A stretch of DNA of 64,000 nt from Sporolactobacillus vineae DSM 21990 = SL153 (GTDB lineage Bacteria; Bacillota; Bacilli; Bacillales; Sporolactobacillaceae). Every line of letters begins with the position of its first letter. Positions within the stretch are counted from its first letter, which is position 1. Under the pieces are notes generated by a model. That model did not search any database. It worked only from the letters and a program-made list of their open reading frames with translations, and was not told the DNA's origin. Location of the stretch: assembly GCF_000377985.1 (NCBI RefSeq), contig NZ_KB899044.1, positions 124,001-188,000 on the forward strand, written 5' to 3'. The position numbers were made by a program, and so were the translations under genes. This document shows, one piece after another, positions 1-64,000 of the stretch.

Positions 1-197
1 TTTTTCAAAAAATCACCTTACCAAGCTCAATTTTTCCGAAGAATCGGTTCCTCAGGTCAGCCGCTTCTTCATCGAAAGTTTATGTACTACCGCCATTCGG
101 GCAGACGGAGCGATTGCTCCGCAGCACTCTCTATTATATCAAATAGAAGGCGCCTTTTCGCAGTAAAATGCATGATTCACGAAACAGTTTGCCGCGC
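1..197 (-). promoter_or_regulatory. Left-edge intergenic region with a minus-strand -10 box and a possible gene start
   Basis: No convincing coding sequence lies here. Read on the minus strand, a perfect TATAAT lies at 133-138, but the -35 is weak. It is followed by a short hairpin (CGGAGC, 4-nt loop, GCTCCG) around 108-123. At the extreme left a GGTGA motif precedes TTGAAA, which could be the start of the next minus-strand gene, leaving the window. In Bacillus subtilis the genes after birA are panBCD and dinG; too little sequence is present to say which gene this is. Confidence 0.3.
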
Positions 198-1193
198 TCA
201 GGTCCATTCAATATCGGCTGAATAGATCTTCCTGATGGTTCCGCTGCCGTCCTGCAAAAGCAGAACGCCACTGTCGTCAATCCCAAGCGCTGTTCCTTCA
301 AGGATCCGGCCTTCAGGACGCCGGACACGGATGTGTTTACCCAGGCTGACGGCCCGCTTTTCCCAGAGCGGTTTGATGGACTTGAAACCATCTTTCAGAT
401 AAAGCTGATACAGATGCTCAAAATGAAGCAGAAACAGCTGGACGAATTCGGCCAGATTATATTTTCTCCCGGTCAGACTGTAAAGTGACGCGGCTGTTTT
501 CTTCAGTTCGTCCGGTACTTCCGCCATATCGGCATTGACATTGATGCCGACACCGATGACCACGGCTTTCACGAAACTGGCCTCTGCCTGCAGTTCGGTC
601 AGGATACCGACCAGTTTGCGGCCGTGATAAAGAATGTCGTTGGGCCATTTAATCCCGCAGGAAAGGCCGGTGATCTCTTCGATCGTATCCGTTGCGGCAA
701 CCGCCGTGAGCAAAGTCAGCTGCGGTGTCTGATCTATCGGCAGGTCCGGGCGCAGGATCAGGCTCATCGTCACCATGACGCCGCGCTGTGATTTCCAGTT
801 GTGGCCCATTCGCCCTCTGCCGGCTGTCTGTTCATTGGTGATGACCAGTGTCCCATCGGCTGCACCTTCATCAGCCAGTCGCAAGGCTTCTTTTTGAGTC
901 GACCCGATAGAATCGTAGAAAATGATCGATCTCCCCAGTTTCTCAGTGCGCAGTCCGGCAGTGACCGCTGCCTCACTCAAACCTTCCGGCGTTCCGGCAA
1001 GCCGATAGCCTCTTTTCTGAACGGCATCGATACGATACCCTTCGTGCTCCAGTTCGCGAACATGTTTCCAGACAGCTGTCCGCGAGCAGCCGATGAGCCG
1101 TGAAATATCCTGACCGGAAAGATATTCATGCTGATGCTGATAAAGCATTGTCAGTATTTTTGTTCGCGTGCTGCCGGCTGCTCCATGAACCAT
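198..1193 (-). CDS. birA: Bifunctional biotin-[acetyl-CoA-carboxylase] ligase / biotin operon repressor BirA
   Basis: A 331-residue class II biotin protein ligase. It activates biotin to biotinyl-AMP and transfers it to biotin-dependent carboxylases. The N-terminal ~65 residues form a winged helix (GCSRTAVWKHV near 35-45), so it should also repress biotin genes. The ligase core shows the biotin/ATP loop GRGRMG (125-130) and KWPNDI (182-187); the C-terminal SH3-like domain follows. The ATG is preceded by a near-perfect SD (GGAGGTGATC, 5-nt spacing). It overlaps the end of cca by 43 bp and is the last gene of the ypjD-dapB-mgsA-cca-birA operon, an order also found in Bacillus. Confidence 0.95.
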   Translation of the reverse strand: MVHGAAGSTRTKILTMLYQHQHEYLSGQDISRLIGCSRTAVWKHVRELEHEGYRIDAVQKRGYRLAGTPEGLSEAAVTAGLRTEKLGRSIIFYDSIGSTQKEALRLADEGAADGTLVITNEQTAGRGRMGHNWKSQRGVMVTMSLILRPDLPIDQTPQLTLLTAVAATDTIEEITGLSCGIKWPNDILYHGRKLVGILTELQAEASFVKAVVIGVGINVNADMAEVPDELKKTAASLYSLTGRKYNLAEFVQLFLLHFEHLYQLYLKDGFKSIKPLWEKRAVSLGKHIRVRRPEGRILEGTALGIDDSGVLLLQDGSGTIRKIYSADIEWT

Positions 1194-2362
1194 GTCTTGA
1201 TCACCTCCGTTCTGTTCCGGACTGCTCCTTCAACGACAGATTTTTCAAGCGTGCGGATCACTTCTGCCAGCCAGGGCCCGGGTTTTCTTCCGGACCAGCG
1301 GATCAGGTCGCGACCGGTAACCGCCAGATCGCTCCGGCTGTGAATCGGCAACCCGGCCCATAGACTGCCGGCTGCTTTCAGACGATTCTCCAGTGTATCC
1401 CGGCGGAACGTACCGCCGGCGGTCAGAAAGCGTTCGACGGATGCCGCACATTGGGGTCCCGCCTGATAGACAGACATCCGGCTCCAGCTGCCGGCTCTGC
1501 GGATTTTTCCAAAAGCAAGGATCGCCGTCACACGCTTCTTCAGTTTGCCGGACCATTTCCATGCCCGGGCGAAAGCGGCAACATCGCCGACCCCCGTACC
1601 GTCCAGAAAAGCTGCCCAGCGTTCTGCATCATCTTCAAGCAAGGGCAGCGCGACGGGCGGATCCGGCAAATCAGCTTCTTTAAGCAGCGGCAGTGCGCGA
1701 AAACATCCGGTTGCGAAGAGTAATCCGATTGCCCGATTTGCTGCCGGTCCGGCAAGCAGCCGGGTCATTTCCTGATCCAGACGCTCTACAGAAATTTTTT
1801 TTAAAAGCCCGGCCTGCGCCTGAAAAGCGGCAAATTCCCGGTCTCCAAGTGTAAACTCCAGCTCGGACACAAACCGGATGCCGCGCATGATCCGCAGGGG
1901 ATCCTCGTGAATCCGTTCTTCCGGTGCGCCGACCATCCGGATTCGCCGTTCAGCCATATCCTTCCTGCCGCCGAATAAGTCGATGATTGCCCCGGATCGA
2001 TCCATAGCAAGCGCATTAATGGTGAAATCACGACGCATCAGATCCTTATCCAGCGAAGATTCGAACCGGACATGATTCGGATGGCGAAAATCGGAATAAC
2101 CGCTCTCTGACCGGAAAGTCGTGACTTCATAAGTTTGGCCGTGTGCGATTACCGTCACGGTGCCGTGCTTGACCCCAGTCGGAATCGTTCTTCTGAAAAG
2201 GCTGATGACCCGGCCGGGATGAGCCGCCGTTGCGATATCGATGTCATGGACCGGCCGGCCGAGCAGAAAATCACGGACAGCACCGCCGACCACGTAGGCT
2301 TCATAGCCGTGGTCAATCAGACGGTCCATGATTGGTGCCACTTCAGAAAAGGGAAAATGCAT
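1151..2362 (-). CDS. cca: CCA-adding tRNA nucleotidyltransferase
   Basis: Adds or repairs the 3'-CCA end of tRNAs without a template. It is a class II enzyme: GGAVRD (about 26-31) binds the nucleotide, DID at 40-42 is the catalytic metal site, and RRDFTINAL follows in the neck. Length (403 residues) is normal for Bacillus-type enzymes. An in-frame GTG three codons upstream is embedded in the SD (GAGGTG), so the ATG at 2362, 6 nt after it, is the real start. Cytoplasmic; same operon as mgsA and birA. Confidence 0.95.
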   Translation of the reverse strand: MHFPFSEVAPIMDRLIDHGYEAYVVGGAVRDFLLGRPVHDIDIATAAHPGRVISLFRRTIPTGVKHGTVTVIAHGQTYEVTTFRSESGYSDFRHPNHVRFESSLDKDLMRRDFTINALAMDRSGAIIDLFGGRKDMAERRIRMVGAPEERIHEDPLRIMRGIRFVSELEFTLGDREFAAFQAQAGLLKKISVERLDQEMTRLLAGPAANRAIGLLFATGCFRALPLLKEADLPDPPVALPLLEDDAERWAAFLDGTGVGDVAAFARAWKWSGKLKKRVTAILAFGKIRRAGSWSRMSVYQAGPQCAASVERFLTAGGTFRRDTLENRLKAAGSLWAGLPIHSRSDLAVTGRDLIRWSGRKPGPWLAEVIRTLEKSVVEGAVRNRTEVIKTWFMEQPAAREQKY

Positions 2363-2414
2363 TAAAAACACCTCAATTGTTCTTTGCGCACCGGTTCAAA
2401 GTAAAAAAATGTGA

Positions 2415-2831
2415 TTATTCCTCTGAGTGCTGCCTTTCATGAACCAGCTCACGCCAATGGAAATCACCGCGTTTCAGCGCATGGATCATCACTTCCGCCG
2501 ATGCCAGATTGGTGGCGAGCGGGATCCGGTAGACATCGCTGAGCCGGAGCAGCGCATTGACGTCCGGTTCGTGCGGCTGGGCGGTCAGGGGATCACGGAG
2601 AAAGATCACCAGATCCATTTGGTCCGATGCGATCAGCGCACCGATCTGCTGGTCGCCGCCGAGCGGTCCCGATTTGAACCGGTTCACTTTCAGGCCGGTG
2701 GCTTCCATGACTTTCAGGCCGGTCGTCCCGGTTGCGTACAGCTTATGCTGAGCAAGAACCGACCGGTAAGCGATGGCCAGACGAACCATTTCCGGTTTCT
2801 TTTTATCATGAGCAATCAAAGCAATATTCAT
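2415..2831 (-). CDS. mgsA: Methylglyoxal synthase
   Basis: Converts dihydroxyacetone phosphate to methylglyoxal and phosphate, a bypass that frees phosphate when glycolysis is unbalanced. The 138-residue single-domain protein has the family landmarks: an early HDKKK, the phosphate-binding [10 protein letters not shown] (55-64, with catalytic Asp60) and FLRDPL (Asp80). It follows dapB as in Bacillus. In Bacillus the bacillithiol genes bshA and bshB1 separate mgsA from cca; here only about 50 bp do. Confidence 0.95.
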
Positions 2832-2865
2832 GGCTGTCCCCCCTCATCAAAAATAGTTGAATGAC

Positions 2866-3675
2866 TCAGTCCAGAATATTTTCCAGTCCGTATACGAGTG
2901 TATCGAGTGACATGACGGTGCGCACCGAATAGGCAACACCGGTCATGAAAGAAGAGCGGGCCATTGAGTCGTGGCGGAGCGTCAGCAGCTCGCCCTTGCT
3001 GCCGAAAAGAACTTCCTGATGGGCGACCAGTCCGGGCAAACGCACACTGTGTATTCTCATCCCGTCATAATCTGCACCGCGGGCACCTCTGAGTGTCTCC
3101 CGCTCATCCGGAGCGCCCTGTTTCTTCGGCTTTCTCGTCTGTGCAATCAGTTCTGCAGTTTTGACAGCTGTTCCTGACGGCGCATCCTTTTTTCCGTCAT
3201 GATGCAGTTCGATAATTTCGACATCCGGAAAATATTTTGCGGCCATCTTGCTGAATTTCATCACGAGTACTGCGCCGATCGCAAAGTTCGGTGCGATGAT
3301 CCCGCCAAGCTGTTTCCCGTCCATCTGCTCCCGATAGCCGGCAACTTCCTCTTTCGTAAAACCGGATGTCCCGATGACTGGACGGACGCCATAGTCGATA
3401 GCTGCCTGAAGGTTCCGTCTCCCTGCTTCCGGATTGGTAAAATCAATCAGGACATCGGGATGTACCGCGGAGAAACAGGCACCGATATCATCGTAGACAC
3501 GGGCGTTCAGTCCCGGAATGCCGAGCAGTTCGCCGGCATTCGCTCCATCATGTCCGTCATCGGCGGCTGCGGCCAAAGTGAATTCCGGTGTCCGTTCGAT
3601 CATGCGTACAGTCTCTGCGCCCATCCGTCCGCGCGGTCCGGCGACGACAATCTTAATTTGACTTGTTTCCGTCAT
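2866..3675 (-). CDS. dapB: 4-hydroxy-tetrahydrodipicolinate reductase
   Basis: Catalyses the NAD(P)H-dependent reduction step of the diaminopimelate/lysine pathway, which supplies the cell-wall cross-link residue and, in sporeformers, dipicolinate. The Rossmann nucleotide loop GPRGRMG lies at 13-19. The family signature [14 protein letters not shown] (156-169) carries the catalytic His-His and Lys. Length (269) is typical. The start overlaps the end of ypjD by 23 bp and has an AAGGAG SD inside that gene, so the two are translationally coupled. Confidence 0.97.
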
Positions 3676-4015
3676 TACTTATTTCTCCTTTATCTTTTTT
3701 GGTCCAGCGGTCTTTATCCCGTGTGTTGAATTTGTCGCATACACGGGCAAGCGCTGAATCCATGTCAATGTGCAGACTATTGGCCAGGCAGATCAGAACA
3801 AACAGCAGATCGCCCAGCTCTTCTTCAACGGTTTTCTCAGGTTCTGTTTCTTTTTTCGGTTTCTCTCCATAATAGTGATTGACTTCCCGGGCCAGCTCGC
3901 CCAGTTCCTCAGTCAGCCGTACGGTCTGAGCCAGGGGTGAGAAATAGCCTTGTTGAAACTGGCTGATATAATCGTCAACATCCTGCTGCAATTCGTCCAA
4001 AGTCTTTTTACTCAA
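3653..4015 (-). CDS. ypjD: MazG-type nucleotide pyrophosphohydrolase (YpjD family)
   Basis: All-alpha NTP pyrophosphohydrolase, probably hydrolysing non-canonical (d)NTPs. The pattern [10 protein letters not shown] then [11 protein letters not shown] gives the metal-binding EExxE...EExxD arrangement of the MazG fold. A longer reading frame opens at 4078 but lacks an SD. The TTG at 4015 has GGAG 8 nt upstream and gives a 120-residue protein close to the Bacillus length, so I chose it. First gene of the dapB operon, with a good promoter upstream. Confidence 0.85.
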
Positions 4016-4090
4016 GGCATCTGCTCCAATCCGCCGTGCCCCTTCCCTGCTGGTTTGCAGACAGAGCCGGCCCGTCAAAGTTCCAGAAAT

Positions 4091-4119
4091 ATCATACCAC
4101 TCTTTGAAAGTAGTGGAAA
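4091..4119 (-). promoter_or_regulatory. Sigma-A promoter of the ypjD-dapB-mgsA-cca-birA operon
   Basis: On the minus strand TTTCCA (4114-4119) is followed after 17 nt by TATGAT (4091-4096). It lies about 75 bp before the ypjD TTG start and points into the operon. Confidence 0.6.
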
Positions 4120-4170
4120 TCCGGGTTGCGCCCCGCAGGCTCCGCGATGCTTTGCTTAAAACCGGAGATA

Positions 4171-4199
4171 TTGAAGGATTGTCTTCATACGCTTATGAT
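4171..4199 (+). promoter_or_regulatory. Sigma-A promoter of the yitT-family gene
   Basis: TTGAAG (4171-4176), 17-nt spacer, TATGAT (4194-4199), about 30 bp upstream of the gene. It is divergent from the ypjD promoter; the two -35 boxes are about 50 bp apart. Confidence 0.7.
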
Positions 4200-4230
4200 A
4201 TAAAAGGCATACGACTCTGGAGGGTCAAAC

Positions 4231-5145
4231 GTGATGAAACTAGACTTGAAAGCAAAAAACATCCTGTTTATTCTGATCGGTGCGGCGATTTACTCATTCG
4301 GACTGGTCAACTTTAATATGAAGAATCAGCTGGCCGAAGGGGGTGTCACCGGCCTGACTCTGATTTTATATAATCTGTTTTCCGTTGATCCGGCATACAG
4401 CAATATTGTGCTGAACATTCCACTGTTCCTGGCCGGCTGGAAGTTCTTTCGCCGTGATGAATTTATTTATACGTTGATCGGCACGTTCTCCTTGTCGGTC
4501 TTCCTGTATCTTTTTCAGCATCTGCTCACATTCAACTTTGTGCTGAACCATGATCTGTTCCTGGCCGCCCTGTTTGCCGGAGTGTTTATCGGCGGCGGTC
4601 TCGGCATCATATTCCGTTATGGAGGCACGACAGGCGGTTCCGACATTGTTGCCCGAATCACACATAAACTCTACGGCTGGGCGATGAGTAAAACCATGCT
4701 GGTCATCGATGCTGCAGTCATTATCCTCTCAAAAGTCTATCTGGACTATCGGGAAATGATGTATACACTTGTCGGCGTTTTTGTCGGTGCCAAAATGATC
4801 GATATCGTTCAGAAAGGGGCGTATGCTGGCAAGGCGGTCATGATTTTCTCCACAAAGAGTGAAGAAATTGCCGATAAAATTCTGTCCACGCTTGACCGAA
4901 GCCTGACTCTGATCGATGCCAAAGGGGGCTTCACTCGCCGGCGGATGAATGTACTTTACTGCGTCGTCAGCCACAATGAAGTCTTCCGTCTGAAAAATCT
5001 GATCCATGAAATTGACCCGGATGCGTTTGTCACGGTCAACGATGTTCATGAAGTATTCGGGGAAGGCTTTTCTTATCCGAAGTCGGAAAATGGTCTTCAC
5101 GAATCGGGCAGGTCCTATCCAAAGCCACCGCAGTCTGAACATTAA
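4231..5145 (+). CDS. YitT/YpjC-family membrane protein (DUF161 + DUF2179)
   Basis: Integral membrane protein of 304 residues. The N-terminal two thirds carry about five to six hydrophobic segments with the conserved glycine-rich GGTTGGSDIVA. The C-terminal third is a soluble DUF2179 domain (about 195-285, with DAKGGFTRRRMNVLYCVV). The family's biochemical function is unknown. In Bacillus a paralogue (ypjC) sits near ypjD as here, supporting orthology. TGGAGGG lies 6 nt before a GTG and 9 nt before an ATG at 4234; either could be used. It converges on the pantothenate kinase with a 4-bp overlap of the 3' ends. Confidence 0.85.
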   Translation: MMKLDLKAKNILFILIGAAIYSFGLVNFNMKNQLAEGGVTGLTLILYNLFSVDPAYSNIVLNIPLFLAGWKFFRRDEFIYTLIGTFSLSVFLYLFQHLLTFNFVLNHDLFLAALFAGVFIGGGLGIIFRYGGTTGGSDIVARITHKLYGWAMSKTMLVIDAAVIILSKVYLDYREMMYTLVGVFVGAKMIDIVQKGAYAGKAVMIFSTKSEEIADKILSTLDRSLTLIDAKGGFTRRRMNVLYCVVSHNEVFRLKNLIHEIDPDAFVTVNDVHEVFGEGFSYPKSENGLHESGRSYPKPPQSEH

Positions 5146-5978
5146 AGCGATGACTTTTCCCGGAGCATCAGGTACGCCCCGACCGCTCCGCTGAACCGGC
5201 CGTTTTCCGGGATTAAGGACTCCAGTGAACAGAGGCTGCAGTACCGGTGTACCGTATTCTTCATTACGGGGTTGTCCGCAAAGATACTGCCGATAAAGAC
5301 GGCCGTACGAAGCCCTTCATTTCTTGCCGCAAACAGTGTCAGCGAAGTGATTGTCTCAGCCACCATGCCGATCACCGCGGCAACCTTGTCAGCATTGCTG
5401 ATCCGCCGGCTGTTCTCCAGTACCCGGCCGAAGTTGCTTGCCGTCAGATCGCCGGGAATCGGCGGCCGGGCGCCTTCGTAAATGTGCGCCACCGTAAGAT
5501 CTGCCTGATCCCTGTGTCCCTGTGCCGCAAGTTCCATCAGGGTCTTAAAATCAGATTCGCCGGTCATCAGTTTCGCCAGACCAAGCAGCGTTCCTCCTCC
5601 GACCCCCGTGCCGCCAAGTCTTTTCTGACCCGAAGGAGCCACGCGGTGAATGGATGTTCCTGTGCCGCAATTCGTTAGAATAAACCTGCCGGGCACAGAT
5701 GGATGCCGGCTTCGAAGCAGAGCACGCACGCCGCGTGCCGATGCTTCAAACTCCGGAACAACGGGTGACCGAACCAGACCGAGCTTATCCTTCAGCCTGA
5801 TTGCCGAACCGCCGGTAAAGCAGAGCCGTGCATCTTTCAGGTGGGTTCGGATCCACCGGCCGCATTGTTCTTCATCCCCTGCCGGAAAACAGCGGAGAAT
5901 CCTTCCGCCCACACCCTCTGCCGCAATTTTGATCAGTGTTCCGCCGGCGTCTATTCCGGCAAGCCATCTCCCAGTCAT
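5142..5978 (-). CDS. coaW: Type II pantothenate kinase
   Basis: Phosphorylates pantothenate, the first step of coenzyme A synthesis. The sequence has the ASKHA fold signature of type II enzymes: phosphate loop GIDAGGTLIK (8-17), EFEASARG with the catalytic Glu, and TNCGTGTSI plus GGTGVGGGT for ATP binding. Type II enzymes of this length (278) occur in staphylococci and some bacilli and, unlike type I, are not strongly inhibited by CoA. Monocistronic as far as can be seen. Confidence 0.88.
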   Translation of the reverse strand: MTGRWLAGIDAGGTLIKIAAEGVGGRILRCFPAGDEEQCGRWIRTHLKDARLCFTGGSAIRLKDKLGLVRSPVVPEFEASARGVRALLRSRHPSVPGRFILTNCGTGTSIHRVAPSGQKRLGGTGVGGGTLLGLAKLMTGESDFKTLMELAAQGHRDQADLTVAHIYEGARPPIPGDLTASNFGRVLENSRRISNADKVAAVIGMVAETITSLTLFAARNEGLRTAVFIGSIFADNPVMKNTVHRYCSLCSLESLIPENGRFSGAVGAYLMLREKSSL

Positions 5979-6076
5979 TCTGCATCGTCTTCTCTCATCA
6001 GTCAGTCCGGACTTTCTTCATTCATCGGGTACTCTATCAATTACAATACTAAAAATCTATCGAAAAGTACATGAAA

Positions 6077-6113
6077 CGACCGGAAGATGGCCACCCTGGC
6101 CATCTTCCGGTCG
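6077..6113 (-). terminator. Perfect 17-bp inverted repeat downstream of the ferritin-like gene
   Basis: Arms 6077-6093 and 6097-6113 are exact complements around a 3-nt loop. It lies 30 bp past the stop of the minus-strand ferritin-like gene. Only TTTC, not a long U tract, follows on that strand, so termination strength is uncertain. Confidence 0.55.
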
Positions 6114-6143
6114 CACGTAAAACGCTAACGGCAAATCTATGAA

Positions 6144-6578
6144 TCAGCGGCTCAATGTATAAAAATAAAGGAACCAGACGGCATGATTCTGTTCATCTTT
6201 GGCAATCCGGTAGAAAAGCGACCTGATCTGGGGATCAGCCGCCATGTCACCAGTCTCAAGATAAAAGTCGACGGTATTCTGTTCATCCTCAATCGCATGG
6301 CGCAGTCCCTCCATGTAGGTGGAAGGGCACTGCTCCGTCTGCTGCGGCTGAAACGTCTGGCCTGTCAGCTGCTGATACAACGTCGAAAGCGCCTGATAAT
6401 GGCGCATTTCATCGTCGCGTATCTCGCCGATCTGCCGGCGTTCATGAGCTGTACGCGCCTGATTCATCAGTACTTGATAACAGTTGACAGCATTGTACTC
6501 ACCAGAGATCGCTGCTTTGATCCGTTCGATCAGTGTGTCATTTCCACCCGGTTCAGCCGACCGATATGCTCCTGTCAT
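6144..6578 (-). CDS. Ferritin-like / rubrerythrin-type diiron protein
   Basis: A 144-residue four-helix protein with two EXXH-type half-sites: Glu27 in GEYNA, Glu57-Met-Arg-His60, Glu97/Glu99 in HAIEDEQ, and Glu129-Gln-Asn-His132. This spacing is that of ferritin-like diiron proteins (rubrerythrin domain without a rubredoxin domain). Similar small proteins in bacilli are linked to peroxide protection or the spore coat; the role here is inferred. The frame opens at 6599, but AAGGAGG lies inside that extension, 8 nt before the ATG at 6578, which is therefore the start. Confidence 0.75.
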   Translation of the reverse strand: MTGAYRSAEPGGNDTLIERIKAAISGEYNAVNCYQVLMNQARTAHERRQIGEIRDDEMRHYQALSTLYQQLTGQTFQPQQTEQCPSTYMEGLRHAIEDEQNTVDFYLETGDMAADPQIRSLFYRIAKDEQNHAVWFLYFYTLSR

Positions 6579-6697
6579 CCTGGAAACCTCCTTGATCATC
6601 TCGATCTAGTTTATTCCGGGAGATCAGGAAGTGTGCCCAGGGAGAATCACAGTCGTCAGCAGTAACCATAGTGAAGCTGGATCCGTATATGAGATCT

Positions 6698-8254
6698 TTA
6701 CCGCTCCTCAAAGACCGGTGCACGCCGTGCTTTAGTCGCCTGTTCAAACGCATAGGCCAGTTCGATCAGTTTCGGTTCGCTGAAGGCGAGTCCTGTGAAC
6801 GTAATGCCTACCGGCTCCCCTTCTTCTGTATAACCGGCAGGCACAGTAATCGACGGGTAACCGGCTTTTGCGGCAAGATCACAGCCGTGATAACCGGCAA
6901 AAACGAGCGCGTCAAGATGTCTTGATTTTATCACAGCATCAAGCCCCTCTTTACGCGACAGGCGAATATCGTCTGCACGGTCGGCGAGATACTGACGGTT
7001 ACCAAGATCGCTGCTCAGCGATTCTGATTTAATCAGGACGGCCTGCCCATATTTAAGTTCAGCATCCGCATGTTCCTTGTTGAAGGCAATAACATCTGCC
7101 AGGCTGTGTACCGGAGCTGTTTCCGGAAGCTTTTCCAGATAACGGTTAATATCAAACTTGAATTCCCGGTACATCACGGACGAATGATGGTTTTCCAGTT
7201 TCTCCGCAGATTCGATGACCACCGGATCAAGGACCGCAGCTCCCTTTTCCGTCATCTTTTTCAAAGCCTGGTCAAAAATTTTAACCTTTTCTTCACTGAC
7301 CGATTCCAGAAAGCTCCGGTCAACGCCGAGACGTGTTCCGCGCAGGCCGCTGCGTTTCAGATAGACGGTATAATCTTTCTTGACGTCGCCCTGACTCCAG
7401 ACGGTCTCCTCGTCTTCTTCGTCGACACCGGTCATGACGTTCAGCAGCAGGACGGCATCTTTGACCGTACGTGCCATCGGACCCGCCGTATCCTGACTGT
7501 GCGCCAGCGGAACCAGGCCGCTGCGGCTGACGACGCCGACCGTCGGCTTGATGCCGACTAATGAATTCGATGAAGCCGGACTGAGAATGGAGCCGGAGGT
7601 TTCGGTACCGACACCGGCAGCGGCCAGATTCGCCGCCACAGCGGCACCTGTACCGGCACTTGATCCGCCGACGTCAAACGCCCGCCCATAGGGGTTCAGC
7701 ACCTGTCCGCCGAGCGCGCTGTAGCCATTCGGCATCTTCTCCGCCATGAAATTGGCGAACTCGGTCAGGTTTGTTTTTCCGAGAATCAGCGCGCCTGCTG
7801 CTTTCAGCTGTTTGACGAGAAAGGCATCCTGCTCAGGCTGATGGTCCGCCAGCGCCGTCGATCCGGCCGTCGTATGCAGCGGCTGCGCGGTGCCGATATT
7901 GTCCTTAATCAGGAGCGGAATACCGAACAGCGGACCAACATCCGGATTGACCGACCTCCGGACATCGCTGGCTTCTGCTTCATGGAGGATTTCCGGGTTC
8001 AGTTCCAGCACAGCGTTCAGTCCGGCCCCATTCTGGTCAAACTTTTTAATCCGGTCCAGATAGTGCTGGACCAGTTGCTTCGACGTGAACCGGCCGGCTT
8101 TCAACGCGCTCTGGAGCTCAGAAATGGTCGCCTCTTCAAGTTCAAACGGACGCCGTCTGGCCACTTCCTGACGCAGATACATGCCAGCGGTCAGCGCTGC
8201 AGCCGTCGCACCGGTCAGTGCAGCAGCAAGAGCAAATTTTTTCTTCTTGGACAT
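6698..8254 (-). CDS. Membrane-anchored or exported amidase (amidase signature family)
   Basis: Hydrolase of 518 residues in the amidase signature family. The Ser-cisSer-Lys triad is visible: Lys117 (LIKDNI), Ser198 (GGSSAG) and Ser222 (ETSGSI), with the 24-residue Ser-Ser spacing typical of the family. Residues 1-28 are KKKK plus a hydrophobic Ala/Leu stretch, i.e. an uncleaved anchor or signal peptide. This separates it from GatA, which is cytosolic and part of gatCAB. The substrate cannot be told from sequence. The SD GGGGTGAG lies 5 nt before the ATG. No obvious operon partner. Confidence 0.85.
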   Translation of the reverse strand: MSKKKKFALAAALTGATAAALTAGMYLRQEVARRRPFELEEATISELQSALKAGRFTSKQLVQHYLDRIKKFDQNGAGLNAVLELNPEILHEAEASDVRRSVNPDVGPLFGIPLLIKDNIGTAQPLHTTAGSTALADHQPEQDAFLVKQLKAAGALILGKTNLTEFANFMAEKMPNGYSALGGQVLNPYGRAFDVGGSSAGTGAAVAANLAAAGVGTETSGSILSPASSNSLVGIKPTVGVVSRSGLVPLAHSQDTAGPMARTVKDAVLLLNVMTGVDEEDEETVWSQGDVKKDYTVYLKRSGLRGTRLGVDRSFLESVSEEKVKIFDQALKKMTEKGAAVLDPVVIESAEKLENHHSSVMYREFKFDINRYLEKLPETAPVHSLADVIAFNKEHADAELKYGQAVLIKSESLSSDLGNRQYLADRADDIRLSRKEGLDAVIKSRHLDALVFAGYHGCDLAAKAGYPSITVPAGYTEEGEPVGITFTGLAFSEPKLIELAYAFEQATKARRAPVFEER

Positions 8255-8546
8255 TGTGACTCACCCCATCGACATCGTCGCATTCTTCCAGAATTAAAAC
8301 GCTTTATTTGATGCCTGTCCGGTATGCTGTAACGACTTAAGATGCACCTGTCTTGCCGGGCAGAACCTTTTTCAAAATTACCTATTATCTTACCGTTATC
8401 AAGAGCAACTTTCAATCTTCTGCCCGGGGAAAAAAATCATACCGATCCTTCCTTCTGTGCGAATGGCCGGACCAGTACCGGAGTCTTGTTTCCCAGGCTC
8501 CGGGGATTCATTTTTCACACTGGATCATTCTTGTGGCCGGCCGCTG

Positions 8547-9152
8547 TCATTTCTCATCAGGCGCCGTGTCCAGAGACCTGCGCATCATCCGCTTCCACTT
8601 TGACCGACGCACCGTCTCATGGAAACCGGCTTTTTCAAAAACTGACGGGACTCCGGTCCAGAGAAAAGCACCGGGGACATGCTCACTGTAAGGGATCTGC
8701 GGATAGGCTTCGACGGTTTCGGCGCCGTTCATCCGGCAAAAGTTAAGTACTGCCCGGATCAGATCGAGCGTATACCCTTTTCTCCGGAATGCCTGATCAA
8801 TAAAAAAGCAGCTGATCGACCAGACCGGCAGTGAATCGGGTCGTCTGAAGACACGGGATTTTTCAAGCCGGAGATACACTTCCCGCGGCGCGGCCGCACA
8901 CCAGCCGATCGGCTGTTTGTCCAGGTACAGGAGCACGCCGACCGGCTGGTGACGGTCCACAAGCTCCTTCATGGCCAGCTTATTTGATTCACCTTTGCAG
9001 GCATCAAAGTCGGCCTTATAGCGGCGCCAGCTCATGCACCAGCAGCCTCCGCAGGCGCCGCGTTCGCCGAACAGCCGGACAAAATCATCCCAGTGATCCG
9101 GATCCAGTACGAATGCGGCTAAATTGCCGGCCTTGTTCTCATAGATTTTCAT
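8547..9152 (-). CDS. GNAT-family N-acetyltransferase
   Basis: A 201-residue GNAT-like protein. QPIGWCAAAPREVY resembles the central strands, and CFFIDQAFRRKGYTLDLI is the acetyl-CoA-binding motif A (QxxRxxGxT-like). The Cys-rich N-terminal GACGGCWCMSWRR is shared by a subgroup of uncharacterised bacterial GNATs. The start at 9152 follows AGGTGGAG by 6 nt; the open frame extends 14 codons further without an SD. Substrate unknown. Confidence 0.8.
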   Translation of the reverse strand: MKIYENKAGNLAAFVLDPDHWDDFVRLFGERGACGGCWCMSWRRYKADFDACKGESNKLAMKELVDRHQPVGVLLYLDKQPIGWCAAAPREVYLRLEKSRVFRRPDSLPVWSISCFFIDQAFRRKGYTLDLIRAVLNFCRMNGAETVEAYPQIPYSEHVPGAFLWTGVPSVFEKAGFHETVRRSKWKRMMRRSLDTAPDEK

Positions 9153-9263
9153 CTTCAGCTCCACCTGTCTGGTTAATGAATCATCAAAAAACACTTCACT
9201 GCATCCAGTTTAACGGAATCACAGCGAAGTGCAATTTTTCTTCCGGTTTGATTCAAAAATCAT

Positions 9264-12113
9264 TCAGTGGAAAGCCACTTCATGGTGATGTGCTCTGGTC
9301 CGTTCTTTTGCCACCCATTTGCGCAGCTCTTCGAGGACAATAATTGCCACTGGGCAGAGCAGCAGCAGAAACAGGTGACTGAACTGCGGTGTTGCCGTCC
9401 CGAAGACAAATTGCAGAAACGGAACATAGGCAATCAACAGGAACAGGACGATTTCAATCAGGATGCCCCAGCCCATCAGCGAGTTCTTTTTATTCAGCAT
9501 AGTGAATAAAGACAGACGCGGTGAGCGGCACTCAAGCAGGTTGCCGATCTGGCAGAAAATCACGGCGCCGAATCCCATAGTTATCGCATACTGATAGATA
9601 TATTGAATGTGTGCGCCGGCTGTGCCGTTTGCCACCGTTTCGGTGAACTGGCGCGTTGCCGCCGGCGAGTATCCGTAACTGCCCCAGGAAAGAAAGAACA
9701 TCAGGAACAGCATGGCCGACTCGATGATCCCGAGAAAACAATAGGATCGCAGCAGGACACGCCCGTTCAGGATACTTTCCCCTGGTTTTCTCGGCGGGTA
9801 GTCGAGGACATCTTTGTCCGGTAATTCCTCGCCCAGTGAGATCGCCGGAACAAGGTCGGTACCCAGGTCGATCGACAGGACAAGCAGCACGGTCAGCGCC
9901 AGCGGTATGTGGAAGACAGCCATGGCAATAAACGGCAGCACTTCCGGCACATTGGACGCCAGAATGTAGGTGATGAACTTACGGATATTTTCATATATGG
10001 CCCGTCCTTCTTTGACGGCTTCGACGATCGTCGCGAAGTTATCATCAAGCAGGACGACATCTGATGATTCGATGGCCGCATCCGATCCGTTCTCCCCCAT
10101 GGCAATGCCGATATCGGCTTTTCTCAGTGCCAGGACATCATTGATCCCGTCACCGGTTGATGCAACGACGTGTCCGATATTCTGGTACGTCTCAACAATT
10201 TTCAGCTTATCCTTCGGGGTTGTCCGGGCGAAAATAACCGGCAGATCGGTATTGATCTTTTCCGCGAGTTGCTGCCGGCTCATTTTTTCCAGCTCGGCGC
10301 CGGTGATCGCCACATATTTATCTTTCACGATCCCGATCTGGCGGGCAATCGCCGCTGCCGTCAGGGCGTAGTCTCCGGTGACAATCGTGACCTTGATGCC
10401 CGCTTTGTAGCAATCCCGGATCGCTTCACGGACGCCTTTCTTCGGCGGATCATACATGATCACGAGACCCAGCAGAGTCAGGTCGTTCGCATCGGATTCG
10501 GGACGGCGTGTCCGGTCGGCACAGGCAATGGCAAGGACGCGAAATCCCTTGCCTGCCATCTGGTCGTTCATGGTGCGGACATGCGCTCGATCCGCATCAG
10601 TCGCGGCGATTTCCTTTCCCTCTTTAAAAAGATAGCCGCATCTGGCGAGTACACGGATCGGATCGCCTTTTGTGAACTGAATCACATGATCCTTCTCGAA
10701 AAGCCCGCTCTGGTTGTTTACTGCCAGTACCGTCATCGATTTTGTATTGGAACTGAACGGTCTGACTTTCTTGCGCGTAAACTGTGTGTTCAATTGTTCG
10801 GAAGGCAGTCCGTATTTATAGGAAGCCACGAGAATTGCCGCCTCGGTCGGACTGCCGATCATCTTCCATCTGGCCGGATCGTCCTTCTTTGTCTGAAGAA
10901 CCGTATCCGAGCAGACGGCCGATGCCGTAAACAGCCGGTCAAGGCCGGGGCGATTCGTCTCGGTTATTCCGCTGACCTTGCCTTCTTTCTCATAACCATT
11001 GCCGCCGATTTCGATCGACCCGTCCGGCGTCCATACCTCGCGGGCGAAGATGGCATTCTGAGTCAGCGTCCCGGTCTTATCGGTACAGATCACCGATGTG
11101 CTGCTCAGCGTTTCAACGGCCGACTGCCTGCGGACGAGCGCATTCTTCTTGGCCATTCGCTGAACCCCGAGCGCCAGTGAGAGGCTCACCGTCGGCATCA
11201 GGCCTTCCGGGATGTTCGCAACAATAATCCCGATTGCGAAAATCAGTGCTGCATTGACGGAAAAACCGGTGATCATCGTCGACGCGAGAAACGCCAGAAT
11301 GCCCAGCGTCACCGCGATGATCGACAATGTCCGCGTGATCTTCTGAATTTGCGCATCCAGCGTGCTCTTGCGGCGGACGATATGTGCCGTTGTCTGCGTG
11401 ATATTGCCGATCTGCGTCTGTTTCCCGGTTCCGTAAACCACACCGGTTCCCTTACCTTCTGTGACCGATGTCCCGGCAAACAGCAGGTTGCGGCTGTTGA
11501 CCATAGACTTTCCGGCCAGCGGATCTGCTTCCGGTGTCCGGTCCACCGGCACGGATTCTCCGGTGAGCATCGAGTTGTCGACGAACAGGCCCTCACCGCC
11601 GATCAGACGAATATCGGCCGGGACACGGTCTCCGGCAGCGAGGTCGATCACGTCGCCGGGAACCAGCCGCTCGGCAGGAATTACCGTCAGCGAGCCGTCT
11701 CTGTAAACCTTTACATTATTTGGAATCATTTTTGATAAAGCTTGCAGTGCATGGTCCGCCTTGCTTTCCTGAAAGAAAGAGAAAGTCGCGTTCACGAGAA
11801 TGATGAACCAGATCACATAAGCAAGTACCGGTGTGCCCGAGATCAGCGCCATCGCACTTGCCACCCACAGCATAATCGCTAAAATGTTGACGAGCTGTTT
11901 GACGAAACGGCGAAGCGGATGAAAAGATTGTTTGCTTTTGATCGAGTTGTCACCGTGGGCAAGCAATCGCTGCTCTGCGGTTTTTCCCGTCAGCCCGGCT
12001 CTGGCCGTACCCAGATAGTCACAGACTTTCTCCGGTTCGATTTCAGAGATCTTCTGCAGATCGACCCGGATCTGACGCTCTGCGTTGTCTCTATCTGTTG
12101 TCTCTTGAGGCAT
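9264..12113 (-). CDS. Cation-transporting P-type ATPase, Na+/K+-ATPase-like (type IIC-related)
   Basis: A 949-residue P2-type ATPase with ten predicted membrane helices. Landmarks: LTGES (about 183-187, actuator), VANIPEGL (about 298-305, M4), DKTGTLT phosphorylation site (about 345-351), TGDGIND hinge, ASNVPEVLPF in M5 and IDLGTDLVPAISL in M6. The last two match animal Na+/K+- and H+/K+-ATPase alpha subunits better than bacterial SERCA-like Ca2+ pumps or Mg2+ pumps. A monovalent-cation pump is therefore likely; the ion is not proven. AAGGGG directly abuts an upstream ATG, so the ATG at 12113 (9 nt on) is preferred. Confidence 0.9.
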   Translation of the reverse strand: MPQETTDRDNAERQIRVDLQKISEIEPEKVCDYLGTARAGLTGKTAEQRLLAHGDNSIKSKQSFHPLRRFVKQLVNILAIMLWVASAMALISGTPVLAYVIWFIILVNATFSFFQESKADHALQALSKMIPNNVKVYRDGSLTVIPAERLVPGDVIDLAAGDRVPADIRLIGGEGLFVDNSMLTGESVPVDRTPEADPLAGKSMVNSRNLLFAGTSVTEGKGTGVVYGTGKQTQIGNITQTTAHIVRRKSTLDAQIQKITRTLSIIAVTLGILAFLASTMITGFSVNAALIFAIGIIVANIPEGLMPTVSLSLALGVQRMAKKNALVRRQSAVETLSSTSVICTDKTGTLTQNAIFAREVWTPDGSIEIGGNGYEKEGKVSGITETNRPGLDRLFTASAVCSDTVLQTKKDDPARWKMIGSPTEAAILVASYKYGLPSEQLNTQFTRKKVRPFSSNTKSMTVLAVNNQSGLFEKDHVIQFTKGDPIRVLARCGYLFKEGKEIAATDADRAHVRTMNDQMAGKGFRVLAIACADRTRRPESDANDLTLLGLVIMYDPPKKGVREAIRDCYKAGIKVTIVTGDYALTAAAIARQIGIVKDKYVAITGAELEKMSRQQLAEKINTDLPVIFARTTPKDKLKIVETYQNIGHVVASTGDGINDVLALRKADIGIAMGENGSDAAIESSDVVLLDDNFATIVEAVKEGRAIYENIRKFITYILASNVPEVLPFIAMAVFHIPLALTVLLVLSIDLGTDLVPAISLGEELPDKDVLDYPPRKPGESILNGRVLLRSYCFLGIIESAMLFLMFFLSWGSYGYSPAATRQFTETVANGTAGAHIQYIYQYAITMGFGAVIFCQIGNLLECRSPRLSLFTMLNKKNSLMGWGILIEIVLFLLIAYVPFLQFVFGTATPQFSHLFLLLLCPVAIIVLEELRKWVAKERTRAHHHEVAFH

Positions 12114-12314
12114 AAAACTCATCCCCTTTACCTGTAGACATACATCTTGTTACATCTCAATTTTAGCACACTCGAAATTTCTTGCTCGTTTTTGACCGGA
12201 ATGTGAAGCTTATTTTTTAATTGACGAATGAGTTTCCTCATGCAGGAGAATCCGTATCGGGCAGCGAAATAATTAATTAGAAACTGTAAAACATCAGGAC
12301 CGAGGGTGAAAATC

Positions 12315-12596
12315 ATGGAATTGCATGAGGCATCGAATCGTTTCTATTTTCTTGATGATGACGGGAAAGAAGCTGGCGAAGTCACATTTACCAAACCTTA
12401 TGAAAATGTGCTCAGCATCGACCATACATTTGTCGACCCTGCCTACCGCGGTCAGAAGCTGGCCGGACAACTGATTCAGGCAGTGGTTGACAAAGCCGTG
12501 CGTGAGCACAAGAAAATCATCCCTGTATGTTCCTATGCCCAGGCGAAATTCCGCCGCGTTAAAGCCTATCAGGATGTTGAATATCATGGAGCCTGA
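12315..12596 (+). CDS. Small GNAT-family acetyltransferase (YjdJ type)
   Basis: A 93-residue minimal GNAT domain with FVDPAYRGQKLAGQLIQ as the acetyl-CoA loop and IIPVCSYAQAKF at the end, as in the COG2388 YjdJ-like group. The function of this group is not established. The GTG at 12306 lies within the SD (GAGGGTG); the ATG at 12315 is 6 nt after it. Divergent from the P-type ATPase and closed by a strong terminator. Confidence 0.85.
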   Translation: MELHEASNRFYFLDDDGKEAGEVTFTKPYENVLSIDHTFVDPAYRGQKLAGQLIQAVVDKAVREHKKIIPVCSYAQAKFRRVKAYQDVEYHGA

Positions 12597-12601
12597 CAGG
12601 C

Positions 12602-12642
12602 AAAGAGCGGAACGGATCTATATGTCCGTTCCGCTCTTTTTT
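12602..12642. terminator. Rho-independent terminator between the small GNAT gene and hemQ
   Basis: A 15-bp stem (12602-12616 with 12625-12639) and an 8-nt loop, with a run of six T (12637-12642). It serves the plus-strand GNAT gene and probably hemQ from the other side. Confidence 0.85.
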
Positions 12643-12671
12643 CACCCGGGCTGATTGAAACTGCATCTTCT

Positions 12672-13421
12672 TTAAAGCCTTGTGAGCATCGCGGCCAGTG
12701 TATCCGTGTTGAGGAGGGAACCGACGTAAAACGGGCCGAATTCGCCGAACCGTGCGCTCACCTCATCAAATCGCATCTCATAGATCAGTTTCTTAAACTG
12801 CAGCGGATCATCGGCGAACAGGGTAACCCCCCATTCCCAGTCGTCGAGCCCGACTGAGCCGGTGATCACCTGCCTGAGCTTCCCGGCATATTTACGTCCG
12901 ATCCGGCCGTGACTGCGCATCATTTCCCGGCGTGCATCCATCGGGAGCAGGTACCAGTTGTCCTGACCGTCCCTTTTCTTGTTCATAGGATAAAAGCAGA
13001 AATGAGCCGTCTTCGGCAGAACCGGGTAAAGCCGTGTCCGAATCCGCGGATTGGCATAAGGGTCACCCCCGTCTTTACCCAGATAGTTGCTCAGTTCGAC
13101 GACTGAGACATAGGAATACGCCGGCCGGGTAAAATCCGCAAATTTCGTTTGATTGAACCGGACTTCCAGTTCATTGAGCTCGTCCAGAGTCGGCCTTAAC
13201 CACATGAATACAAAATCTGCCTTCTGTCCGACAATCGAGTAGAACGCATAGCTCCCCTTCTTGCTTTCTTCATTCGCTGCAAGCTCAGCAACGAATGCCT
13301 TCACTGCCTGAACAGCTTCCTGCCGTTCAGGCAGTGTAAGCCTTTTCCATCCGGACCAGTCGATGGTCCTGAATTCATGCAGACAGTACCAGCCGTCCAG
13401 TGTCTCTGCAGCTTCCGCCAT
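12672..13421 (-). CDS. hemQ: Coproheme decarboxylase HemQ (ChdC)
   Basis: Decarboxylates iron-coproporphyrin III to protoheme, the last step of the Gram-positive heme pathway. It belongs to the chlorite-dismutase fold family. Catalytic Tyr144 (FCFYP) and proximal His171 (RSHGRIGR) are in place, as are [15 protein letters not shown] and [15 protein letters not shown]. The start at 13421 follows AGGGGATGA; the frame extends 13 codons upstream without an SD. Lies 47 bp after hemH on the same strand, so iron insertion and decarboxylation are co-expressed. Confidence 0.96.
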
Positions 13422-13468
13422 AAACTCATCCCCTGTACAATTCCTGAATTCCTTCATCAAGCCGTAAA

Positions 13469-14449
13469 TCAGGCACTATGTATCGTTGCCTGATTCCGGG
13501 CAGGTGCTTTGTCTTCCCGATCCAGCTGCACTGCTCTTCTGGCAACAATGGTCGCCAGACATGCGATGAACTGCGGATCCGCATTCGGCATCGCCGGTCG
13601 ATAATAAGCGGCACCCAGTTCTTCAGTCAGCTGACGGCACACTTGATCGTTATCATAAAGTACTTCCAGGTGATCAGCAATGAAACCGATCGGACAATAG
13701 ACAAAAGCGGTACAGCCGCTCTCGTGATAAAACTGCCGCGTCAGCTCGCGCACGTCCGGTCCGATCCACGGCTCGCCTGTCCGGCCCGCACTCTGCCAGC
13801 CAACAGCAAACCGCTTCAGATGCAGTGCATCGGCGATCAGCTGCGCCGTTTCTTTTACCTGGCCGGGATAAGGGTCGCCATTCTGAATGATTTTCACAGG
13901 CAAGCTGTGTGCGGAGAAAATCACCGCCGTTTTCGAAAGATCCCCGATTTTGTCCAATTCCTTCCTGATCTGCCTTGCCCAGAATGCGATGAACGACGGT
14001 TCGTCATACCAGTCATCAATCATATGGATTTTTAGCCCGTCGTACGCCTGTGCTGCCGCCTGAGCACGATCCATATAAAGCCGGACACTGTAATCCGAAT
14101 AATGTGGTGCCAGAATCAGGCCGATGGCTTCTTTAACACCGTCTCCGGCCATCTGCGAGACTGCGTCCTCAATGAAAGGCGCCGTGTGCTTCATTCCGAG
14201 ATAGAGTTTGAATTTTTTTCCGGTCACCGTCCGGTTCAGCTTCTCAGTCAGGCGCTCACCTTGCGCTCGGGTAATTTCCGCAAGCGGCGAGACCCCGCCG
14301 ATCGTCCGGTAGCGTGCGATCAGATTCTGCAGGGCCGGTTCGGACGGTTTGCGCCCGTGCCGGATGTGCGTGTAGTAGGCTTCGATCTGATCGGGACGCT
14401 CAGGTGTTCCGTAAGCCATGACCAGAAGGCCGATGGTTTGATCACTCAT
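13469..14449 (-). CDS. hemH: Coproporphyrin III ferrochelatase
   Basis: Inserts Fe2+ into coproporphyrin III. The metal-site residues of the Bacillus enzyme are present: Tyr13 (MAYGTP), His181 (FSAHSLP) and Glu262 ([11 protein letters not shown]). It is a monomeric soluble protein of 326 residues with no membrane tail. The ATG is preceded by GGAGG about 9 nt away. Heads the hemH-hemQ unit; hemE and the hemY/cgoX oxidase gene are not adjacent, unlike hemEHY of Bacillus. Confidence 0.96.
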
Positions 14450-14522
14450 GAGAAAGTACCTCCATTTTTTCCTGATCCAGCAGACTAAACTAAATCTACT
14501 AATATGTGAAATGCGTCACAGC

Positions 14523-14545
14523 ATACTAAGTCATAGTCTTAGTAT
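14523..14545. promoter_or_regulatory. Candidate operator: 8-bp perfect inverted repeat upstream of hemH
   Basis: ATACTAAG (14523-14530), a 7-nt spacer and CTTAGTAT (14538-14545), about 75 bp upstream of the hemH start and next to AT-rich promoter-like sequence. The cognate regulator is unknown. Confidence 0.4.
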
Positions 14546-14583
14546 AGTATATTTGGATATTTATATAAAAGTTTTCGAACTGG

Positions 14584-14609
14584 AAAAAGGATACATCGTC
14601 GTATCCTTT
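14584..14609 (-). terminator. Terminator of the MerR-like gene
   Basis: A 9-bp stem AAAGGATAC/GTATCCTTT with a 6-nt loop, followed by TTTTT on the minus strand. It separates this gene from hemH. Confidence 0.7.
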
Positions 14610-14646
14610 ATAAAACGATACTATAGATCTGTTTTCTTCCCACTTC

Positions 14647-15183
14647 TTAAAGGCCGATCATCTTCGTGAGCCAGTGCTTCTTCTTTCGGCTTGCTTCATT
14701 CGCTTCGCGAAGCCGGGTCACAAGTTCCCTGTCCCGCAGTTCGATCCGCCGCTGCATTTCCCGGTCGTATCGGGAAATCACTTCATCGGCCGTTTTCTGC
14801 GCGGTCGTTGCGGCAACCTGTTCGATCATCGCCCGGAATTGAGACTCGGACAGGGGTATGCCCGATGGCGTGATGGCGGGTTCATCCCAATTGATCAGGT
14901 TCGCATCACCCGGCTCTGCTTTCCCCGGTGCAAATCCCCTGCCGCGAGTTATCTGTTCGGCCGCATCATCGATCGTCAGCCCTCTTTTTAAAAGCCCCGT
15001 TAACTGTTCGATTGTCCGGATATCCTTGTTGAAATAGATTCGCTGATTGCTTTTATTGCGTGACATTTTATAACCATGTTTTTCAAGCGCAACCGTCAGC
15101 CGACGAAGTTTGCTCACCGTCATGTTCAGCCGCTCAGCAACAGTTTTCGTAAAATAGCCGATATTTTCCCTGTTGAATCGCAT
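14647..15183 (-). CDS. MerR-type helix-turn-helix protein with C-terminal coiled coil
   Basis: A 178-residue protein. Residues about 8-55 form a MerR/RacA-like winged HTH (KTVAERLNMTVSKLRRL, then RIYFNKDIRTIEQL). A linker follows, then a highly charged helical C-terminus (about 115-170: DREMQRRIELRDRELVTRLREA) resembling DUF3967-type tails. There is no effector domain, so it is more like a DNA-binding or structural protein of the RacA kind than a classical MerR activator. Its own upstream region carries TATAAG-N9-CTTATA near 15208-15228, a possible autoregulatory site. Function unknown. Confidence 0.65.
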   Translation of the reverse strand: MRFNRENIGYFTKTVAERLNMTVSKLRRLTVALEKHGYKMSRNKSNQRIYFNKDIRTIEQLTGLLKRGLTIDDAAEQITRGRGFAPGKAEPGDANLINWDEPAITPSGIPLSESQFRAMIEQVAATTAQKTADEVISRYDREMQRRIELRDRELVTRLREANEASRKKKHWLTKMIGL

Positions 15184-15378
15184 GGGATCACGCTCCGTTC
15201 CGTAGTATAAGCATCATATACTTATATTTAGATACAGAGCCGCTATTTTCCTGCCGGATTGACGAATTCAGACATAACGACTTTTCTACATGTTCTGACG
15301 CCCTTCGCCATTAATGGAACAGCGTTGCCGCAATTATCCGGGAATCCACAACACGAAAAGCAAACGGACTCCCCAAAC

Positions 15379-15408
15379 TAAAAAAAGAGCGCAGGAAAAT
15401 GATCCTGC
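15379..15408 (-). terminator. Terminator of the nrdJ-ECF unit
   Basis: On the minus strand GCAGGA-N6-TCCTGC followed by GCTC and seven T. It lies about 40 bp downstream of the ECF gene stop. Confidence 0.75.
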
Positions 15409-15446
15409 CCCCTTAATCTCGTGCGATTATTTTGTTGTTTCAATGA

Positions 15447-15986
15447 CTACCGTGAACGGTCTCTGAGTTGTTCGGCTTCACGCCGGAATACCTTGAAGAG
15501 AAGCGGCGACAGTATGCCGAAAGCCAGGTTCCCTGCTGCGTGATAAAGGTCGAACGGCAAGCCGGCAAGCCACATCCCGAATACTGTGACAAGGTTCGAC
15601 GACATCAGGAAATAGGACAGCGCCATGACGAGACCAAACAGGAAGCCGGACAGGCTGAGCCACAGAATGTAGACCCATGGATACTTCGGCAGTGCGGCAG
15701 AGAGGAGGCCAATCAGACCCCATGCCAGCATCTGAAACGGTGTCCAGTAGCCAAGGCCAAGAACAAGGTCGGACACGAGCGCGACCATCATGCCTTCCGC
15801 CAGCCCCATCCGCCAGCCGAAAAACCAGCCGGTTAGAATGATGATCAGCGTCGCCGGCTGGATATTCAGTCCGTGAATCGCCAGCCGGCCGGCTACGGCC
15901 ATAGCAGTCAAGAGAGACAGAACCGTCATTTTACGAATGGTCAGCGATGAACGCCTCTTTCTTTTCAGTCTCAAATCGTCCGGCAT
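15447..15986 (-). CDS. ECF transporter S component, candidate cobalamin importer
   Basis: A hydrophobic 179-residue protein with five to six membrane helices and the S-component pattern near the N-terminus (LLTAMAVAGRLAIHGLNIQP, then GWFFGWRMGLAEGMM). S components bind one vitamin and share an ATPase module encoded elsewhere. The ATG lies 6 nt after the nrdJ stop with no SD of its own, so translation is probably coupled to nrdJ. NrdJ needs adenosylcobalamin, so B12 (a CbrT-like role) is the best guess; queuosine precursors or other vitamins are not excluded. Confidence 0.75.
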   Translation of the reverse strand: MPDDLRLKRKRRSSLTIRKMTVLSLLTAMAVAGRLAIHGLNIQPATLIIILTGWFFGWRMGLAEGMMVALVSDLVLGLGYWTPFQMLAWGLIGLLSAALPKYPWVYILWLSLSGFLFGLVMALSYFLMSSNLVTVFGMWLAGLPFDLYHAAGNLAFGILSPLLFKVFRREAEQLRDRSR

Positions 15987-15992
15987 GAGCGA

Positions 15993-18227
15993 TTATTTTA
16001 CCGGGCAGGCGCCGCCGACGCAATCCGTCTGACCGACGATCTCCAGATCTCTCTGGTCGGACGAGTGCTCCGGATTCATGTCGCTGTAGATGTCCTGAAC
16101 GTTGCCGGTCACACGATCTTTCATTTCCTGATACTTTGCTTTGTTGATTGGTTCCTTAGGTGCCTGAACGAATCCGTGTCCGCTGTAAGGAAGCAGTGAA
16201 GTCGACTTGCATGCCGTCCGGTACTGGCGGAACAGCCCGGCAATCTTGTCCTTTTCTTCCGGATGGAACGTAATCGTGCAGCTGACGGAGTTATCCGACC
16301 AATACGTCTGCAGGAATGCCTGCGTCGCGAACTGTTCCTCAATCGATACATCGTTGGCCGATACGAAGTGATCCATTTCCGCGCCCTCGGCCTTCACCGG
16401 GAACGAGGCGACCATTGTGTTTGCAGAATAAGCATCCTTCTCGACCGGATAGCCGGCTTTCTCGATTGCCGGAATCAGCGGGTCGCTGTCCTGGAACCGG
16501 ATCCTCTGGATGATGTATTTGTCGAAACTGAAGTGCATCCCTTCAGATACGCCGGCCAGTTTCGATACCGTTCCGGACGGTTTGACCGTCGTGTGCTTGA
16601 TCGACGTACCGCAGCCCAGCGCTTCGGAATAGGCCTTGTCCGCCCCAATGACCGCATTGTAGAACCCTTCAACCGCCTTGACCGCCGCTTCATTATAAAC
16701 CGGAGCCTTTACCGTTTCTCCAGTAGCTGCTTCGGTCTCTTCACGGAATCCGGTCACCAGCCGTTTACCGAATTTGGTAAGGATCCAGTCCTGAATGCTG
16801 CTCATTGAGATACCGATCCGGCGGTTTTTCTGAATAATTTTCCGGGAGACTTCCCAGTCATATTTGGAGAACGTCACGCGTTTTGCATAACGGGTGGCCA
16901 GGGCGAACACTTCATCCATATTCCAGTTCTGTTCCTCAGCAACCAGCGGGAAGACTTCAAACAGGTTACACGGTTCACCGTTGCACAGCGAGATTTCACC
17001 GCACGGATTTGTCCCCTCCGCTTCACCGTCGATGCCTTCCTGGCGTCCGTCGGCGAGCCGTCCGTAATTTTGAATCATATCCATATTCACAATACCCGGT
17101 TCACCGTTCTTGCTGATGGAATCGGCAATCGTCTCGTAATCATCGAATTCCGGACTGACAATCACGCTGTTATTGGATGCCCAGCGGTGGTCCATCAGCT
17201 TCTCCTGATCCTGTTTCATCGTGACGAATCCCTGATCCACGGGACTGCCCAGCGCAATCTCGGCACTGCGGCGTACATTGCCGGCGACGACATTCTTGCC
17301 GATCAGGTTGCAGACGTCCGTGCAGTCGACCGAGGTCAGCTTACGGCCGCAAGCTTCGTTGAGCACCTGATTGATTGAAAACAGCATCTCGACAAAAGGT
17401 GCCGGGCCGGCCGCCACACCACCGAAACCGTGAATCAGTTTCCCCTTCTCACGGATATCGGTGACATCGATTACGACACGGTTCGCCGGGCCGGTAGTCT
17501 TCTTAAAGTGTGCATCGATCAGCAACGCGTTCGATTTCACCCAGCCTTCACGGGAGTCGGCTGTTTCGGAAAACAGGTAGGGTTCGCCCCGATGTGCCCT
17601 GTACCAGTCGTCCGCATCAACCGCGCCGGCATTAATCGCTGCCCGGTAATCATGGTTCTTCTTGCTGATCAGGACAACAAGATCGATCGCCTGGTCCACT
17701 GACGGCATCTCGGCAATGTTCTTTTCAACCACGGAGAAGCCGACACCGCCGCCCTTCATCAGTTCATCAAAGAGAAACGAGAACGGCATCGAAACTGCTT
17801 TCTGATCTTTAGCCAGATAATCCGGAACAATCACGCTGTCGCCATAGGCTTGCGGGCGGATCGAGATGAACCAGCAGTTGTTCAGCGCATCGCCGACCCG
17901 TTTCTGATAGTCGGTTCCTGAAATCCAGAGATTGCGTCCGGACGGCGTCGATGCAAGCCCGTAGATCAGTTTGAACAGCCGCTCTGCTTCACGCTGAAGC
18001 CCGAGATAGACTTCCGTGGACACAGTCTTTTCATGAAGACGCGGGTCAAGGTTGATGTTTCCTTCAACGACTCTTTTGACCGTTTCCTCCCAGTTCTCGT
18101 GGCGCTGTTCATCCTCCAGCCATCTGGCATAAGTCCGTTTATATGTGACCCACCCGAGTTCGCCCCAGTGTGGTTTGACTTCTTTTTTTACACTTTCGAT
18201 ATAGGACTCTGACAGTTCGATTCTCAT
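15993..18227 (-). CDS. nrdJ: Adenosylcobalamin-dependent (class II) ribonucleoside-triphosphate reductase, monomeric
   Basis: Reduces ribonucleotides to deoxyribonucleotides using a B12-generated thiyl radical, with or without oxygen. The 744-residue chain matches the Lactobacillus leichmannii type in length and motifs: NPCGEISL holds the radical Cys with its Asn and Glu, LNNCWF supplies a redox Cys, and the C-terminal CVGGACPVK holds the shuttle cysteines (736, 741). It also has the KPSGTVSKLAGVSEG substrate loop. The SD GGTGATC precedes the ATG. No cobalamin riboswitch was seen upstream, only a sigma-A promoter. Confidence 0.96.
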   Translation of the reverse strand: MRIELSESYIESVKKEVKPHWGELGWVTYKRTYARWLEDEQRHENWEETVKRVVEGNINLDPRLHEKTVSTEVYLGLQREAERLFKLIYGLASTPSGRNLWISGTDYQKRVGDALNNCWFISIRPQAYGDSVIVPDYLAKDQKAVSMPFSFLFDELMKGGGVGFSVVEKNIAEMPSVDQAIDLVVLISKKNHDYRAAINAGAVDADDWYRAHRGEPYLFSETADSREGWVKSNALLIDAHFKKTTGPANRVVIDVTDIREKGKLIHGFGGVAAGPAPFVEMLFSINQVLNEACGRKLTSVDCTDVCNLIGKNVVAGNVRRSAEIALGSPVDQGFVTMKQDQEKLMDHRWASNNSVIVSPEFDDYETIADSISKNGEPGIVNMDMIQNYGRLADGRQEGIDGEAEGTNPCGEISLCNGEPCNLFEVFPLVAEEQNWNMDEVFALATRYAKRVTFSKYDWEVSRKIIQKNRRIGISMSSIQDWILTKFGKRLVTGFREETEAATGETVKAPVYNEAAVKAVEGFYNAVIGADKAYSEALGCGTSIKHTTVKPSGTVSKLAGVSEGMHFSFDKYIIQRIRFQDSDPLIPAIEKAGYPVEKDAYSANTMVASFPVKAEGAEMDHFVSANDVSIEEQFATQAFLQTYWSDNSVSCTITFHPEEKDKIAGLFRQYRTACKSTSLLPYSGHGFVQAPKEPINKAKYQEMKDRVTGNVQDIYSDMNPEHSSDQRDLEIVGQTDCVGGACPVK

Positions 18228-18260
18228 CCCTGATCACCACTTTCAATTTATATATTAATT

Positions 18261-18289
18261 ATAATAGCCACATCTTGGTGCTATTTCAA
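18261..18289 (-). promoter_or_regulatory. Sigma-A promoter of nrdJ
   Basis: On the minus strand TTGAAA (18284-18289), 17 nt, TATTAT (18261-18266), about 35 bp before the nrdJ start. Confidence 0.65.
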
Positions 18290-18309
18290 GCAGCAATACT
18301 ACATATGCC

Positions 18310-18350
18310 AAAAAAATAGACCTTTCCAGAGAACTGGAAGGGTCTTTTTT
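18310..18350. terminator. Bidirectional terminator after the alpha/beta hydrolase gene
   Basis: A 12-bp stem (18318-18329 with 18334-18345, one G-T pair) and a 4-nt loop, with A7 on the left and T6 on the right. It can terminate on either strand and isolates nrdJ from the hydrolase. Confidence 0.8.
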
Positions 18351-18388
18351 CCTGTCAGACCAACAAATTTCTTGCAGTAAATTTTTCC

Positions 18389-19426
18389 TCAAAGATGTTT
18401 TTCGACAAACGAAAAGATGCCGGAAAAATAACGTTCAGGGTGAACGAAGGACGATGAAGCGTGAGGCGCGTCCTTGATGATCATCAGCTCTTTGTCCACC
18501 GGTGCCGCCTCATATACCTTATAAACCATTTCTGTCGGCACATAGGTGTCCTTCTCCCCGTGGATGAACAGCATCGGAACACAGGCCTTCTTCAGCTGTT
18601 CGACGGAGGATGCCTGATAGATGCTGAAGCCGGCTTTATTTCGGATCGCCCGGTCGGCGAGCGGAAGCACAGGAAACTTCGGCAGTGAATAGAGCTGATG
18701 CAGCTCGTAGGAAAATTCATCGGCGACGGATGTATAGCCGCAGTCTTCAATGATCGCAGCAACATTCTCCGGAAGTTTTTCACCGGCCGTCATCATCGCC
18801 GTCGCCGCACCCATTGAGATGCCGAAAATAACGATCCGGGCTTCCGGATCCTCGGCGATGATTTTATGAATCCACCCGACGACGTCGAGCCGGTCGTCCC
18901 AGCCCATACCGATGTAGTCCCCCTCGCTCTTGCCGGCGCCGCGCAGATCCGGTACGAGCGCATTGAACCCTCGCTGCGCGAATTTAGCCGTGAAAAAGAA
19001 CATGTCGCTGCCTTCATTCATGTAGCCATGCAGCGGGATTACCCAACGGTGGCTGTCCGGATGGACAAGGAACCGGTAGCCGTGCAGTTTCAGATGGTCA
19101 TTAGATTCCAGATACACTTCTTCGGGGTGATGTTCGTTCGTGAATTTTTCCATGAACGCCTTTTGGTTCTCAAGCGTATCCTTGACAACCTGCGGAATTT
19201 CCCCGATATTCTGTGCGGAGCGCAGTGAACCCTCCAGCTCCGTTTTGTCATTACGTGCAATCGCCAGTTTATAAAAATGCCGGCCAATCACGTCGCCTGC
19301 CACTTTGAAGAACGCGGCCGTACTGGTCAGCACAACCGACGAGATCAGCAGATCTTTGCGTACATTCCGTTTTTCCTTCGCTGTTTTTCTTTCATCACCG
19401 GACAGCGCCGGTTCATTCATTCCCAT
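18389..19426 (-). CDS. Membrane-anchored alpha/beta hydrolase (YqkD-like)
   Basis: A serine hydrolase of 345 residues with one N-terminal membrane segment (about 25-45, LLISSVVLTSTAAFFKVAGDVI) and a hydrolase domain outside or at the membrane. The nucleophile elbow is GISMG, the acid lies in GEKDTYVP and the histidine in APHASS. The oxyanion region is LHGYMNEGSD. It resembles B. subtilis YqkD, whose substrate is unknown. The start at 19426 follows GGGGTGA; the frame extends 17 codons upstream without an SD. Confidence 0.8.
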   Translation of the reverse strand: MGMNEPALSGDERKTAKEKRNVRKDLLISSVVLTSTAAFFKVAGDVIGRHFYKLAIARNDKTELEGSLRSAQNIGEIPQVVKDTLENQKAFMEKFTNEHHPEEVYLESNDHLKLHGYRFLVHPDSHRWVIPLHGYMNEGSDMFFFTAKFAQRGFNALVPDLRGAGKSEGDYIGMGWDDRLDVVGWIHKIIAEDPEARIVIFGISMGAATAMMTAGEKLPENVAAIIEDCGYTSVADEFSYELHQLYSLPKFPVLPLADRAIRNKAGFSIYQASSVEQLKKACVPMLFIHGEKDTYVPTEMVYKVYEAAPVDKELMIIKDAPHASSSFVHPERYFSGIFSFVEKHL

Positions 19427-19599
19427 AAAATTCACCCCGTGAGACACCGGCATGGGAATCCGCCAGTTATTTTTCAACCTTATTACTCATTACTATTATT
19501 CTATAACGAAAATGCATCGGAAGGAAGTCGTCTATGGATCGATTTTCATGAATTCACAGATTTTCTGCTGAACCAACCGTCCTTAAAAAATGAAGAACA

Positions 19600-19633
19600 G
19601 CAGCAGGTATCTGTTTCACCGGACACCTGCTGC
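19600..19633 (-). terminator. Terminator-like hairpin after the 60-residue ORF
   Basis: GCAGCAGGT/ACCTGCTGC with a 16-nt loop; on the minus strand it is followed by TGTTCTTC and then six T. Confidence 0.5.
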
Positions 19634-19645
19634 CTGATCATCTGT

Positions 19646-19828
19646 TTAATGCTGGTGATGGTTTTTGAAAAAGATATTGTTCAGGAAAAATTTACTCTGT
19701 TTGATCGGGATCTCATAAACCTGTTCCCATTTTTCAGCGATTTCTTCGGGGCTGCTATCCATAAGCTTTTTCTTTTCCTGATTACTCAGATTATTGACAA
19801 TACTATTCAGCTTTTCGGTCTCATCCAT
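19646..19828 (-). CDS. Small protein of unknown function (60 residues)
   Basis: I do not recognise a family. The product is hydrophilic and helical in its N-terminal half (ETEKLNSIVNNLSNQEKKKLM) and ends in a His-rich tail (KNHHQH). It has its own SD (AAGGGGAG, 9 nt before the ATG at 19828) and a hairpin downstream, which argues for a real gene. An ATG three codons earlier lies inside the SD. Confidence 0.5.
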   Translation of the reverse strand: MDETEKLNSIVNNLSNQEKKKLMDSSPEEIAEKWEQVYEIPIKQSKFFLNNIFFKNHHQH

Positions 19829-20154
19829 GACCTTCATCTCCCCTTAAAAAATGCAGAACTGGTTAACAAGTTTCAATGTGTTCTTAATCCCTCCGTTTGC
19901 CTTTGCCTATTATAGCGCTTTAAACTGTTTTCCGCAGAGTCGGCGCTCGTTAATTTTAGGCTGGTCACCCCCCCTTAGCGTATGCCGGGGAAGCAGCAAT
20001 CAAACCGAGAAAATAAGTTTCGAAGGAAACGGTTCCAGGATACTCGTGCAATAGAGGCACGATTCGCGTAAAATAATAACGTGCGGGGAATCCGTAGAAC
20101 CTGGAATAAACCCGGGCATACCTTCTTCACACTGATTTTTAATATGAAGCGGAG
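19829..20154 (+). other. hemE leader region with a potential three-way-junction RNA fold
   Basis: No gene seen. Within 20033-20106 an outer pair TTCCAGG (20033-20039) / CCTGGAA (20100-20106) encloses a hairpin CGTGC-N7-GCACG (20045-20061) and a GATTC/GAATC helix (20061-20065 with 20088-20092). That gives a compact three-way junction about 50 bp before hemE. It does not match a riboswitch class I can name. It could be a leader element or chance. Confidence 0.25.
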
Positions 20155-21210
20155 ATGAATCTTCTGTTCAATGATGTTTTCTTAAAAGCATGCCGCAAGC
20201 AACCGGTACCTTACACACCGGTCTGGTACATGAGACAGGCGGGCCGCTATCAGAAAGAGTATCGGGCGATACGCAAGCGCTATTCATTCTTTGAGATCTG
20301 CCGGCACCCGGAAATCTGTGCTCAGGTGACCCGCCTCCCGGTGGAAAAACTGGGTGTCGATGCCGCCATTCTTTTTTCCGATATCATGACGCCAATTAAG
20401 GCCCGAGGCATCGATGTAAAACTGGTCGAAGGGGTCGGTCCGGTGTTCTCCCGGCCGATCCGTTCCGGAGCCGATTTTGCCCGCTGGCGTTCGCTGGATG
20501 TTGCCCGCGATCTGCCTTTTGTTCTTGATTCGGTATCGCTCCTCCATCAGCAGCTGGAGGTGCCGCTGATCGGGTTTGCGGGTGCTCCTTTCACACTGGC
20601 CAGTTATCTGATCGAGGGCGGTCCGTCCCGGAACTATCACAAGACGAAAGGATTTATGTATGCGCACCCGGAAGACTGGGACGCTCTGATGAGCGATCTG
20701 GCGGAAATGACGCTCAGCTACCTGATCGCCCAGATCAGCGCCGGTGCCCAGGCCGTACAGGTTTTTGATTCCTGGGTCGGTGCTCTGAGTGCAGCAGACT
20801 ATCAGACGTTTATCGCGCCGGCAATGAAAAAAATCTTCTCCGGTCTGCAGGAAACCGGTGCAGTCAGCCTGTATTTTGCCGCCGGTGCCGGTCACCTGCT
20901 GAAAGAGTGGAACAAATTCCCGGTCGACGTTCTCTCGTTTGACTGGCGAGTGTCACCGGAGGATCTCGTGACATCGGGCATCACCAAGGCGGTTCAGGGG
21001 AATCTTGATCCTTCCCTGCTGCTCGCGCCGCAGCATCTGATCGAGAGCCGGGCAGCCGCCCTTCTCGATCAGATGCAGAGCCGTCCGGGCTACATATTCA
21101 ATCTTGGTCATGGCGTCTTTCCGGAAGTCAGAGAAGAGGCGCTGCAGGCTCTGACACGTTTCGTGCATCACTATTCCGAACAAAAAGAAAATGACAAAGA
21201 AACCACCTGA
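20155..21210 (+). CDS. hemE: Uroporphyrinogen decarboxylase
   Basis: Decarboxylates uroporphyrinogen III to coproporphyrinogen III. Family signatures are clear: TPVWYMRQAGRYQKEYR at the N-terminus, GFAGAPFTLASYLIEGG, FDSWVGALS and GHGVFPEV at the end. Length 351 is standard. GCGGAG abuts the ATG, so initiation at the CTG three codons on (20164, 9-nt spacing) cannot be excluded. It stands alone, convergent with hemACDBL; its TGA is part of the terminator stem. Confidence 0.95.
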   Translation: MNLLFNDVFLKACRKQPVPYTPVWYMRQAGRYQKEYRAIRKRYSFFEICRHPEICAQVTRLPVEKLGVDAAILFSDIMTPIKARGIDVKLVEGVGPVFSRPIRSGADFARWRSLDVARDLPFVLDSVSLLHQQLEVPLIGFAGAPFTLASYLIEGGPSRNYHKTKGFMYAHPEDWDALMSDLAEMTLSYLIAQISAGAQAVQVFDSWVGALSAADYQTFIAPAMKKIFSGLQETGAVSLYFAAGAGHLLKEWNKFPVDVLSFDWRVSPEDLVTSGITKAVQGNLDPSLLLAPQHLIESRAAALLDQMQSRPGYIFNLGHGVFPEVREEALQALTRFVHHYSEQKENDKETT

Positions 21211-21234
21211 ACGTTGCTTCAGGTGGTTTCTTTT
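21199..21234 (+). terminator. hemE terminator overlapping the stop codon
   Basis: A 12-bp stem 21199-21210 / 21219-21230 with an 8-nt loop and TTTT. The left arm contains the hemE TGA. Being symmetric, it may also end hemL transcripts. Confidence 0.85.
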
Positions 21235-21267
21235 CGCCAAATTCTTATTTATTGAAAGATTTATCTG

Positions 21268-22557
21268 TCACGATTCGGCAACCTTGCGGAACGCATTCCG
21301 TGCGGCGGCAATCGTCCGGTCAAGGTCTTCAGTTGAATGCCGGGTTGACAGAAACAGCGATTCGAATTGCGACGGCGGCAGCGAGATTCCCTGTCTGATC
21401 ATCGCCGAAAAATAGGTTTTGAAATGGTTTAGATTCGACGACCTGGCCGATGTGTAATCCGTTACCTTCTGATCGGTGAAGAAGAAAGACATCATGGCAC
21501 CGACATCGTTTACGGTCAGCGGAACACCGTAGTTGGCCGCCGCCCGGCGATAGCCTTCTGCCAGATAAGCTGCCTGTTTGCGAAAGACCGTATAGTCCTC
21601 CGGTCTGAGCTGCGACAAGGTCATATAACCGGCAGCCATCGCCAGCGGATTCCCTGAAAGTGTACCGGCCTGATAGACCGGTCCTGCCGGGGCAACCTGC
21701 CTCATGATTTCACTTTTGCCCCCGTAAGCGCCCACCGGCAGGCCACCGCCGATCACTTTACCCAGCGTTGTCAGATCCGGCGTCACCCCATAATAACCCT
21801 GGGCACAATCGTAAGCAACACGGAATCCGGTCATTACTTCATCAAAAATGAGCAGAGCACCGCAGTCTTTCGTGATTTTTCTGAGAAACTCCAGGAAACC
21901 GGGCTGCGGCGGAACGACGCCCATATTGCCGGACACCGGTTCGACAATAACACAGGCAATCTCCTGCCCGAACTTTTTAAAAACTTCATCAACGCGATCC
22001 GGGTCATTGTAAGGAACAGTCAGCGTATCCTCTGCAAGCTGTACCGGTACGCCCGGACTGTCCGGCAAACCGAGGGTGGCCACGCCGGAACCGGCCTTGA
22101 TCAGCAGTGAATCAGAGCTCCCATGATAACTGCCTTCGAATTTCAGAATTTTATCGCGTCCGGTGTAGCCGCGGGCCAGACGGATTGCGCTCATCGTTGC
22201 TTCAGTGCCGGAATTAACCATACGGATCATTTCGATCGACGGCACACGTGCCTTTACCAGTTCCGCCAGCTTCGTCTCCAGAACGTGCGGTGCCCCGAAA
22301 CCGAACCCTTTATCCGCTGTCTCTTTGACAAACGCGAGTACCTTCTCATCGGCATGTCCGAGGATCAGCGGACCCCAGCTCAGCACATAGTCAATGTACT
22401 CGTTGCCGTCCAGATCATAGACTTTCGAGCCCTTCCCATGATCCATATAAATCGGATCCAGATCAACCGATGAAAAGGCGCGGACCGGACTGTTGACGCC
22501 GCCCGGCATCGATTTGCCGGCTTCCCTGAAAGCTGCGGCCGATTTACTGAAGTCCAT
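21268..22557 (-). CDS. hemL: Glutamate-1-semialdehyde 2,1-aminomutase
   Basis: PLP enzyme making 5-aminolevulinate from glutamate-1-semialdehyde. Class III aminotransferase features are visible: [10 protein letters not shown] at the N-terminus, [20 protein letters not shown], and [15 protein letters not shown] with the Schiff-base lysine. Length 429. Last gene of the hemACDBL operon, 3 bp after hemB. Confidence 0.97.
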
Positions 22558-22560
22558 AAT

Positions 22561-23550
22561 TTATCCCTCTTCTGCAAGCCAGCGGCAGGCATCCTTGGCG
22601 TGATAGGTAATAATCATGTCGGCTCCGGCGCGTTTCATTCCGGTCAGTGATTCGAGGACGACCGCCTTCTCGTCAATCCAGCCGTTCCGGGCTGCAGCCT
22701 TCACCATCGCGTATTCTCCGCTTACATTATAGGCAACCAGCGGCAGGTTCACCTGATTCCGTACATCACGGAGAACATCAAGATACGGCAGTGCCGGTTT
22801 CACGATGATCATGTCGGCCCCTTCACGGACATCGGATTCCGCTTCCCGCAGTGCTTCGCGCCGATTGGCCGGATCCATCTGGTAGGTCTTCCGGTTGCCA
22901 AATTTCGGCGCGCTTTCGGCTGCATCGCGGAACGGACCGAAGTAGGCCGATGCGTATTTAACTGCATAAGACATGATCGGAATCTGCGTGAAGCCGGCCT
23001 CATCAAGACCTTCACGAATTGCGGCAACAAATCCGTCCATCATATTTGACGGAGCAATAATATCGGCGCCGGCCTCAGCCTGGGAAACAGCGGTCTTTAC
23101 AAGATAAGGCAGACTTTCATCGTTGTCCACGTCGCCATCATGAACAATGCCGCAATGGCCGTGATCCGTGTACTCGCACATGCAGGTGTCGGCGATGACC
23201 ACAAGATCCGGAAAATTCTTCTTCGTCTGGCGGATCGCCCGCTGAACGATCCCCTGATCGTCATACGCACCTGAACCGACGGCATCTTTCACTTTAGGCA
23301 CCCCGAAAAAGATCACTGATGGAATGCCAAGGGATGTGACTTCGCTGAGTTCATCATCCAGACGGTCCAGTGAATACTGGTAGACGTTCGGCATCGACTT
23401 GATCTCCGATTTGCTATTTGTCTTTTCATCCGTGACAAAAATCGGATAAATAAAGTCCGACGGCCGGATAAATGTCTCGCGGACCATCTCTCTGATTACC
23501 GGTGTCCGTCTCAGTCGGCGGTGACGGTCAAATTTAAGATTGCTGTTCAT
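22561..23550 (-). CDS. hemB: Delta-aminolevulinic acid dehydratase (porphobilinogen synthase)
   Basis: Condenses two 5-aminolevulinates to porphobilinogen. Visible are the metal-site [12 protein letters not shown], the lysine region [18 protein letters not shown] and the second lysine in [24 protein letters not shown] has the Cys triad of zinc-dependent enzymes. The frame extends to 23592 but AAGGAAG precedes the ATG at 23550 (330 residues). It overlaps hemD by 17 bp. Confidence 0.96.
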
Positions 23551-24349
23551 TGTCAAGACTTCCTTTTTTATGATAGTAATTAGCCAGCGCATCGATCAGA
23601 TCAATGGCTGTAAATTGATTTGGGACAACTTCGGGTCTGTAGCCGAATGCTTTCACTGCGTCGGCAGTGGCCGGTCCGATGACGGCAACGGTGCATTGTG
23701 TTAGCGCACTGCGCCAGAGCGCTTCCGGGAGAAGGTATGTAAAAAAGCGGACCGCCGACGGGCTGGCAAAAGTGATCGCCGACAAACGGCGCGACCGAAT
23801 CGTTTCTTCGAGCTGGTCCCTGTTTGTTTCGTTGGCCACCGTCTGATACAGAACGCAGCCTGTCACTTCGATATTCTGATTCCGGAGCGCTTCAAACCAG
23901 CCTGTATCCGACAGGGAACCGAGCGGGACGGCGACCCGGGCTGCGCTGATCTTCTTCGTTGAGAAAGCAGTCACGATGCCCCGAGCATTGAAATGGTCCG
24001 GGATAAAATCAGCTTCCAGCCCGTAGTTTTTAAGACGCTCAGCCGTCTTCTTCCCTACAGCTGCCAGTTTCACTTGGCTCAGCCGCTCACGCCGGTCAAG
24101 CACACGCATGAAAAAATCAAGGCTGTTGCTGCTGGTGAAAATCAGCCAGTCGGCCTGTTCCACATCCCTGAGCCACGCGCTCCGTGAGGCGTCGGCCAGA
24201 GGCGCCCGGCGATAGGCAATCAGCGGAACTGTTATCGCTTCTCCTCCATAGGCGTGAATTCTGTCGATCATTGCTGCGGACTGGTGCCGTGCACGTGTCA
24301 CGAGCACCTGTTTTCCATCCAAGTAAGGCGGCAGAGACAGACTTGGCAT
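23534..24349 (-). CDS. hemD: Uroporphyrinogen-III synthase
   Basis: Closes and inverts ring D of hydroxymethylbilane to uroporphyrinogen III. The fold has two alternating domains and low conservation. Supporting motifs are [10 protein letters not shown] near the start, [25 protein letters not shown] and [21 protein letters not shown]. Operon position between hemC and hemB settles the identity. The ATG at 24349 has GGAG 8 nt upstream; a GTG at 24358 overlaps the hemC stop. Confidence 0.9.
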
Positions 24350-24354
24350 CCCCG

Positions 24355-25272
24355 TCACTCCAGTCCGAGCTCAGCCAGAATTTTTGCCGCTCCCCGGTTG
24401 AGCAGATCCTCGGCAATCCGGGTCCCGAGAACCACCGGATCGTCTCCTGTGCCATGGCTTTTCAGTACTTTTTTGCCGTCGACCGATGCGACCCGTCCCT
24501 GCAGGTGCAGATGTCCGGCCGCATCGCGTTCACAATAAGCGGCAATTGGCACCTGGCAGCTGCCGTTCAGGCGCTTCAGAAAGGCCCGTTCTGCCCGCAC
24601 CGTCACCGCTGTTTGCTCATGATTAATGCGGTCCAGCAAAGCTTTCAGCCCGATGTCGGATGAACGGCACTCAATCGCCAGCGCCCCCTGTCCGACGGCC
24701 GGAAGCAGGAAATCATAAGGCAGCGCTTCACCGTTCTCCTCAATGCCGAGCCGCTTCATACCTGCTGCGGCCAGGACGATGGCATCGAAATCACCGGATT
24801 TAAGCCGGCTGATCCGAGTCGTAACATTCCCGCGCAGCGGGCGAATGGTCAGATCCGGCCGGACAGAGAGAATCTGTGCGGCGCGCCGCAGGCTGCTTGT
24901 TCCGATCACCGCGCCCGGTTTCAGTTCCTCCAGGCGCCGGTTCTTAGCGGACAGAAGCACATCATGCGGGTCTTCCCGCTCAGGTATTGATGCGATCTCC
25001 AGTCCTTCCGGCAATTCTGCCGGCATATCTTTCATGCTGTGAACGGCAAAATCAATTTCTCCGCCCAGCAAAGCCCGCTCGATCTCTTTCACAAAGAGAC
25101 CCTTTCCTCCGACCCTGGACAGAGCCACATCCTGAATCCGGTCGCCCTTCGTCACAATATGCCGGAGCGTAAATGTAAAATCATTTGTTTTACCGGACAG
25201 GCTGTCGACCACCAGTTGACTTTGAACCAGGGCCAGCCTGCTCTTCCTTGTTCCCACCCGAATCGTTCTCAT
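24355..25272 (-). CDS. hemC: Hydroxymethylbilane synthase (porphobilinogen deaminase)
   Basis: Polymerises four porphobilinogens to hydroxymethylbilane. The N-terminal RVGTRKSRLALVQSQLV and VHSMKDMPAELPEGL are diagnostic. The cysteine that holds the dipyrromethane cofactor is in LNGSCQVPIAAY. The start at 25272 follows GGAGAGA; the frame runs 7 codons further upstream without an SD. 305 residues. Confidence 0.97.
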   Translation of the reverse strand: MRTIRVGTRKSRLALVQSQLVVDSLSGKTNDFTFTLRHIVTKGDRIQDVALSRVGGKGLFVKEIERALLGGEIDFAVHSMKDMPAELPEGLEIASIPEREDPHDVLLSAKNRRLEELKPGAVIGTSSLRRAAQILSVRPDLTIRPLRGNVTTRISRLKSGDFDAIVLAAAGMKRLGIEENGEALPYDFLLPAVGQGALAIECRSSDIGLKALLDRINHEQTAVTVRAERAFLKRLNGSCQVPIAAYCERDAAGHLHLQGRVASVDGKKVLKSHGTGDDPVVLGTRIAEDLLNRGAAKILAELGLE

Positions 25273-25334
25273 GATTGACTCTCTCCACTTCATTTTTCAC
25301 CATCTGTACCCGTTCCGCATAAAGAAAAAGAGCT

Positions 25335-26678
25335 TCAGGAGATGCTTCCGTTGAGCTCTTTTGAAGGCGATGCGGCCGCGTCAGCTTGTTTTCCGCTCAT
25401 TCCGGAATGGGCAGCTTCCTCAATATCAAAGATTTCGGCAAAATGCTCGATGGCATGCTTCCCATGTTCGCTTCCTGACAGTTCTTTGATGCGGGTAATC
25501 GGTTCCCGCAGCAGCTGATTAATCATACTTTTGGCCTGTTTGCTGAAAACTTTGCGCTCCCGCTCGGTCAGTTCAGGCAATTTGTGATCGATCCGTTCCA
25601 TCATTTCAGAGTGAATGGAAAGTGCCTTTTCGCGCAGCGCGGAGATCACCGGAACCACGCCCAATGTATGCAGCCACTCGGCATACCGGTCCATCTGCGC
25701 GGTGATCAGCGGCGTGATCCGTTCGGCTGCCCTGCGCCTCGCCTCGAGATTCTGATCGACAATCCGCTCCAGGTCATCAATATCGAACAACCGCACCTGT
25801 TCCAGACGCGCCGTTTCCGGGTCGATATTGCGCGGCACACCAATATCCACCAGAATCAGCGGCCGGGTATCCCGCGCTGCAAGCAATGGCGCGAGACTTG
25901 CCTTAGTAATCAGGTAATCCGGTGACGACGTGGACGCAAAGACAATATCGCTGCCGGCAATCGATGCATCCAGTGATGCAAAAGGAACGGACCGGCCGTG
26001 AAACTGACCGGCCAGACGGTCTGCCTTTTCTTTTGTACGGTTGATGACCGTCAGATGGCGGACGCCGCTGCTCATCAGATGCTTCAGCGCCAGACAGCTC
26101 ATCTCGCCGGCACCGATCATCAGGACCGATTTTTCATTGAGCGGTCCGGTCACGTCCTGCAGCAGCTTCACCGCCGCGTAGCTCACCGAGACCGGATGAT
26201 CATTGATCTGCGTTTCATCCTGGGCATGTTTGGCGACAGTCAGGGCCTGTTTAAACAATTCATTAAAAAGAGTCCCGGTCGTCCCGAGCTGCTGGGCCGT
26301 CAGAAACGCGTGGCGCACCTGTCCGAGAATCTGCGTCTCGCCGAGCACCATGGAATCCAGCCCGCAGGTCACCCGAAAAAGATGGCGGATCGCCTCCTGG
26401 TCTTCCCTGAGGACGAGAAACGGTTTCAGCGATTCCGGCGTGAGATGAAACCAGCCGGCAAAATACTGCTTCGTGTAATAGCGTCCTGTATGCAGCTGAT
26501 CACACACAACATAGATCTCGGTACGATTACAGGTCGACAGGATCACTGTTTCAAAGATGCTCTTTGTTTCTCTGAGCCCGGTCAGTGCCTTTTCAAGTTC
26601 TGCAGCCGGGAACGTCAGTGCTTCTCTGACCCGTACCGGTGTATTTTTATAGTCGACGCCGACTGATAGAATGTGCAT
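25335..26678 (-). CDS. hemA: Glutamyl-tRNA reductase
   Basis: Reduces Glu-tRNA to glutamate-1-semialdehyde, the committed step of tetrapyrrole synthesis. The catalytic cysteine is in ILSTCNRTEIYVV; GETQILGQVR and the Rossmann loop MIGAGEMSCLALKHL follow. A helical dimerisation tail ends the protein, with a somewhat long, acidic, Ala/Ser-rich C-terminus (447 residues). First gene of hemA-hemC-hemD-hemB-hemL. In Bacillus hemX follows hemA; here only 62 bp separate hemA and hemC. Confidence 0.97.
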   Translation of the reverse strand: MHILSVGVDYKNTPVRVREALTFPAAELEKALTGLRETKSIFETVILSTCNRTEIYVVCDQLHTGRYYTKQYFAGWFHLTPESLKPFLVLREDQEAIRHLFRVTCGLDSMVLGETQILGQVRHAFLTAQQLGTTGTLFNELFKQALTVAKHAQDETQINDHPVSVSYAAVKLLQDVTGPLNEKSVLMIGAGEMSCLALKHLMSSGVRHLTVINRTKEKADRLAGQFHGRSVPFASLDASIAGSDIVFASTSSPDYLITKASLAPLLAARDTRPLILVDIGVPRNIDPETARLEQVRLFDIDDLERIVDQNLEARRRAAERITPLITAQMDRYAEWLHTLGVVPVISALREKALSIHSEMMERIDHKLPELTERERKVFSKQAKSMINQLLREPITRIKELSGSEHGKHAIEHFAEIFDIEEAAHSGMSGKQADAAASPSKELNGSIS

Positions 26679-27046
26679 GAATCAAGTCTTTCTCCTTTCT
26701 TCGCAATCTTAACCGCTTTCTCAAACATAACAAATCAGAGCGGAGATTAAAAGTATACGTGATTAAAGTGTACGAATTGTCACACGTATGTCAAATTTAT
26801 GCGATGAAAATATAACCGTATCCATTATATAACGTGCGATCGGTATATGGCATGCCTGTGCCTGACAACCATTAAATGATCTGTTGCTGACGTCATCGAA
26901 CTTTCTGAAGCAGAAAAATAATTTCCATATAAATGAGCGGCTTTTGACAAATCTATTCCCATCGGTCCATAAAAGTTTTATATTAAACAGTAAATGTTAT
27001 TTTTCATTACATCTTATTGATGATTCAAACCCGGGGAGGTTATTTT
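26679..27046. promoter_or_regulatory. Divergent hemA / codB control region
   Basis: No gene. Toward codB: TTGACA (26944-26949), 18 nt, CATAAA (26968-26973). Toward hemA an imperfect 18-bp palindrome (plus strand 26777-26794, TTGnCAnACGTnTGnCAA) covers a minus-strand TTGACA and resembles sites of the Rex/CRP-FNR kind without matching either exactly. I could not settle the hemA -10 box. Confidence 0.4.
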
Positions 27047-28450
27047 GTGTCAAATGAACTGTCACGCTCCATTAATCCTGTCGCTGCACCATCTGTGACG
27101 AAAAAAGAATATGGAGCGACTGAGCGTGTGCCCCACTCAGCGGCACGCAATATGTCGTTCTGGGACATGCTCGCGACCTGGATCGGAGCAAATGCCAACA
27201 ACGGCACGTGGTACATCGGCGGCGTTATGGCCGGACTCGCGTTCGGCGGTGCGATCGCGGTCACGCTGATCGCCAATCCGATCGCCTACTTTTTTATGGC
27301 ACTGGTCGGCTATATGGGCTACAAAGCCGGAACCTCAACAATGGCGCTGACACGTCCGTCTTTCGGAATCCGCGGCAGCAAGCTGCCGAGTGCAATCAAC
27401 CTGACGTCCTTCGTCGGCTGGACGGCCGTCAATACCTTTATTGCCGCCATTTCGATCAGCTTCCTGCTGAAAGGCAGTCTCGGCTGGCCAGCATTCGGTG
27501 AAAAGGGCAGTGCAAAATCAATGATTGTCGGCATTTTGATCATGAGTGTGCTTCACCTCATCTCCATCTCGCTCGGCCACCGTTCCGTCAAAATGATTGA
27601 GCGGTTCGGCATGATCCTGATTGGTGTTCTGGGCATCTGGGAAACGATTGTCGTGCTCAGGAATGTCTCTTTCAGCCAGATTCTCAGCTGGCATCCGTCT
27701 GTTGCCTCATCACTTCCATTCGGCAGTGCCATGGATACGATGGCCGCATTCAGCCTCGCCTGGATTCCGGCGATCGCTGAATTCACCCGCTACACGAAAC
27801 GAAGGGCAAGCGCCACGGTCGCTCCGATGATCGGCGCCAATGTCGGCCTGTTCTGGTTCGCTTTTGTCGGCATCATCGCAACGATCGCGACGGCTGTCGC
27901 CAGCGGTACTTTCGATCCGAACAACTCGGATCCGAGCACGATCGCCAGCAAACTCGGTCTCGGCTGGCTGGCCATGGTTGTCATTATCCTGACGAGCACG
28001 ACCGCAAATGCCGTCAATCTGATGGCAGCCGGCATCACGCTGACGAACATTTCGAAAAAAATCAAACCGATTACCGCCCTCTGGGTGTCGACGATCGCCG
28101 CCGTTCTGCTCACCTTCGTCCCGCTGCTGTTCGGGACCTTTCTCGATGCGTTCATTTCCTTTCTGGATTATCTCGGCATGGTGCTCGGCCCGCTGATCGG
28201 CATCATGGTGACCGACTTTTTCATTGTCCGGAAACGAAACTATGATGTGCCGGCTTTTGAAGAAGTTAAAGGTAAATACTGGTATTCCAGCGGTTTTTAC
28301 TGGGCCGGACTGATTGCCTGGGCGATCGGCGTCGTTGCATTCGTTCTATTACACAACCTGCCATTCTTTAAGGCAACAACCGGTGCAACTTATCCGGTGC
28401 TGATCCTTTCCGGACTGCTCTACTGGCTCTTTACACGAATTCATAAGTAA
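27047..28450 (+). CDS. codB: Cytosine/purine permease of the NCS1 family (CodB-like)
   Basis: Membrane carrier with about 12 helices, importing cytosine with a cation. NCS1 features: N-terminal amphipathic stretch, [15 protein letters not shown] in the first helix, [11 protein letters not shown], and a C-terminal NPF-less end. The frame opens at 27017, but GGGGAGG lies 7 nt before the GTG at 27047 (467 residues). It precedes codA by 13 bp, so uptake and deamination of cytosine are co-expressed. Confidence 0.9.
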
Positions 28451-28463
28451 CGAGGTCTTAAAT

Positions 28464-29735
28464 ATGCTTGTACGTCATGCAAAACTAGCAAACCGTAACG
28501 GACTCTGGCAAATTTACACGGAAAACGGCGTCATCCGTAAAATTGAACCGATGCGCGAGACTGAAACCGATAATTCCGGGACCGTGCTTGATGCCGAGGG
28601 CGGACTCGTGATTCCGCCGTTCATTGAACCTCACGTTCATCTGGATACCGTACTGACGGCCGGTGAACCGAAATGGAACATCAGCGGGACCCTTTTTGAA
28701 GGGATTGAGACCTGGGCGCTCCGCAAGAAGGTCCTGTCGCGTGAAGATGTGCTCACACGCGCCAAGACAGCACTGATGTGGCAGGCTGCCCAGGGCATCC
28801 AGTTCGTCCGCACGCATGTTGATGTGTGCGACCCGGAACTGACGGCGCTCAAGGCCCTTCTCGAACTGAAGGAAAAAGTATCGGACTGGATGGACATTCA
28901 GATCGTCGCTTTTCCGCAGGAGAGCATTTTCGGCTATCCTAAGGGCAAAGAATTAATGGAAGAAGCGATGAAGCTCGGCGCCGACGCGGTCGGCGGCATC
29001 CCCCATTATGAGCTGACACGTGAAGACGGCGTAGCATCGATGAAATTCGTTTTCGACCTGGCCGAGAAATATGACCGGCTGATCGATGTTCACTGTGACG
29101 AAATCGATGATGAACAATCCCGTTTTGTCGAAGTGATCGCTGCCGAAGCGTATAAAAGGGGTATCGGCGACCGCGTGACGGCCAGCCATACAACCGCGAT
29201 GCATTCCTACAACGGCGCCTATGCGGCCAAGGAATTCCGCGTGTTCAAAATGTCGGGGATGAATTTTGTCGCCAATCCGCTCGTCAACACGCATCTTCAG
29301 GGCCGGTTCGATACCTATCCGAAGCGGCGCGGCGTCACCCGGGTCAAGGAAATGCTTCACGCCGGCATCAATGTCTGCTTCGGCCATGACGACATTTTTG
29401 ATCCCTGGTATCCGCTCGGAACGGGGAACATGCTGCAAGTCCTGTTCCTCGGCCTGCATGTCTGCCAGCTGATGGGTTATGAGGAGATCAAGAAATCACT
29501 GGATCTGATCACCGCCAACAGCGCCCGGACGCTGCATATCTCCGACCGCTACGGGATCGAAGAAGGCAAACCGGCCAGCTTCCTGATCATGCCGGAGTCG
29601 GACAGTTATAATGTGATTCGTAAACTGGCGCCGGTTCGCTACTCTGTCCACAAGGGGAAACTCCTGGCGGAAACCAAACCCGCAGAATCCGAACTGATTC
29701 TCGACGGGAAAAGAACACCCGTGCATTTTAATTGA
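28464..29735 (+). CDS. codA: Cytosine deaminase
   Basis: Converts cytosine to uracil and ammonia (pyrimidine salvage). Amidohydrolase fold: HVH metal pair at 57/59 in [22 protein letters not shown] with the catalytic Glu, [12 protein letters not shown], and [19 protein letters not shown], which is characteristic of CodA-type enzymes. 423 residues. SD GAGGT. Followed by a strong terminator. Confidence 0.95.
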
Positions 29736-29749
29736 TCCGTTTTTTATCG

Positions 29750-29782
29750 GGAATTGCGTGAAACCGGCAATTCCTTTTTTTT
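29750..29782 (+). terminator. codBA terminator
   Basis: GGAATTGC / GCAATTCC 8-bp stem with a 9-nt loop and eight T. Confidence 0.88.
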
Positions 29783-29907
29783 CGGTCTTCAGAGTGAAAT
29801 TTTCGGTCTTTGCAAGTTTCAGCCGCTTTCTCATCCTGATCTTTTGAATATTCTCAGGCAGCCGGATATACTTTTATCAGAGGCTGTTTTTTTGTGAGGA
29901 AAAGGGG

Positions 29908-31356
29908 ATGAGAGATATTAAAAATGTAAGCCCTTACACTAAAGAGGATCCCATTGTTGCCGCGATTGCCGATTACATGTGTGCGGATCTTCATTTCAGC
30001 GATGAAGCTCTGGATACGGCGAAACTGGTCCTGACCGATGCGATCGGGTGCGGGATCCTGGCACTTGACTTCCCGGAATGCACCAAATTGCTCGGACCGG
30101 TTGTTCCAGGCATTTCCGTACCGGGCGGCGTACAAGTACCGGGTACTGATTACATTCTTGATCCGGTACAGGCAGCTTTCAATATTGGCTGCATGAACCG
30201 CTGGCTCGATTATAACGATACGTGGCTGGCTGCCGAATGGGGCCATCCTTCCGACAATCTGGCCGCAATTCTGGCAAGTGCTGCTTATCTCAGCAGACGC
30301 AACCGGTCTCTCGGAAAACCGCCGCTGACGATGCGGCATGTCCTGGATGCCTTGATTAAGACGCACGAGATTCAAGGCGTCCTTTCACTGGAGAACAGTC
30401 TGAACAGGCACGGCCTCGACCATGTCTTTTTCGTTAAAGTGGCCTCCGCTGCCGCTGCCTGCAGGCTGCTCGGAGGTACGAAAGAAGAAGTGGCTGCCGC
30501 TGTCTCCCAGGCCTGGATTGACGGAGCCAGTCTCCGCCTTTACCGCCACGCACCGAATACCGGTTCACGCAAGTCCTGGGCGGCCGGCGATGCGGCAAGC
30601 CGCGGTGTTCAGCTGGCGCTCCTGACCCTGCGCGGCGAAATGGGCTACGCGACCCCTCTGACCACAAAAGAATGGGGTTTTCAGGATGTGTTTTTGAACG
30701 GCCAGCCTGTCACCCTTGCGCGCCCCCTCGGATCCTATGTGATGGAAAATGTGCTGTTCAAAGTGTCCTATCCGGCGGAGTTTCATGCCCAGACCGCACT
30801 GGAAGCCGCGATTCGCCTGCATCAGTCAGTGGCTCATCGGCTTGACGAGATCGAAAAAATTGAGATCGTCACGCATGAATCAGCCATCCGGATCATTACC
30901 AAAACCGGTCCGCTGCACAATCCGGCCGACCGCGACCACTGCATTCAGTACATCGTCGCTGTCGGGCTGATTTTCGGTACGTTGAATGCCGGGCATTATG
31001 AGGATGCTGCCGCCGCCGATCCGCGGATCGACGCGCTGCGAAGCAAGACAAACGTACGTGAAAATCCGGCATACAGCAGAGACTATCTTGATCCGGAAAA
31101 GCGATCGATCGCCAGCAGTGTCCAGGTTTTCTTTTCCGATGGATCAAAAACCGATCGTATCGCCGTTGAATATCCGATCGGCCACCGCCGGAGACGAACA
31201 GAAGCGGTCCCATTGCTTGCCGATAAGTTCAGACACAACCTGCGTACGCATTTTCCTAAAAAAAGAGTTGATGCCCTCATTGACTGCTGCCGTGAACGGA
31301 AATCACTTGAAAAGATGCCTGTCGATGAATGGCTGGACCTTTTTTCGATTAATTGA
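29908..31356 (+). CDS. prpD: 2-methylcitrate dehydratase (MmgE/PrpD family)
   Basis: Dehydrates 2-methylcitrate in propionyl-CoA breakdown; may also act on citrate. The MmgE/PrpD family is recognised by [46 protein letters not shown] and [15 protein letters not shown]. 482 residues, cytosolic. GAGG lies 8 nt before the ATG. The next gene is a methylisocitrate lyase. The citrate-synthase-like PrpC/MmgD expected for a full cycle is not in the window. Confidence 0.9.
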
Positions 31357-31384
31357 CGCAATCATTTGAATGGAGGAGATTACA

Positions 31385-32311
31385 TTGAGCTGGCTTGTGA
31401 ACAGACAATCATCACAATCGCAACTGGCCGCACGTTTCCGGGAACTGATGAACGGGCCGGAGATTCTGAAAATTCCCGGTGTCCATGACGGCATGTCCGC
31501 ACTGATCGCTAAAAAAGTCGGTTTTCGCGCCCTGTACCTGTCCGGTGCAGCATATACAGCAAGCCGCGGTTTGCCGGATCTGGGACTGATTTACTCCAAT
31601 GAACTGGCAGTTAAAGCAGCGGAACTGATCCGGGCTGCGGATCTGCCGTTGCTGGCCGACATCGACACCGGCTACGGCGGCGTCATCAATGTCGCCCGGG
31701 CGGCTCGGGAAATGGCCGAGGCGGGTGTCGCAGCCGTCCAGATAGAGGATCAGCAGCTGCCGAAGAAGTGCGGTCATCTCAATGGAAAACGTCTCGTTTC
31801 TGCCGAAGACATGGCGCAGAAAATCAGCACGTTGAAGAAGATTGCACCGGAGCTTGTTGTCATTGCCCGAACCGATGCAAAGGCCGTCGAAGGACTGGAA
31901 AGCGCCTGCGCACGTGCCCGCAGCTATGTCGCGGCCGGTGCAGATGCTATTTTCCCGGAAGCGCTGACGACTGAGACGGACTTCAGGACCTTTCGCCGTG
32001 CCGTCGATGTCCCGCTTCTGGCCAACATGACCGAGTTCGGCAAGACGCCTTACTATACGGCTGCTCAATTCGCATCATTCGGTTTTCAGCTGGTCATTTA
32101 TCCGGTAACGTCCATGCGTGCTGCCGCAAAAGCTGTTGAACGCGTTTTTACAACCATCTTCGAAACAGGGACGCAGAAAGATGCTCTGAGTGCGCTGCAG
32201 ACCCGTGCCGAACTGTATGAAACGATTCAGTACAGTCAGTACGAGTCCCTTGATCGGGAGCTGGCGAAAACAATTCTTCCCGAAATCGGGAAAGAGGATC
32301 CGGAGAAATGA
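31385..32311 (+). CDS. prpB: Methylisocitrate lyase
   Basis: Cleaves 2-methylisocitrate to pyruvate and succinate. PEP-mutase/isocitrate-lyase superfamily: LYLSGAAYTASRGLPD, ADIDTGYGG metal site (about 91-99), and the KKCGHLNGK loop (from residue 127) with the catalytic Cys. An ATG at 31370 sits inside the SD; the TTG at 31385, 6 nt after GGAGGAG, is the likely start (308 residues). Same operon as prpD, 28 bp apart. Confidence 0.9.
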   Translation: MSWLVNRQSSQSQLAARFRELMNGPEILKIPGVHDGMSALIAKKVGFRALYLSGAAYTASRGLPDLGLIYSNELAVKAAELIRAADLPLLADIDTGYGGVINVARAAREMAEAGVAAVQIEDQQLPKKCGHLNGKRLVSAEDMAQKISTLKKIAPELVVIARTDAKAVEGLESACARARSYVAAGADAIFPEALTTETDFRTFRRAVDVPLLANMTEFGKTPYYTAAQFASFGFQLVIYPVTSMRAAAKAVERVFTTIFETGTQKDALSALQTRAELYETIQYSQYESLDRELAKTILPEIGKEDPEK

Positions 32312-32333
32312 CGCGGCCGCCTGAAAAAATTTG

Positions 32334-32383
32334 AAAACCTGAGCAATGGTCAGCCCCTCCGGCTGAGCTTACTCAGGTTTTTT
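32334..32383. terminator. Two-tier terminator shared by prpB and rarA
   Basis: Outer stem AAAACCTGAG / CTCAGGTTTT and inner stem TCAGCC / GGCTGA, ending in a T run on the plus strand and an A run at the left. It covers the rarA stop codon. Confidence 0.8.
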
Positions 32384-33718
32384 ATCGTGCGGGTCGTGCT
32401 GCCGGTGCCATGCTTTGATTTGCTCCAGTCGCTGTGCCACCTTGGCTTCAGAACCCTGATCGGTCGGATGATAATATTGATGTCCGATCAGATTCGACGG
32501 CATCGTCTGCATGGTCGTCAGTTTATCCTTCGTGTCATGGGCGTATTGATAGCCTTCTCCGTAATGGAGTTCTTTCATCAGCCGGGTCGGTGCGTTCCGG
32601 ATAACCGCCGGTACAGGCTCGTCGATACTGTTCTTCGCGTCATCTCTGGCCGCTTCATAGGCAGTATAAACCGCATTCGATTTCGGTGCCAGCGACAGAT
32701 AAGTAACCGCGTGTGCCAGGTGGACACCGCACTCAGGCAGCCCGATAAAATGGCAGGCCTGATAGACCGAAACAGTGATTTCTACAGCCCTGCTGTCGGC
32801 CATTCCGACATCTTCGCTGGCAAAACGGACGAGGCGGCGGGCAATGTAGAGCGGATCTTCCCCGCCCTCCACCATTCGGGCCAGCCAGTACAGTGCCGCA
32901 TCAACGTCACTGTTGCGCATCGACTTGTGCAGCGCTGAGATGAGATTGTAGTGCTCCTCCCCATGTTTGTCGTAAAGCAGCGATTTCTGGGAAGTGATCT
33001 GTTCCAGCGTGTCCGGATCGACAGAAATCCGATCACCGGCTTTTGTTCCATTCAGTACCGCCATCTCCAGGGTATTCAGTGCCACCCGCCCGTCTCCGTT
33101 GGAAAATCCGGCAATCATGTCAAGGGATTGCCGGTCGATTGAAATTTTCCGTGTGCCAAAGCCCCGGGGATCCTGAAGCGCCTGCCGAAGCAGCCGGACA
33201 ATGTCTTCTGAAGTCAGTTGCTTCAGGACGAATACTTTACAGCGGGAAAGCAGCGCGGAATTAATTTCAAATGACGGGTTCTCCGTCGTCGCGCCGATTA
33301 AAGTGATGCTGCCCTTTTCGACATAAGGCAGAAATGCATCTTGCTGCGCCTTATTGAAGCGATGTATTTCATCAACGAAGACAATCGTTCTGGTCCCGAA
33401 TTTGCGGTTTTCTTCTGCATCGGCCATCACTTTGCGGATGTCCTTTATCCCGCTCGTCACCGCGCTGAAATTGATAAAGGCTGCCTTCGTTTTTCTCGCA
33501 ATGATCCGGGCTAACGTGGTCTTGCCGACCCCTGGCGGCCCCCAGAAGATCAGCGAAGCCGCTTCATCCTGGTCAATCAGTGTACGCAGCACTTTGCCCT
33601 CACCGAGCAACTGGCGCTGACCGACGAATTCGTCGAGATTTCTTGGGCGAACCCGCTCAGCCAGAGGCCGTGATTGCTCCGGATGATCAAATAAAGATTC
33701 CTGTTCGATGTTTGCCAC
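32369..33718 (-). CDS. rarA: Replication-associated recombination protein A (RarA/MgsA AAA+ ATPase)
   Basis: AAA+ ATPase acting at stalled replication forks, related to clamp-loader and RuvB ATPases. Walker A GPPGVGKT (60-67), Walker B with FVDEIHRFNKAQQD, sensor ATTENPSFEINSALLSR, and the C-terminal tetramerisation domain. 449 residues. SD AAAAGGAG. Stands alone between the yhaN unit and prpB. Confidence 0.95.
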   Translation of the reverse strand: MANIEQESLFDHPEQSRPLAERVRPRNLDEFVGQRQLLGEGKVLRTLIDQDEAASLIFWGPPGVGKTTLARIIARKTKAAFINFSAVTSGIKDIRKVMADAEENRKFGTRTIVFVDEIHRFNKAQQDAFLPYVEKGSITLIGATTENPSFEINSALLSRCKVFVLKQLTSEDIVRLLRQALQDPRGFGTRKISIDRQSLDMIAGFSNGDGRVALNTLEMAVLNGTKAGDRISVDPDTLEQITSQKSLLYDKHGEEHYNLISALHKSMRNSDVDAALYWLARMVEGGEDPLYIARRLVRFASEDVGMADSRAVEITVSVYQACHFIGLPECGVHLAHAVTYLSLAPKSNAVYTAYEAARDDAKNSIDEPVPAVIRNAPTRLMKELHYGEGYQYAHDTKDKLTTMQTMPSNLIGHQYYHPTDQGSEAKVAQRLEQIKAWHRQHDPHDKKPE

Positions 33719-33842
33719 TCCTTTTTGCTGCTAGCCAGTCCGCAGCAGACAATCCATTGCAGCATGCCCAACGTAACCCATGATTTTTCACTTAACGTTT
33801 TTAATTGATAAGCTCTAGGCGGCAGCGATAAGGAAGCCGGAA

Positions 33843-36800
33843 TTATTTTGCCACGGATGCCCGTTCAGGGTTCAGTTCAAACAGCTGATACTCATCGTTC
33901 GATGCCAGTTCATGCATCATGGCCACAAGACGTTCATGGTGGGTGAAAAAGATGACCTGTGTCCGCTTCGACAGTCCGAGCAGCACCCGGAGTGTTTCCT
34001 TAGCGCGCAGGTCGTCGAAATGAATGAGAATGTCGTCCACAATAAACGGAATCGGTTCATTGTGCGCAGCATACTTCTCAATGCTTGCCAGACGCAGCGA
34101 CAGATAGAGCTGGTCTTTGGTCCCGTCGCTCATCCCTTCCAGCGGCACCTTCCCGCCGCTCGCGTGAGTCCCCATCAGCACCGGCTGATCTTTTTCATCA
34201 TAATCGACCGTCAGACCGGTGAATGAACGAAGCGTCAACCGGGTGAACAGTTCTCCGGCGCGCTTCAGGATCGGATCCTGGTTCTGGTTACGGTACTGCT
34301 CGATCCCCTTCTGCAGCAGCAGTGAGGCCATTTTCAGCTGAATGTACTGGTCTGTCTGGTAGGCGATCTGAGCCAGAACGCCTTCCTTTTCCTGCTCGGC
34401 CCGAACCGCGTCGGTACTGTTGCCTTGAATCTTCTCTTCATATTCATGTTTTACCGCACCGTGATCCTGCTCGCACTGTGAGCGTTCCGGTTCCAGCTGT
34501 TCCAGTTCGTTCCCGATCTCATCCAGATCTGCCGCAAGACTGTTTCGGTCGATTTGCGCTGCTTCCCGGGCGAGTTCGTCGAGGGACAGCCCGTCTCCGA
34601 TCTGTAACAGTTCTTTACGGGTCTGGCTCAGTTCCGACTGACGCTGCTTCTTGAAGAGCGAAGCCTGTTCCGTCTTTTCCAGCTCTCCGGCAGTCGTACA
34701 TCCGGCCTGGCGAATCAAACCGGTTAAAAGGGCTTCGGCTTCCTTTCTTTTTTGATCGGCTGATTTTGCGTCGACGCCGATCCTTTTCAGGCGTTGGTGA
34801 AGGCCTCTCAGCGTCTCCTGATCCGTCCGCGCTTTCTGAAGCTCCTGATAAAGCCGGTTGACGGCGGCGCCGCAGTCCGTCTCATCCATCCCGATGGAAA
34901 ACAAGTGCGTCATCTCTCTCGTCTTTTTCATAAAATCCTGCACCTGAGCGCGCACTTTCTCCAGATCGATGATCACCCTTTGCCGCTCGTCTTCCCGAAG
35001 TGCCAGCTGCTCATAGCGGTTGAGCAGTGTTTCGGCGATCGCCGGTACTGTTGACGGGGTGATGCTCGTCCCGGCGACGGCGTCCTGCCAGGCTGCCGCC
35101 CACTGCTGCCGTTTGAGACTGTTTTCTTTCAGCTTGCCGGTCAGTTCTTCCTCATGCTTACGACCGTCTGCCAGGCTGGCTTTCAGGTTGTCCCGCTTTG
35201 TCAGCGCCGTGCGGGTTTTCCGGATCAGATCCTCCGCCAGGCTGATCAGATCTTCCAGACCGTCTTTTTCAGAAACAGTTACCCTGTTCTTCAGAACGTC
35301 ATGAAGCAAATGATGCAGGTCGCTCTTTTTGTTGTTCAGCGCATCAAGCTCCCTGCGACAATCATCAGAGTCCTGGACCATCGTCCGGATCTGTTCATAC
35401 TTGACAAGCCATTCATCCATTTCAGCCGGTGAAAGCGGGGTGATGCCATAAGTTGCCCACAGGGCGTTCCAGTCGTCCTGCCATTGATCTGCCACACGGT
35501 TCAGCTGTTCCTGTTCCGCTTTCAGCTGCACGATTTTGTGCCTGCTGCTTTCACTATCAGCCAGATATTTATTTTTCTCCCCGACTTTTGCCGCTTCGGC
35601 CCGCATACGGTCGGCAACACGGTCAGATTCACGGACATCGTCTTCATAAACGTCCTCAATCGCGCGGCTTCCGGTGTAGGCGTCAATGCTCACGCCCCAG
35701 TCGCCACGCTCCAGTTTGTTCCGGATCAGTCCCCAGCCCTGATCGCGATGCTTCCGGACATTTGTCAGCTGCGCTTCCGAGGGGATTTCTGCCAGGGAAT
35801 CCAGCTCACGGATCTGTTTCCGGCACGTGGCCGCGATTTCTTCCTGAGCGTGAATCTGATCGATGATCTTCTGCCGGCTTTGATCCAAAGCGCGTTTTTT
35901 CTGCTCATTTAATCTTACAGTCTCTGTCAGAACAGCGAATGACCTGCCGATCAGTTCCCAGACGGTTCCATGCCACAAAGGCAGCCGCTTCACTGCTTCA
36001 TCAATCTGTGCCTGCTTGAGTGCCAGTTTTTTCTCCAGACTGGAGAGCAACGATTCAATATCGCCCGCCCGTCTGGCTTTCTCCACTGCGCGTTCAATCT
36101 CCTCGCTTCCCGGCTGATCCGGCAGCGCATTCAGCTGATCCTGTTTCTTCTGCTGTTCCTCTCCGATCCGCTCCAGATCGTTCTGAAGGGCCGTCCGTGT
36201 ATGATCGAGCAGCGGCTTCTGTTTACACAGCTGCCGGATCGTCTCCTTTTTCTCTGCAGATAAACGAAAGCGACCAATCTGCCTGATGTCTGCGCGAGCC
36301 GGGTCCAGTTCTTTCATCGCTGAAGTCAGCTGTGCATCGAGCTGGTCACGTTTTCCCTCAAGCAGCGGGATACGTTTCCGGTTCTTCTGATACTCAGCCA
36401 GTTCCTGGAAAAGCGTTTCAATACGTGACGTCTGTTCAAATAGGCCGTCGGGGATGCGCACTTCGCTCAGCTGACGCAGCAGCTCTTTATGCTCCTCATC
36501 CGCACGCTGCCCGTCTCTTACGGCGTTACTCAATGCGTTCTGCGCCGCCCTGCGCCGGTCGCCGGCATCGTCAGGAAGATCCGGCACATCGGCAAGCGCG
36601 GCTAATTTTTCCTCGAGATCTCTTAGTTTCGCCAGTTTCGGCAAGGTCAGTTTGATCCGTTCAAGCATCGTTTTCCTGCGTCTCAGCGCCCTGAGCCTTC
36701 TCTTGATCTCCTCAATCTTTTCTTCTCCGTCTCTGTAGGATTTCTCCAGCGCGTTCCAGTTGCGGACCTTCAGCTGCCGTTCGGCAATCGCCTTCTTGAG

Positions 36801-37370
36801 CTCCTTCTCCTCACTGATCAGCTTGTTCAGCGGTGTTTTCTTTCCCGACTTTTTAAAAATGTCCCTTGATTGATTTTCAAGGCGATCAAGAACCTTGCGC
36901 AGCCGGGTCAGACCGGAGGCTGCGGAAAAAAGGCTCTCACCAAGATTCCCGCCGCTCTGGAGCAGTCCCTCGCCACCTTCGCGCATCCGGACATGATCCA
37001 GAGCGAACATATTCAGGAAATGTTCCTTTGTGAGACCGTTCAAATACTGATTCACGAGGGCCTCACTGATCGGATGACCGTCCAGATCGAGAACGGTGTG
37101 CTTCATCCCCTTACGCCGGACAAACTGCAGCGTTTCTCCCGTTGATTTCCGGAGCTGGCCCTCAATTCTCAGCGAACCATTATCGTGGAGAAACGAATCT
37201 GTTGTCCGCGCCGGGATCCCATAGAGAAAATCGGTGATCGCCCGCAATGCCGTACTTTTTCCTGCTTCATTCAGACCGAACAGCAGATGAAAATTTTTTG
37301 CGGAATCAAAGGGAATTGCATAATCTGTGAACTGGCCGAACGCGCGAATCGTTAACCGGTCAAATCTCAT
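33843..37370 (-). CDS. SbcC-like AAA ATPase, YhaN family
   Basis: A 1175-residue SMC/Rad50-like ATPase. Walker A GLNEAGKSTALRAI lies near residue 33; the C-terminus has LEGMSDGTKDQLYLSLRLASIE (ABC signature) and PFIVDDILIHFDD (Walker B). Between them are about 800 residues of coiled coil rich in Leu, Gln, Arg and Glu. The 4-bp overlap with yhaO (ATGA) shows that the two make one complex, a nuclease-ATPase for DNA ends analogous to SbcCD. Biochemical role is inferred from that family. Confidence 0.88.
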   Translation of the reverse strand: MRFDRLTIRAFGQFTDYAIPFDSAKNFHLLFGLNEAGKSTALRAITDFLYGIPARTTDSFLHDNGSLRIEGQLRKSTGETLQFVRRKGMKHTVLDLDGHPISEALVNQYLNGLTKEHFLNMFALDHVRMREGGEGLLQSGGNLGESLFSAASGLTRLRKVLDRLENQSRDIFKKSGKKTPLNKLISEEKELKKAIAERQLKVRNWNALEKSYRDGEEKIEEIKRRLRALRRRKTMLERIKLTLPKLAKLRDLEEKLAALADVPDLPDDAGDRRRAAQNALSNAVRDGQRADEEHKELLRQLSEVRIPDGLFEQTSRIETLFQELAEYQKNRKRIPLLEGKRDQLDAQLTSAMKELDPARADIRQIGRFRLSAEKKETIRQLCKQKPLLDHTRTALQNDLERIGEEQQKKQDQLNALPDQPGSEEIERAVEKARRAGDIESLLSSLEKKLALKQAQIDEAVKRLPLWHGTVWELIGRSFAVLTETVRLNEQKKRALDQSRQKIIDQIHAQEEIAATCRKQIRELDSLAEIPSEAQLTNVRKHRDQGWGLIRNKLERGDWGVSIDAYTGSRAIEDVYEDDVRESDRVADRMRAEAAKVGEKNKYLADSESSRHKIVQLKAEQEQLNRVADQWQDDWNALWATYGITPLSPAEMDEWLVKYEQIRTMVQDSDDCRRELDALNNKKSDLHHLLHDVLKNRVTVSEKDGLEDLISLAEDLIRKTRTALTKRDNLKASLADGRKHEEELTGKLKENSLKRQQWAAAWQDAVAGTSITPSTVPAIAETLLNRYEQLALREDERQRVIIDLEKVRAQVQDFMKKTREMTHLFSIGMDETDCGAAVNRLYQELQKARTDQETLRGLHQRLKRIGVDAKSADQKRKEAEALLTGLIRQAGCTTAGELEKTEQASLFKKQRQSELSQTRKELLQIGDGLSLDELAREAAQIDRNSLAADLDEIGNELEQLEPERSQCEQDHGAVKHEYEEKIQGNSTDAVRAEQEKEGVLAQIAYQTDQYIQLKMASLLLQKGIEQYRNQNQDPILKRAGELFTRLTLRSFTGLTVDYDEKDQPVLMGTHASGGKVPLEGMSDGTKDQLYLSLRLASIEKYAAHNEPIPFIVDDILIHFDDLRAKETLRVLLGLSKRTQVIFFTHHERLVAMMHELASNDEYQLFELNPERASVAK

Positions 37371-38641
37371 GACACACTCATCTCCGGATGGGATAAATAA
37401 TAGAGAATCAGATCTTCAACATCAGGCAGACGTTTTTTAAGGAATTCCGTACGATCAAACGAAAAACCGCCGTTTCCGTTTTTCAGTTCAAAAGGCAGTG
37501 CCTGCTTCAGGTCCTGGAATGCATCAAGCAGCTGATGCAAAGTTGCCTCATCCGCAGACATCCGGTTGATCGTGTTGAGGATGGCCGCCACAGGTGTGTC
37601 CTGTTTGGTCAGTTCAGCCAGACTGACCGGATCCGTCGTCTCGATCTTCACCTTCTCAACCCAGATGTCGCCGCTGCCGACTTCCAGCGCCAGTGACCGG
37701 ATATTATTGATCAGATAATCCTCCCGCACAATCAGTTCCTGGTGAAGCTTCGTTATGCCGTGGATCTGAAAACGGACAGCCAGCAGCCGTCCGCCCGCCT
37801 GCCGGTAGCGCTCCTCAAGCAGCGTCCGCGCACTGTCGCGCATTGCTTCAATATCGGTCATCCCGGTTGCGTCAAGATCGCAGCGCTCCCAGCGCAGGAC
37901 GTCGAGCGGCAGCTCGGTAAGCGTGTCAACGGTGCCATTTTGTACGCTGACCAGCGTGCAGCCTTTTTCCCCGGTCTCGTTGATGTGCCGGCCCTGAATA
38001 TTGCCGGAAAAAAGAATCACCGGATCTTTCGGATGAAGCAGTTCACGTTTATGTATATGGCCAAGCGCCCAATAGTCGTAGCCCTTCTCGATCATGTCGT
38101 CGACGGAGCAGGGCGCATAATTCTCATGCCCCTCCCGCCCGGTCGCACTCGTGTGCAGCACACCGATGTTAAAGTACCCTTCACGGCGTTCGGGATACCC
38201 TTTGACCAGATTTTCCTCCACGGATCGCGAGGCAAAACCCTGACCGTGAACGGCCACTTTCAGCTCTTCGATAACGTCTGTTTCCGCGTGATCAGTCGGA
38301 AATTCACTCACATTATCCGGCAGTTTCAGTTCTCTCGAGATCAAGCTTGCTGCATCGTGATTCCCGCGGATCAGGAACACGCGGATTCCGGCCTTCTGCA
38401 GGCGTACCATCTGGCTCGTGAAGAAGAGTCCGGTGTTGTAGTCCTTCCAGTCGCCGTCGTATAAATCGCCGGCAATAATGAGGAAGGCGACCTTCCGCGT
38501 GATTGCCTGATCGATCAGGTTGACGAATGCATCCCGGGTGGCGCTCCGGATCCGTTCCACCGGCGCACCTTCATAGTGTTCGAGTCCGATCAGCGGGCTG
38601 TCCAGATGAATATCCGCCGCATGAATAAATGTAAATGACAT
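37367..38641 (-). CDS. SbcD-like DNA repair exonuclease, YhaO family
   Basis: Metallophosphoesterase partner of YhaN. Motifs in order: HAADIHLDSP, IAGDLYDGDW, IRGNHDAAS, VLHTSATGREGHENYAPC and ALGHIHKRE, which together form the di-metal site. The frame starts at 38680, but those 13 extra codons contain the SD (GGGGGGAGG); the ATG at 38641 is 5 nt after it. B. subtilis has yhaM before yhaN; it is absent here. Confidence 0.9.
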   Translation of the reverse strand: MSFTFIHAADIHLDSPLIGLEHYEGAPVERIRSATRDAFVNLIDQAITRKVAFLIIAGDLYDGDWKDYNTGLFFTSQMVRLQKAGIRVFLIRGNHDAASLISRELKLPDNVSEFPTDHAETDVIEELKVAVHGQGFASRSVEENLVKGYPERREGYFNIGVLHTSATGREGHENYAPCSVDDMIEKGYDYWALGHIHKRELLHPKDPVILFSGNIQGRHINETGEKGCTLVSVQNGTVDTLTELPLDVLRWERCDLDATGMTDIEAMRDSARTLLEERYRQAGGRLLAVRFQIHGITKLHQELIVREDYLINNIRSLALEVGSGDIWVEKVKIETTDPVSLAELTKQDTPVAAILNTINRMSADEATLHQLLDAFQDLKQALPFELKNGNGGFSFDRTEFLKKRLPDVEDLILYYLSHPEMSVS

Positions 38642-38830
38642 ACATCCTCCCCCCAGTCTCGCAAACTTCGCATACATCACGATCTAAAACTTATGATTAG
38701 TTTAATAGTAACAGATTCCTTGTTCAGCTTAAATATGAACCACTTGCAGAGAGTGTGAAAACAAATTTTAAGTGAACCAAAAAGATTCTTAAACTGAACC
38801 GGCTGAATCATTAGGATTCAGGCAATAAAC

Positions 38831-38859
38831 TTGTAAGCGCATACATTGAAAATTATAAT
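38831..38859 (+). promoter_or_regulatory. Sigma-A promoter of the alcohol dehydrogenase gene
   Basis: TTGTAA (38831-38836), 17 nt, perfect TATAAT (38854-38859), about 60 bp before the start codon. Confidence 0.7.
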
Positions 38860-38916
38860 AAGAACACAACGTGATGCAGAAATGACCGAAATTTTATCCA
38901 AAGAAAGCCGGGCTGA

Positions 38917-40044
38917 ATGATGAAAATCAGAGCTGCTGTGATTACAGAAATGGGCAAGCCACGTCCCTATGGAACAAGCAAACCGTTGTCTGTCCGTGAA
39001 CTTGAGCTGGATGAACCGCAAAGAGGTGAAGTACTGGTCAAGATTAAGGCAGCCGGACTCTGTCACTCCGATCTGTCCGTAATCAATGGCAGCCGGCCGT
39101 GGCCGATGCCGATGGTGCTCGGCCATGAAGCCGCCGGCATCGTTCAAAAGACCGGTGAAGGTGTCGACGATCTGGCTCCCGGCGATCATGTCGCCTGCGT
39201 TTTCAAGCCGGCGTGCGGCCACTGCCTGCCCTGCCGCGAAGGACGTCCGGGACTGTGCGTCGAAGGCACAAAGGCGAACAACGCCGGCACCCTGCTCGGC
39301 GGCGGGATCCGGTTACATGACGGTGACCGGACGGTTTATCACCATCTTGGTGTTTCCGCTTTTTCCGACCACATTGTTGCTTCCAGCCGGTCGCTGGTGA
39401 AAATTGACCCGAGTGTACCATTTGAACAGGCAGCTCTTTTCGGCTGCGCCGTCCTGACCGGTGTCGGGGAGGTCATCAATACCGCAAAAGTTAAAGCCGG
39501 GGCAACCGTGGCCGTTGTCGGGCTCGGCGGTGTCGGCCTCAGCGCACTGATGGGGACAGTTACCTCCGGCGCCGGCGAGATCATTGCTGTTGATATTAAT
39601 GACCGTAAACTTGCCTTCGCGACGTCACTGGGTGCGACGCATGTCTTCAACTCCAGGGAAAAAGGTACGGTTGAGAAAATCAAACAGCTGACCCACGGCG
39701 GCGTCGATTATGCCTTTGAAACGGCGGGCGCCGTCCCGGCCATGGAGGTCGCCTATCAGATTACCCGACCCGGCGGCGAAACGATCACCTCCGGACTGCC
39801 GCATCCCGAATCGCTCTTCTCTTTTCCCCAGGTGACCCTGGCTGCGGAAGAACGGACAATCAAGGGCTCTTATCTCGGAAGCTGCGTGCCCAACCGCGAT
39901 ATACCCCGGTATATCAGTCTGTTCCGGCAAAAGCGCCTGCCCGTCGATCAACTGCTCAGCAAAATCATTCCGCTCGAAGAAATTAATGAAGGTTTTGAGC
40001 AGCTGGCTGCCGGTGAAGTCAACCGTATCGTGGTCGTTCCCTGA
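38917..40044 (+). CDS. Zinc-dependent alcohol dehydrogenase
   Basis: Medium-chain dehydrogenase/reductase of 375 residues. The catalytic zinc site is in GLCHSD and GHEAAG; the structural zinc cysteines are in ACGHCLPCREGRPGLC. The NAD loop is VVGLGGVGLSALMG. The overall pattern is closer to the class III/long-chain alcohol dehydrogenase group than to AdhP-type ethanol dehydrogenases; the substrate is not determined. Two ATGs (38917, 38920) are possible; the SD is weak. Next to a Crp/Fnr regulator gene, so redox control is plausible. Confidence 0.88.
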   Translation: MMKIRAAVITEMGKPRPYGTSKPLSVRELELDEPQRGEVLVKIKAAGLCHSDLSVINGSRPWPMPMVLGHEAAGIVQKTGEGVDDLAPGDHVACVFKPACGHCLPCREGRPGLCVEGTKANNAGTLLGGGIRLHDGDRTVYHHLGVSAFSDHIVASSRSLVKIDPSVPFEQAALFGCAVLTGVGEVINTAKVKAGATVAVVGLGGVGLSALMGTVTSGAGEIIAVDINDRKLAFATSLGATHVFNSREKGTVEKIKQLTHGGVDYAFETAGAVPAMEVAYQITRPGGETITSGLPHPESLFSFPQVTLAAEERTIKGSYLGSCVPNRDIPRYISLFRQKRLPVDQLLSKIIPLEEINEGFEQLAAGEVNRIVVVP

Positions 40045-40122
40045 CAGGGAATAATAATCGTTTGGCATTTGAGTCTTTAAAAAAGACTTTAGCTGAAAAA
40101 TAGGATAGACTTATTCTCACAA

Positions 40123-40152
40123 AGTCTCAGGTTCAATTCCCGGGACTTTTTT
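40123..40152 (+). terminator. Terminator of the alcohol dehydrogenase gene
   Basis: AGTCTCAGG / CCCGGGACT with a 7-nt loop and six T. One mismatch and one G-U pair. Confidence 0.6.
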
Positions 40153-40186
40153 AAATGGAATAAACGGAGGGCTGTCTCATCACTTT

Positions 40187-40861
40187 TTACCGGCCCTTCT
40201 GCGGGTCAATTTTCACCAGTAATTTCCTGTCCTCTTCCCGTCGCACGAACCGTTCGGAGACCAGCTGATGCAGCAGGCGGCTGACCGTTTCCGGCGCAAT
40301 ACCCAGGTAATCGGCAATATTCTGTCCGGTAAGATGTATCCCGATAGCATACCAGCCGTCCGCCCGGCGCCGGCCTATTTTTAAAGCAAGCTGACGCAGA
40401 AAGTTCAGGAGCCGATCGGCGGCGCTGTGAAGCAGAGCATCCGAATAGCGCTGCATCAGCTCATGATTTTTTCGGATCAGAAATCGGGTCAGCTTCCGGC
40501 GCAGTGCCGGAAGTGTTTCAAATGCGGCCCATGCCTTTTCCTTCGGCAGAATAAAGAGCCTGCAGGAGGTGATCGCCTCCGCATTGGCCGGATAGGCGCC
40601 TGCATCCGTCAGCAAACCGACATGCGGGAAAAAGTCGCCAGGCGTGAACAGACTGACCGACAGCCGCTTACCGCTTTCATTTTGCTGATACGCGCTGACC
40701 AGCCCGTCAAGGATAAAGAAATAGTCGCTAAGCGGTTGTCCCTGAAAAAATAAGACGGACTTCGACGGATACGTACGAAAGCGCCCTTCTTTTTCTAATT
40801 GTGTCCGTTCCTTTTCTGATAATGGCTGCAGCCAGCCCAGTTCAGGTAAACGATCGATCAT
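40187..40861 (-). CDS. Crp/Fnr-family transcriptional regulator
   Basis: A 224-residue regulator: cyclic-nucleotide-like beta-roll (about 25-120), long dimerisation helix, and C-terminal winged HTH (LTGQNIADYLGIAPETVSRLLHQL). The recognition helix carries E-T-V-S-R as in FNR, which predicts binding to TTGAT-type half-sites. Only one Cys is present, so it cannot bind an FNR-type 4Fe-4S cluster; the effector is unknown (ArcR-, FLP- or PrfA-like possibilities). ATG at 40861, 5 nt after GGGGAGA. Its upstream region holds two fitting palindromes. Confidence 0.9.
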   Translation of the reverse strand: MIDRLPELGWLQPLSEKERTQLEKEGRFRTYPSKSVLFFQGQPLSDYFFILDGLVSAYQQNESGKRLSVSLFTPGDFFPHVGLLTDAGAYPANAEAITSCRLFILPKEKAWAAFETLPALRRKLTRFLIRKNHELMQRYSDALLHSAADRLLNFLRQLALKIGRRRADGWYAIGIHLTGQNIADYLGIAPETVSRLLHQLVSERFVRREEDRKLLVKIDPQKGR

Positions 40862-40922
40862 GACTCTCCCCACACATCACAGTTGATTTTTTCACCGTTA
40901 CGCTGTTTATCCTCTTACTTGT

Positions 40923-40938
40923 TGTGATTATCGTCACA
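40923..40938. promoter_or_regulatory. CRP/FNR-type operator TGTGA-N6-TCACA
   Basis: TGTGATTATCGTCACA is an exact palindrome at its 5+5 conserved positions. It lies about 60 bp upstream of the crp/fnr-like gene and about 120 bp upstream of the cupin gene, in their shared divergent region. Confidence 0.65.
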
Positions 40939-40954
40939 TTTAACAGCCTGTTTC

Positions 40955-40968
40955 TTGATCTCGATCAA
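40955..40968. promoter_or_regulatory. FNR-type operator TTGAT-N4-ATCAA
   Basis: TTGATCTCGATCAA is an exact match to the FNR consensus half-sites. It is centred about 31 bp from the CRP-type site, in the divergent crp/fnr-cupin region. Confidence 0.65.
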
Positions 40969-41058
40969 AGTACGTGCCCATAATCTCCTTTACAATCTTC
41001 ATTGTAAGGGATTCTTCAATCGCAGTGTAACACGATTTTCCCTAAGGAGGAATCATCA

Positions 41059-41352
41059 ATGGATGTTTTCACATTTCAGGCAAGTACCGTCAGGAAAGAT
41101 ATTCTTTATAAAGATGGCGATCAGGTCATTATCCATCTCACCCTGCAGGCCGGACAGGCCATCCCGGAACACAGCGGTAACGATGCCATCGTTACCGTCA
41201 TTCCGATCCGCGGCGAGATTGCTTTTTCGACGCAGGATCAGACGGCAACGCTGGTTCCCGGCAAACTTGCCCGGCTCAATGCACGCGAGCGCCATTCGCT
41301 CAGAGCAGCCAAAGACAGTGAAGCGATTCTTGTTAAATGGAATAACCGGTAA
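41059..41352 (+). CDS. Small cupin-domain protein
   Basis: A 97-residue single beta-barrel. Motif 1 is degenerate (PEHSGNDAIVTVIPIRGE); motif 2 is PGKLARLNARERHSLRA. Possible metal ligands are His38 and His78; the usual second His of motif 1 is missing. Small cupins of this type often accompany anaerobic or redox genes, but the function is unknown. SD AAGGAGG, 8 nt before the ATG. Divergent from the Crp/Fnr gene and probably under the same operators. Confidence 0.8.
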   Translation: MDVFTFQASTVRKDILYKDGDQVIIHLTLQAGQAIPEHSGNDAIVTVIPIRGEIAFSTQDQTATLVPGKLARLNARERHSLRAAKDSEAILVKWNNR

Positions 41353-41564
41353 CGAAATAGGGAAAAAGGTGCAGAAACGTTAAGAAACTTTGTGAGAATC
41401 AGGGATTGACGATTGATCTTTAACCGTTTTCGTAAAAATCAGGTTCATTTCATCGTGGTTGATCAGTCGCAACGCGTTTTATTAGCCGAATTTAAGATTT
41501 ATCAGCCGATCGGCCGGTTGCTGCACCGAATCCGTTTCATGTCACAGGAAAGGAGTGCATGAGC

Positions 41565-41840
41565 ATGAGTCAAACAGAAAAAAAAGAATCAGCGCAGGTA
41601 TACACCCGGGTCGACCAGGAAACGTGCATTGCCTGCGGCGCCTGCCAGGCAACAGCACCGGACATTTTTGATGCGAACGATGAGGGCATCTCCTTCTCGC
41701 TCATCGACGACAATCAGGGAATCCGGCCGATTCCCGAGGAACTGCTTGACGACCTGGAAGATGCGGCAGATGGGTGCCCGACCGAATCGATTCTCGTAAG
41801 CCATCGCCCATTTAAATCGGCCGAGACTTCAGCAAAGTGA
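41565..41840 (+). CDS. fer: Ferredoxin, single 4Fe-4S cluster (Bacillus Fer type)
   Basis: A 91-residue acidic electron carrier. Cys21, Cys24 and Cys27 (CIACGAC) plus Cys71 (DGCPTES) bind one 4Fe-4S cluster; acidic surface patches (EELLDDLEDAAD) follow. AAAGGAG lies 3 nt before an ATG at 41559 and 9 nt before one at 41565; the latter is better placed. Confidence 0.92.
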   Translation: MSQTEKKESAQVYTRVDQETCIACGACQATAPDIFDANDEGISFSLIDDNQGIRPIPEELLDDLEDAADGCPTESILVSHRPFKSAETSAK

Positions 41841-41973
41841 TCCGTGTACGCCAGCGCCGGCAATCTGCTGCCCTTTAGGGACGAGCCGCAGTTCGGATCA
41901 CCATCGCCTCTTGACTCGGGCATAACAGAGAATTATCCTGATCAACGGATGAACAGTATCCGAATGGTGAAGT

Positions 41974-41995
41974 TAACATAATCATGTTTATGTTA
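41974..41995 (+). promoter_or_regulatory. Candidate operator: 8-bp perfect inverted repeat before the NAD(P)-binding protein gene
   Basis: TAACATAA (41974-41981), 6-nt spacer, TTATGTTA (41988-41995), centred 33 bp upstream of the ATG. Position and symmetry suit a repressor site. The regulator is unknown. Confidence 0.5.
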
Positions 41996-42017
41996 TGGAA
42001 ATGTCAAGGAGGTTTTC

Positions 42018-42659
42018 ATGATGCGTCATGTACTGGTATTAGGTGCCAATGGACAGATTGCCCGTCTGGCTGAAAAGCAGATGCTCGCTGATTCTGACGT
42101 GCATCTGACACTTTTTCTGCGCCGTTCGTCTCGCCTGAAACCTGAGGATCTCAGCCGGGAGAAAGTCGTCGACGGAGATGCAGCCGATCGTAATGCGCTG
42201 ACCGAAGCGATGAACGGAACAGATATCGTCTATGCGAACCTGGCCGGTCAAAATATTGAAGATCAGGCGAAGGCAGTCGTCGCCTCAATGAAGAAAGCCG
42301 GCGTCAACCGGCTGATCTGGATCTCCACGCTCGGCATCTACGACGAGGTGCCCGGCAATTTCGGCAAGTGGAACAATCAGCAGCTTGACGGTTATCTCGA
42401 CCGCTACGGCGCAGCGGCAAAAGTCGTCGAAAATGCCGGCCTCGATGAGACGATCATCCGCCCGGCCTGGCTGACCAATAAAGATGAGATTGACTATGAG
42501 ACAACTCAGAAAAACGAAACGTTTAAAGGTACGGAAGTCTCACGTAAAAGTGTGGCAGCCTACGTTACCAGCCTTGTAAAGGACCCTGCGAAGGACGTGC
42601 ACAAATCGGTCGGTATCAATAAACCGAATACCGACGGCGACAAACCTGCATGGTATTAA
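42018..42659 (+). CDS. NAD(P)H-binding SDR-like oxidoreductase
   Basis: A 213-residue atypical short-chain dehydrogenase (NmrA/YwnB-like). The N-terminal Rossmann loop is LVLGANGQIARLAEK; the pseudo-active site has WISTLGIYDEVPG. Similar proteins in Firmicutes are stress-induced, and the perfect palindrome upstream suggests induction here too; the reaction is unknown. SD GGAGG. Confidence 0.85.
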   Translation: MMRHVLVLGANGQIARLAEKQMLADSDVHLTLFLRRSSRLKPEDLSREKVVDGDAADRNALTEAMNGTDIVYANLAGQNIEDQAKAVVASMKKAGVNRLIWISTLGIYDEVPGNFGKWNNQQLDGYLDRYGAAAKVVENAGLDETIIRPAWLTNKDEIDYETTQKNETFKGTEVSRKSVAAYVTSLVKDPAKDVHKSVGINKPNTDGDKPAWY

Positions 42660-42684
42660 GCTTTACCAATAAAAAGATAGGCTT

Positions 42685-42717
42685 AAAAGATCAGAGACAG
42701 CCGCTCTGATCTTTTTT
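42685..42717. terminator. Bidirectional terminator
   Basis: AAAAGATCAGAG / CTCTGATCTTTT, 12-bp stem with a 7-nt loop and a T run. Lies between the SDR gene and the convergent EcsC gene. Confidence 0.88.
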
Positions 42718-42729
42718 CATCTGTCCCTT

Positions 42730-43455
42730 TTAAACAAATCGCGACGGCGCAGTCAGCAGTCTCAGCCGGTAGCAGTTCATCGCTGCTTCACCAAGCTGCT
42801 GCATCAGATTGTTGTTGACCAGGGCACCGACCGCAGCACCGATCCCCGGAACCAGCTGCATCATTTTCGCAAAATCGATGTAGTCCCGGTATTCCAACTG
42901 GAATTCTTCCCAGTCCATGTCACGGAAGGCGGCCTGACTGCTGTCCCAGTCCTCAATGGTTTTCATCGTCTCCCGGCGAACGGCATCGCTGGAAAAAGCC
43001 AGCTTGAAGATTTGCAGGAGAAAGATGCGCTCTTCATATTGCGCCGTGTCAAAACCGTAGATCGCCGCCGCGTCGAACAGAAACTTAATCTTGATCGAGA
43101 GCAGCAGCGGAAAGTCTGCCAGTCCAAGCAGGATCCCGCCGGCACCGGTACCCGCCCCTTCCACGATCGCTGCTTTCCGGTATGCTTCAATTTTCTTCTT
43201 CAGCTTCTGATCCTTCTCTTCCAGCGACAGTCCACGGCTCTGATTCTTCTTTGTTGTCAGATGAGAGCCGGTCAGCGTTGCCCGCACCATATTTTTAATC
43301 GCAATAGTGATCGCACGCTGCACCCTTTCCGGAATCCAGTTGTTCATCCGGGTCTGCACTTTCTTCGAGATCCGGCTGACGGGGCCGGAGCGCTTCAGTA
43401 TTTTCCGCTGCCAGGCTTGAATTTCGCTATAGGCTTTCAGCTCATAATGATTCAT
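42730..43455 (-). CDS. EcsC-family protein
   Basis: A 241-residue protein of the EcsC family, named after the third gene of the Bacillus ecsABC transporter operon. It has a basic N-terminal half, a Gly/Ala-rich amphipathic segment (IVEGAGTGAGGILLGLADFPLLLSI) and a second hydrophobic region (LVPGIGAAVGALVNNNLM). The family's function is not known, and here it is not near ecsAB. SD AAGGGG. Confidence 0.8.
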   Translation of the reverse strand: MNHYELKAYSEIQAWQRKILKRSGPVSRISKKVQTRMNNWIPERVQRAITIAIKNMVRATLTGSHLTTKKNQSRGLSLEEKDQKLKKKIEAYRKAAIVEGAGTGAGGILLGLADFPLLLSIKIKFLFDAAAIYGFDTAQYEERIFLLQIFKLAFSSDAVRRETMKTIEDWDSSQAAFRDMDWEEFQLEYRDYIDFAKMMQLVPGIGAAVGALVNNNLMQQLGEAAMNCYRLRLLTAPSRFV

Positions 43456-43641
43456 CGGACCTGCCCCTTTCGCAAATTTGGAACTGTACTGCGTCCATTA
43501 TTAGTATTCGCCGGATCGGCACGCTTATTTGCGCAAATCTGTATGCACAATATGGGGTAAAATAAATGATCAAACTTATGGATAGGTTTGTCGCCAAGTC
43601 TTGTGCTTCGTAATCCATCCGCCGGCACATTCAGCCCAATC

Positions 43642-43655
43642 TGACAAATCTGTAA
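43642..43655 (+). promoter_or_regulatory. BceR-type response-regulator site upstream of the bceAB-like operon
   Basis: TGACA-AATC-TGTAA (43642-43655) matches the main BceR/PsdR half-site arrangement TnACA-N4-TGTAA. A perfect-looking -10 TATACT lies at 43699-43704 with a poor -35, as expected of an activator-dependent promoter. Confidence 0.65.
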
Positions 43656-43744
43656 GACTTCCGGCCGGAAATGTCAGCGGACGCCGCGCGATCGCCTGTA
43701 TACTGAACACATCAGTTAAATCATAGTTTCAGGGAGCGAACACG

Positions 43745-44503
43745 ATGCTGCTACAAGTCAATCACCTGCAGAAAATATTCCAGACAAGATTCAGTAAAGA
43801 AAAAACAATTGCCTTACAAGACGTGACCTTCAGTGTTGATGACGGCGAATACATCGCCATTATGGGGGAAAGCGGTTCGGGGAAAACGACGCTGCTCAAT
43901 ACGCTGGCGACGCTGGAAAAACCGACGTCGGGATCTGTGATCCTCAATGGCCGGGATGTGACGAAAATCAAAGAAAACAAGCTGGCCGAGTTCCGCCGCA
44001 CCCATTTAGGATTTATTTTCCAGGACTTTAATCTTCTTGACACGCTGTCGGTTCGGGATAACATCTTCCTGCCGCTCGTCCTTGGCCGCCAAAAGATAGG
44101 CGTTATGCAGCAGCGTTTAGAGGAGCTGGCCCCAAAATTGAACATTGCCGATCTGCTGAATAAGCAGCCGTTCGAATTGTCCGGCGGTCAAAAGCAGCGG
44201 GTGGTGATCGCCCGGGCACTGATCACCGGGCCGGAACTTGTTCTCGCCGATGAACCGACGGCGGCGCTTGACTTCAGGAACAGTGAACACCTGCTCTCGC
44301 TTCTTGAAGAAATCAACGGCACGGGCCAAACCATTCTGATGGTGACGCACTCGGCGATTGCAGCCAGCCACGCGAAGCGCGTCCTGTTCATAAAAGACGG
44401 GCGCATCTTTCATCAGCTCTACCGCGCCGATCGGGAAGCCGCCGCGTTCATGCAGGAAATCAGCATGACAATGACCAACCTTCTGGGAACTGAGGTGCGC
44501 TAA
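43745..44503 (+). CDS. Bce-type ABC transporter ATP-binding protein
   Basis: ATPase of a peptide-antibiotic detoxification module. Walker A GESGSGKTT (41-49), signature LSGGQKQRVVIAR, Walker B VLADEPTAALD, and H-loop VTHS. 252 residues as in BceA. One nucleotide separates it from the permease gene. Confidence 0.92.
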   Translation: MLLQVNHLQKIFQTRFSKEKTIALQDVTFSVDDGEYIAIMGESGSGKTTLLNTLATLEKPTSGSVILNGRDVTKIKENKLAEFRRTHLGFIFQDFNLLDTLSVRDNIFLPLVLGRQKIGVMQQRLEELAPKLNIADLLNKQPFELSGGQKQRVVIARALITGPELVLADEPTAALDFRNSEHLLSLLEEINGTGQTILMVTHSAIAASHAKRVLFIKDGRIFHQLYRADREAAAFMQEISMTMTNLLGTEVR

Positions 44504-44504
44504 G

Positions 44505-46496
44505 ATGCTTTATTTAAAATTAGCCGGTCGCAACATCCGTCAGTCGATCAGCAATTTTCTCCCCTTCGCCCTGTCCAGTGTGGTGATGTTCATCATGAAT
44601 CTGATGGTCGCCACCATTTTACTCAGTCCCAGCTTGAAAAAGCTTCAGGGATGGGGAAATTTTGCGATGTTGCTGATCCTGGGCTTAATCGTCCTGACCC
44701 TCTTCGCTGTCATCTTTATGATTTACAGTTATCGCTTTTTACTGAAACGGCGGACAAAAGAATTCGGGCTCTATCATATTCTCGGCCTGAAGAAGCGGCA
44801 GATCGCCCGCATCGCCGCACTGGAACTGCTGATGATGCTCCTTGCAACCGTCATTGCCGGAACAATCCTGGGGATTATCCTGGCCAAATTCCTCTATCTC
44901 ATCTTTATTCATCTGCTTGGTGAAAATTATTTCGACTTGCAGTGGAGCCCGATTGCAGTCGGTATTGTAACGGCTACCTTTGCGTGTATCTATCTGCTGC
45001 TCATGATCCTCGGCAGTTTTTCCATCCATCGTCAGTCCAGTCTTGAATTGCTCAATAACGCGAGTAAAGGAGAAAAAGAGCCCCGGTCACGCGGCTTTCT
45101 CGCCGTGCTGGGCATCGTCTCCCTCGCCATCGGGTATTATCTTGCGGTAACAGTTGCCTCACCGTTCGATGCCCTGACAAAATTCTTTATCGCTGTGCTG
45201 TTCGTCATCTTCGGGACGCTCCTCTTCTACATGAGCTTTACGATCTGGCTGCTTAAACGGCAGAAAAAGAACAAAAACTATTACTATCAGCCAAAGCACT
45301 TTATCACGGTATCCGGTATGCTCTACCGCATGAAGCAAAATGCGGTGGGACTGGCCAATATCTCGATTCTTGTCACGATGACATTCGTTACCCTGGCGAC
45401 TACTGTCGGGCTCTACTCCAGCATCAATGGGTTTCTGAATGACTATTTTGTCCGCAACACAATCATCACGGTCAATACGACCGAACAACGAAGCAGCGCG
45501 TTCATTGATCAGGTAGCCAAAGAAAGCGGAATACCTATGAAACACAAAGTAGTCTACGAACTGTCGAACAGTCTGACCGGAGCAATGAAGAACGGCAACT
45601 TCGAGAACAGACAAAATCTTTCCAGTCTGACGACGGTTAATTTCATGACCGCAGAGACCTATAAAAAATTGACAGGAAACACGGTTCACCTGAACAGCAA
45701 TCAAGCGATCGCCTATCCGGCCGTCGGCAGCTTCACGGAATCAAGCATCCGATTTGGGGATCAAACATTTAACATTAAAAACAAAATTAACGGCATCCGA
45801 AATTTCCCATCGATCAGGCTGACCACAGCAAACTGGCTGATTCTGATCGTCAACTCGAGAGCGCAGATTCAGCCGGTCTTAGACGCTGCAACCAAGGCGG
45901 CAGGAAACATTTTACCCCTTGGCTTTGAGACGACCATCAGCGCGGACGCAGCCTCAAAGGACGCGGCGAAGCTCAATAAGGCATTGTCCGACTACCGCGT
46001 GGACGGAAATAAGATTCAGCGGCTCGATACAACAAAAGAACAGGCGCTCCGCGGCACCGCACCCTCCTTACTCAGCTATGATGACATACACCGGCAGTTT
46101 CTTGCCTTTGCCGGCGGCTTCCTGTTCATCGGCCTCGTCTTAGGGTTCACTTTCATTCTCGGCACGGCACTGATCATTTACTACAAGCAGATTTCTGAAG
46201 GCGAACAGGACAGGCGCAGCTTCAAAATCCTGCAGGAAGTCGGTTTAAGCGGTGACGAAGTGCGGCAGACGATTCGCTCACAAGTGCTGCTTGTATTCTT
46301 CTTGCCGATTGTTGTCGCAGTGGTTCACTTCGGTTTCGCGTTTATCATGATTCAGAAACTGATCAGTCTGTTCGGCACGACCCGCTTCGGTTTGCTGCTG
46401 TTGACCAGCGTGGGCACGATCGCTGTCGTGGCGATCATTTACTACTTTATCTACAGACAAACAAGCCGGGCTTATTATCGAATCGTCGAACGATAA
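44505..46496 (+). CDS. Bce-type ABC transporter permease (FtsX domains)
   Basis: Permease of 663 residues with the BceB layout: ten membrane helices as 1 + 3 + 2 + 1 + 3, FtsX-like domains, and a large extracellular loop of about 200 residues (about 315-520) between helices 7 and 8 that senses peptide antibiotics such as bacitracin. GAGGTG SD. With the kinase it forms a flux-sensing complex. The antibiotic cannot be told from sequence. Confidence 0.92.
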   Translation: MLYLKLAGRNIRQSISNFLPFALSSVVMFIMNLMVATILLSPSLKKLQGWGNFAMLLILGLIVLTLFAVIFMIYSYRFLLKRRTKEFGLYHILGLKKRQIARIAALELLMMLLATVIAGTILGIILAKFLYLIFIHLLGENYFDLQWSPIAVGIVTATFACIYLLLMILGSFSIHRQSSLELLNNASKGEKEPRSRGFLAVLGIVSLAIGYYLAVTVASPFDALTKFFIAVLFVIFGTLLFYMSFTIWLLKRQKKNKNYYYQPKHFITVSGMLYRMKQNAVGLANISILVTMTFVTLATTVGLYSSINGFLNDYFVRNTIITVNTTEQRSSAFIDQVAKESGIPMKHKVVYELSNSLTGAMKNGNFENRQNLSSLTTVNFMTAETYKKLTGNTVHLNSNQAIAYPAVGSFTESSIRFGDQTFNIKNKINGIRNFPSIRLTTANWLILIVNSRAQIQPVLDAATKAAGNILPLGFETTISADAASKDAAKLNKALSDYRVDGNKIQRLDTTKEQALRGTAPSLLSYDDIHRQFLAFAGGFLFIGLVLGFTFILGTALIIYYKQISEGEQDRRSFKILQEVGLSGDEVRQTIRSQVLLVFFLPIVVAVVHFGFAFIMIQKLISLFGTTRFGLLLLTSVGTIAVVAIIYYFIYRQTSRAYYRIVER

Positions 46497-46505
46497 CACG
46501 CAAGC

Positions 46506-46532
46506 GGGCATCCCAAAATTTGCGGGGTGCCC
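46506..46532 (+). terminator. Hairpin between the permease and response-regulator genes
   Basis: GGGCATCCC / GGGGTGCCC with a 9-nt loop and a weak TTCTT tail. Probably a partial terminator. Confidence 0.5.
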
Positions 46533-46541
46533 TTCTTGTAT

Positions 46542-46570
46542 TTGTCCCCTGTCCGGAATTTCAGTAGAAT
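46542..46570 (+). promoter_or_regulatory. Sigma-A promoter of the bceRS-like genes
   Basis: TTGTCC (46542-46547), 17 nt, TAGAAT (46565-46570), 32 bp before the response-regulator start. It allows the sensor pair to be expressed apart from the transporter. Confidence 0.6.
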
Positions 46571-46602
46571 GAGGATAGCCAATCACTACGGGAGATTATT
46601 TG

Positions 46603-47253
46603 ATGACAAAGCTATTTATTGTCGAAGACGACGCAGCCATGGTGAAACAGCTGAAGTCTGTGCTGACCGACTATACAGCGGTTTCCGTTCAGAATTTTCG
46701 CAGCGTCCGCCAGGAAATTGAAACGGAGAATCCCGACCTGATCTTAATGGACATTACCCTGCCCTACTTCAACGGATTCTACTGGACGACGGAGATTCGC
46801 AAGCGAGCGACAACCCCGATCATCTTTCTCAGTTCGGCTGATGATGAAATGAACCAGGTCATGGCGATGAACATGGGCGCCGATGATTACGTTACCAAAC
46901 CGTTTTCGGCCGACATATTAAAGGCGAAAATCAATGCCCTGCTGCGCCGGACCTACAGCTTTTCTCAGGCACAATTGACCTTCAAGGGGTTCATCCTGGA
47001 AGGCGCTGAATTAAAAAAAGGGGCGGACAAAGTTGAGTTAACGCCCACCGAGGCCAAACTGCTGCGCACTTTTTTCGAACAGCCCAATCAGACCGTACCC
47101 AAAGACGTGCTGCTCGCAAAGCTCTGGGAATCGGATGACTACATCGATGCCAATGCCCTGCAGGTCAACATTGCCCGCCTGCGCAAGAAACTGAACACGA
47201 TTGGCTTCGATTACATCGGAACGGTGCGGGGTGTCGGTTATGTTCTGGCGTGA
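46603..47253 (+). CDS. BceR-type OmpR-family response regulator
   Basis: Receiver domain with acidic pair Asp9-Asp10, phosphoacceptor Asp50 (LILMD) and DDYVTKPF, followed by an OmpR winged helix (ELTPTEAKLLRTFFEQ, NALQVNIARLRKKL). 216 residues. ATG 8 nt after GGAG. It should bind the TGACA-N4-TGTAA site before the transporter genes. Confidence 0.92.
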   Translation: MTKLFIVEDDAAMVKQLKSVLTDYTAVSVQNFRSVRQEIETENPDLILMDITLPYFNGFYWTTEIRKRATTPIIFLSSADDEMNQVMAMNMGADDYVTKPFSADILKAKINALLRRTYSFSQAQLTFKGFILEGAELKKGADKVELTPTEAKLLRTFFEQPNQTVPKDVLLAKLWESDDYIDANALQVNIARLRKKLNTIGFDYIGTVRGVGYVLA

Positions 47254-48187
47254 GCGAAAAGATTACATTTACGCTGTCCTCACCATTGTGCTCGTCATGA
47301 GCCTGACCTTTTACCTGCGCGGTCTGCCCATGCATACGTTCTGGTCGGGTTTTCTGTTTGGTGTGACCGTCCTGATTGTTTTCAGCGGCTATGACTATTA
47401 CCGGTTTCGACGCCGCCGCAACGAACGGCTCCGGCAAGTCGTCCCGCAGGTTGACTTAACACCGCAGTCGCAGGCAGAACAAGACTTGCTGAAGCTGCTC
47501 GATGAACAGAAAGACTACTACGAGAAGAAAATGGCCGGAATCAGGCATTTTGACGAGGACTTAACCGACGTGGTGCGCCTGTGGAGCCATCAGATGAAGG
47601 TGCCGCTCTCTGTGCTCAACCTGATGGGACAGACGGATGATTTTACGCGGGACGAATTGAAAGATCAGACATTCCAGCTGGAAAACTATCTGAATATGCT
47701 GCTGCACTACCTGCGCCTGAACCATGAACAAACCGACTACCGGTTTACACACGTGCCGATGAAGCCGCTGATTCAGGCCATCGTCCGCAAGTTCGCCCCG
47801 CTGTTCATTCGGAAAGGACTGAGCGTTACCGTTGATGGCGACGCAACCTGGACTACAGACGAAAAGTGGCTCTCCTTCGCGCTCGAACAAATCATCAGCA
47901 ATGCCGTCAAATACACCAAAAAAGGCAAAGTCAGCGTCCGTATTTCCCCGCGGTCCGTTCGAATCAGCGACACAGGCATCGGTATTCTCAAGGAGGACTT
48001 GCCGCGCCTGTTTGAGCACGGCTTTACCGGCTACAACGGCCGCCGCGACAAGAAGGCAACCGGCCTCGGCTTCTTCCTCGCAAAAGAAGTGGCTGACCGC
48101 CTTTCGCTGAGCATCGATGTGGCTTCAGAAATTGACAAGGGCACAACCGTGACTGTTTATCGATCTGAATTGGCTTTGAAAAAATAG
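47240..48187 (+). CDS. BceS-type intramembrane-sensing histidine kinase
   Basis: A 315-residue kinase with two close membrane helices (about 10-26 and 35-52) and almost no extracellular loop, as in BceS, where the ABC permease does the sensing. H-box WSHQMKVPLS with His117, then the N, G1 and G2 boxes (ISNAVKYT, ISDTGIGI, GLGFFLAKEV). The start overlaps the regulator by 14 bp, with GGGGTG 6 nt upstream. Confidence 0.92.
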   Translation: MFWRERKDYIYAVLTIVLVMSLTFYLRGLPMHTFWSGFLFGVTVLIVFSGYDYYRFRRRRNERLRQVVPQVDLTPQSQAEQDLLKLLDEQKDYYEKKMAGIRHFDEDLTDVVRLWSHQMKVPLSVLNLMGQTDDFTRDELKDQTFQLENYLNMLLHYLRLNHEQTDYRFTHVPMKPLIQAIVRKFAPLFIRKGLSVTVDGDATWTTDEKWLSFALEQIISNAVKYTKKGKVSVRISPRSVRISDTGIGILKEDLPRLFEHGFTGYNGRRDKKATGLGFFLAKEVADRLSLSIDVASEIDKGTTVTVYRSELALKK

Positions 48188-48199
48188 CAGAATAATAAG

Positions 48200-48229
48200 C
48201 ACCATTCAGGAATAATCCCCTGAGTGGTG
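48200..48229. terminator. Terminator between the bce module and opuA
   Basis: CACCATTCAGG / CCTGAGTGGTG, 11-bp stem with one G-T pair. Followed by TTCATCTTTT on the plus strand; shared by convergent units. Confidence 0.65.
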
Positions 48230-48260
48230 CTTCATCTTTTCATATCCATTGCCGATCAAA

Positions 48261-49154
48261 TTATTTTGCAAGATCGTCGATTGAATTGATCTTTACATAG
48301 GATGGAACCGCAAGCCCCATTTTCGTACCTTTAAGGTTCGGTCCAAGATCCGTCAACTGATCTTTGAATTGCATGAAATAAACGGCTTGAGTTGTCGGCA
48401 GCCAGGCCGACACAATCGCATCGATGCTCCCCTGTGCCACACCAGCCCACATTGGCCCGGCAGCCAGCAGTTCAAGGTTCACCTTATACCCCAGATCACC
48501 AAGAATGGCAGCCACCACATTGGTACTGGCAACTTCCGATGACCAGGCAACGTAACCCAGTGTAATCTTCTTTCCATTGACCTTGTGTACACCCTTCGTC
48601 CATTCAGATACCTTGTCAGCATTGGCAGCAATCCATTTTCTTGCGGCTTCACCTGGCTCGGAACCATTCTGAATGTCAAGCATGACACGTTCAATATCAA
48701 CCGGAGTCCAGTAAAATTGATCCAGCAGCTTCGCCGCGTTCGGAGCCTCATCAGTGAAACCCTTATGAACAATCGTGTGAATCGCTTCTTCAGCACCAAA
48801 GGCGCCTTTTGGATCTTTCAGGTACTTCAGATTATATTTTTGAAAGATCCAGTGCGGTGTCCAGCCTGTGATAATGATCGGCGCTCTGTTCCGAATGGCA
48901 TCATCCAGGGAAGCAGTCATGGTAGCTTCAGATCCGGACTCCAAATTCCAATGATTCAGGCCATAGTCTTTCATGACTTTGTTTTCCAACACCTGCATCT
49001 CACCGGATCCGGGTTCAATCCCTGTGATCGTGTCATGGGTCTGTTTCCCGATAGGCGCATTTGGATCGTAGGAAGCCATCATACTGCTGCATCCGGCAAC
49101 AACCAGGGTAAGAATCATCATCAGTCCTGCAACGATCAGTTTGATTTTTCTCAA
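48261..49154 (-). CDS. opuAC: Glycine betaine ABC transporter substrate-binding lipoprotein
   Basis: Lipoprotein with lipobox VVAGC (Cys22). The mature domain has the OpuAC order of halves: ITGWTPHWIFQKYNLKYL and IHTIVHKGF first, then LGYVAWSSEVASTNV and GPMWAGVAQGSIDAIVSAWLP. The Trp residues in these motifs build the cage for the trimethylammonium group. 297 residues. Last gene of the opuA operon, 58 bp after the permease. Confidence 0.93.
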   Translation of the reverse strand: MRKIKLIVAGLMMILTLVVAGCSSMMASYDPNAPIGKQTHDTITGIEPGSGEMQVLENKVMKDYGLNHWNLESGSEATMTASLDDAIRNRAPIIITGWTPHWIFQKYNLKYLKDPKGAFGAEEAIHTIVHKGFTDEAPNAAKLLDQFYWTPVDIERVMLDIQNGSEPGEAARKWIAANADKVSEWTKGVHKVNGKKITLGYVAWSSEVASTNVVAAILGDLGYKVNLELLAAGPMWAGVAQGSIDAIVSAWLPTTQAVYFMQFKDQLTDLGPNLKGTKMGLAVPSYVKINSIDDLAK

Positions 49155-49212
49155 TGCATTGCCTGCCTCCTATTGAGGGGTAGTTATAGCCTCCGATAGT
49201 CTCAGCTCAGTC

Positions 49213-50052
49213 TCATTTGCTGATGTCTTTCGCTCTTCTGGAAATCCGATCGAAGATAATGGCCAGAATGACGATCGACAGCCCGGCTTCAACACCAACA
49301 TCCGTGCGCAGTGCCGTTACAGCCATATAGACATCGGCACCCAGCCCGGGGGCACCAACCAGTGAGGCGACAACAACCATAGATAGCGCCAGCATGATAC
49401 TCTGATTGATTCCTGCCATAATCGTTGGCCTGGCCAAAGGAATCTGTACCTTGAACAACTTCTGCGCCGTGGTCGACCCGAATGCCTCGGATGCTTCAAT
49501 CAAGTCTCGAGGCACCTTTTGAATACCAAGACTGGTCATTCGAGTCGTCGGCGGCATCGCAAAAATAATCGTTGCGATGACACCCGGAGGCATTCCGGTG
49601 TGGAAAAGAAATACGGCTGGTATGAGATAAACAAATGAGGGCATCGTCTGCATGACATCCAGAATCGGTGTAATGATTCGCCGGAAGGTTTTGCTGATTC
49701 CGGCAAGAATGCCCAGCGGCAGCCCAATAACCACGGACAGAACGACCGAGGTCAGAATAAGTGCAAACGTCTGCAGGGCGTGCTCCCAGTATCCCAGGTC
49801 ATAAATCAGCACCAAACCGAATAGAGTGAACAGTGCCACGCCCCAGCCTCGTCTCCTGAAAGCAATCACAACAAAGATGAGAATGAAAGCAAATGGTGTG
49901 ATCAGGTTGAAAAACGTGACCAGCACGTCGACAAACCAGCCAATGCCATCTGCGATGGCCCCAAAAAAGCCGGAAAAATGGGCTGTAATAAACTGAACCA
50001 GGAGACTTGCCCATTCTCCGATCGGAATCTTCGGCAGAACGGAACCGTTCAT
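49213..50052 (-). CDS. opuAB: Glycine betaine ABC transporter permease
   Basis: A 279-residue permease with six to seven membrane helices and the BPD_transp_1 EAA-type loop (VPRDLIEASEAFGSTTAQKLFKVQIPLARP). It closely resembles OpuAB. It overlaps the ATPase gene by 4 bp. N-terminal region has the extra helical segment typical of OpuA permeases (IADGIGWFVDVLVTFF). Confidence 0.93.
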   Translation of the reverse strand: MNGSVLPKIPIGEWASLLVQFITAHFSGFFGAIADGIGWFVDVLVTFFNLITPFAFILIFVVIAFRRRGWGVALFTLFGLVLIYDLGYWEHALQTFALILTSVVLSVVIGLPLGILAGISKTFRRIITPILDVMQTMPSFVYLIPAVFLFHTGMPPGVIATIIFAMPPTTRMTSLGIQKVPRDLIEASEAFGSTTAQKLFKVQIPLARPTIMAGINQSIMLALSMVVVASLVGAPGLGADVYMAVTALRTDVGVEAGLSIVILAIIFDRISRRAKDISK

Positions 50053-51248
50053 GACTTCACCTCCGTATCACGTGGCGCGGCGATGCCGGCCAGTGCATGA
50101 ATCACGGAAGCCCGTCGAACCATCCCGACCAGGCGGCCCCGCTCATCCACGACCGGAAGCGGCAGTGACGCTTTTGAGATCTGCTCAAACAGGTCATTCA
50201 GTACCGTATCCTCAGAAACCGTCTCGACCTCTCTGACGATATTGCGGCAGCTCTGTCCCTTTTTTGCCGCTTCCGCCGCACGTTCCGCATCGACAACACC
50301 AAGAAACTTTTTCCCGCGATCCACCACAAAGATGCTGGAGATCCCGCTATCATTCATCAGCTCAAGAGCTACTCTTGGTCCCCGGCCCACTTGCATCGCA
50401 TCCGGACGGGACATAATCCGGCCGGCAGTGATAACCTTGCTGAGATTGACATCTTCCACAAAGTGAGCAACATAGTCGTTCGCCGGGTGGATCAATATCT
50501 CCTCGGGTGTCCCAAGCTGAACAATCCGACCATCCCGCATCAAGGCAATCCGGTCACCGATCCTGAGCGCCTCATCCAAATCATGCGTAATAAAAATAAT
50601 CGTTTTCTGCATCTCATCCTGAAGATCCAGCAACTGATCCTGCATCTCCTTACGGATCAGCGGATCTAACGCGCTGAACGCTTCATCCATCAAGAGAATA
50701 TCGGTATCACTGGCCAAGGCCCGTGCAAGCCCGACTCGTTGCTGCATCCCGCCGGAGAGCTCGGACGGCAAGCTGCTCTCATAAGCTTTCAGGCCGACTG
50801 TAGCGAGCGCCTTCTTCGCCCGCTCTGTTCGTTCCTTCTTCGGCACGCCCTGAATTTCCAGCCCGTAGGCGGCATTGTCGCGTACCGTTCGATGCGGAGA
50901 CAGCGCAAAGTGCTGAAAAACCATACTAATACCACTCCTGCGCAGCTGACGGAGATCACGTTTGTTCATTGCCGTGACTTCCTTTCCGTCCATAAATATC
51001 TGACCGGAAGTCGGTTTAATTAAGCGGTTGAGCATACGGACAAGTGTTGACTTACCACTTCCCGAGAGGCCCATAATGACAAATATTTCGCCGGATTCGA
51101 CTGAAAAATTCGCCGAACCGACACCTACTGTCATTCCTGTCTTTTTCTGAATCTCCTGTTTCGTCAGGCCCTGATCCAGCAAACGTAAACATCTGTCTGG
51201 ATTCTTACCATAAATTTTCGAAACCTGCCGGACTTCTAGTTTGCTCAT
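50049..51248 (-). CDS. opuAA: Glycine betaine ABC transporter ATPase with CBS domains
   Basis: Energises import of the osmoprotectant glycine betaine. Walker A GLSGSGKSTLVRML, signature LSGGMQQRVGLARALA, Walker B ILLMDEAFSALDP and FITHDLDEALRIGD. Residues about 275-390 form two CBS domains, which in OpuA sense ionic strength or bind c-di-AMP. 399 residues. First gene of opuAA-AB-AC. Confidence 0.95.
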   Translation of the reverse strand: MSKLEVRQVSKIYGKNPDRCLRLLDQGLTKQEIQKKTGMTVGVGSANFSVESGEIFVIMGLSGSGKSTLVRMLNRLIKPTSGQIFMDGKEVTAMNKRDLRQLRRSGISMVFQHFALSPHRTVRDNAAYGLEIQGVPKKERTERAKKALATVGLKAYESSLPSELSGGMQQRVGLARALASDTDILLMDEAFSALDPLIRKEMQDQLLDLQDEMQKTIIFITHDLDEALRIGDRIALMRDGRIVQLGTPEEILIHPANDYVAHFVEDVNLSKVITAGRIMSRPDAMQVGRGPRVALELMNDSGISSIFVVDRGKKFLGVVDAERAAEAAKKGQSCRNIVREVETVSEDTVLNDLFEQISKASLPLPVVDERGRLVGMVRRASVIHALAGIAAPRDTEVKS

Positions 51249-51448
51249 AAACTCAACTCACTTCCCATGAATATCGGTGCTTGACGGGCTAATTAACGGC
51301 CCAGGCGGCAATGGTTCAGGCATCAGTCTTCGGACCGTATTCATGTCTGTTTCACGTATATATCTCTTAAAATTCACCGAATTGTCGATTCCTTTCTCAC
51401 TGAAACTCAGCAAATACTCAGGGTTCGATCACGGGCAGTATTGTTCCA

Positions 51449-51477
51449 ATATAACATAATCCCCAGGTGTGTGTAAA
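51449..51477 (-). promoter_or_regulatory. Sigma-A promoter of opuA
   Basis: On the minus strand TTTACA (51472-51477), 17 nt, TTATAT (51449-51454). It leaves a leader of about 195 nt before opuAA in which I see no recognised riboswitch. Confidence 0.6.
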
Positions 51478-51738
51478 AAATCCCTTTTAAACCCAAAGAC
51501 TGTGTCGCCCGTCCGCAGCGTCCTATTAAAAGGCAAAATGGCCGTGGTCACTGGCGTGTAAAGCTTCGGGAATCCAACTTGAATGTGTCGCATTTGTGAT
51601 GATGCAACTCGTTCGCAGCAACATCTTTCTCTCCGGGTGGGGAATGCGAAATCGGCTAATAAAAAACATCCTCAAATAATCATTGAATGACGACACATGA
51701 TGTGTTACTTTAGAAATGTACTACAATTTCATTTTCGT
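51478..51738. other. Gene-free stretch between opuA and the thiamine leader
   Basis: No gene seen. ACACAT-G-ATGTGT, a 13-bp palindrome, lies at 51693-51705 near a probable -10 (TACAAT, 51722-51727) for the thi leader. Its -35 is poor, so the palindrome might be an activator or repressor site. Otherwise nothing notable. Confidence 0.3.
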
Positions 51739-51882
51739 ACTAGGGGAGCCGGTAAACGGCTGAGAGTAAGACGCAATGTCTTTGACCCTTTATACCTGAT
51801 CTGGATGATGCCAGCGGAGGGAAGTATGAACAGCGAGCAATGACAACTTTCAGCGCAGGTTTTAACGAACCTGCGCTTTTTT
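51739..51882 (+). promoter_or_regulatory. TPP (thi-box) riboswitch with intrinsic terminator
   Basis: The aptamer (51739-51825) shows the canonical elements: ACTAGGGGAGCC, GGCTGAGAGTAAGAC, GACCCTTTATACCTGATCTGG and the closing GCGGAGGGAAGT. A terminator follows: AGCGCAGGTT / AACCTGCGCT (51852-51877) plus T6. Binding of thiamine diphosphate should stop transcription before thiD, 138 bp further on. Confidence 0.96.
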
Positions 51883-52020
51883 GTGTTTCGACAGTCACGC
51901 TCTGAGGTAACATGTAACCGTTTTATCCGGCGCCGTGCAAGCTGATCCTCCGTTTCTGCTGATTCCTCCCCGCTTCTCCGGTGCGTTCATGAATTGAGAA
52001 AATCTGAGGGGTGAAGAAAA

Positions 52021-52827
52021 ATGCAGACAGCATTAACGATTGCCGGTTCGGATTCTGGCGGCGGCGCCGGGATTCAGGCCGATCTGAAAACTTTTTCCGC
52101 ACTGGGCGTGTTCGGAATGAGCGCCGTTGTCAGTGTCACGGCGCAGAATACGGTCAGTGTGAGGGATATTGAGGACCTCTCACCCAGGATCATCGGTGAA
52201 CAGATTGACGCGGTATTTCAGGATCTTCCTGTCGGTGCGGTGAAGATCGGGATGGTGTCCAACCAGGCCGCTATTCAGGTGATCGCGGAAAAATTGAAAC
52301 GGTATCAGCCGGAATACATCGTCCTTGACCCGGTGATGGTGTCCAAGAGCGGCTTTGACCTGCTCAAACCGGAAGCACAAAACGCCTTAATCGAACAGTT
52401 GCTGCCGCTCGCCACGGTCGTGACGCCGAATCTGTTTGAAGCTGCGAAGCTGGTCGGCCGTGACGTTTCGTCGCTTGATGACATGCATGAAGCAGCTCAA
52501 GAGATTTATCACATGGGGCCGCAACGTGTGCTCGTCAAAGGCGGCCATCTTCCGGACGGACCGACGGATATTTTCTACGACGGCCGCATTTTCCATGAGT
52601 TCACCGGTCATCACGTGGCAACGAAGAATACACACGGGACAGGCTGCACGCTGTCCTCGGCGATCGCCGCCTATCTTTCCAGAGGCGAGGAACTTTCTGA
52701 AGCGATTCAAAAAGCGAAGACCTACATCCAGGGGGCGATCGAGCACAGCCTGCCGATCGGCCACGGCTGCGGCCCGACCCATCATTTCTACCGCTGGTAT
52801 CCGGAAAGCGAGGTACTGCAGAAATGA
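52021..52827 (+). CDS. thiD: Hydroxymethylpyrimidine / phosphomethylpyrimidine kinase
   Basis: Phosphorylates HMP twice to HMP-PP for thiamine synthesis. Ribokinase-like fold: TIAGSDSGGGAGIQADLKTF at the N-terminus, VVTPNLFEA, and the C-terminal anion hole KNTHGTGCTLSSAIAAYLSRG. 268 residues. SD GAGGGGTGA. First gene of thiDME under the TPP riboswitch. Confidence 0.95.
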   Translation: MQTALTIAGSDSGGGAGIQADLKTFSALGVFGMSAVVSVTAQNTVSVRDIEDLSPRIIGEQIDAVFQDLPVGAVKIGMVSNQAAIQVIAEKLKRYQPEYIVLDPVMVSKSGFDLLKPEAQNALIEQLLPLATVVTPNLFEAAKLVGRDVSSLDDMHEAAQEIYHMGPQRVLVKGGHLPDGPTDIFYDGRIFHEFTGHHVATKNTHGTGCTLSSAIAAYLSRGEELSEAIQKAKTYIQGAIEHSLPIGHGCGPTHHFYRWYPESEVLQK

Positions 52828-53645
52828 TCACAAAGGCCGGACTTTATCAGGATTTTCTTAAAATTCACGACGTCCATCCGCTGATTCACCAGATTACCAA
52901 TACCGTGACGATCAACGACTGTGCGAACGCCACACTGGCCGTCGGCGCCAGTCCGGTCATGGCCGACAGTCCCGAAGAAGCTGCCGAGATGGCTGCTCAG
53001 GCTTCCGCGCTGGTGATCAATATCGGCACACTGAATGAAGGCACACTGGTCGCGATGAAGGAAGCCGGCCGGTCGGCCAACCGGCACCATGTCCCGGTGA
53101 TTCTCGATCCGGTCGGGGCCGGCGCAACCAGCTACCGGAAACAAACGGTTTTTGCCCTGCTGGACACGTTTCATCCGGACATCATTTGCGGCAACATGTC
53201 AGAAATCAACGTGCTGGCCGGGCGCGAATCCAGTGCACGCGGCGTTGACTCTGGTGACCCGATGGAACACGCCGGTGCGGTGGCCGAACATCTCGCCGGC
53301 AAACGGCACTGCGTGGTCGCCATTACCGGAGAAATCGATGCGGTTTCCGACGGTACACGAACCGTACGGCTGCATAACGGCGTGTCCTGGCTTGCCTCCG
53401 TCACCGGCACCGGCTGCATGACGAATTCATTGATCGCCGCGTTTGCCGGAACCATTGATGATCGGTTTGCCGCAGCAGTCGGCGGCATTATCGTCATGGG
53501 GCTGTCCGGACAAAAAGCCGAGGAAAGGCTCCGAGAATCTGAAGGTATCGGTTCCTTCAGAATCCGGCTCTTCGACGCGTTCTCAACCTTGAATGAAGAA
53601 GACTTTGCCAAAGGGGTGATTGACGATGCCTCACCTGCCGATTGA
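52824..53645 (+). CDS. thiM: Hydroxyethylthiazole kinase
   Basis: Phosphorylates salvaged 4-methyl-5-(2-hydroxyethyl)thiazole. Motifs: PLIHQITNTVTINDCANATLAVGASPVMAD, ILDPVGAGATSYR, NMSEI, and SVTGTGCMTNSLIAAF with the catalytic Cys. 273 residues. Overlaps thiD by 4 bp and thiE by 20 bp. Confidence 0.96.
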   Translation: MITKAGLYQDFLKIHDVHPLIHQITNTVTINDCANATLAVGASPVMADSPEEAAEMAAQASALVINIGTLNEGTLVAMKEAGRSANRHHVPVILDPVGAGATSYRKQTVFALLDTFHPDIICGNMSEINVLAGRESSARGVDSGDPMEHAGAVAEHLAGKRHCVVAITGEIDAVSDGTRTVRLHNGVSWLASVTGTGCMTNSLIAAFAGTIDDRFAAAVGGIIVMGLSGQKAEERLRESEGIGSFRIRLFDAFSTLNEEDFAKGVIDDASPAD

Positions 53646-54273
53646 TTATTCCCTCTACCTTGTCAGTGATCCTTACGATCCGGCGGCCCCGGACCGCTAT
53701 TTTAACCGGATCCGTGACGCGCTGCGCGGCGGCACCACGCTTCTGCAGTTCCGGGAGAAAAAAGCGTCGTCAAAACAACTGCTCAACATCGCTGCGACTT
53801 TGAAGAAACTGGCCGGGCCGTTCCACGTTCCGCTGATCATCAACGACCGCGTCGATCTCGCACTCGCCGTTGATGCGGACGGTGTGCATGTCGGCCAGAA
53901 CGATCTCCCCGCCCGGGTTGTCCGCCGGCTGATCGGAAGTGAAAAAATCGTCGGCGTTTCGGCGGCGACCGTCGCGGAAGCAGTTCAGGCGGAAGCAGAC
54001 GGCGCCGACTATCTTGGCGTCGGCAGCATCTTCCCGACCCGCTCCAAAGCCGACGCGACCGTGACCTCCATTGACGAGTTGAAAGCCATCCGCCGGGCCG
54101 TCCACATCCCGATTGTCGCGATCGGCGGCATCGACCGAGCGAACCTCCGCAGGCTGGACCCGGCGGATATTGACGGAATCGCCGTGATCTCTGCGATTCT
54201 TTCGCAGCAGGACGTTACCGGTGCAGCCAAAAAGTTAAAAGAATGTTTCCTTCAACTCGGAGACAGTCTCTGA
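53626..54273 (+). CDS. thiE: Thiamine phosphate synthase
   Basis: Couples HMP-PP with thiazole phosphate to thiamine phosphate. TIM barrel with LLQFREKKASS, LIINDRVDLALAVDADGVHVGQNDLPA, DYLGVGSIFPT and IPIVAIGGI. ATG at 53626, 7 nt after AAGGGGTG (a TTG two codons earlier is less likely). thiD, M and E without thiC or thiG here indicate at least a salvage route. Confidence 0.96.
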   Translation: MPHLPIDYSLYLVSDPYDPAAPDRYFNRIRDALRGGTTLLQFREKKASSKQLLNIAATLKKLAGPFHVPLIINDRVDLALAVDADGVHVGQNDLPARVVRRLIGSEKIVGVSAATVAEAVQAEADGADYLGVGSIFPTRSKADATVTSIDELKAIRRAVHIPIVAIGGIDRANLRRLDPADIDGIAVISAILSQQDVTGAAKKLKECFLQLGDSL

Positions 54274-54414
54274 CTTAAGTCTGCCGGACGATTTGCGCGA
54301 CATTAAAAAAGATCCGGGCGAATCATGAGTAAGTGATCATGCCGCATGCGCAGCGAGCACCGTAAAATATGCTATCAAAAAATCACAACATACACTAATT
54401 TCTGAAATTAAGGA

Positions 54415-54444
54415 TTGACAGTCTTCCAAACCGTGGTGTAAACT
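54415..54444 (+). promoter_or_regulatory. Strong sigma-A-like promoter before the structured RNA
   Basis: TTGACA (54415-54420), 18-nt spacer, TAAACT (54439-54444). Predicted start about 54450. Confidence 0.65.
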
Positions 54445-54449
54445 GATCA

Positions 54450-54694
54450 TACTTTAAGAAAGCACATTCGAAGGGTCGCTAGTTTGATGATGATTAATCT
54501 ACGATTGCAAAACCTACTATCTGAACGAGTGCAAGGGCTGGCCGGCTTTCCCTTGTCTAATTTCATTCACTGGTAGGGCATAAACAATCGTTGGTCAATT
54601 AAGCTAGCTAGTGCGTGCGTGTCCTGTTCATGATCATAGGATTCGTGCAGATCTATCTCATCGATCCCATTCACTCATGAATGGGATTTTTTTT
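54450..54694 (+). ncRNA. Structured non-coding RNA, rod-like, with own promoter and terminator (6S-like or a leader element)
   Basis: About 245 nt without a credible ORF. Nested pairs build a long rod with internal loops: GCTAG (54478-54482)/CTAGC (54604-54608), TTAAT/ATTAA, ACGATTG (54501-54507)/CAATCGT (54585-54591), CCTACTA (54513-54519)/TGGTAGG (54571-54577), and CAAGGG (54532-54537)/CCCTTG (54550-54555). It ends in ATCCCATTCA / TGAATGGGAT plus eight T (54664-54694). A promoter precedes it. The asymmetric central loop recalls 6S RNA, but the identity is not proven. Since a gene starts 97 bp later, it could instead be a transcription-attenuating leader. It is not a T-box, TPP, SAM or lysine aptamer. 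Confidence 0.5.
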
Positions 54695-54790
54695 ACCCTT
54701 TTTTTAACGAGTCTCTTTTAAGGTGGTGATTTTTATACACCATTTTTCGGAATTTTGCACGTATTAAAATATATCTGAACAGGAAAGGCA

Positions 54791-55648
54791 GTGAGTGTAT
54801 TGAGCGATGATTTGTGCAGCGATTTGCGATTTCAGATTCAAACCGGTAAACCACTGGTGATTCCCGGCATTTTTGACGGCATCTCCGCAAAGTTGACCCA
54901 GAAAACAGGCTTTCCGGCAGCGCTCGTCTCAAGCGTTGGTGCAGAGGGAACATTGCTTGGCTCCGACAATTACGGACTTCTGAGCATGTCCGAACGCGCC
55001 CGTCATTTAAGGTATATTCGTCAGACGGTTGACCTTCCGCTGATTATTGATGCGGAATCCGGTTATGGAAATGCACTGAATACTTTTTACACGGCAAAAG
55101 AATTTGAGCGTTCCGGCGCCTCGGCATTGATCCTGAATGACCAGTCCGCCCCTTCTGTTTCTGAATTCTTTCAGAACTTGAAAGTGATCGAGACTCAGGA
55201 AATGATCGGAAAAATTCATGCGGCAAAAGACGCCTTGGAAAACCCGGAATCCTTCATCATTGCCCGGACAGACAGCCTGGCAGCTAAGGGAATCGATGAG
55301 GCATTCAGCCGGGCTCGGGCTTACCGCGACGCGGGAGCCGATTTAATCATCATCGGCGGATTAACGGATGACACATTCATAGCTCAGGCAGCGGCATTGT
55401 CCTCAGAATTTCCTGTCGGCATTGATAGGATCGAAGGACGAAATCATACTTTCTCCTCAGCACAGGATCTTTTTAAAAAAGGTTACGGCGTCGTTTTTTA
55501 TCCGGCAAGCACACTGTTTGCGGCTTCTCAGGCAGAAGAAGCGGCACTCAGGCAATTAAGCGGAAGCAGCAAGTCCGATAAATCTGACTATACTTTTTCC
55601 AGCCGGATAGCCGGACATCAGCCATTGAAAAAGGAGGTGCAGCCATGA
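54791..55648 (+). CDS. Isocitrate lyase / PEP mutase superfamily protein without the lyase Cys loop
   Basis: A TIM-barrel enzyme of 285 residues. It has the metal-binding DAESGYGN, FDGISAKLTQKTGFPA and IIARTDSLAAKG typical of the superfamily. The KKCGH loop of lyases is replaced by NDQSAPSVSEF, so C-C bond cleavage of the isocitrate-lyase kind is unlikely; PEP-mutase-like or phosphonate/oxaloacetate chemistry is possible. GTG start with AGGA 6 nt upstream; a TTG at 54800 is an alternative. Overlaps the next paralogue by 4 bp. Confidence 0.8.
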   Translation: MSVLSDDLCSDLRFQIQTGKPLVIPGIFDGISAKLTQKTGFPAALVSSVGAEGTLLGSDNYGLLSMSERARHLRYIRQTVDLPLIIDAESGYGNALNTFYTAKEFERSGASALILNDQSAPSVSEFFQNLKVIETQEMIGKIHAAKDALENPESFIIARTDSLAAKGIDEAFSRARAYRDAGADLIIIGGLTDDTFIAQAAALSSEFPVGIDRIEGRNHTFSSAQDLFKKGYGVVFYPASTLFAASQAEEAALRQLSGSSKSDKSDYTFSSRIAGHQPLKKEVQP

Positions 55649-56526
55649 AAGCGGATCGAATGCGCGCACAATTCAACCGTCTCGTTCATGAACCGCAGAT
55701 TATCAGCATGGTCGCCTGTCCGGACAGCCTGTCCGCAAAAATCGCCGAACGAACCGGCTTTAAGGCCATTTTCCAGGCGGGTTATACCACTTCAGCTTCC
55801 GAACTGGCGATGCCCGATCGGGGAATCGCGGATTTCGGCATCATGGTTAACCGGGCCAGGGAGATCGTCAACTGCGTGGATATCCCGGTCTTTGCCGATG
55901 CCGATACAGGTTACGGCAACTTGATGAATGTGGCCCGGACGGTACGCTGCTACGAATCGATCGGCGTTGCCGGACTTTTCCTGGAAGATCAGAAATGGCC
56001 GAAGCGCTGCGGCCATATGGACGGCAAAGCGGTTATCCCGATGGAGGAAATGGTTGAGAAGATTCGTACCGCCGCCCGTACCCGGAAACACCGTGATTTT
56101 CTGATCATGTCCCGTACAGATGCCCGTGCGGTTTACGACCTGGACGAAGCCATCCGGCGGAGCCGGGCCTATCACCAGGCGGGCGCCGACATGGTCTTCA
56201 TTGAAGCGCCGCAAAATAAAGAGGAGCTCAAAAAAATTTCAGCGGCATTTCCTGATGTTCCGCTGATGGCGAATATGATTGAACACGGCAAAACACCGCT
56301 GATGACAGCCGATGAGCTGCAGGAACTGGGTTTCCGGATCATGGTTCATCCCACAGCATTGGCTTACGCACAAACCTTCGCCGAGCAAGAATTGCTCAAG
56401 GAACTCTATACCCGTAAAACCACTGCAGGCTTTATGGACAGACTCGTGCCCTTTGATCAGTTTAATCGTTTTATCGGACTGGATGAAGTGAACCAATTGG
56501 AAGAGAAATATACATCTGCAGAGTAA
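55645..56526 (+). CDS. Methylisocitrate lyase-like / oxaloacetate decarboxylase-like enzyme
   Basis: A second PEP-mutase/isocitrate-lyase family member, 293 residues. FADADTGYGN (metal site) and KRCGHMDGK with the catalytic Cys (KRCGH 120-124) are intact, as are IMSRTDARAVYDLDEAI and FIEAPQNKEEL. A lyase acting on a 2-methyl- or 2,3-dimethyl-substituted malate or isocitrate is plausible. SD AAAGGAGG. Diverged from the PrpB at 31.4 kb, so probably a different substrate. Confidence 0.82.
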   Translation: MKADRMRAQFNRLVHEPQIISMVACPDSLSAKIAERTGFKAIFQAGYTTSASELAMPDRGIADFGIMVNRAREIVNCVDIPVFADADTGYGNLMNVARTVRCYESIGVAGLFLEDQKWPKRCGHMDGKAVIPMEEMVEKIRTAARTRKHRDFLIMSRTDARAVYDLDEAIRRSRAYHQAGADMVFIEAPQNKEELKKISAAFPDVPLMANMIEHGKTPLMTADELQELGFRIMVHPTALAYAQTFAEQELLKELYTRKTTAGFMDRLVPFDQFNRFIGLDEVNQLEEKYTSAE

Positions 56527-56617
56527 AAAGCAAATGATCCATTTATAAGATACAGATAAATTTCCGGGGTGATGGAAAAGAAACCGGATCCCACGGATAA
56601 ATTAGGAGTGAGGATAT

Positions 56618-58042
56618 ATGGAAGCAGAAGGAACGATCAGTAATCGTCGGATTAAGAGCAGAGGGAAAGCAAGTGAACGGGCAATCGATCATTACACGGA
56701 ACAAGAACGGCAGCAGCTTGAAGCACGGATTAATAATCTTCCCATCACCGGGACGATGTACAAAGTCTTTACCCTGATCACGCTCGGCATGCTGCTCGAT
56801 GGATTTGACGTCTATCTGGCCGGCGGCGTCCTTGGCAGTCTTGTGCAGACCGGATGGTCAACCCTGTTTCTGAACGCCGCATTTATCTCGACAACATTCA
56901 TTGGACTTTTCATTGGGTCGATTGCTACCGGCATCGTCGGCGACGCGAAAGGACGTCAATTTGCCTATCAGATCAACCTGCTCATTTTCGGGCTGGCTTC
57001 TCTGGCCAGTTTCTTTGCGCCTAACATGATCACGCTGATCATTCTCAGAGGGATCAGCGGATTCGGGCTCGGCGCAGAAATTGTCACCGGCTTCGCCCTG
57101 CTCGGCGAATTCATGCCGGCCAAGTCAAGAGGCAAATGGGTAGCCAGCCTTTCCGTCATTGCCAACTGCTCCGCCCCGCTTGCCACCTTCACCGGTTTTC
57201 TTATCATTCCATCGGTCGGCTGGCGCTGGATGTTCGTCATTGTCGGCGTTGCCTCGTTAATTGTCTGGTACTTCCGCCGCAGCCTGCCGGAATCGCCAAG
57301 ATGGTATTTCTCACAGGGACGATTCAGCGAAGCCGAACAGGTCGTGTCGATTTTCGAACGTGAAGCCGAGAAGAAATACGGCGAACGCCATCCCGGTACG
57401 GACCTTCAGGACAGCAGCCAGTTTAATCAGATTGACGAGCAGCAAGGCAAATTCAGCGAACTTTTCGGCAGAGATGAGATTAAGAAGACCCTCCTCGGCT
57501 GCTTCATTCTTGCCGCGCTCAACACTGTTGCCTACACCTTTGTGACCTGGGTACCCACCCTGCTTGTCAACGGCGGCATCACGATTTCCAAATCCCTTGG
57601 CTATACAGCACTGATGATGGTCGGTGCACCGGTCGGCGCTTTTATTGGAAGGCTGACCGTCGACCGATTCGGACGTAAATGGATGATCGTCGGTTCCTTC
57701 ATTATGACCGCTATCTTCGGATACTCTTATGCCTTTCAAACGAATCCGACCGCGATCATGATCATCGGTTTTCTAATGACCGTTTGCATCTACATCCTCA
57801 TGGCGATCGGCCTGGCCATCTATGTCCCTGAACTGTTCCCGACACGGCTGCGGATGCGCGGCAACGGAACCGCGCAGGCTGTCGGACGCTTTTTCACGAT
57901 TATCACCCCCTATGCCGTTGCCGGTTTACTCAGCACTCAGGGACCTGTCAGCATCTTCATCACCATCGGTATCTTCATGGCCGTTGTCGCCGTGCTGACC
58001 ATCCTGTGGGGCCCGGAGACCAAGAAGCAGATTCTGAAATAA
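56618..58042 (+). CDS. MFS transporter, organic/aromatic-acid symporter type
   Basis: Twelve-helix major facilitator of 474 residues with a hydrophilic N-terminus (about 45 residues) and central loop. Motif A is GDAKGRQ after helix 2 and DRFGRKW in the second half; LLDGFDVYLAGG in helix 1 and ESPRWYFSQGRF fit the AAHS / NiaP-like branch. Ninety bp after the two lyase-like genes, so it probably imports their substrate. Confidence 0.88.
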   Translation: MEAEGTISNRRIKSRGKASERAIDHYTEQERQQLEARINNLPITGTMYKVFTLITLGMLLDGFDVYLAGGVLGSLVQTGWSTLFLNAAFISTTFIGLFIGSIATGIVGDAKGRQFAYQINLLIFGLASLASFFAPNMITLIILRGISGFGLGAEIVTGFALLGEFMPAKSRGKWVASLSVIANCSAPLATFTGFLIIPSVGWRWMFVIVGVASLIVWYFRRSLPESPRWYFSQGRFSEAEQVVSIFEREAEKKYGERHPGTDLQDSSQFNQIDEQQGKFSELFGRDEIKKTLLGCFILAALNTVAYTFVTWVPTLLVNGGITISKSLGYTALMMVGAPVGAFIGRLTVDRFGRKWMIVGSFIMTAIFGYSYAFQTNPTAIMIIGFLMTVCIYILMAIGLAIYVPELFPTRLRMRGNGTAQAVGRFFTIITPYAVAGLLSTQGPVSIFITIGIFMAVVAVLTILWGPETKKQILK

Positions 58043-58073
58043 TCACGGGATTAATGATCGTTATTGAGATCGC

Positions 58074-58115
58074 TGACTAAACGGCCACCTGCTAAAGCAG
58101 GTGGCCGTTTAGTCA
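58074..58115. terminator. Perfect 20-bp inverted repeat between the MFS and doc-like genes
   Basis: Arms 58074-58093 and 58096-58115 are exact complements around a 2-nt loop. The stop codon of the doc-like gene (58113-58115) lies in the right arm. No T run on either side. Confidence 0.6.
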
Positions 58116-58514
58116 CTCAGTAAGAAAATTTACGTTGGCTTCAAGATAAGAAGCAATCTCTTTAATCGAGGTTATTTTCTTATTTGCAATCAGTATGGCA
58201 TAATCGTAAAGTTGCATAGGTGATAGCGTCAACTCAAAACCGTTCACGTCTAATAAGGTAATGGCACATAAAACCCCGGTCCTTTTGTTACCATCAGTAA
58301 AGTATTGATTATCTGCAAATGACTTTAAATAATAAGCTGCTTTATCAAAGATTGTCGGATATTTATCTACCCCAAACACAATTTGATAGGGTCGTTCAGC
58401 AACATATTCAATCAAGTCAGAGGATGTTTCTCCTTCAATACCGCCATATGTTTTTATAGCGTACCTATGAAAATCTCTAATATCATCAGCCGTTAGATGT
58501 ATGCTTTTAACCAT
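58113..58514 (-). CDS. Doc-like (Fic-fold, death-on-curing family) protein with substituted motif His
   Basis: A 133-residue compact Fic-fold protein of the Doc type (TADDIRDFHRYAIKTYGG, KAAYYLKSFADNQYFTDGNKRTGVL). Doc enzymes phosphorylate EF-Tu, and their motif is HxFx(D/N)(G/A)NKRT. Here the leading His is Gln70 (QYFTDGNKRTG, 70-80), so activity may be lost or altered. Two nt separate it from a 39-residue basic ORF that probably is its partner. It has almost no SD and is likely translated by coupling. Confidence 0.85.
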   Translation of the reverse strand: MVKSIHLTADDIRDFHRYAIKTYGGIEGETSSDLIEYVAERPYQIVFGVDKYPTIFDKAAYYLKSFADNQYFTDGNKRTGVLCAITLLDVNGFELTLSPMQLYDYAILIANKKITSIKEIASYLEANVNFLTE

Positions 58515-58516
58515 TT

Positions 58517-58636
58517 TCAGTTTTTACTCAATTTCTTCAGAGTCTTAGCATACTTCTTTGCCATCTTTTTAAAAGAGGCCATAACCTTCGCCTTCCTGAT
58601 ATCTTCTCTCTCTTTTTTACGAATGGCTTCGGTCAT
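58517..58636 (-). CDS. 39-residue basic protein, candidate antitoxin or partner of the Doc-like protein
   Basis: Short ORF starting ATG at 58636 and ending at 58517, with a strong SD (GGAGGAG, 6 nt spacing) and a promoter upstream. The product begins MTEAIRKKER and ends KTLKKLSKN. It has 15 Lys/Arg against 4 acidic residues, is mostly helical, and has no recognisable Phd/AbrB domain. Two-nt spacing to doc and coupled translation are the layout of toxin-antitoxin pairs. Neutralising function is inference. Confidence 0.6.
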   Translation of the reverse strand: MTEAIRKKEREDIRKAKVMASFKKMAKKYAKTLKKLSKN

Positions 58637-58721
58637 GTCTTTCTCCTCCTTCTTATCACCCATAACCACTAATACCACCTTTCAGCTTGTGCATTAGCAG
58701 TGTATGCTTTAACGTAGGATA

Positions 58722-58750
58722 ATTATACCATAAAGCAACTAAAACTTGAA
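58722..58750 (-). promoter_or_regulatory. Sigma-A promoter of the doc module
   Basis: On the minus strand TTCAAG (58745-58750), 17 nt, perfect TATAAT (58722-58727), about 85 bp before the 39-residue ORF. Confidence 0.7.
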
Positions 58751-59284
58751 AGATAGAAAAGTGTCCCTATCCCTTGCGAGTTCTATGTTTTTCCTGGATA
58801 AATTTGCTCAGGCTACCACCTTTGTCAGCTGTTTCTGATAGCTGGACAGCAGTTAGCGATTGGCGATAGATAGAGTAGTCATCATAAAAGGATCCTCTCT
58901 GGTTGTTGTGATGACTTAACTTTACCCAATTTGACGTATTCAAAGCAAGTAAGTTTGCGACACATTAGTGGAAAAAGACTGTTTGACGTATACAACCTGG
59001 TCATTGATAATTGCGGTGATTTTGAAGATTCTGCGACGTAATTAGATGGATTGAACTAGAAAATGGAGCCTGTCTCGACGTCGATTGAGCGCCTTAATTG
59101 TTAATTTTATTGTCCTGAAAACAGCTGAGAAACTGATCGACAAAGGTTTGCATCCGCCACCCTTCCAAAGTGCCAATGTTGACGGTGGCGATGCCTTTAA
59201 TGCACAAATAGTGCAGAATTTATGAGACAACATTCATTACATGTGATCGTGAAAAGATCGATTCAATGATAATTTTATAAGACG
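58751..59284. other. Decayed sequence between the doc module and the MHS carrier
   Basis: No intact gene. On the minus strand an open frame without a good start runs from about 58968 to 58768 (ends SLSKFIQEKHRTRKG). On the plus strand about 59100-59224 reads as a C-terminal fragment (KTAEKLIDKGLHPPP...NAQIVQNL) after an in-frame stop. Neither is a family I can name. A 14-nt direct repeat (TTTGACGTAT then T or A then CAA-type) lies at 58930-58943 and 58982-58995. The stretch looks like gene remnants. Confidence 0.35.
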
Positions 59285-59324
59285 AAATCCCAGGAGAAGT
59301 CAACCTCAACTTCTCCTGGGATTT
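59285..59324. terminator. Terminator with a 16-bp stem after the MHS carrier gene
   Basis: Arms 59285-59300 / 59309-59324 with an 8-nt loop, short T runs on both strands. It serves the minus-strand carrier and perhaps the decayed plus-strand gene. Confidence 0.7.
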
Positions 59325-59396
59325 TCTTACTGCGCATAAAATCGATCATCCAGATGTTAACCCCCGCCGAAGTTCAGCATAACCAATTCTATCGCG

Positions 59397-60677
59397 CTAT
59401 TTTTTCAGTTCTGCAATCCATCCCACCGACAAAGCACTTACAACCCCCGAGAAGAGGACATACAGGGTCAGCAAGAGCGGTGATCCGTCGCCTGCCTGCA
59501 GCAGTGATGTAGCAATAATCGGGGTAATCCCGCTGGCAAAGATGCCAGAGGATTGATAGACGAAGGATACTCCTGTATAGCGAACTTCCGCATCAAACAA
59601 TTCGGCAAACAGAGCGGCTTCCGGCCCGTAGACAATCGCATATAAGATGCCAAACGGAATAATGATCGCCAGCCAGATCAGCCAGGTGTTTCCTGATGAG
59701 TGGCCCATCATCCAGAAAGCCGGCATCGCTGATATTCCTGTAATTAAACTTCCCCAAAAATATACTTTCGTTCTGCCGATTCGGTCGGACCAATAGCCGA
59801 ACAGAGGAATAAAGAAACACATGACGAATGCGGCAACAGAAACACCGAGCGTCGCCATCGAATTGCTGATGTGAATATGATTCGTCAGGTAATTTATCGA
59901 GAAGACGCCCATGACATTGAAAAACACACCATCGATGTACCGGGTGCCCATGCCTGCGATGATTTTCCGTGTATTGCCCTTCCACATCTTTTTAAAAGGA
60001 ATGCGAGTTTCTTTATTCGTATCTTTCACTTTCTGGAACTCCGGGGTTTCTTTGACCGCAATTCTCATCCAGAGCCCGGTAATGAGCAGGACAATACTCA
60101 GACCAAAGGCGACCCGCCAGCCCCAGGCAAGGAACTGGGTATCGGACAGAAGTGCGGTAAGCAGCCCGATAACACCGGATGCGAGCAAAAGGCCAAAGGA
60201 CAGACCGATCTGAGGGAAACTGGCATAGTAACCACGCTTGTTCTTCGGGGCATACTCATAAGTCATCAGGATGGCACCGCCCCATTCCCCGCCAAGCCCA
60301 ATTCCCTGAACAACACGAAGCAGCAGTAAAATGATCGGTGCCCAGATGCCGATTTGATCATAGGTAGGCAAAATAGCGATCAGGCAGGTGCTTCCGCCCA
60401 TAATCATGACCGTTAAAATCAGCATCCGCTTACGCCCAAGTTTATCACCGAAATGTCCGAAGATGACGCCACCTACCGGTCGGGCGAAAAATCCGACGGC
60501 AAATGTGACATAAGCGAGCAAGGTCGACAAAAAAGGATCATTGCTCGGGAAATACAGCTGGTTTAACACCATACCGGCCACGACACCATACAGGAAGAAA
60601 TCATACCATTCAATCGTCGCGCCGATAATACTTGAAGAAACGACAGGTAACAGCTTGCTTTTCGTTTTCTTTTCCAC
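59397..60677 (-). CDS. MFS transporter, metabolite:H+ symporter (MHS) family
   Basis: A 426-residue, twelve-helix carrier. IIGATIEWYDFFLYG in helix 1, GHFGDKLGRKRMLILT (motif A), RVVQGIGLGGEWGGA and PKNKRGYYASFPQIG are hallmarks of the MHS group (ShiA, ProP, KgtP and citrate carriers). The ligand is not determined. GTG start 7 nt after AAGGAGG. A minus-strand promoter lies at 60736-60765. Confidence 0.9.
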   Translation of the reverse strand: MEKKTKSKLLPVVSSSIIGATIEWYDFFLYGVVAGMVLNQLYFPSNDPFLSTLLAYVTFAVGFFARPVGGVIFGHFGDKLGRKRMLILTVMIMGGSTCLIAILPTYDQIGIWAPIILLLLRVVQGIGLGGEWGGAILMTYEYAPKNKRGYYASFPQIGLSFGLLLASGVIGLLTALLSDTQFLAWGWRVAFGLSIVLLITGLWMRIAVKETPEFQKVKDTNKETRIPFKKMWKGNTRKIIAGMGTRYIDGVFFNVMGVFSINYLTNHIHISNSMATLGVSVAAFVMCFFIPLFGYWSDRIGRTKVYFWGSLITGISAMPAFWMMGHSSGNTWLIWLAIIIPFGILYAIVYGPEAALFAELFDAEVRYTGVSFVYQSSGIFASGITPIIATSLLQAGDGSPLLLTLYVLFSGVVSALSVGWIAELKK

Positions 60678-61252
60678 AAAAGACCTCCTTTAATTGTTTC
60701 CCCGGCGGCAAAGCGCCGGAAGATCTGAAAGTGAAATAGTAGCATGGCCCATGAAAAAAAGTCAAATAGTATGCTGTTATGATGAAAATAATTTTTATGG
60801 AGTGATAGAGGTGTCCAGTATATGTAAGATTGCAGGACATCTCAGAAGTCCGTGCAGAGACTGGCTGAGATTAATCAAGATTACCATAGGTTCATACAAC
60901 ACCTGATTCAACGTGCTACACGTGATTATTCCATGAAATCGACAACTGAAATAAGAAGGCTGGACTGCAATCCTGAGAACAACGAACCAAATCGATCGAT
61001 CAACTGCTTGATAGCATCGTCTGCTGAATCCAGATCTTTGCCGTCAATCTTTTGGGAGATCTGTCACGGGTCTTGCGTTCCGCCAAGGTTAGGAGCACAT
61101 CATCTTCACTTCTATAAAATAAGATAATTCCCCATCTAAGCTAAATTCAGGTGGGGATCATTATTTGATGCGTACGGTTAAGTAAGATTCCGGTAATGGA
61201 CATCAACAGGAAAATCAGTAAACCGTTCATACCTGCCATATAATGAATCGAG
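60678..61252. promoter_or_regulatory. Gene-free region with the MHS carrier promoter and a distal terminator
   Basis: Minus-strand promoter TTGACT (60760-60765), 18 nt, TACTAT (60736-60741) for the MHS carrier. Open frames around 60.7-61.1 kb have no SD, odd composition and no family resemblance, so I do not call them. A long imperfect hairpin at 61124-61166 (CCCCA/TGGGG core) followed by TTATTTT on the minus strand probably terminates the M20 gene. Confidence 0.5.
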
Positions 61253-62599
61253 CTAATTCCGGGCAAGATGTTCAAAAATCGCCGTCAAAAAGCGGATCCC
61301 CTGATGATAATTATCCAGGTGTACGTTTTCATTCGGTGAATGAGCGCCCGAACCCGGATCACCGATTCCGAAAGACATCAGCGGTGCATGGAGATAGTGA
61401 TTAAAGAGATACATCGGTCCGGTTCCTGAACTTGTCGGCAGCAGCTGCAAATGGTCTTCGCCGCCATAAACCTTCGCGGCAACGTCCAGTATGCTCCTGA
61501 CAATCGGTGCGTCGAGGTCGGAACGATAACTCTTTTCCCCCATCAGATACTCGACTTTCACATCACTGAACCCTCGTTTATTCAAATACTTCTGCACTTT
61601 CTTATAAATATCGACCGGATCCTGATGCGGTACCAGACGAGCATCAATCTTCGCCCGTGCCGTATGCGGCAGCACCGTCTTGACACTTTCACCCTCATAG
61701 CCGCTTGTCAAACCGGCAATATTGATGGTTGGTTCAAAAGCATAGGCTTCCTTGATATTGTCAAAAAGAAATGGAAGCTGAAGATCATGGAGTTTCTTAA
61801 CCGATTCTTTATCAAGATACATCTTGTCGATGAGCGCCCTGGCTCGCGGGGAAGGTTCTTCCACATCATCGTAGAAACCGTCAACGAGAATTCTGCCGCT
61901 ATTTACATCGCGCAGCGTAGCCAGTGCCTGTGCCAGGCGCCATCCCGGGCCTTCGATATAAGCAGCTGATGAGGAGTGAATATCATCCTTGCCGGTTCGG
62001 GTGACCAGATCAAAACAGCTGATCCCCTTATTGCCGCCGGTAATTTCCAGTTTGCCCTGCGAGGTCTTTGAACCGCCTTCCCAGACCACCAGATCAGTCT
62101 GAAATAGATCAGCGTATTTCTTCAGATAGTCTTCCAGATTCTGGCTGGCGATTTCTTCCGCACCTTCAACAAAAAACTTGACCTGAAAGGGAAAATCACC
62201 GTGCTCCTGCCTGTAGATGTTCAGGGCAGTAAGCCGGGCAATTAGTTCACCCTTGCAGTCAGCTACTCCGCGGCCGACAAGCTTTCCGTCCTTTTCGGTC
62301 AGCGTAAACGGTTCGGAGTGCCATTCTTCCAGAGGTTCCGGGGGCTGCACATCATAGTGGTTATAAAATAATACAGTCGTCGCCCTTTTCTGCGGGTCTT
62401 CCGGCTGAAAATCTGCATACACTAGCGGGTATTTATAATCATGGAACACTCTTGCCTGCCCACCTGCCTGAGTAAATAATTTCCGCAAGAATTCCGCTGT
62501 TTCGGGAATAGCTTTGTTCTGGGCAGAAACTGAAGGCAGCTTTATGTAGTCGGCTAGATGTTTTTTATATTGCGTAACAATGTCATCACTCGCACTCAC
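61253..62599 (-). CDS. M20-family dipeptidase
   Basis: Zinc peptidase of about 450 residues in the carnosinase/CNDP2-like branch. Metal ligands and catalytic residues: NHYDVQPP (His84, Asp86 counting from the upstream ATG), GVADCKGE (Asp117), VEGAEEIAS (catalytic Glu), and a late SFGIGDPGSGAHSPNE. The ATG at 62608 abuts the SD (AGAGG); the GTG at 62599, 9 nt away, is better spaced. The gene is alone behind a SAM-I riboswitch, so it belongs to the methionine/sulfur regulon and may release Met or Cys from dipeptides. Confidence 0.9.
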   Translation of the reverse strand: MSASDDIVTQYKKHLADYIKLPSVSAQNKAIPETAEFLRKLFTQAGGQARVFHDYKYPLVYADFQPEDPQKRATTVLFYNHYDVQPPEPLEEWHSEPFTLTEKDGKLVGRGVADCKGELIARLTALNIYRQEHGDFPFQVKFFVEGAEEIASQNLEDYLKKYADLFQTDLVVWEGGSKTSQGKLEITGGNKGISCFDLVTRTGKDDIHSSSAAYIEGPGWRLAQALATLRDVNSGRILVDGFYDDVEEPSPRARALIDKMYLDKESVKKLHDLQLPFLFDNIKEAYAFEPTINIAGLTSGYEGESVKTVLPHTARAKIDARLVPHQDPVDIYKKVQKYLNKRGFSDVKVEYLMGEKSYRSDLDAPIVRSILDVAAKVYGGEDHLQLLPTSSGTGPMYLFNHYLHAPLMSFGIGDPGSGAHSPNENVHLDNYHQGIRFLTAIFEHLARN

Positions 62600-62650
62600 T
62601 TTTGTCATCCTCTTTTATTCAAATTAGTCATTTAAAATGGTCATAAAGAA

Positions 62651-62806
62651 ATGCCGTTTTCTGTGATAAGAAAACGGCATGAGTTAATGATTCATACGCT
62701 GTCTTCTCATCTTTGCAGAATATATTCTGCTGGAATTGACACCATGCAACTATGCTGGTTGTCGGGCTTCATCGGGCCAGTCCCTCCGCCGCTCTGGATA
62801 AGAATC
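62651..62806 (-). promoter_or_regulatory. SAM-I (S-box) riboswitch and terminator controlling the M20 dipeptidase
   Basis: Read on the minus strand from 62806: TTCTTATCCAGAG, then GGCGGAGGGACTGGCCCGA, then TGAAGCCCGACAACC, GGTGTCAATTCC, AGCAG...CTGC, and AGATGAGAA closing P1. Every element of the S-box consensus is present. The expression platform is an 11-bp terminator (62651-62661 / 62670-62680) followed by TTCTTT, 42 nt before the gene. SAM binding should switch the gene off. Confidence 0.95.
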
Positions 62807-62830
62807 GCTTGTGTTTACTTATTAACCATT

Positions 62831-62859
62831 ATATTAGATATATTAGCTGGAGTCGTCAA
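62831..62859 (-). promoter_or_regulatory. Promoter of the SAM-riboswitch transcript
   Basis: On the minus strand TTGACG (62854-62859), 17 nt, TAATAT (62831-62836). It starts transcription shortly before the aptamer. Confidence 0.65.
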
Positions 62860-62907
62860 TATAAAGCTACATTATTTTGATGTGCTTTATTATTGATTCG
62901 ATTCTTT

Positions 62908-62943
62908 TTCACTAAGTGAACCTCCCGCCACTAAAGTGGTGCG
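62908..62943. repeat. Two adjacent small palindromes, possible remnant of an IS200/IS605-type end
   Basis: TTCACTAAGTGAA (62908-62920), then CCTCCCG, then CCACTAAAGTGG (62928-62939). Small subterminal hairpins next to a GAACCTCCCGCC-type stretch resemble ends of TnpB-carrying IS200/IS605 elements. No transposase is present, so this is a weak call; a terminator of the neighbouring gene is the alternative. Confidence 0.25.
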
Positions 62944-62995
62944 TTTGCCGGCATTAATCACTTACCAATTAAAAAAGCTGTCACGGCTACCTCAT

Positions 62996-63853
62996 TCACT
63001 CATTCAAAAAGAGTAAATGATTGGTCCACTTTCGGCGGAAATAATTCTGCATCTTCGCCTCATCGTCTAAATTAAGAATAACAAAATCTAATCGAACATC
63101 CTTAAGCTTCCTGAATGTCTCAAATTCGCTCTTATTAATGATTCCTTTAAACAGGTAATGCTCAATGCCATCAAAGTCTGGTTTCCCAAATTTAATTAAC
63201 GCATGAATCATCCTTTGATTTGAACGATGCGTGAACCGATAACGCAGGGGCTTTCGAAGAAGGGATAATGAGCCATATTTATAACTGACTTTCTTTTTCG
63301 CAGCTAATTGACTGGATCTGGCCAATTCATCCTTCAGCTTTTCATACTCAGCGTTTACGGCTTTTAATTGACTGCGATTTCGGCTGATTCGTATCGCCGC
63401 ATCGTTCAGCGTCAAATTCACTTCAGGTATTTGCTCACTCTTTATCAGTTTCTGCCCCGCTCGATTAAAAGAAGGCTTAACATAATATTCCGGAGTTAAG
63501 TGGTACGGTTCAAATAAGTCCAGCAGTTTCTGGTCTTTATTCAAATTGCGACTGGTCAGTATCGTCAGTCTCTGGAGTAATCCAAGATTATACAGATATT
63601 CATTGAGTCCAGTGTAATCATATTGATAAATTTTTTTAGGAATGAACTTCGCCACCAGATGACTGCCAATCTCATACCTTCTGGATTCACCACTGCTGAG
63701 ACAGCCGCGCACACAGTCTCGAAGTGCCTTCCCTTCCTTTTCAAGTTCTTTTAGCCGTTTATACGAACCGGATGCGACAAAGGCTTCCATTAATTGTTCC
63801 GCGTCCCCTCTGTTTGAAGAGAGGGTTTTACTTTTTGAACGAGAACAGGACAT
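62996..63853 (-). CDS. Hypothetical protein of about 285 residues
   Basis: I do not recognise a family. The protein is basic and hydrophilic with a helical centre (AAIRISRNRSQLKAVNAEYEKLKDELARSSQLAAKKK) and no membrane segment or signal. It ends MQNYFRRKWTNHLLFLNE. The frame is open upstream to beyond 63991, but the best start is the ATG at 63853 after AAAGGGGG. Base composition is AT-richer than the central part of the window. It follows a UvrC-like fragment by 31 bp on the same strand, suggesting one transcript. An accessory or mobile origin is inferred. Confidence 0.5.
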   Translation of the reverse strand: MSCSRSKSKTLSSNRGDAEQLMEAFVASGSYKRLKELEKEGKALRDCVRGCLSSGESRRYEIGSHLVAKFIPKKIYQYDYTGLNEYLYNLGLLQRLTILTSRNLNKDQKLLDLFEPYHLTPEYYVKPSFNRAGQKLIKSEQIPEVNLTLNDAAIRISRNRSQLKAVNAEYEKLKDELARSSQLAAKKKVSYKYGSLSLLRKPLRYRFTHRSNQRMIHALIKFGKPDFDGIEHYLFKGIINKSEFETFRKLKDVRLDFVILNLDDEAKMQNYFRRKWTNHLLFLNE

Positions 63854-63884
63854 AACCCAGATGCCCCCTTTGAACAGCAAGTAA

Positions 63885-64000
63885 TCAGTTCTTAATGCCC
63901 GTTGCTTCCAGTTTCGATAACGACAGCTTATTTTGCAACGCGATGCGTGCATTCTGACAGGCCATCTGTACAAGGTTCTTTTTGGTGCCACGTTTGGGAT
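63885..64000 (-). pseudogene. 3' end of a UvrC-like reading frame (partial, probably truncated)
   Basis: A minus-strand frame enters from beyond the right edge and stops with TGA at 63885. Its last 37 codons read PKRGTKKNLVQMA, then NARIALQNKL and end LEATGIKN. The first part resembles the central UvrC stretch (PKxGxKKxLVxMAxxNARxAL). In UvrC that stretch lies mid-protein and is followed by the C-terminal RNase H-like and helix-hairpin-helix domains, which are missing here. It is either a truncated paralogue, a disrupted gene or a short relative. Confidence 0.5.

Follow-up and report, generated by a model that had tools for sequence, protein, structure and literature searches.

A 64,000-nucleotide stretch of the Sporolactobacillus vineae genome (referred to below as the window) harbours a full SAM-I (S-box) riboswitch aptamer in front of a gene coding for an HmrB-kind M20 metallopeptidase. 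As judged from comparative sequence analysis, the riboswitch probably controls this enzyme, which would release methionine from short imported peptides when methionine and SAM are low. The following elements of the locus were delineated.

61127..61159, minus strand: possible terminator past the gene, GATCCCCACCT ... AGATGGGGAAT and then a T-rich stretch, recognised by eye
61253..62599, minus strand: gene for an HmrB-like M20 peptidase, the start being probably the GTG at 62599, with a longer ORF from an ATG at 62608
62609..62615, minus strand: likely Shine-Dalgarno sequence AAAGAGG, read from the sequence
62651..62680, minus strand: intrinsic terminator stem-loop of 12 pairs with a U-rich tail to about 62641, found by scan, fold of -15.9 kcal/mol
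62700..62715, minus strand: 3' side of P1 and the next bases, one predicted antiterminator strand, forming a duplex with 62680-62665
62704..62804, minus strand: SAM-I (S-box) riboswitch aptamer, RF00162, 85.2 bits, E 6.1e-20
62831..62859, minus strand: promoter-like site TTGACG-17-TAATAT, a consensus match only

The aptamer, identified by cmscan, covers the RF00162 model completely (1-108 of 108) and exceeds its gathering score of 44.4, which confirms the SAM-I riboswitch that a preliminary description of this DNA had placed before the M20 gene. A chance match was rejected on the E-value (6e-20), and so was the possibility that the S-box serves some other gene, the peptidase gene being the first substantial one downstream on the same strand. 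The minimum free energy fold of the leader contains the aptamer at lengths of 101-130 nt, the antiterminator, with the 3' side of P1 paired with the 5' arm of the terminator, at 140-150 nt, and both the aptamer and the terminator at 160 nt or more. The antiterminator duplex has a predicted energy of -18.6 kcal/mol, and shuffling the letters of the arm 2000 times never gave a value as low. In the predicted folds the expression platform and P1 are mutually exclusive, and the leader of the Sporolactobacillus shoreae orthologue passes through the same series of states. Such a layout is that of the ordinary switch of the S-box class, which shuts its gene off at high SAM. The element thus resembles other RF00162 riboswitches in its full-length aptamer, in the arrangement of P1, antiterminator and terminator and in its single downstream unit, but differs from the usual ones in having a peptidase as its target. 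On the basis of these models we infer a SAM-responsive riboswitch of the transcription-termination type.

The preliminary description also mentioned a terminator and a promoter. Both can be seen, and the terminator is supported by the leader folds; however, consensus scans of the region returned them at chance level only (3 promoter-like sites against 3.7 expected and 2 terminator-like sites against 2.0), and hence the weight of both rests on position and folding, not on the scan. The loop limit of the terminator scan was 8, and the candidate beyond the gene falls outside the scan list.

The GTG at 62599, already proposed as the start of the gene, is preferred over the ATG at 62608 because AGAGG lies 9 nt upstream and because the resulting N-terminus equals in length that of the listed S. 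shoreae orthologue. In the window the gene stands alone, as had been stated: the next substantial ORF downstream on the same strand runs from 60677, about 575 bases away, and neither a peptide nor a methionine transporter gene adjoins it, metQ, metN and metI included. Its product contains the Peptidase_M20 domain (PF01546, 117.1 bits against a gathering score of 24.6, E 1.3e-33) and the M20_dimer domain (PF07687, 35.6 bits against 21), and is assigned to NF005034 with 375.7 bits at a cut-off of 369. As to the remainder of the window, a 331-aa protein encoded at 62996-63991 (minus strand) has no Pfam or NCBIfam match, and three genes (31370-32308, 54791-55645 and 55645-56523) look by eye like members of the isocitrate lyase/PEP mutase family; two of these lie side by side, and an MFS-transporter-like gene follows them.

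Among solved structures the window protein is closest to 2pok (360 bits), which we take to be the pneumococcal protein of the HmrB family, followed by the metallo-carboxypeptidase Sso-CP2 (4mmo, 286), whereas CNDP1 (155), CNDP2 (137) and the Cys-Gly peptidase DUG1 (104, sixth among the solved relatives) score lower. Eight residues, presumably those involved in metal binding and catalysis, are invariant across the 9 aligned proteins. The position aligned with Glu177 is Glu in the window protein, 2pok and Sso-CP2, but Asp in CNDP1 and CNDP2; we assume that this position binds metal, through Asp in dipeptidases but through Glu in carboxypeptidases and deacylases. The Glu would thus point to a carboxypeptidase or a deacylase more than to a classic dipeptidase. 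Both the Glu and the scores under those of 2pok and Sso-CP2 set the protein apart from the CNDP/DUG1 group, so that the label "CNDP-like" given to it earlier was right as to M20-type relationship, yet imprecise.

An orthologue was found in two of the 26 genomes of the family, namely the own genome and that of S. shoreae (85% identity; the next match has 44%), and conservation of the orthologue throughout the genus was accordingly rejected. Some M20 relative is present in 21 of the 26 genomes at E-values up to 1e-60. The S. shoreae gene, the sole other holder, is likewise preceded by an S-box (79.1 bits). Its surroundings are different: the S-box is followed by the M20 gene and an S9-family peptidase gene, and then by genes that Pfam assigns to an Opp-type system (one family-5 solute-binding protein, two permeases, two ATPases), and the description of the gene as a lone one does not extend to this species. 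The gap between the M20 and S9 genes measures 150 bases and contains no terminator-like or promoter-like site according to the scan; a GC-rich palindrome lacking a T run can be seen there by eye, and two weak promoter-like sites lie ahead of the binding-protein gene. No match to the S9 peptidase was found in the genome of the window, which encodes four OppA-like proteins, the best of them 39% identical to the OppA-like protein of S. shoreae.

S-boxes were rare at other peptidase loci. None precedes an M20 relative at the 38 other loci of the first set; in the second set of 80 loci, S. shoreae aside, a single one was found (L132), which lies downstream of a non-orthologous M20 gene at a distance of 1.8 kb and precedes a different ABC ATPase gene. 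None was detected at 15 loci of S9 peptidases in the family, where the S. shoreae locus stops short of its S-box. The presumed S-box link of the peptidase concerns two species.

In total, 17 S-boxes were found in the genome of the window, as in that of S. shoreae. When the target is defined as the first large ORF downstream and named after its best NCBIfam match, several of these matches being under the curated cut-off, 12 of the 17 belong to sulphur or methionine families: metE, a MetN-type ATPase, metQ (followed by metN), TsuA/YeeE, cystathionine beta-lyase, homocysteine methyltransferase/MTHFR, OAH sulfhydrylase/homocysteine synthase, a sulfate-binding protein, a PLP enzyme of the transsulfuration family, a nitrite/sulfite reductase-type protein, a YeiH-family protein and metK. 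The others comprise the one at the peptidase gene, three at a single locus with a LysR-like gene and one near an IS110 transposase. The S-box of the window is 89% identical to its S. shoreae counterpart; four further S-boxes in the genome of the window are just as close (88-89%), so that identity is no guide to an origin within the genome.

Two of these loci deserve a separate description. The S-box at the end of contig C7 (L012 1501-2659) has no clear target gene; some 200 bases downstream of it, where the contig ends, an IS110-family transposase gene lies on the opposite strand. The three tandem S-boxes are packed within about 830 bases (L197 2296-3130, contig C4:232795-233629; in S. shoreae L198 4908-5739) around an ORF of about 90 aa, which by eye represents the DNA-binding part only of a LysR-like protein; the locus is flanked by a csrA-like gene and a gene for a 113-aa protein with no NCBIfam match. 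The small ORF is matched in 10 of the 15 genomes of the genus, and among 14 such loci three S-boxes occur in four (the own genome, S. shoreae, G014 and G011), one or two in six and none in four. An HTH-only regulator under SAM control with tandem S-boxes could be new.

Outside the genus, the list of relatives was restricted to the best 80 of 570 matches, and the seven closest loci among the matches listed all belong to Lactobacillaceae, with peptidases 53-61% identical to the window protein. Methionine transporter genes accompany the peptidase at all seven (metQ, metN and metI at four, metN and metI at two, metQ at one), and each has an upstream T-box, eight in total, the RF00230 alignment of which gives the methionine specifier AUG in every case. 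At two loci (L063 and L064) a T-box directly precedes the peptidase gene, and the second T-box of L064 precedes metN. The E-values of these eight range from 6.9e-22 to 2.5e-12, and one passes the gathering score. A ninth T-box, also reading AUG, lies upstream on the 16-kb plasmid p2_WK39 of Companilactobacillus allii (L159 4798-9096), one of three plasmid records matched, in front of metQ, a peptidase gene (48% identity to the window protein), an ATPase gene and a methionine permease gene. Eight of the nine T-boxes of the branch are under the Rfam gathering cut-off (66.6-92.5 bits against 93), yet have E-values of 2.5e-12 or less. The T-box search covered L020-L039, L059-L078, L159, L118, L120, L133, L134, L069 and the last 4 kb of the window; near relatives outside the branch it returned one T-box at L023, on the opposite strand, and two at L069 that do not read AUG. 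A T-box senses uncharged tRNA (here tRNA-Met, according to the specifier) and not SAM; the Lactobacillaceae loci, with their methionine-specific control, differ from that of the window in the signal and in having transporter genes adjacent.

Four streptococcal loci among the best 80 of 570 matches share the order metQ-peptidase-metN-metI, with peptidases 41-42% identical to that of the window. A CmhR-type palindrome, TATAGTTTNAAACTATA, lies upstream of metQ at all four (0, 0, 1 and 1 mismatches), the mean expected by chance being 0.01 or less. The peptidase of the Streptococcus porci methionine locus matches 2pok at 653 bits, and 2pok is also the closest solved structure to the window protein. 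The window gene is comparable to HmrB/Sp_0150/spd-0152 of Streptococcus pneumoniae, whose branch is represented here by the four other streptococcal peptidases; the pneumococcal gene, however, belongs to metQ-hmrB-metNP under the protein regulator CmhR, whereas the window gene is alone under an S-box.

The comparison comprised 120 loci: 11 with strong metQ, metN or metI neighbours, three that stand for the window (L018) and, in two copies, S. shoreae (L020, L059), and 106 others, several of which come in duplicate from a single genome (seven identical pairs). Neither metQ nor metI was found at any of the 106, within flanks of up to 1.5 kb (L018, L020-L058) or up to 3 kb (L059-L138); matches to the MetN query at 12 of them, of 27-40% identity, were treated as generic ABC ATPases and left uncounted. 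In a tree of 70 rows (49 of 119 dropped, 12 as long or distant and 37 thinned by hand) the 14 methionine-linked peptidases, i.e. two with S-boxes from Sporolactobacillus, eight from Lactobacillaceae and four from Streptococcus, form one branch with a support of 100/100. Without the plasmid row the remaining 13 are again united (SH-aLRT 98) in a tree of 118 rows, which excludes the duplicates L018 and L020 as well as L033, where the matched stretch contains a stop or is too short. Other listed relatives from Lactobacillaceae, e.g. those of Levilactobacillus and Liquorilactobacillus, are not part of this branch.

The node that bears on the nesting of the Sporolactobacillus pair inside Lactobacillaceae has a support of 85/63 in the 70-row tree. 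In a class-wide sample of 398 genomes one was matched at E 1e-150 and 60 at E 1e-115, all branches pooled. The presence of the orthologue in two of 26 family genomes, its nearest listed relatives in Lactobacillaceae and the plasmid operon all fit horizontal transfer, and the gene has probably been shared horizontally, in one direction or the other, between Sporolactobacillus and Lactobacillaceae; the C. allii operon is a possible vehicle. Alternatively, the orthologue may have been lost from the other Sporolactobacillus species.

S-boxes usually precede genes of methionine and cysteine synthesis and transport. One paper discusses them in terms of methionine metabolism (PMC3766115). The link of the peptidase family to methionine is already in print for streptococci: spd-0152 of S. 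pneumoniae is reported to be 2.9-fold up when methionine is not added (PMC5359408), and Sp_0150 is placed in a family of M20-type peptidases of function described as unknown, has similar genes in methionine transporter loci (atmC of S. mutans, pdsM of S. agalactiae) and could degrade extracellular peptides to supply MetQNP (PMC3551916). In Streptococcus suis the gene is named dapE, and its product was suggested to free methionine residues from degraded polypeptides (PMC12063423); for Lactobacillus paracasei, ATG specifiers are reported for six methionine T-boxes (PMC6004538). In the freely accessible article texts searched, no paper was found that combines an S-box or SAM riboswitch with a dipeptidase or peptidase M20, and control of this peptidase family by an S-box was not encountered; likewise, the search for T-box, methionine, dipeptidase and Lactobacillus gave no paper, and that for Sporolactobacillus and riboswitch gave only papers unrelated by title.

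The S-box of the window and the different devices by which its relatives are tied to methionine genes make it very probable that methionine is freed from small peptides, and the methionine role put forward in the preliminary description is upheld by the occurrence of three devices in three bacterial groups. Its extension to Cys-dipeptides is not. Salvage of cysteine, for instance from the Cys-Gly of glutathione, with the S-box serving general sulphur supply, could appeal to the S-boxes that this genome has ahead of sulphur assimilation genes and to DUG1 as a distant relative; however, the T-box specifiers read AUG in nine of nine cases, DUG1 ranks low among the solved structures and the genes that share the operons encode methionine transporters, which makes this explanation highly improbable.

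It is rather unlikely that the enzyme is a broad exopeptidase, its methionine control being incidental or methionine shortage acting as a cue for the general use of peptides. Non-orthologous M20 relatives with 40-44% identity do occur in 10 of the 15 genomes of the genus, and in Sporolactobacillus G015 one of them adjoins genes resembling OppA/B/C and S9, with no S-box in the two sequences (L021 and L166) that span most of that locus; this arrangement speaks for a general setting of peptide digestion and also for a broad exopeptidase. Two points tell against the latter: a single branch combines three kinds of methionine device, and neither metQ nor metI was found in the flanks of the 106 other loci. 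The Glu in place of the Asp of the CNDP enzymes would also suit a deacylase that frees methionine from N-acyl-methionine (e.g. N-acetyl- or N-formyl-Met) rather than from peptides, and three of the seven Lactobacillaceae loci also contain, downstream, a second M20 gene of the ArgE/DapE deacylase type (L063 6197-7318, L064 from 6698, L066 4346-5488). Such an activity nevertheless seems unlikely, as the specifically named one of the two closest solved relatives is the carboxypeptidase Sso-CP2 and the S. shoreae neighbours are genes of an S9 peptidase and an Opp-type importer.

Release of methionine from peptides, the preferred reading, would proceed as follows. With SAM plentiful, the aptamer would keep P1, the terminator would fold and the peptidase gene would be off, a step that follows from how S-box riboswitches are known to act and from the folds. 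Upon a drop in methionine and SAM, the 3' side of P1 would pair with the 5' arm of the terminator, allowing read-through and synthesis of the peptidase. The enzyme would then free methionine from imported short peptides, most likely dipeptides or C-terminal residues, and the methionine would feed protein synthesis and SAM. The release itself is deduced from the linkage of the peptidase branch to methionine genes, and uptake of the peptides via Opp-type systems, for which the genome of the window has the four OppA-like proteins, is plausible.

A wider reading, which we regard as possible rather than probable, is that of a mobile methionine-from-peptide module with the peptidase as its core, which exchanges its control device with the host. 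Its devices would tentatively be a Met-T-box in lactobacilli, including the plasmid, CmhR in streptococci and the SAM-I riboswitch in Sporolactobacillus, and the single S. shoreae S-box leading two peptidases and a complete Opp-type importer might, with the same reserve, be seen as part of it. If this reading is true, SAM-controlled import and digestion of peptides would add a third arm to the S-box regulon, next to synthesis and the uptake of methionine. The substrates of peptidases are rarely revealed by sequence, but the attachment of three unrelated methionine-responsive devices to a single enzyme branch provides a specific substrate prediction for the Sp_0150/atmC/pdsM family, in which one gene family would hold its physiological slot while the controlling RNA or protein differs between hosts.
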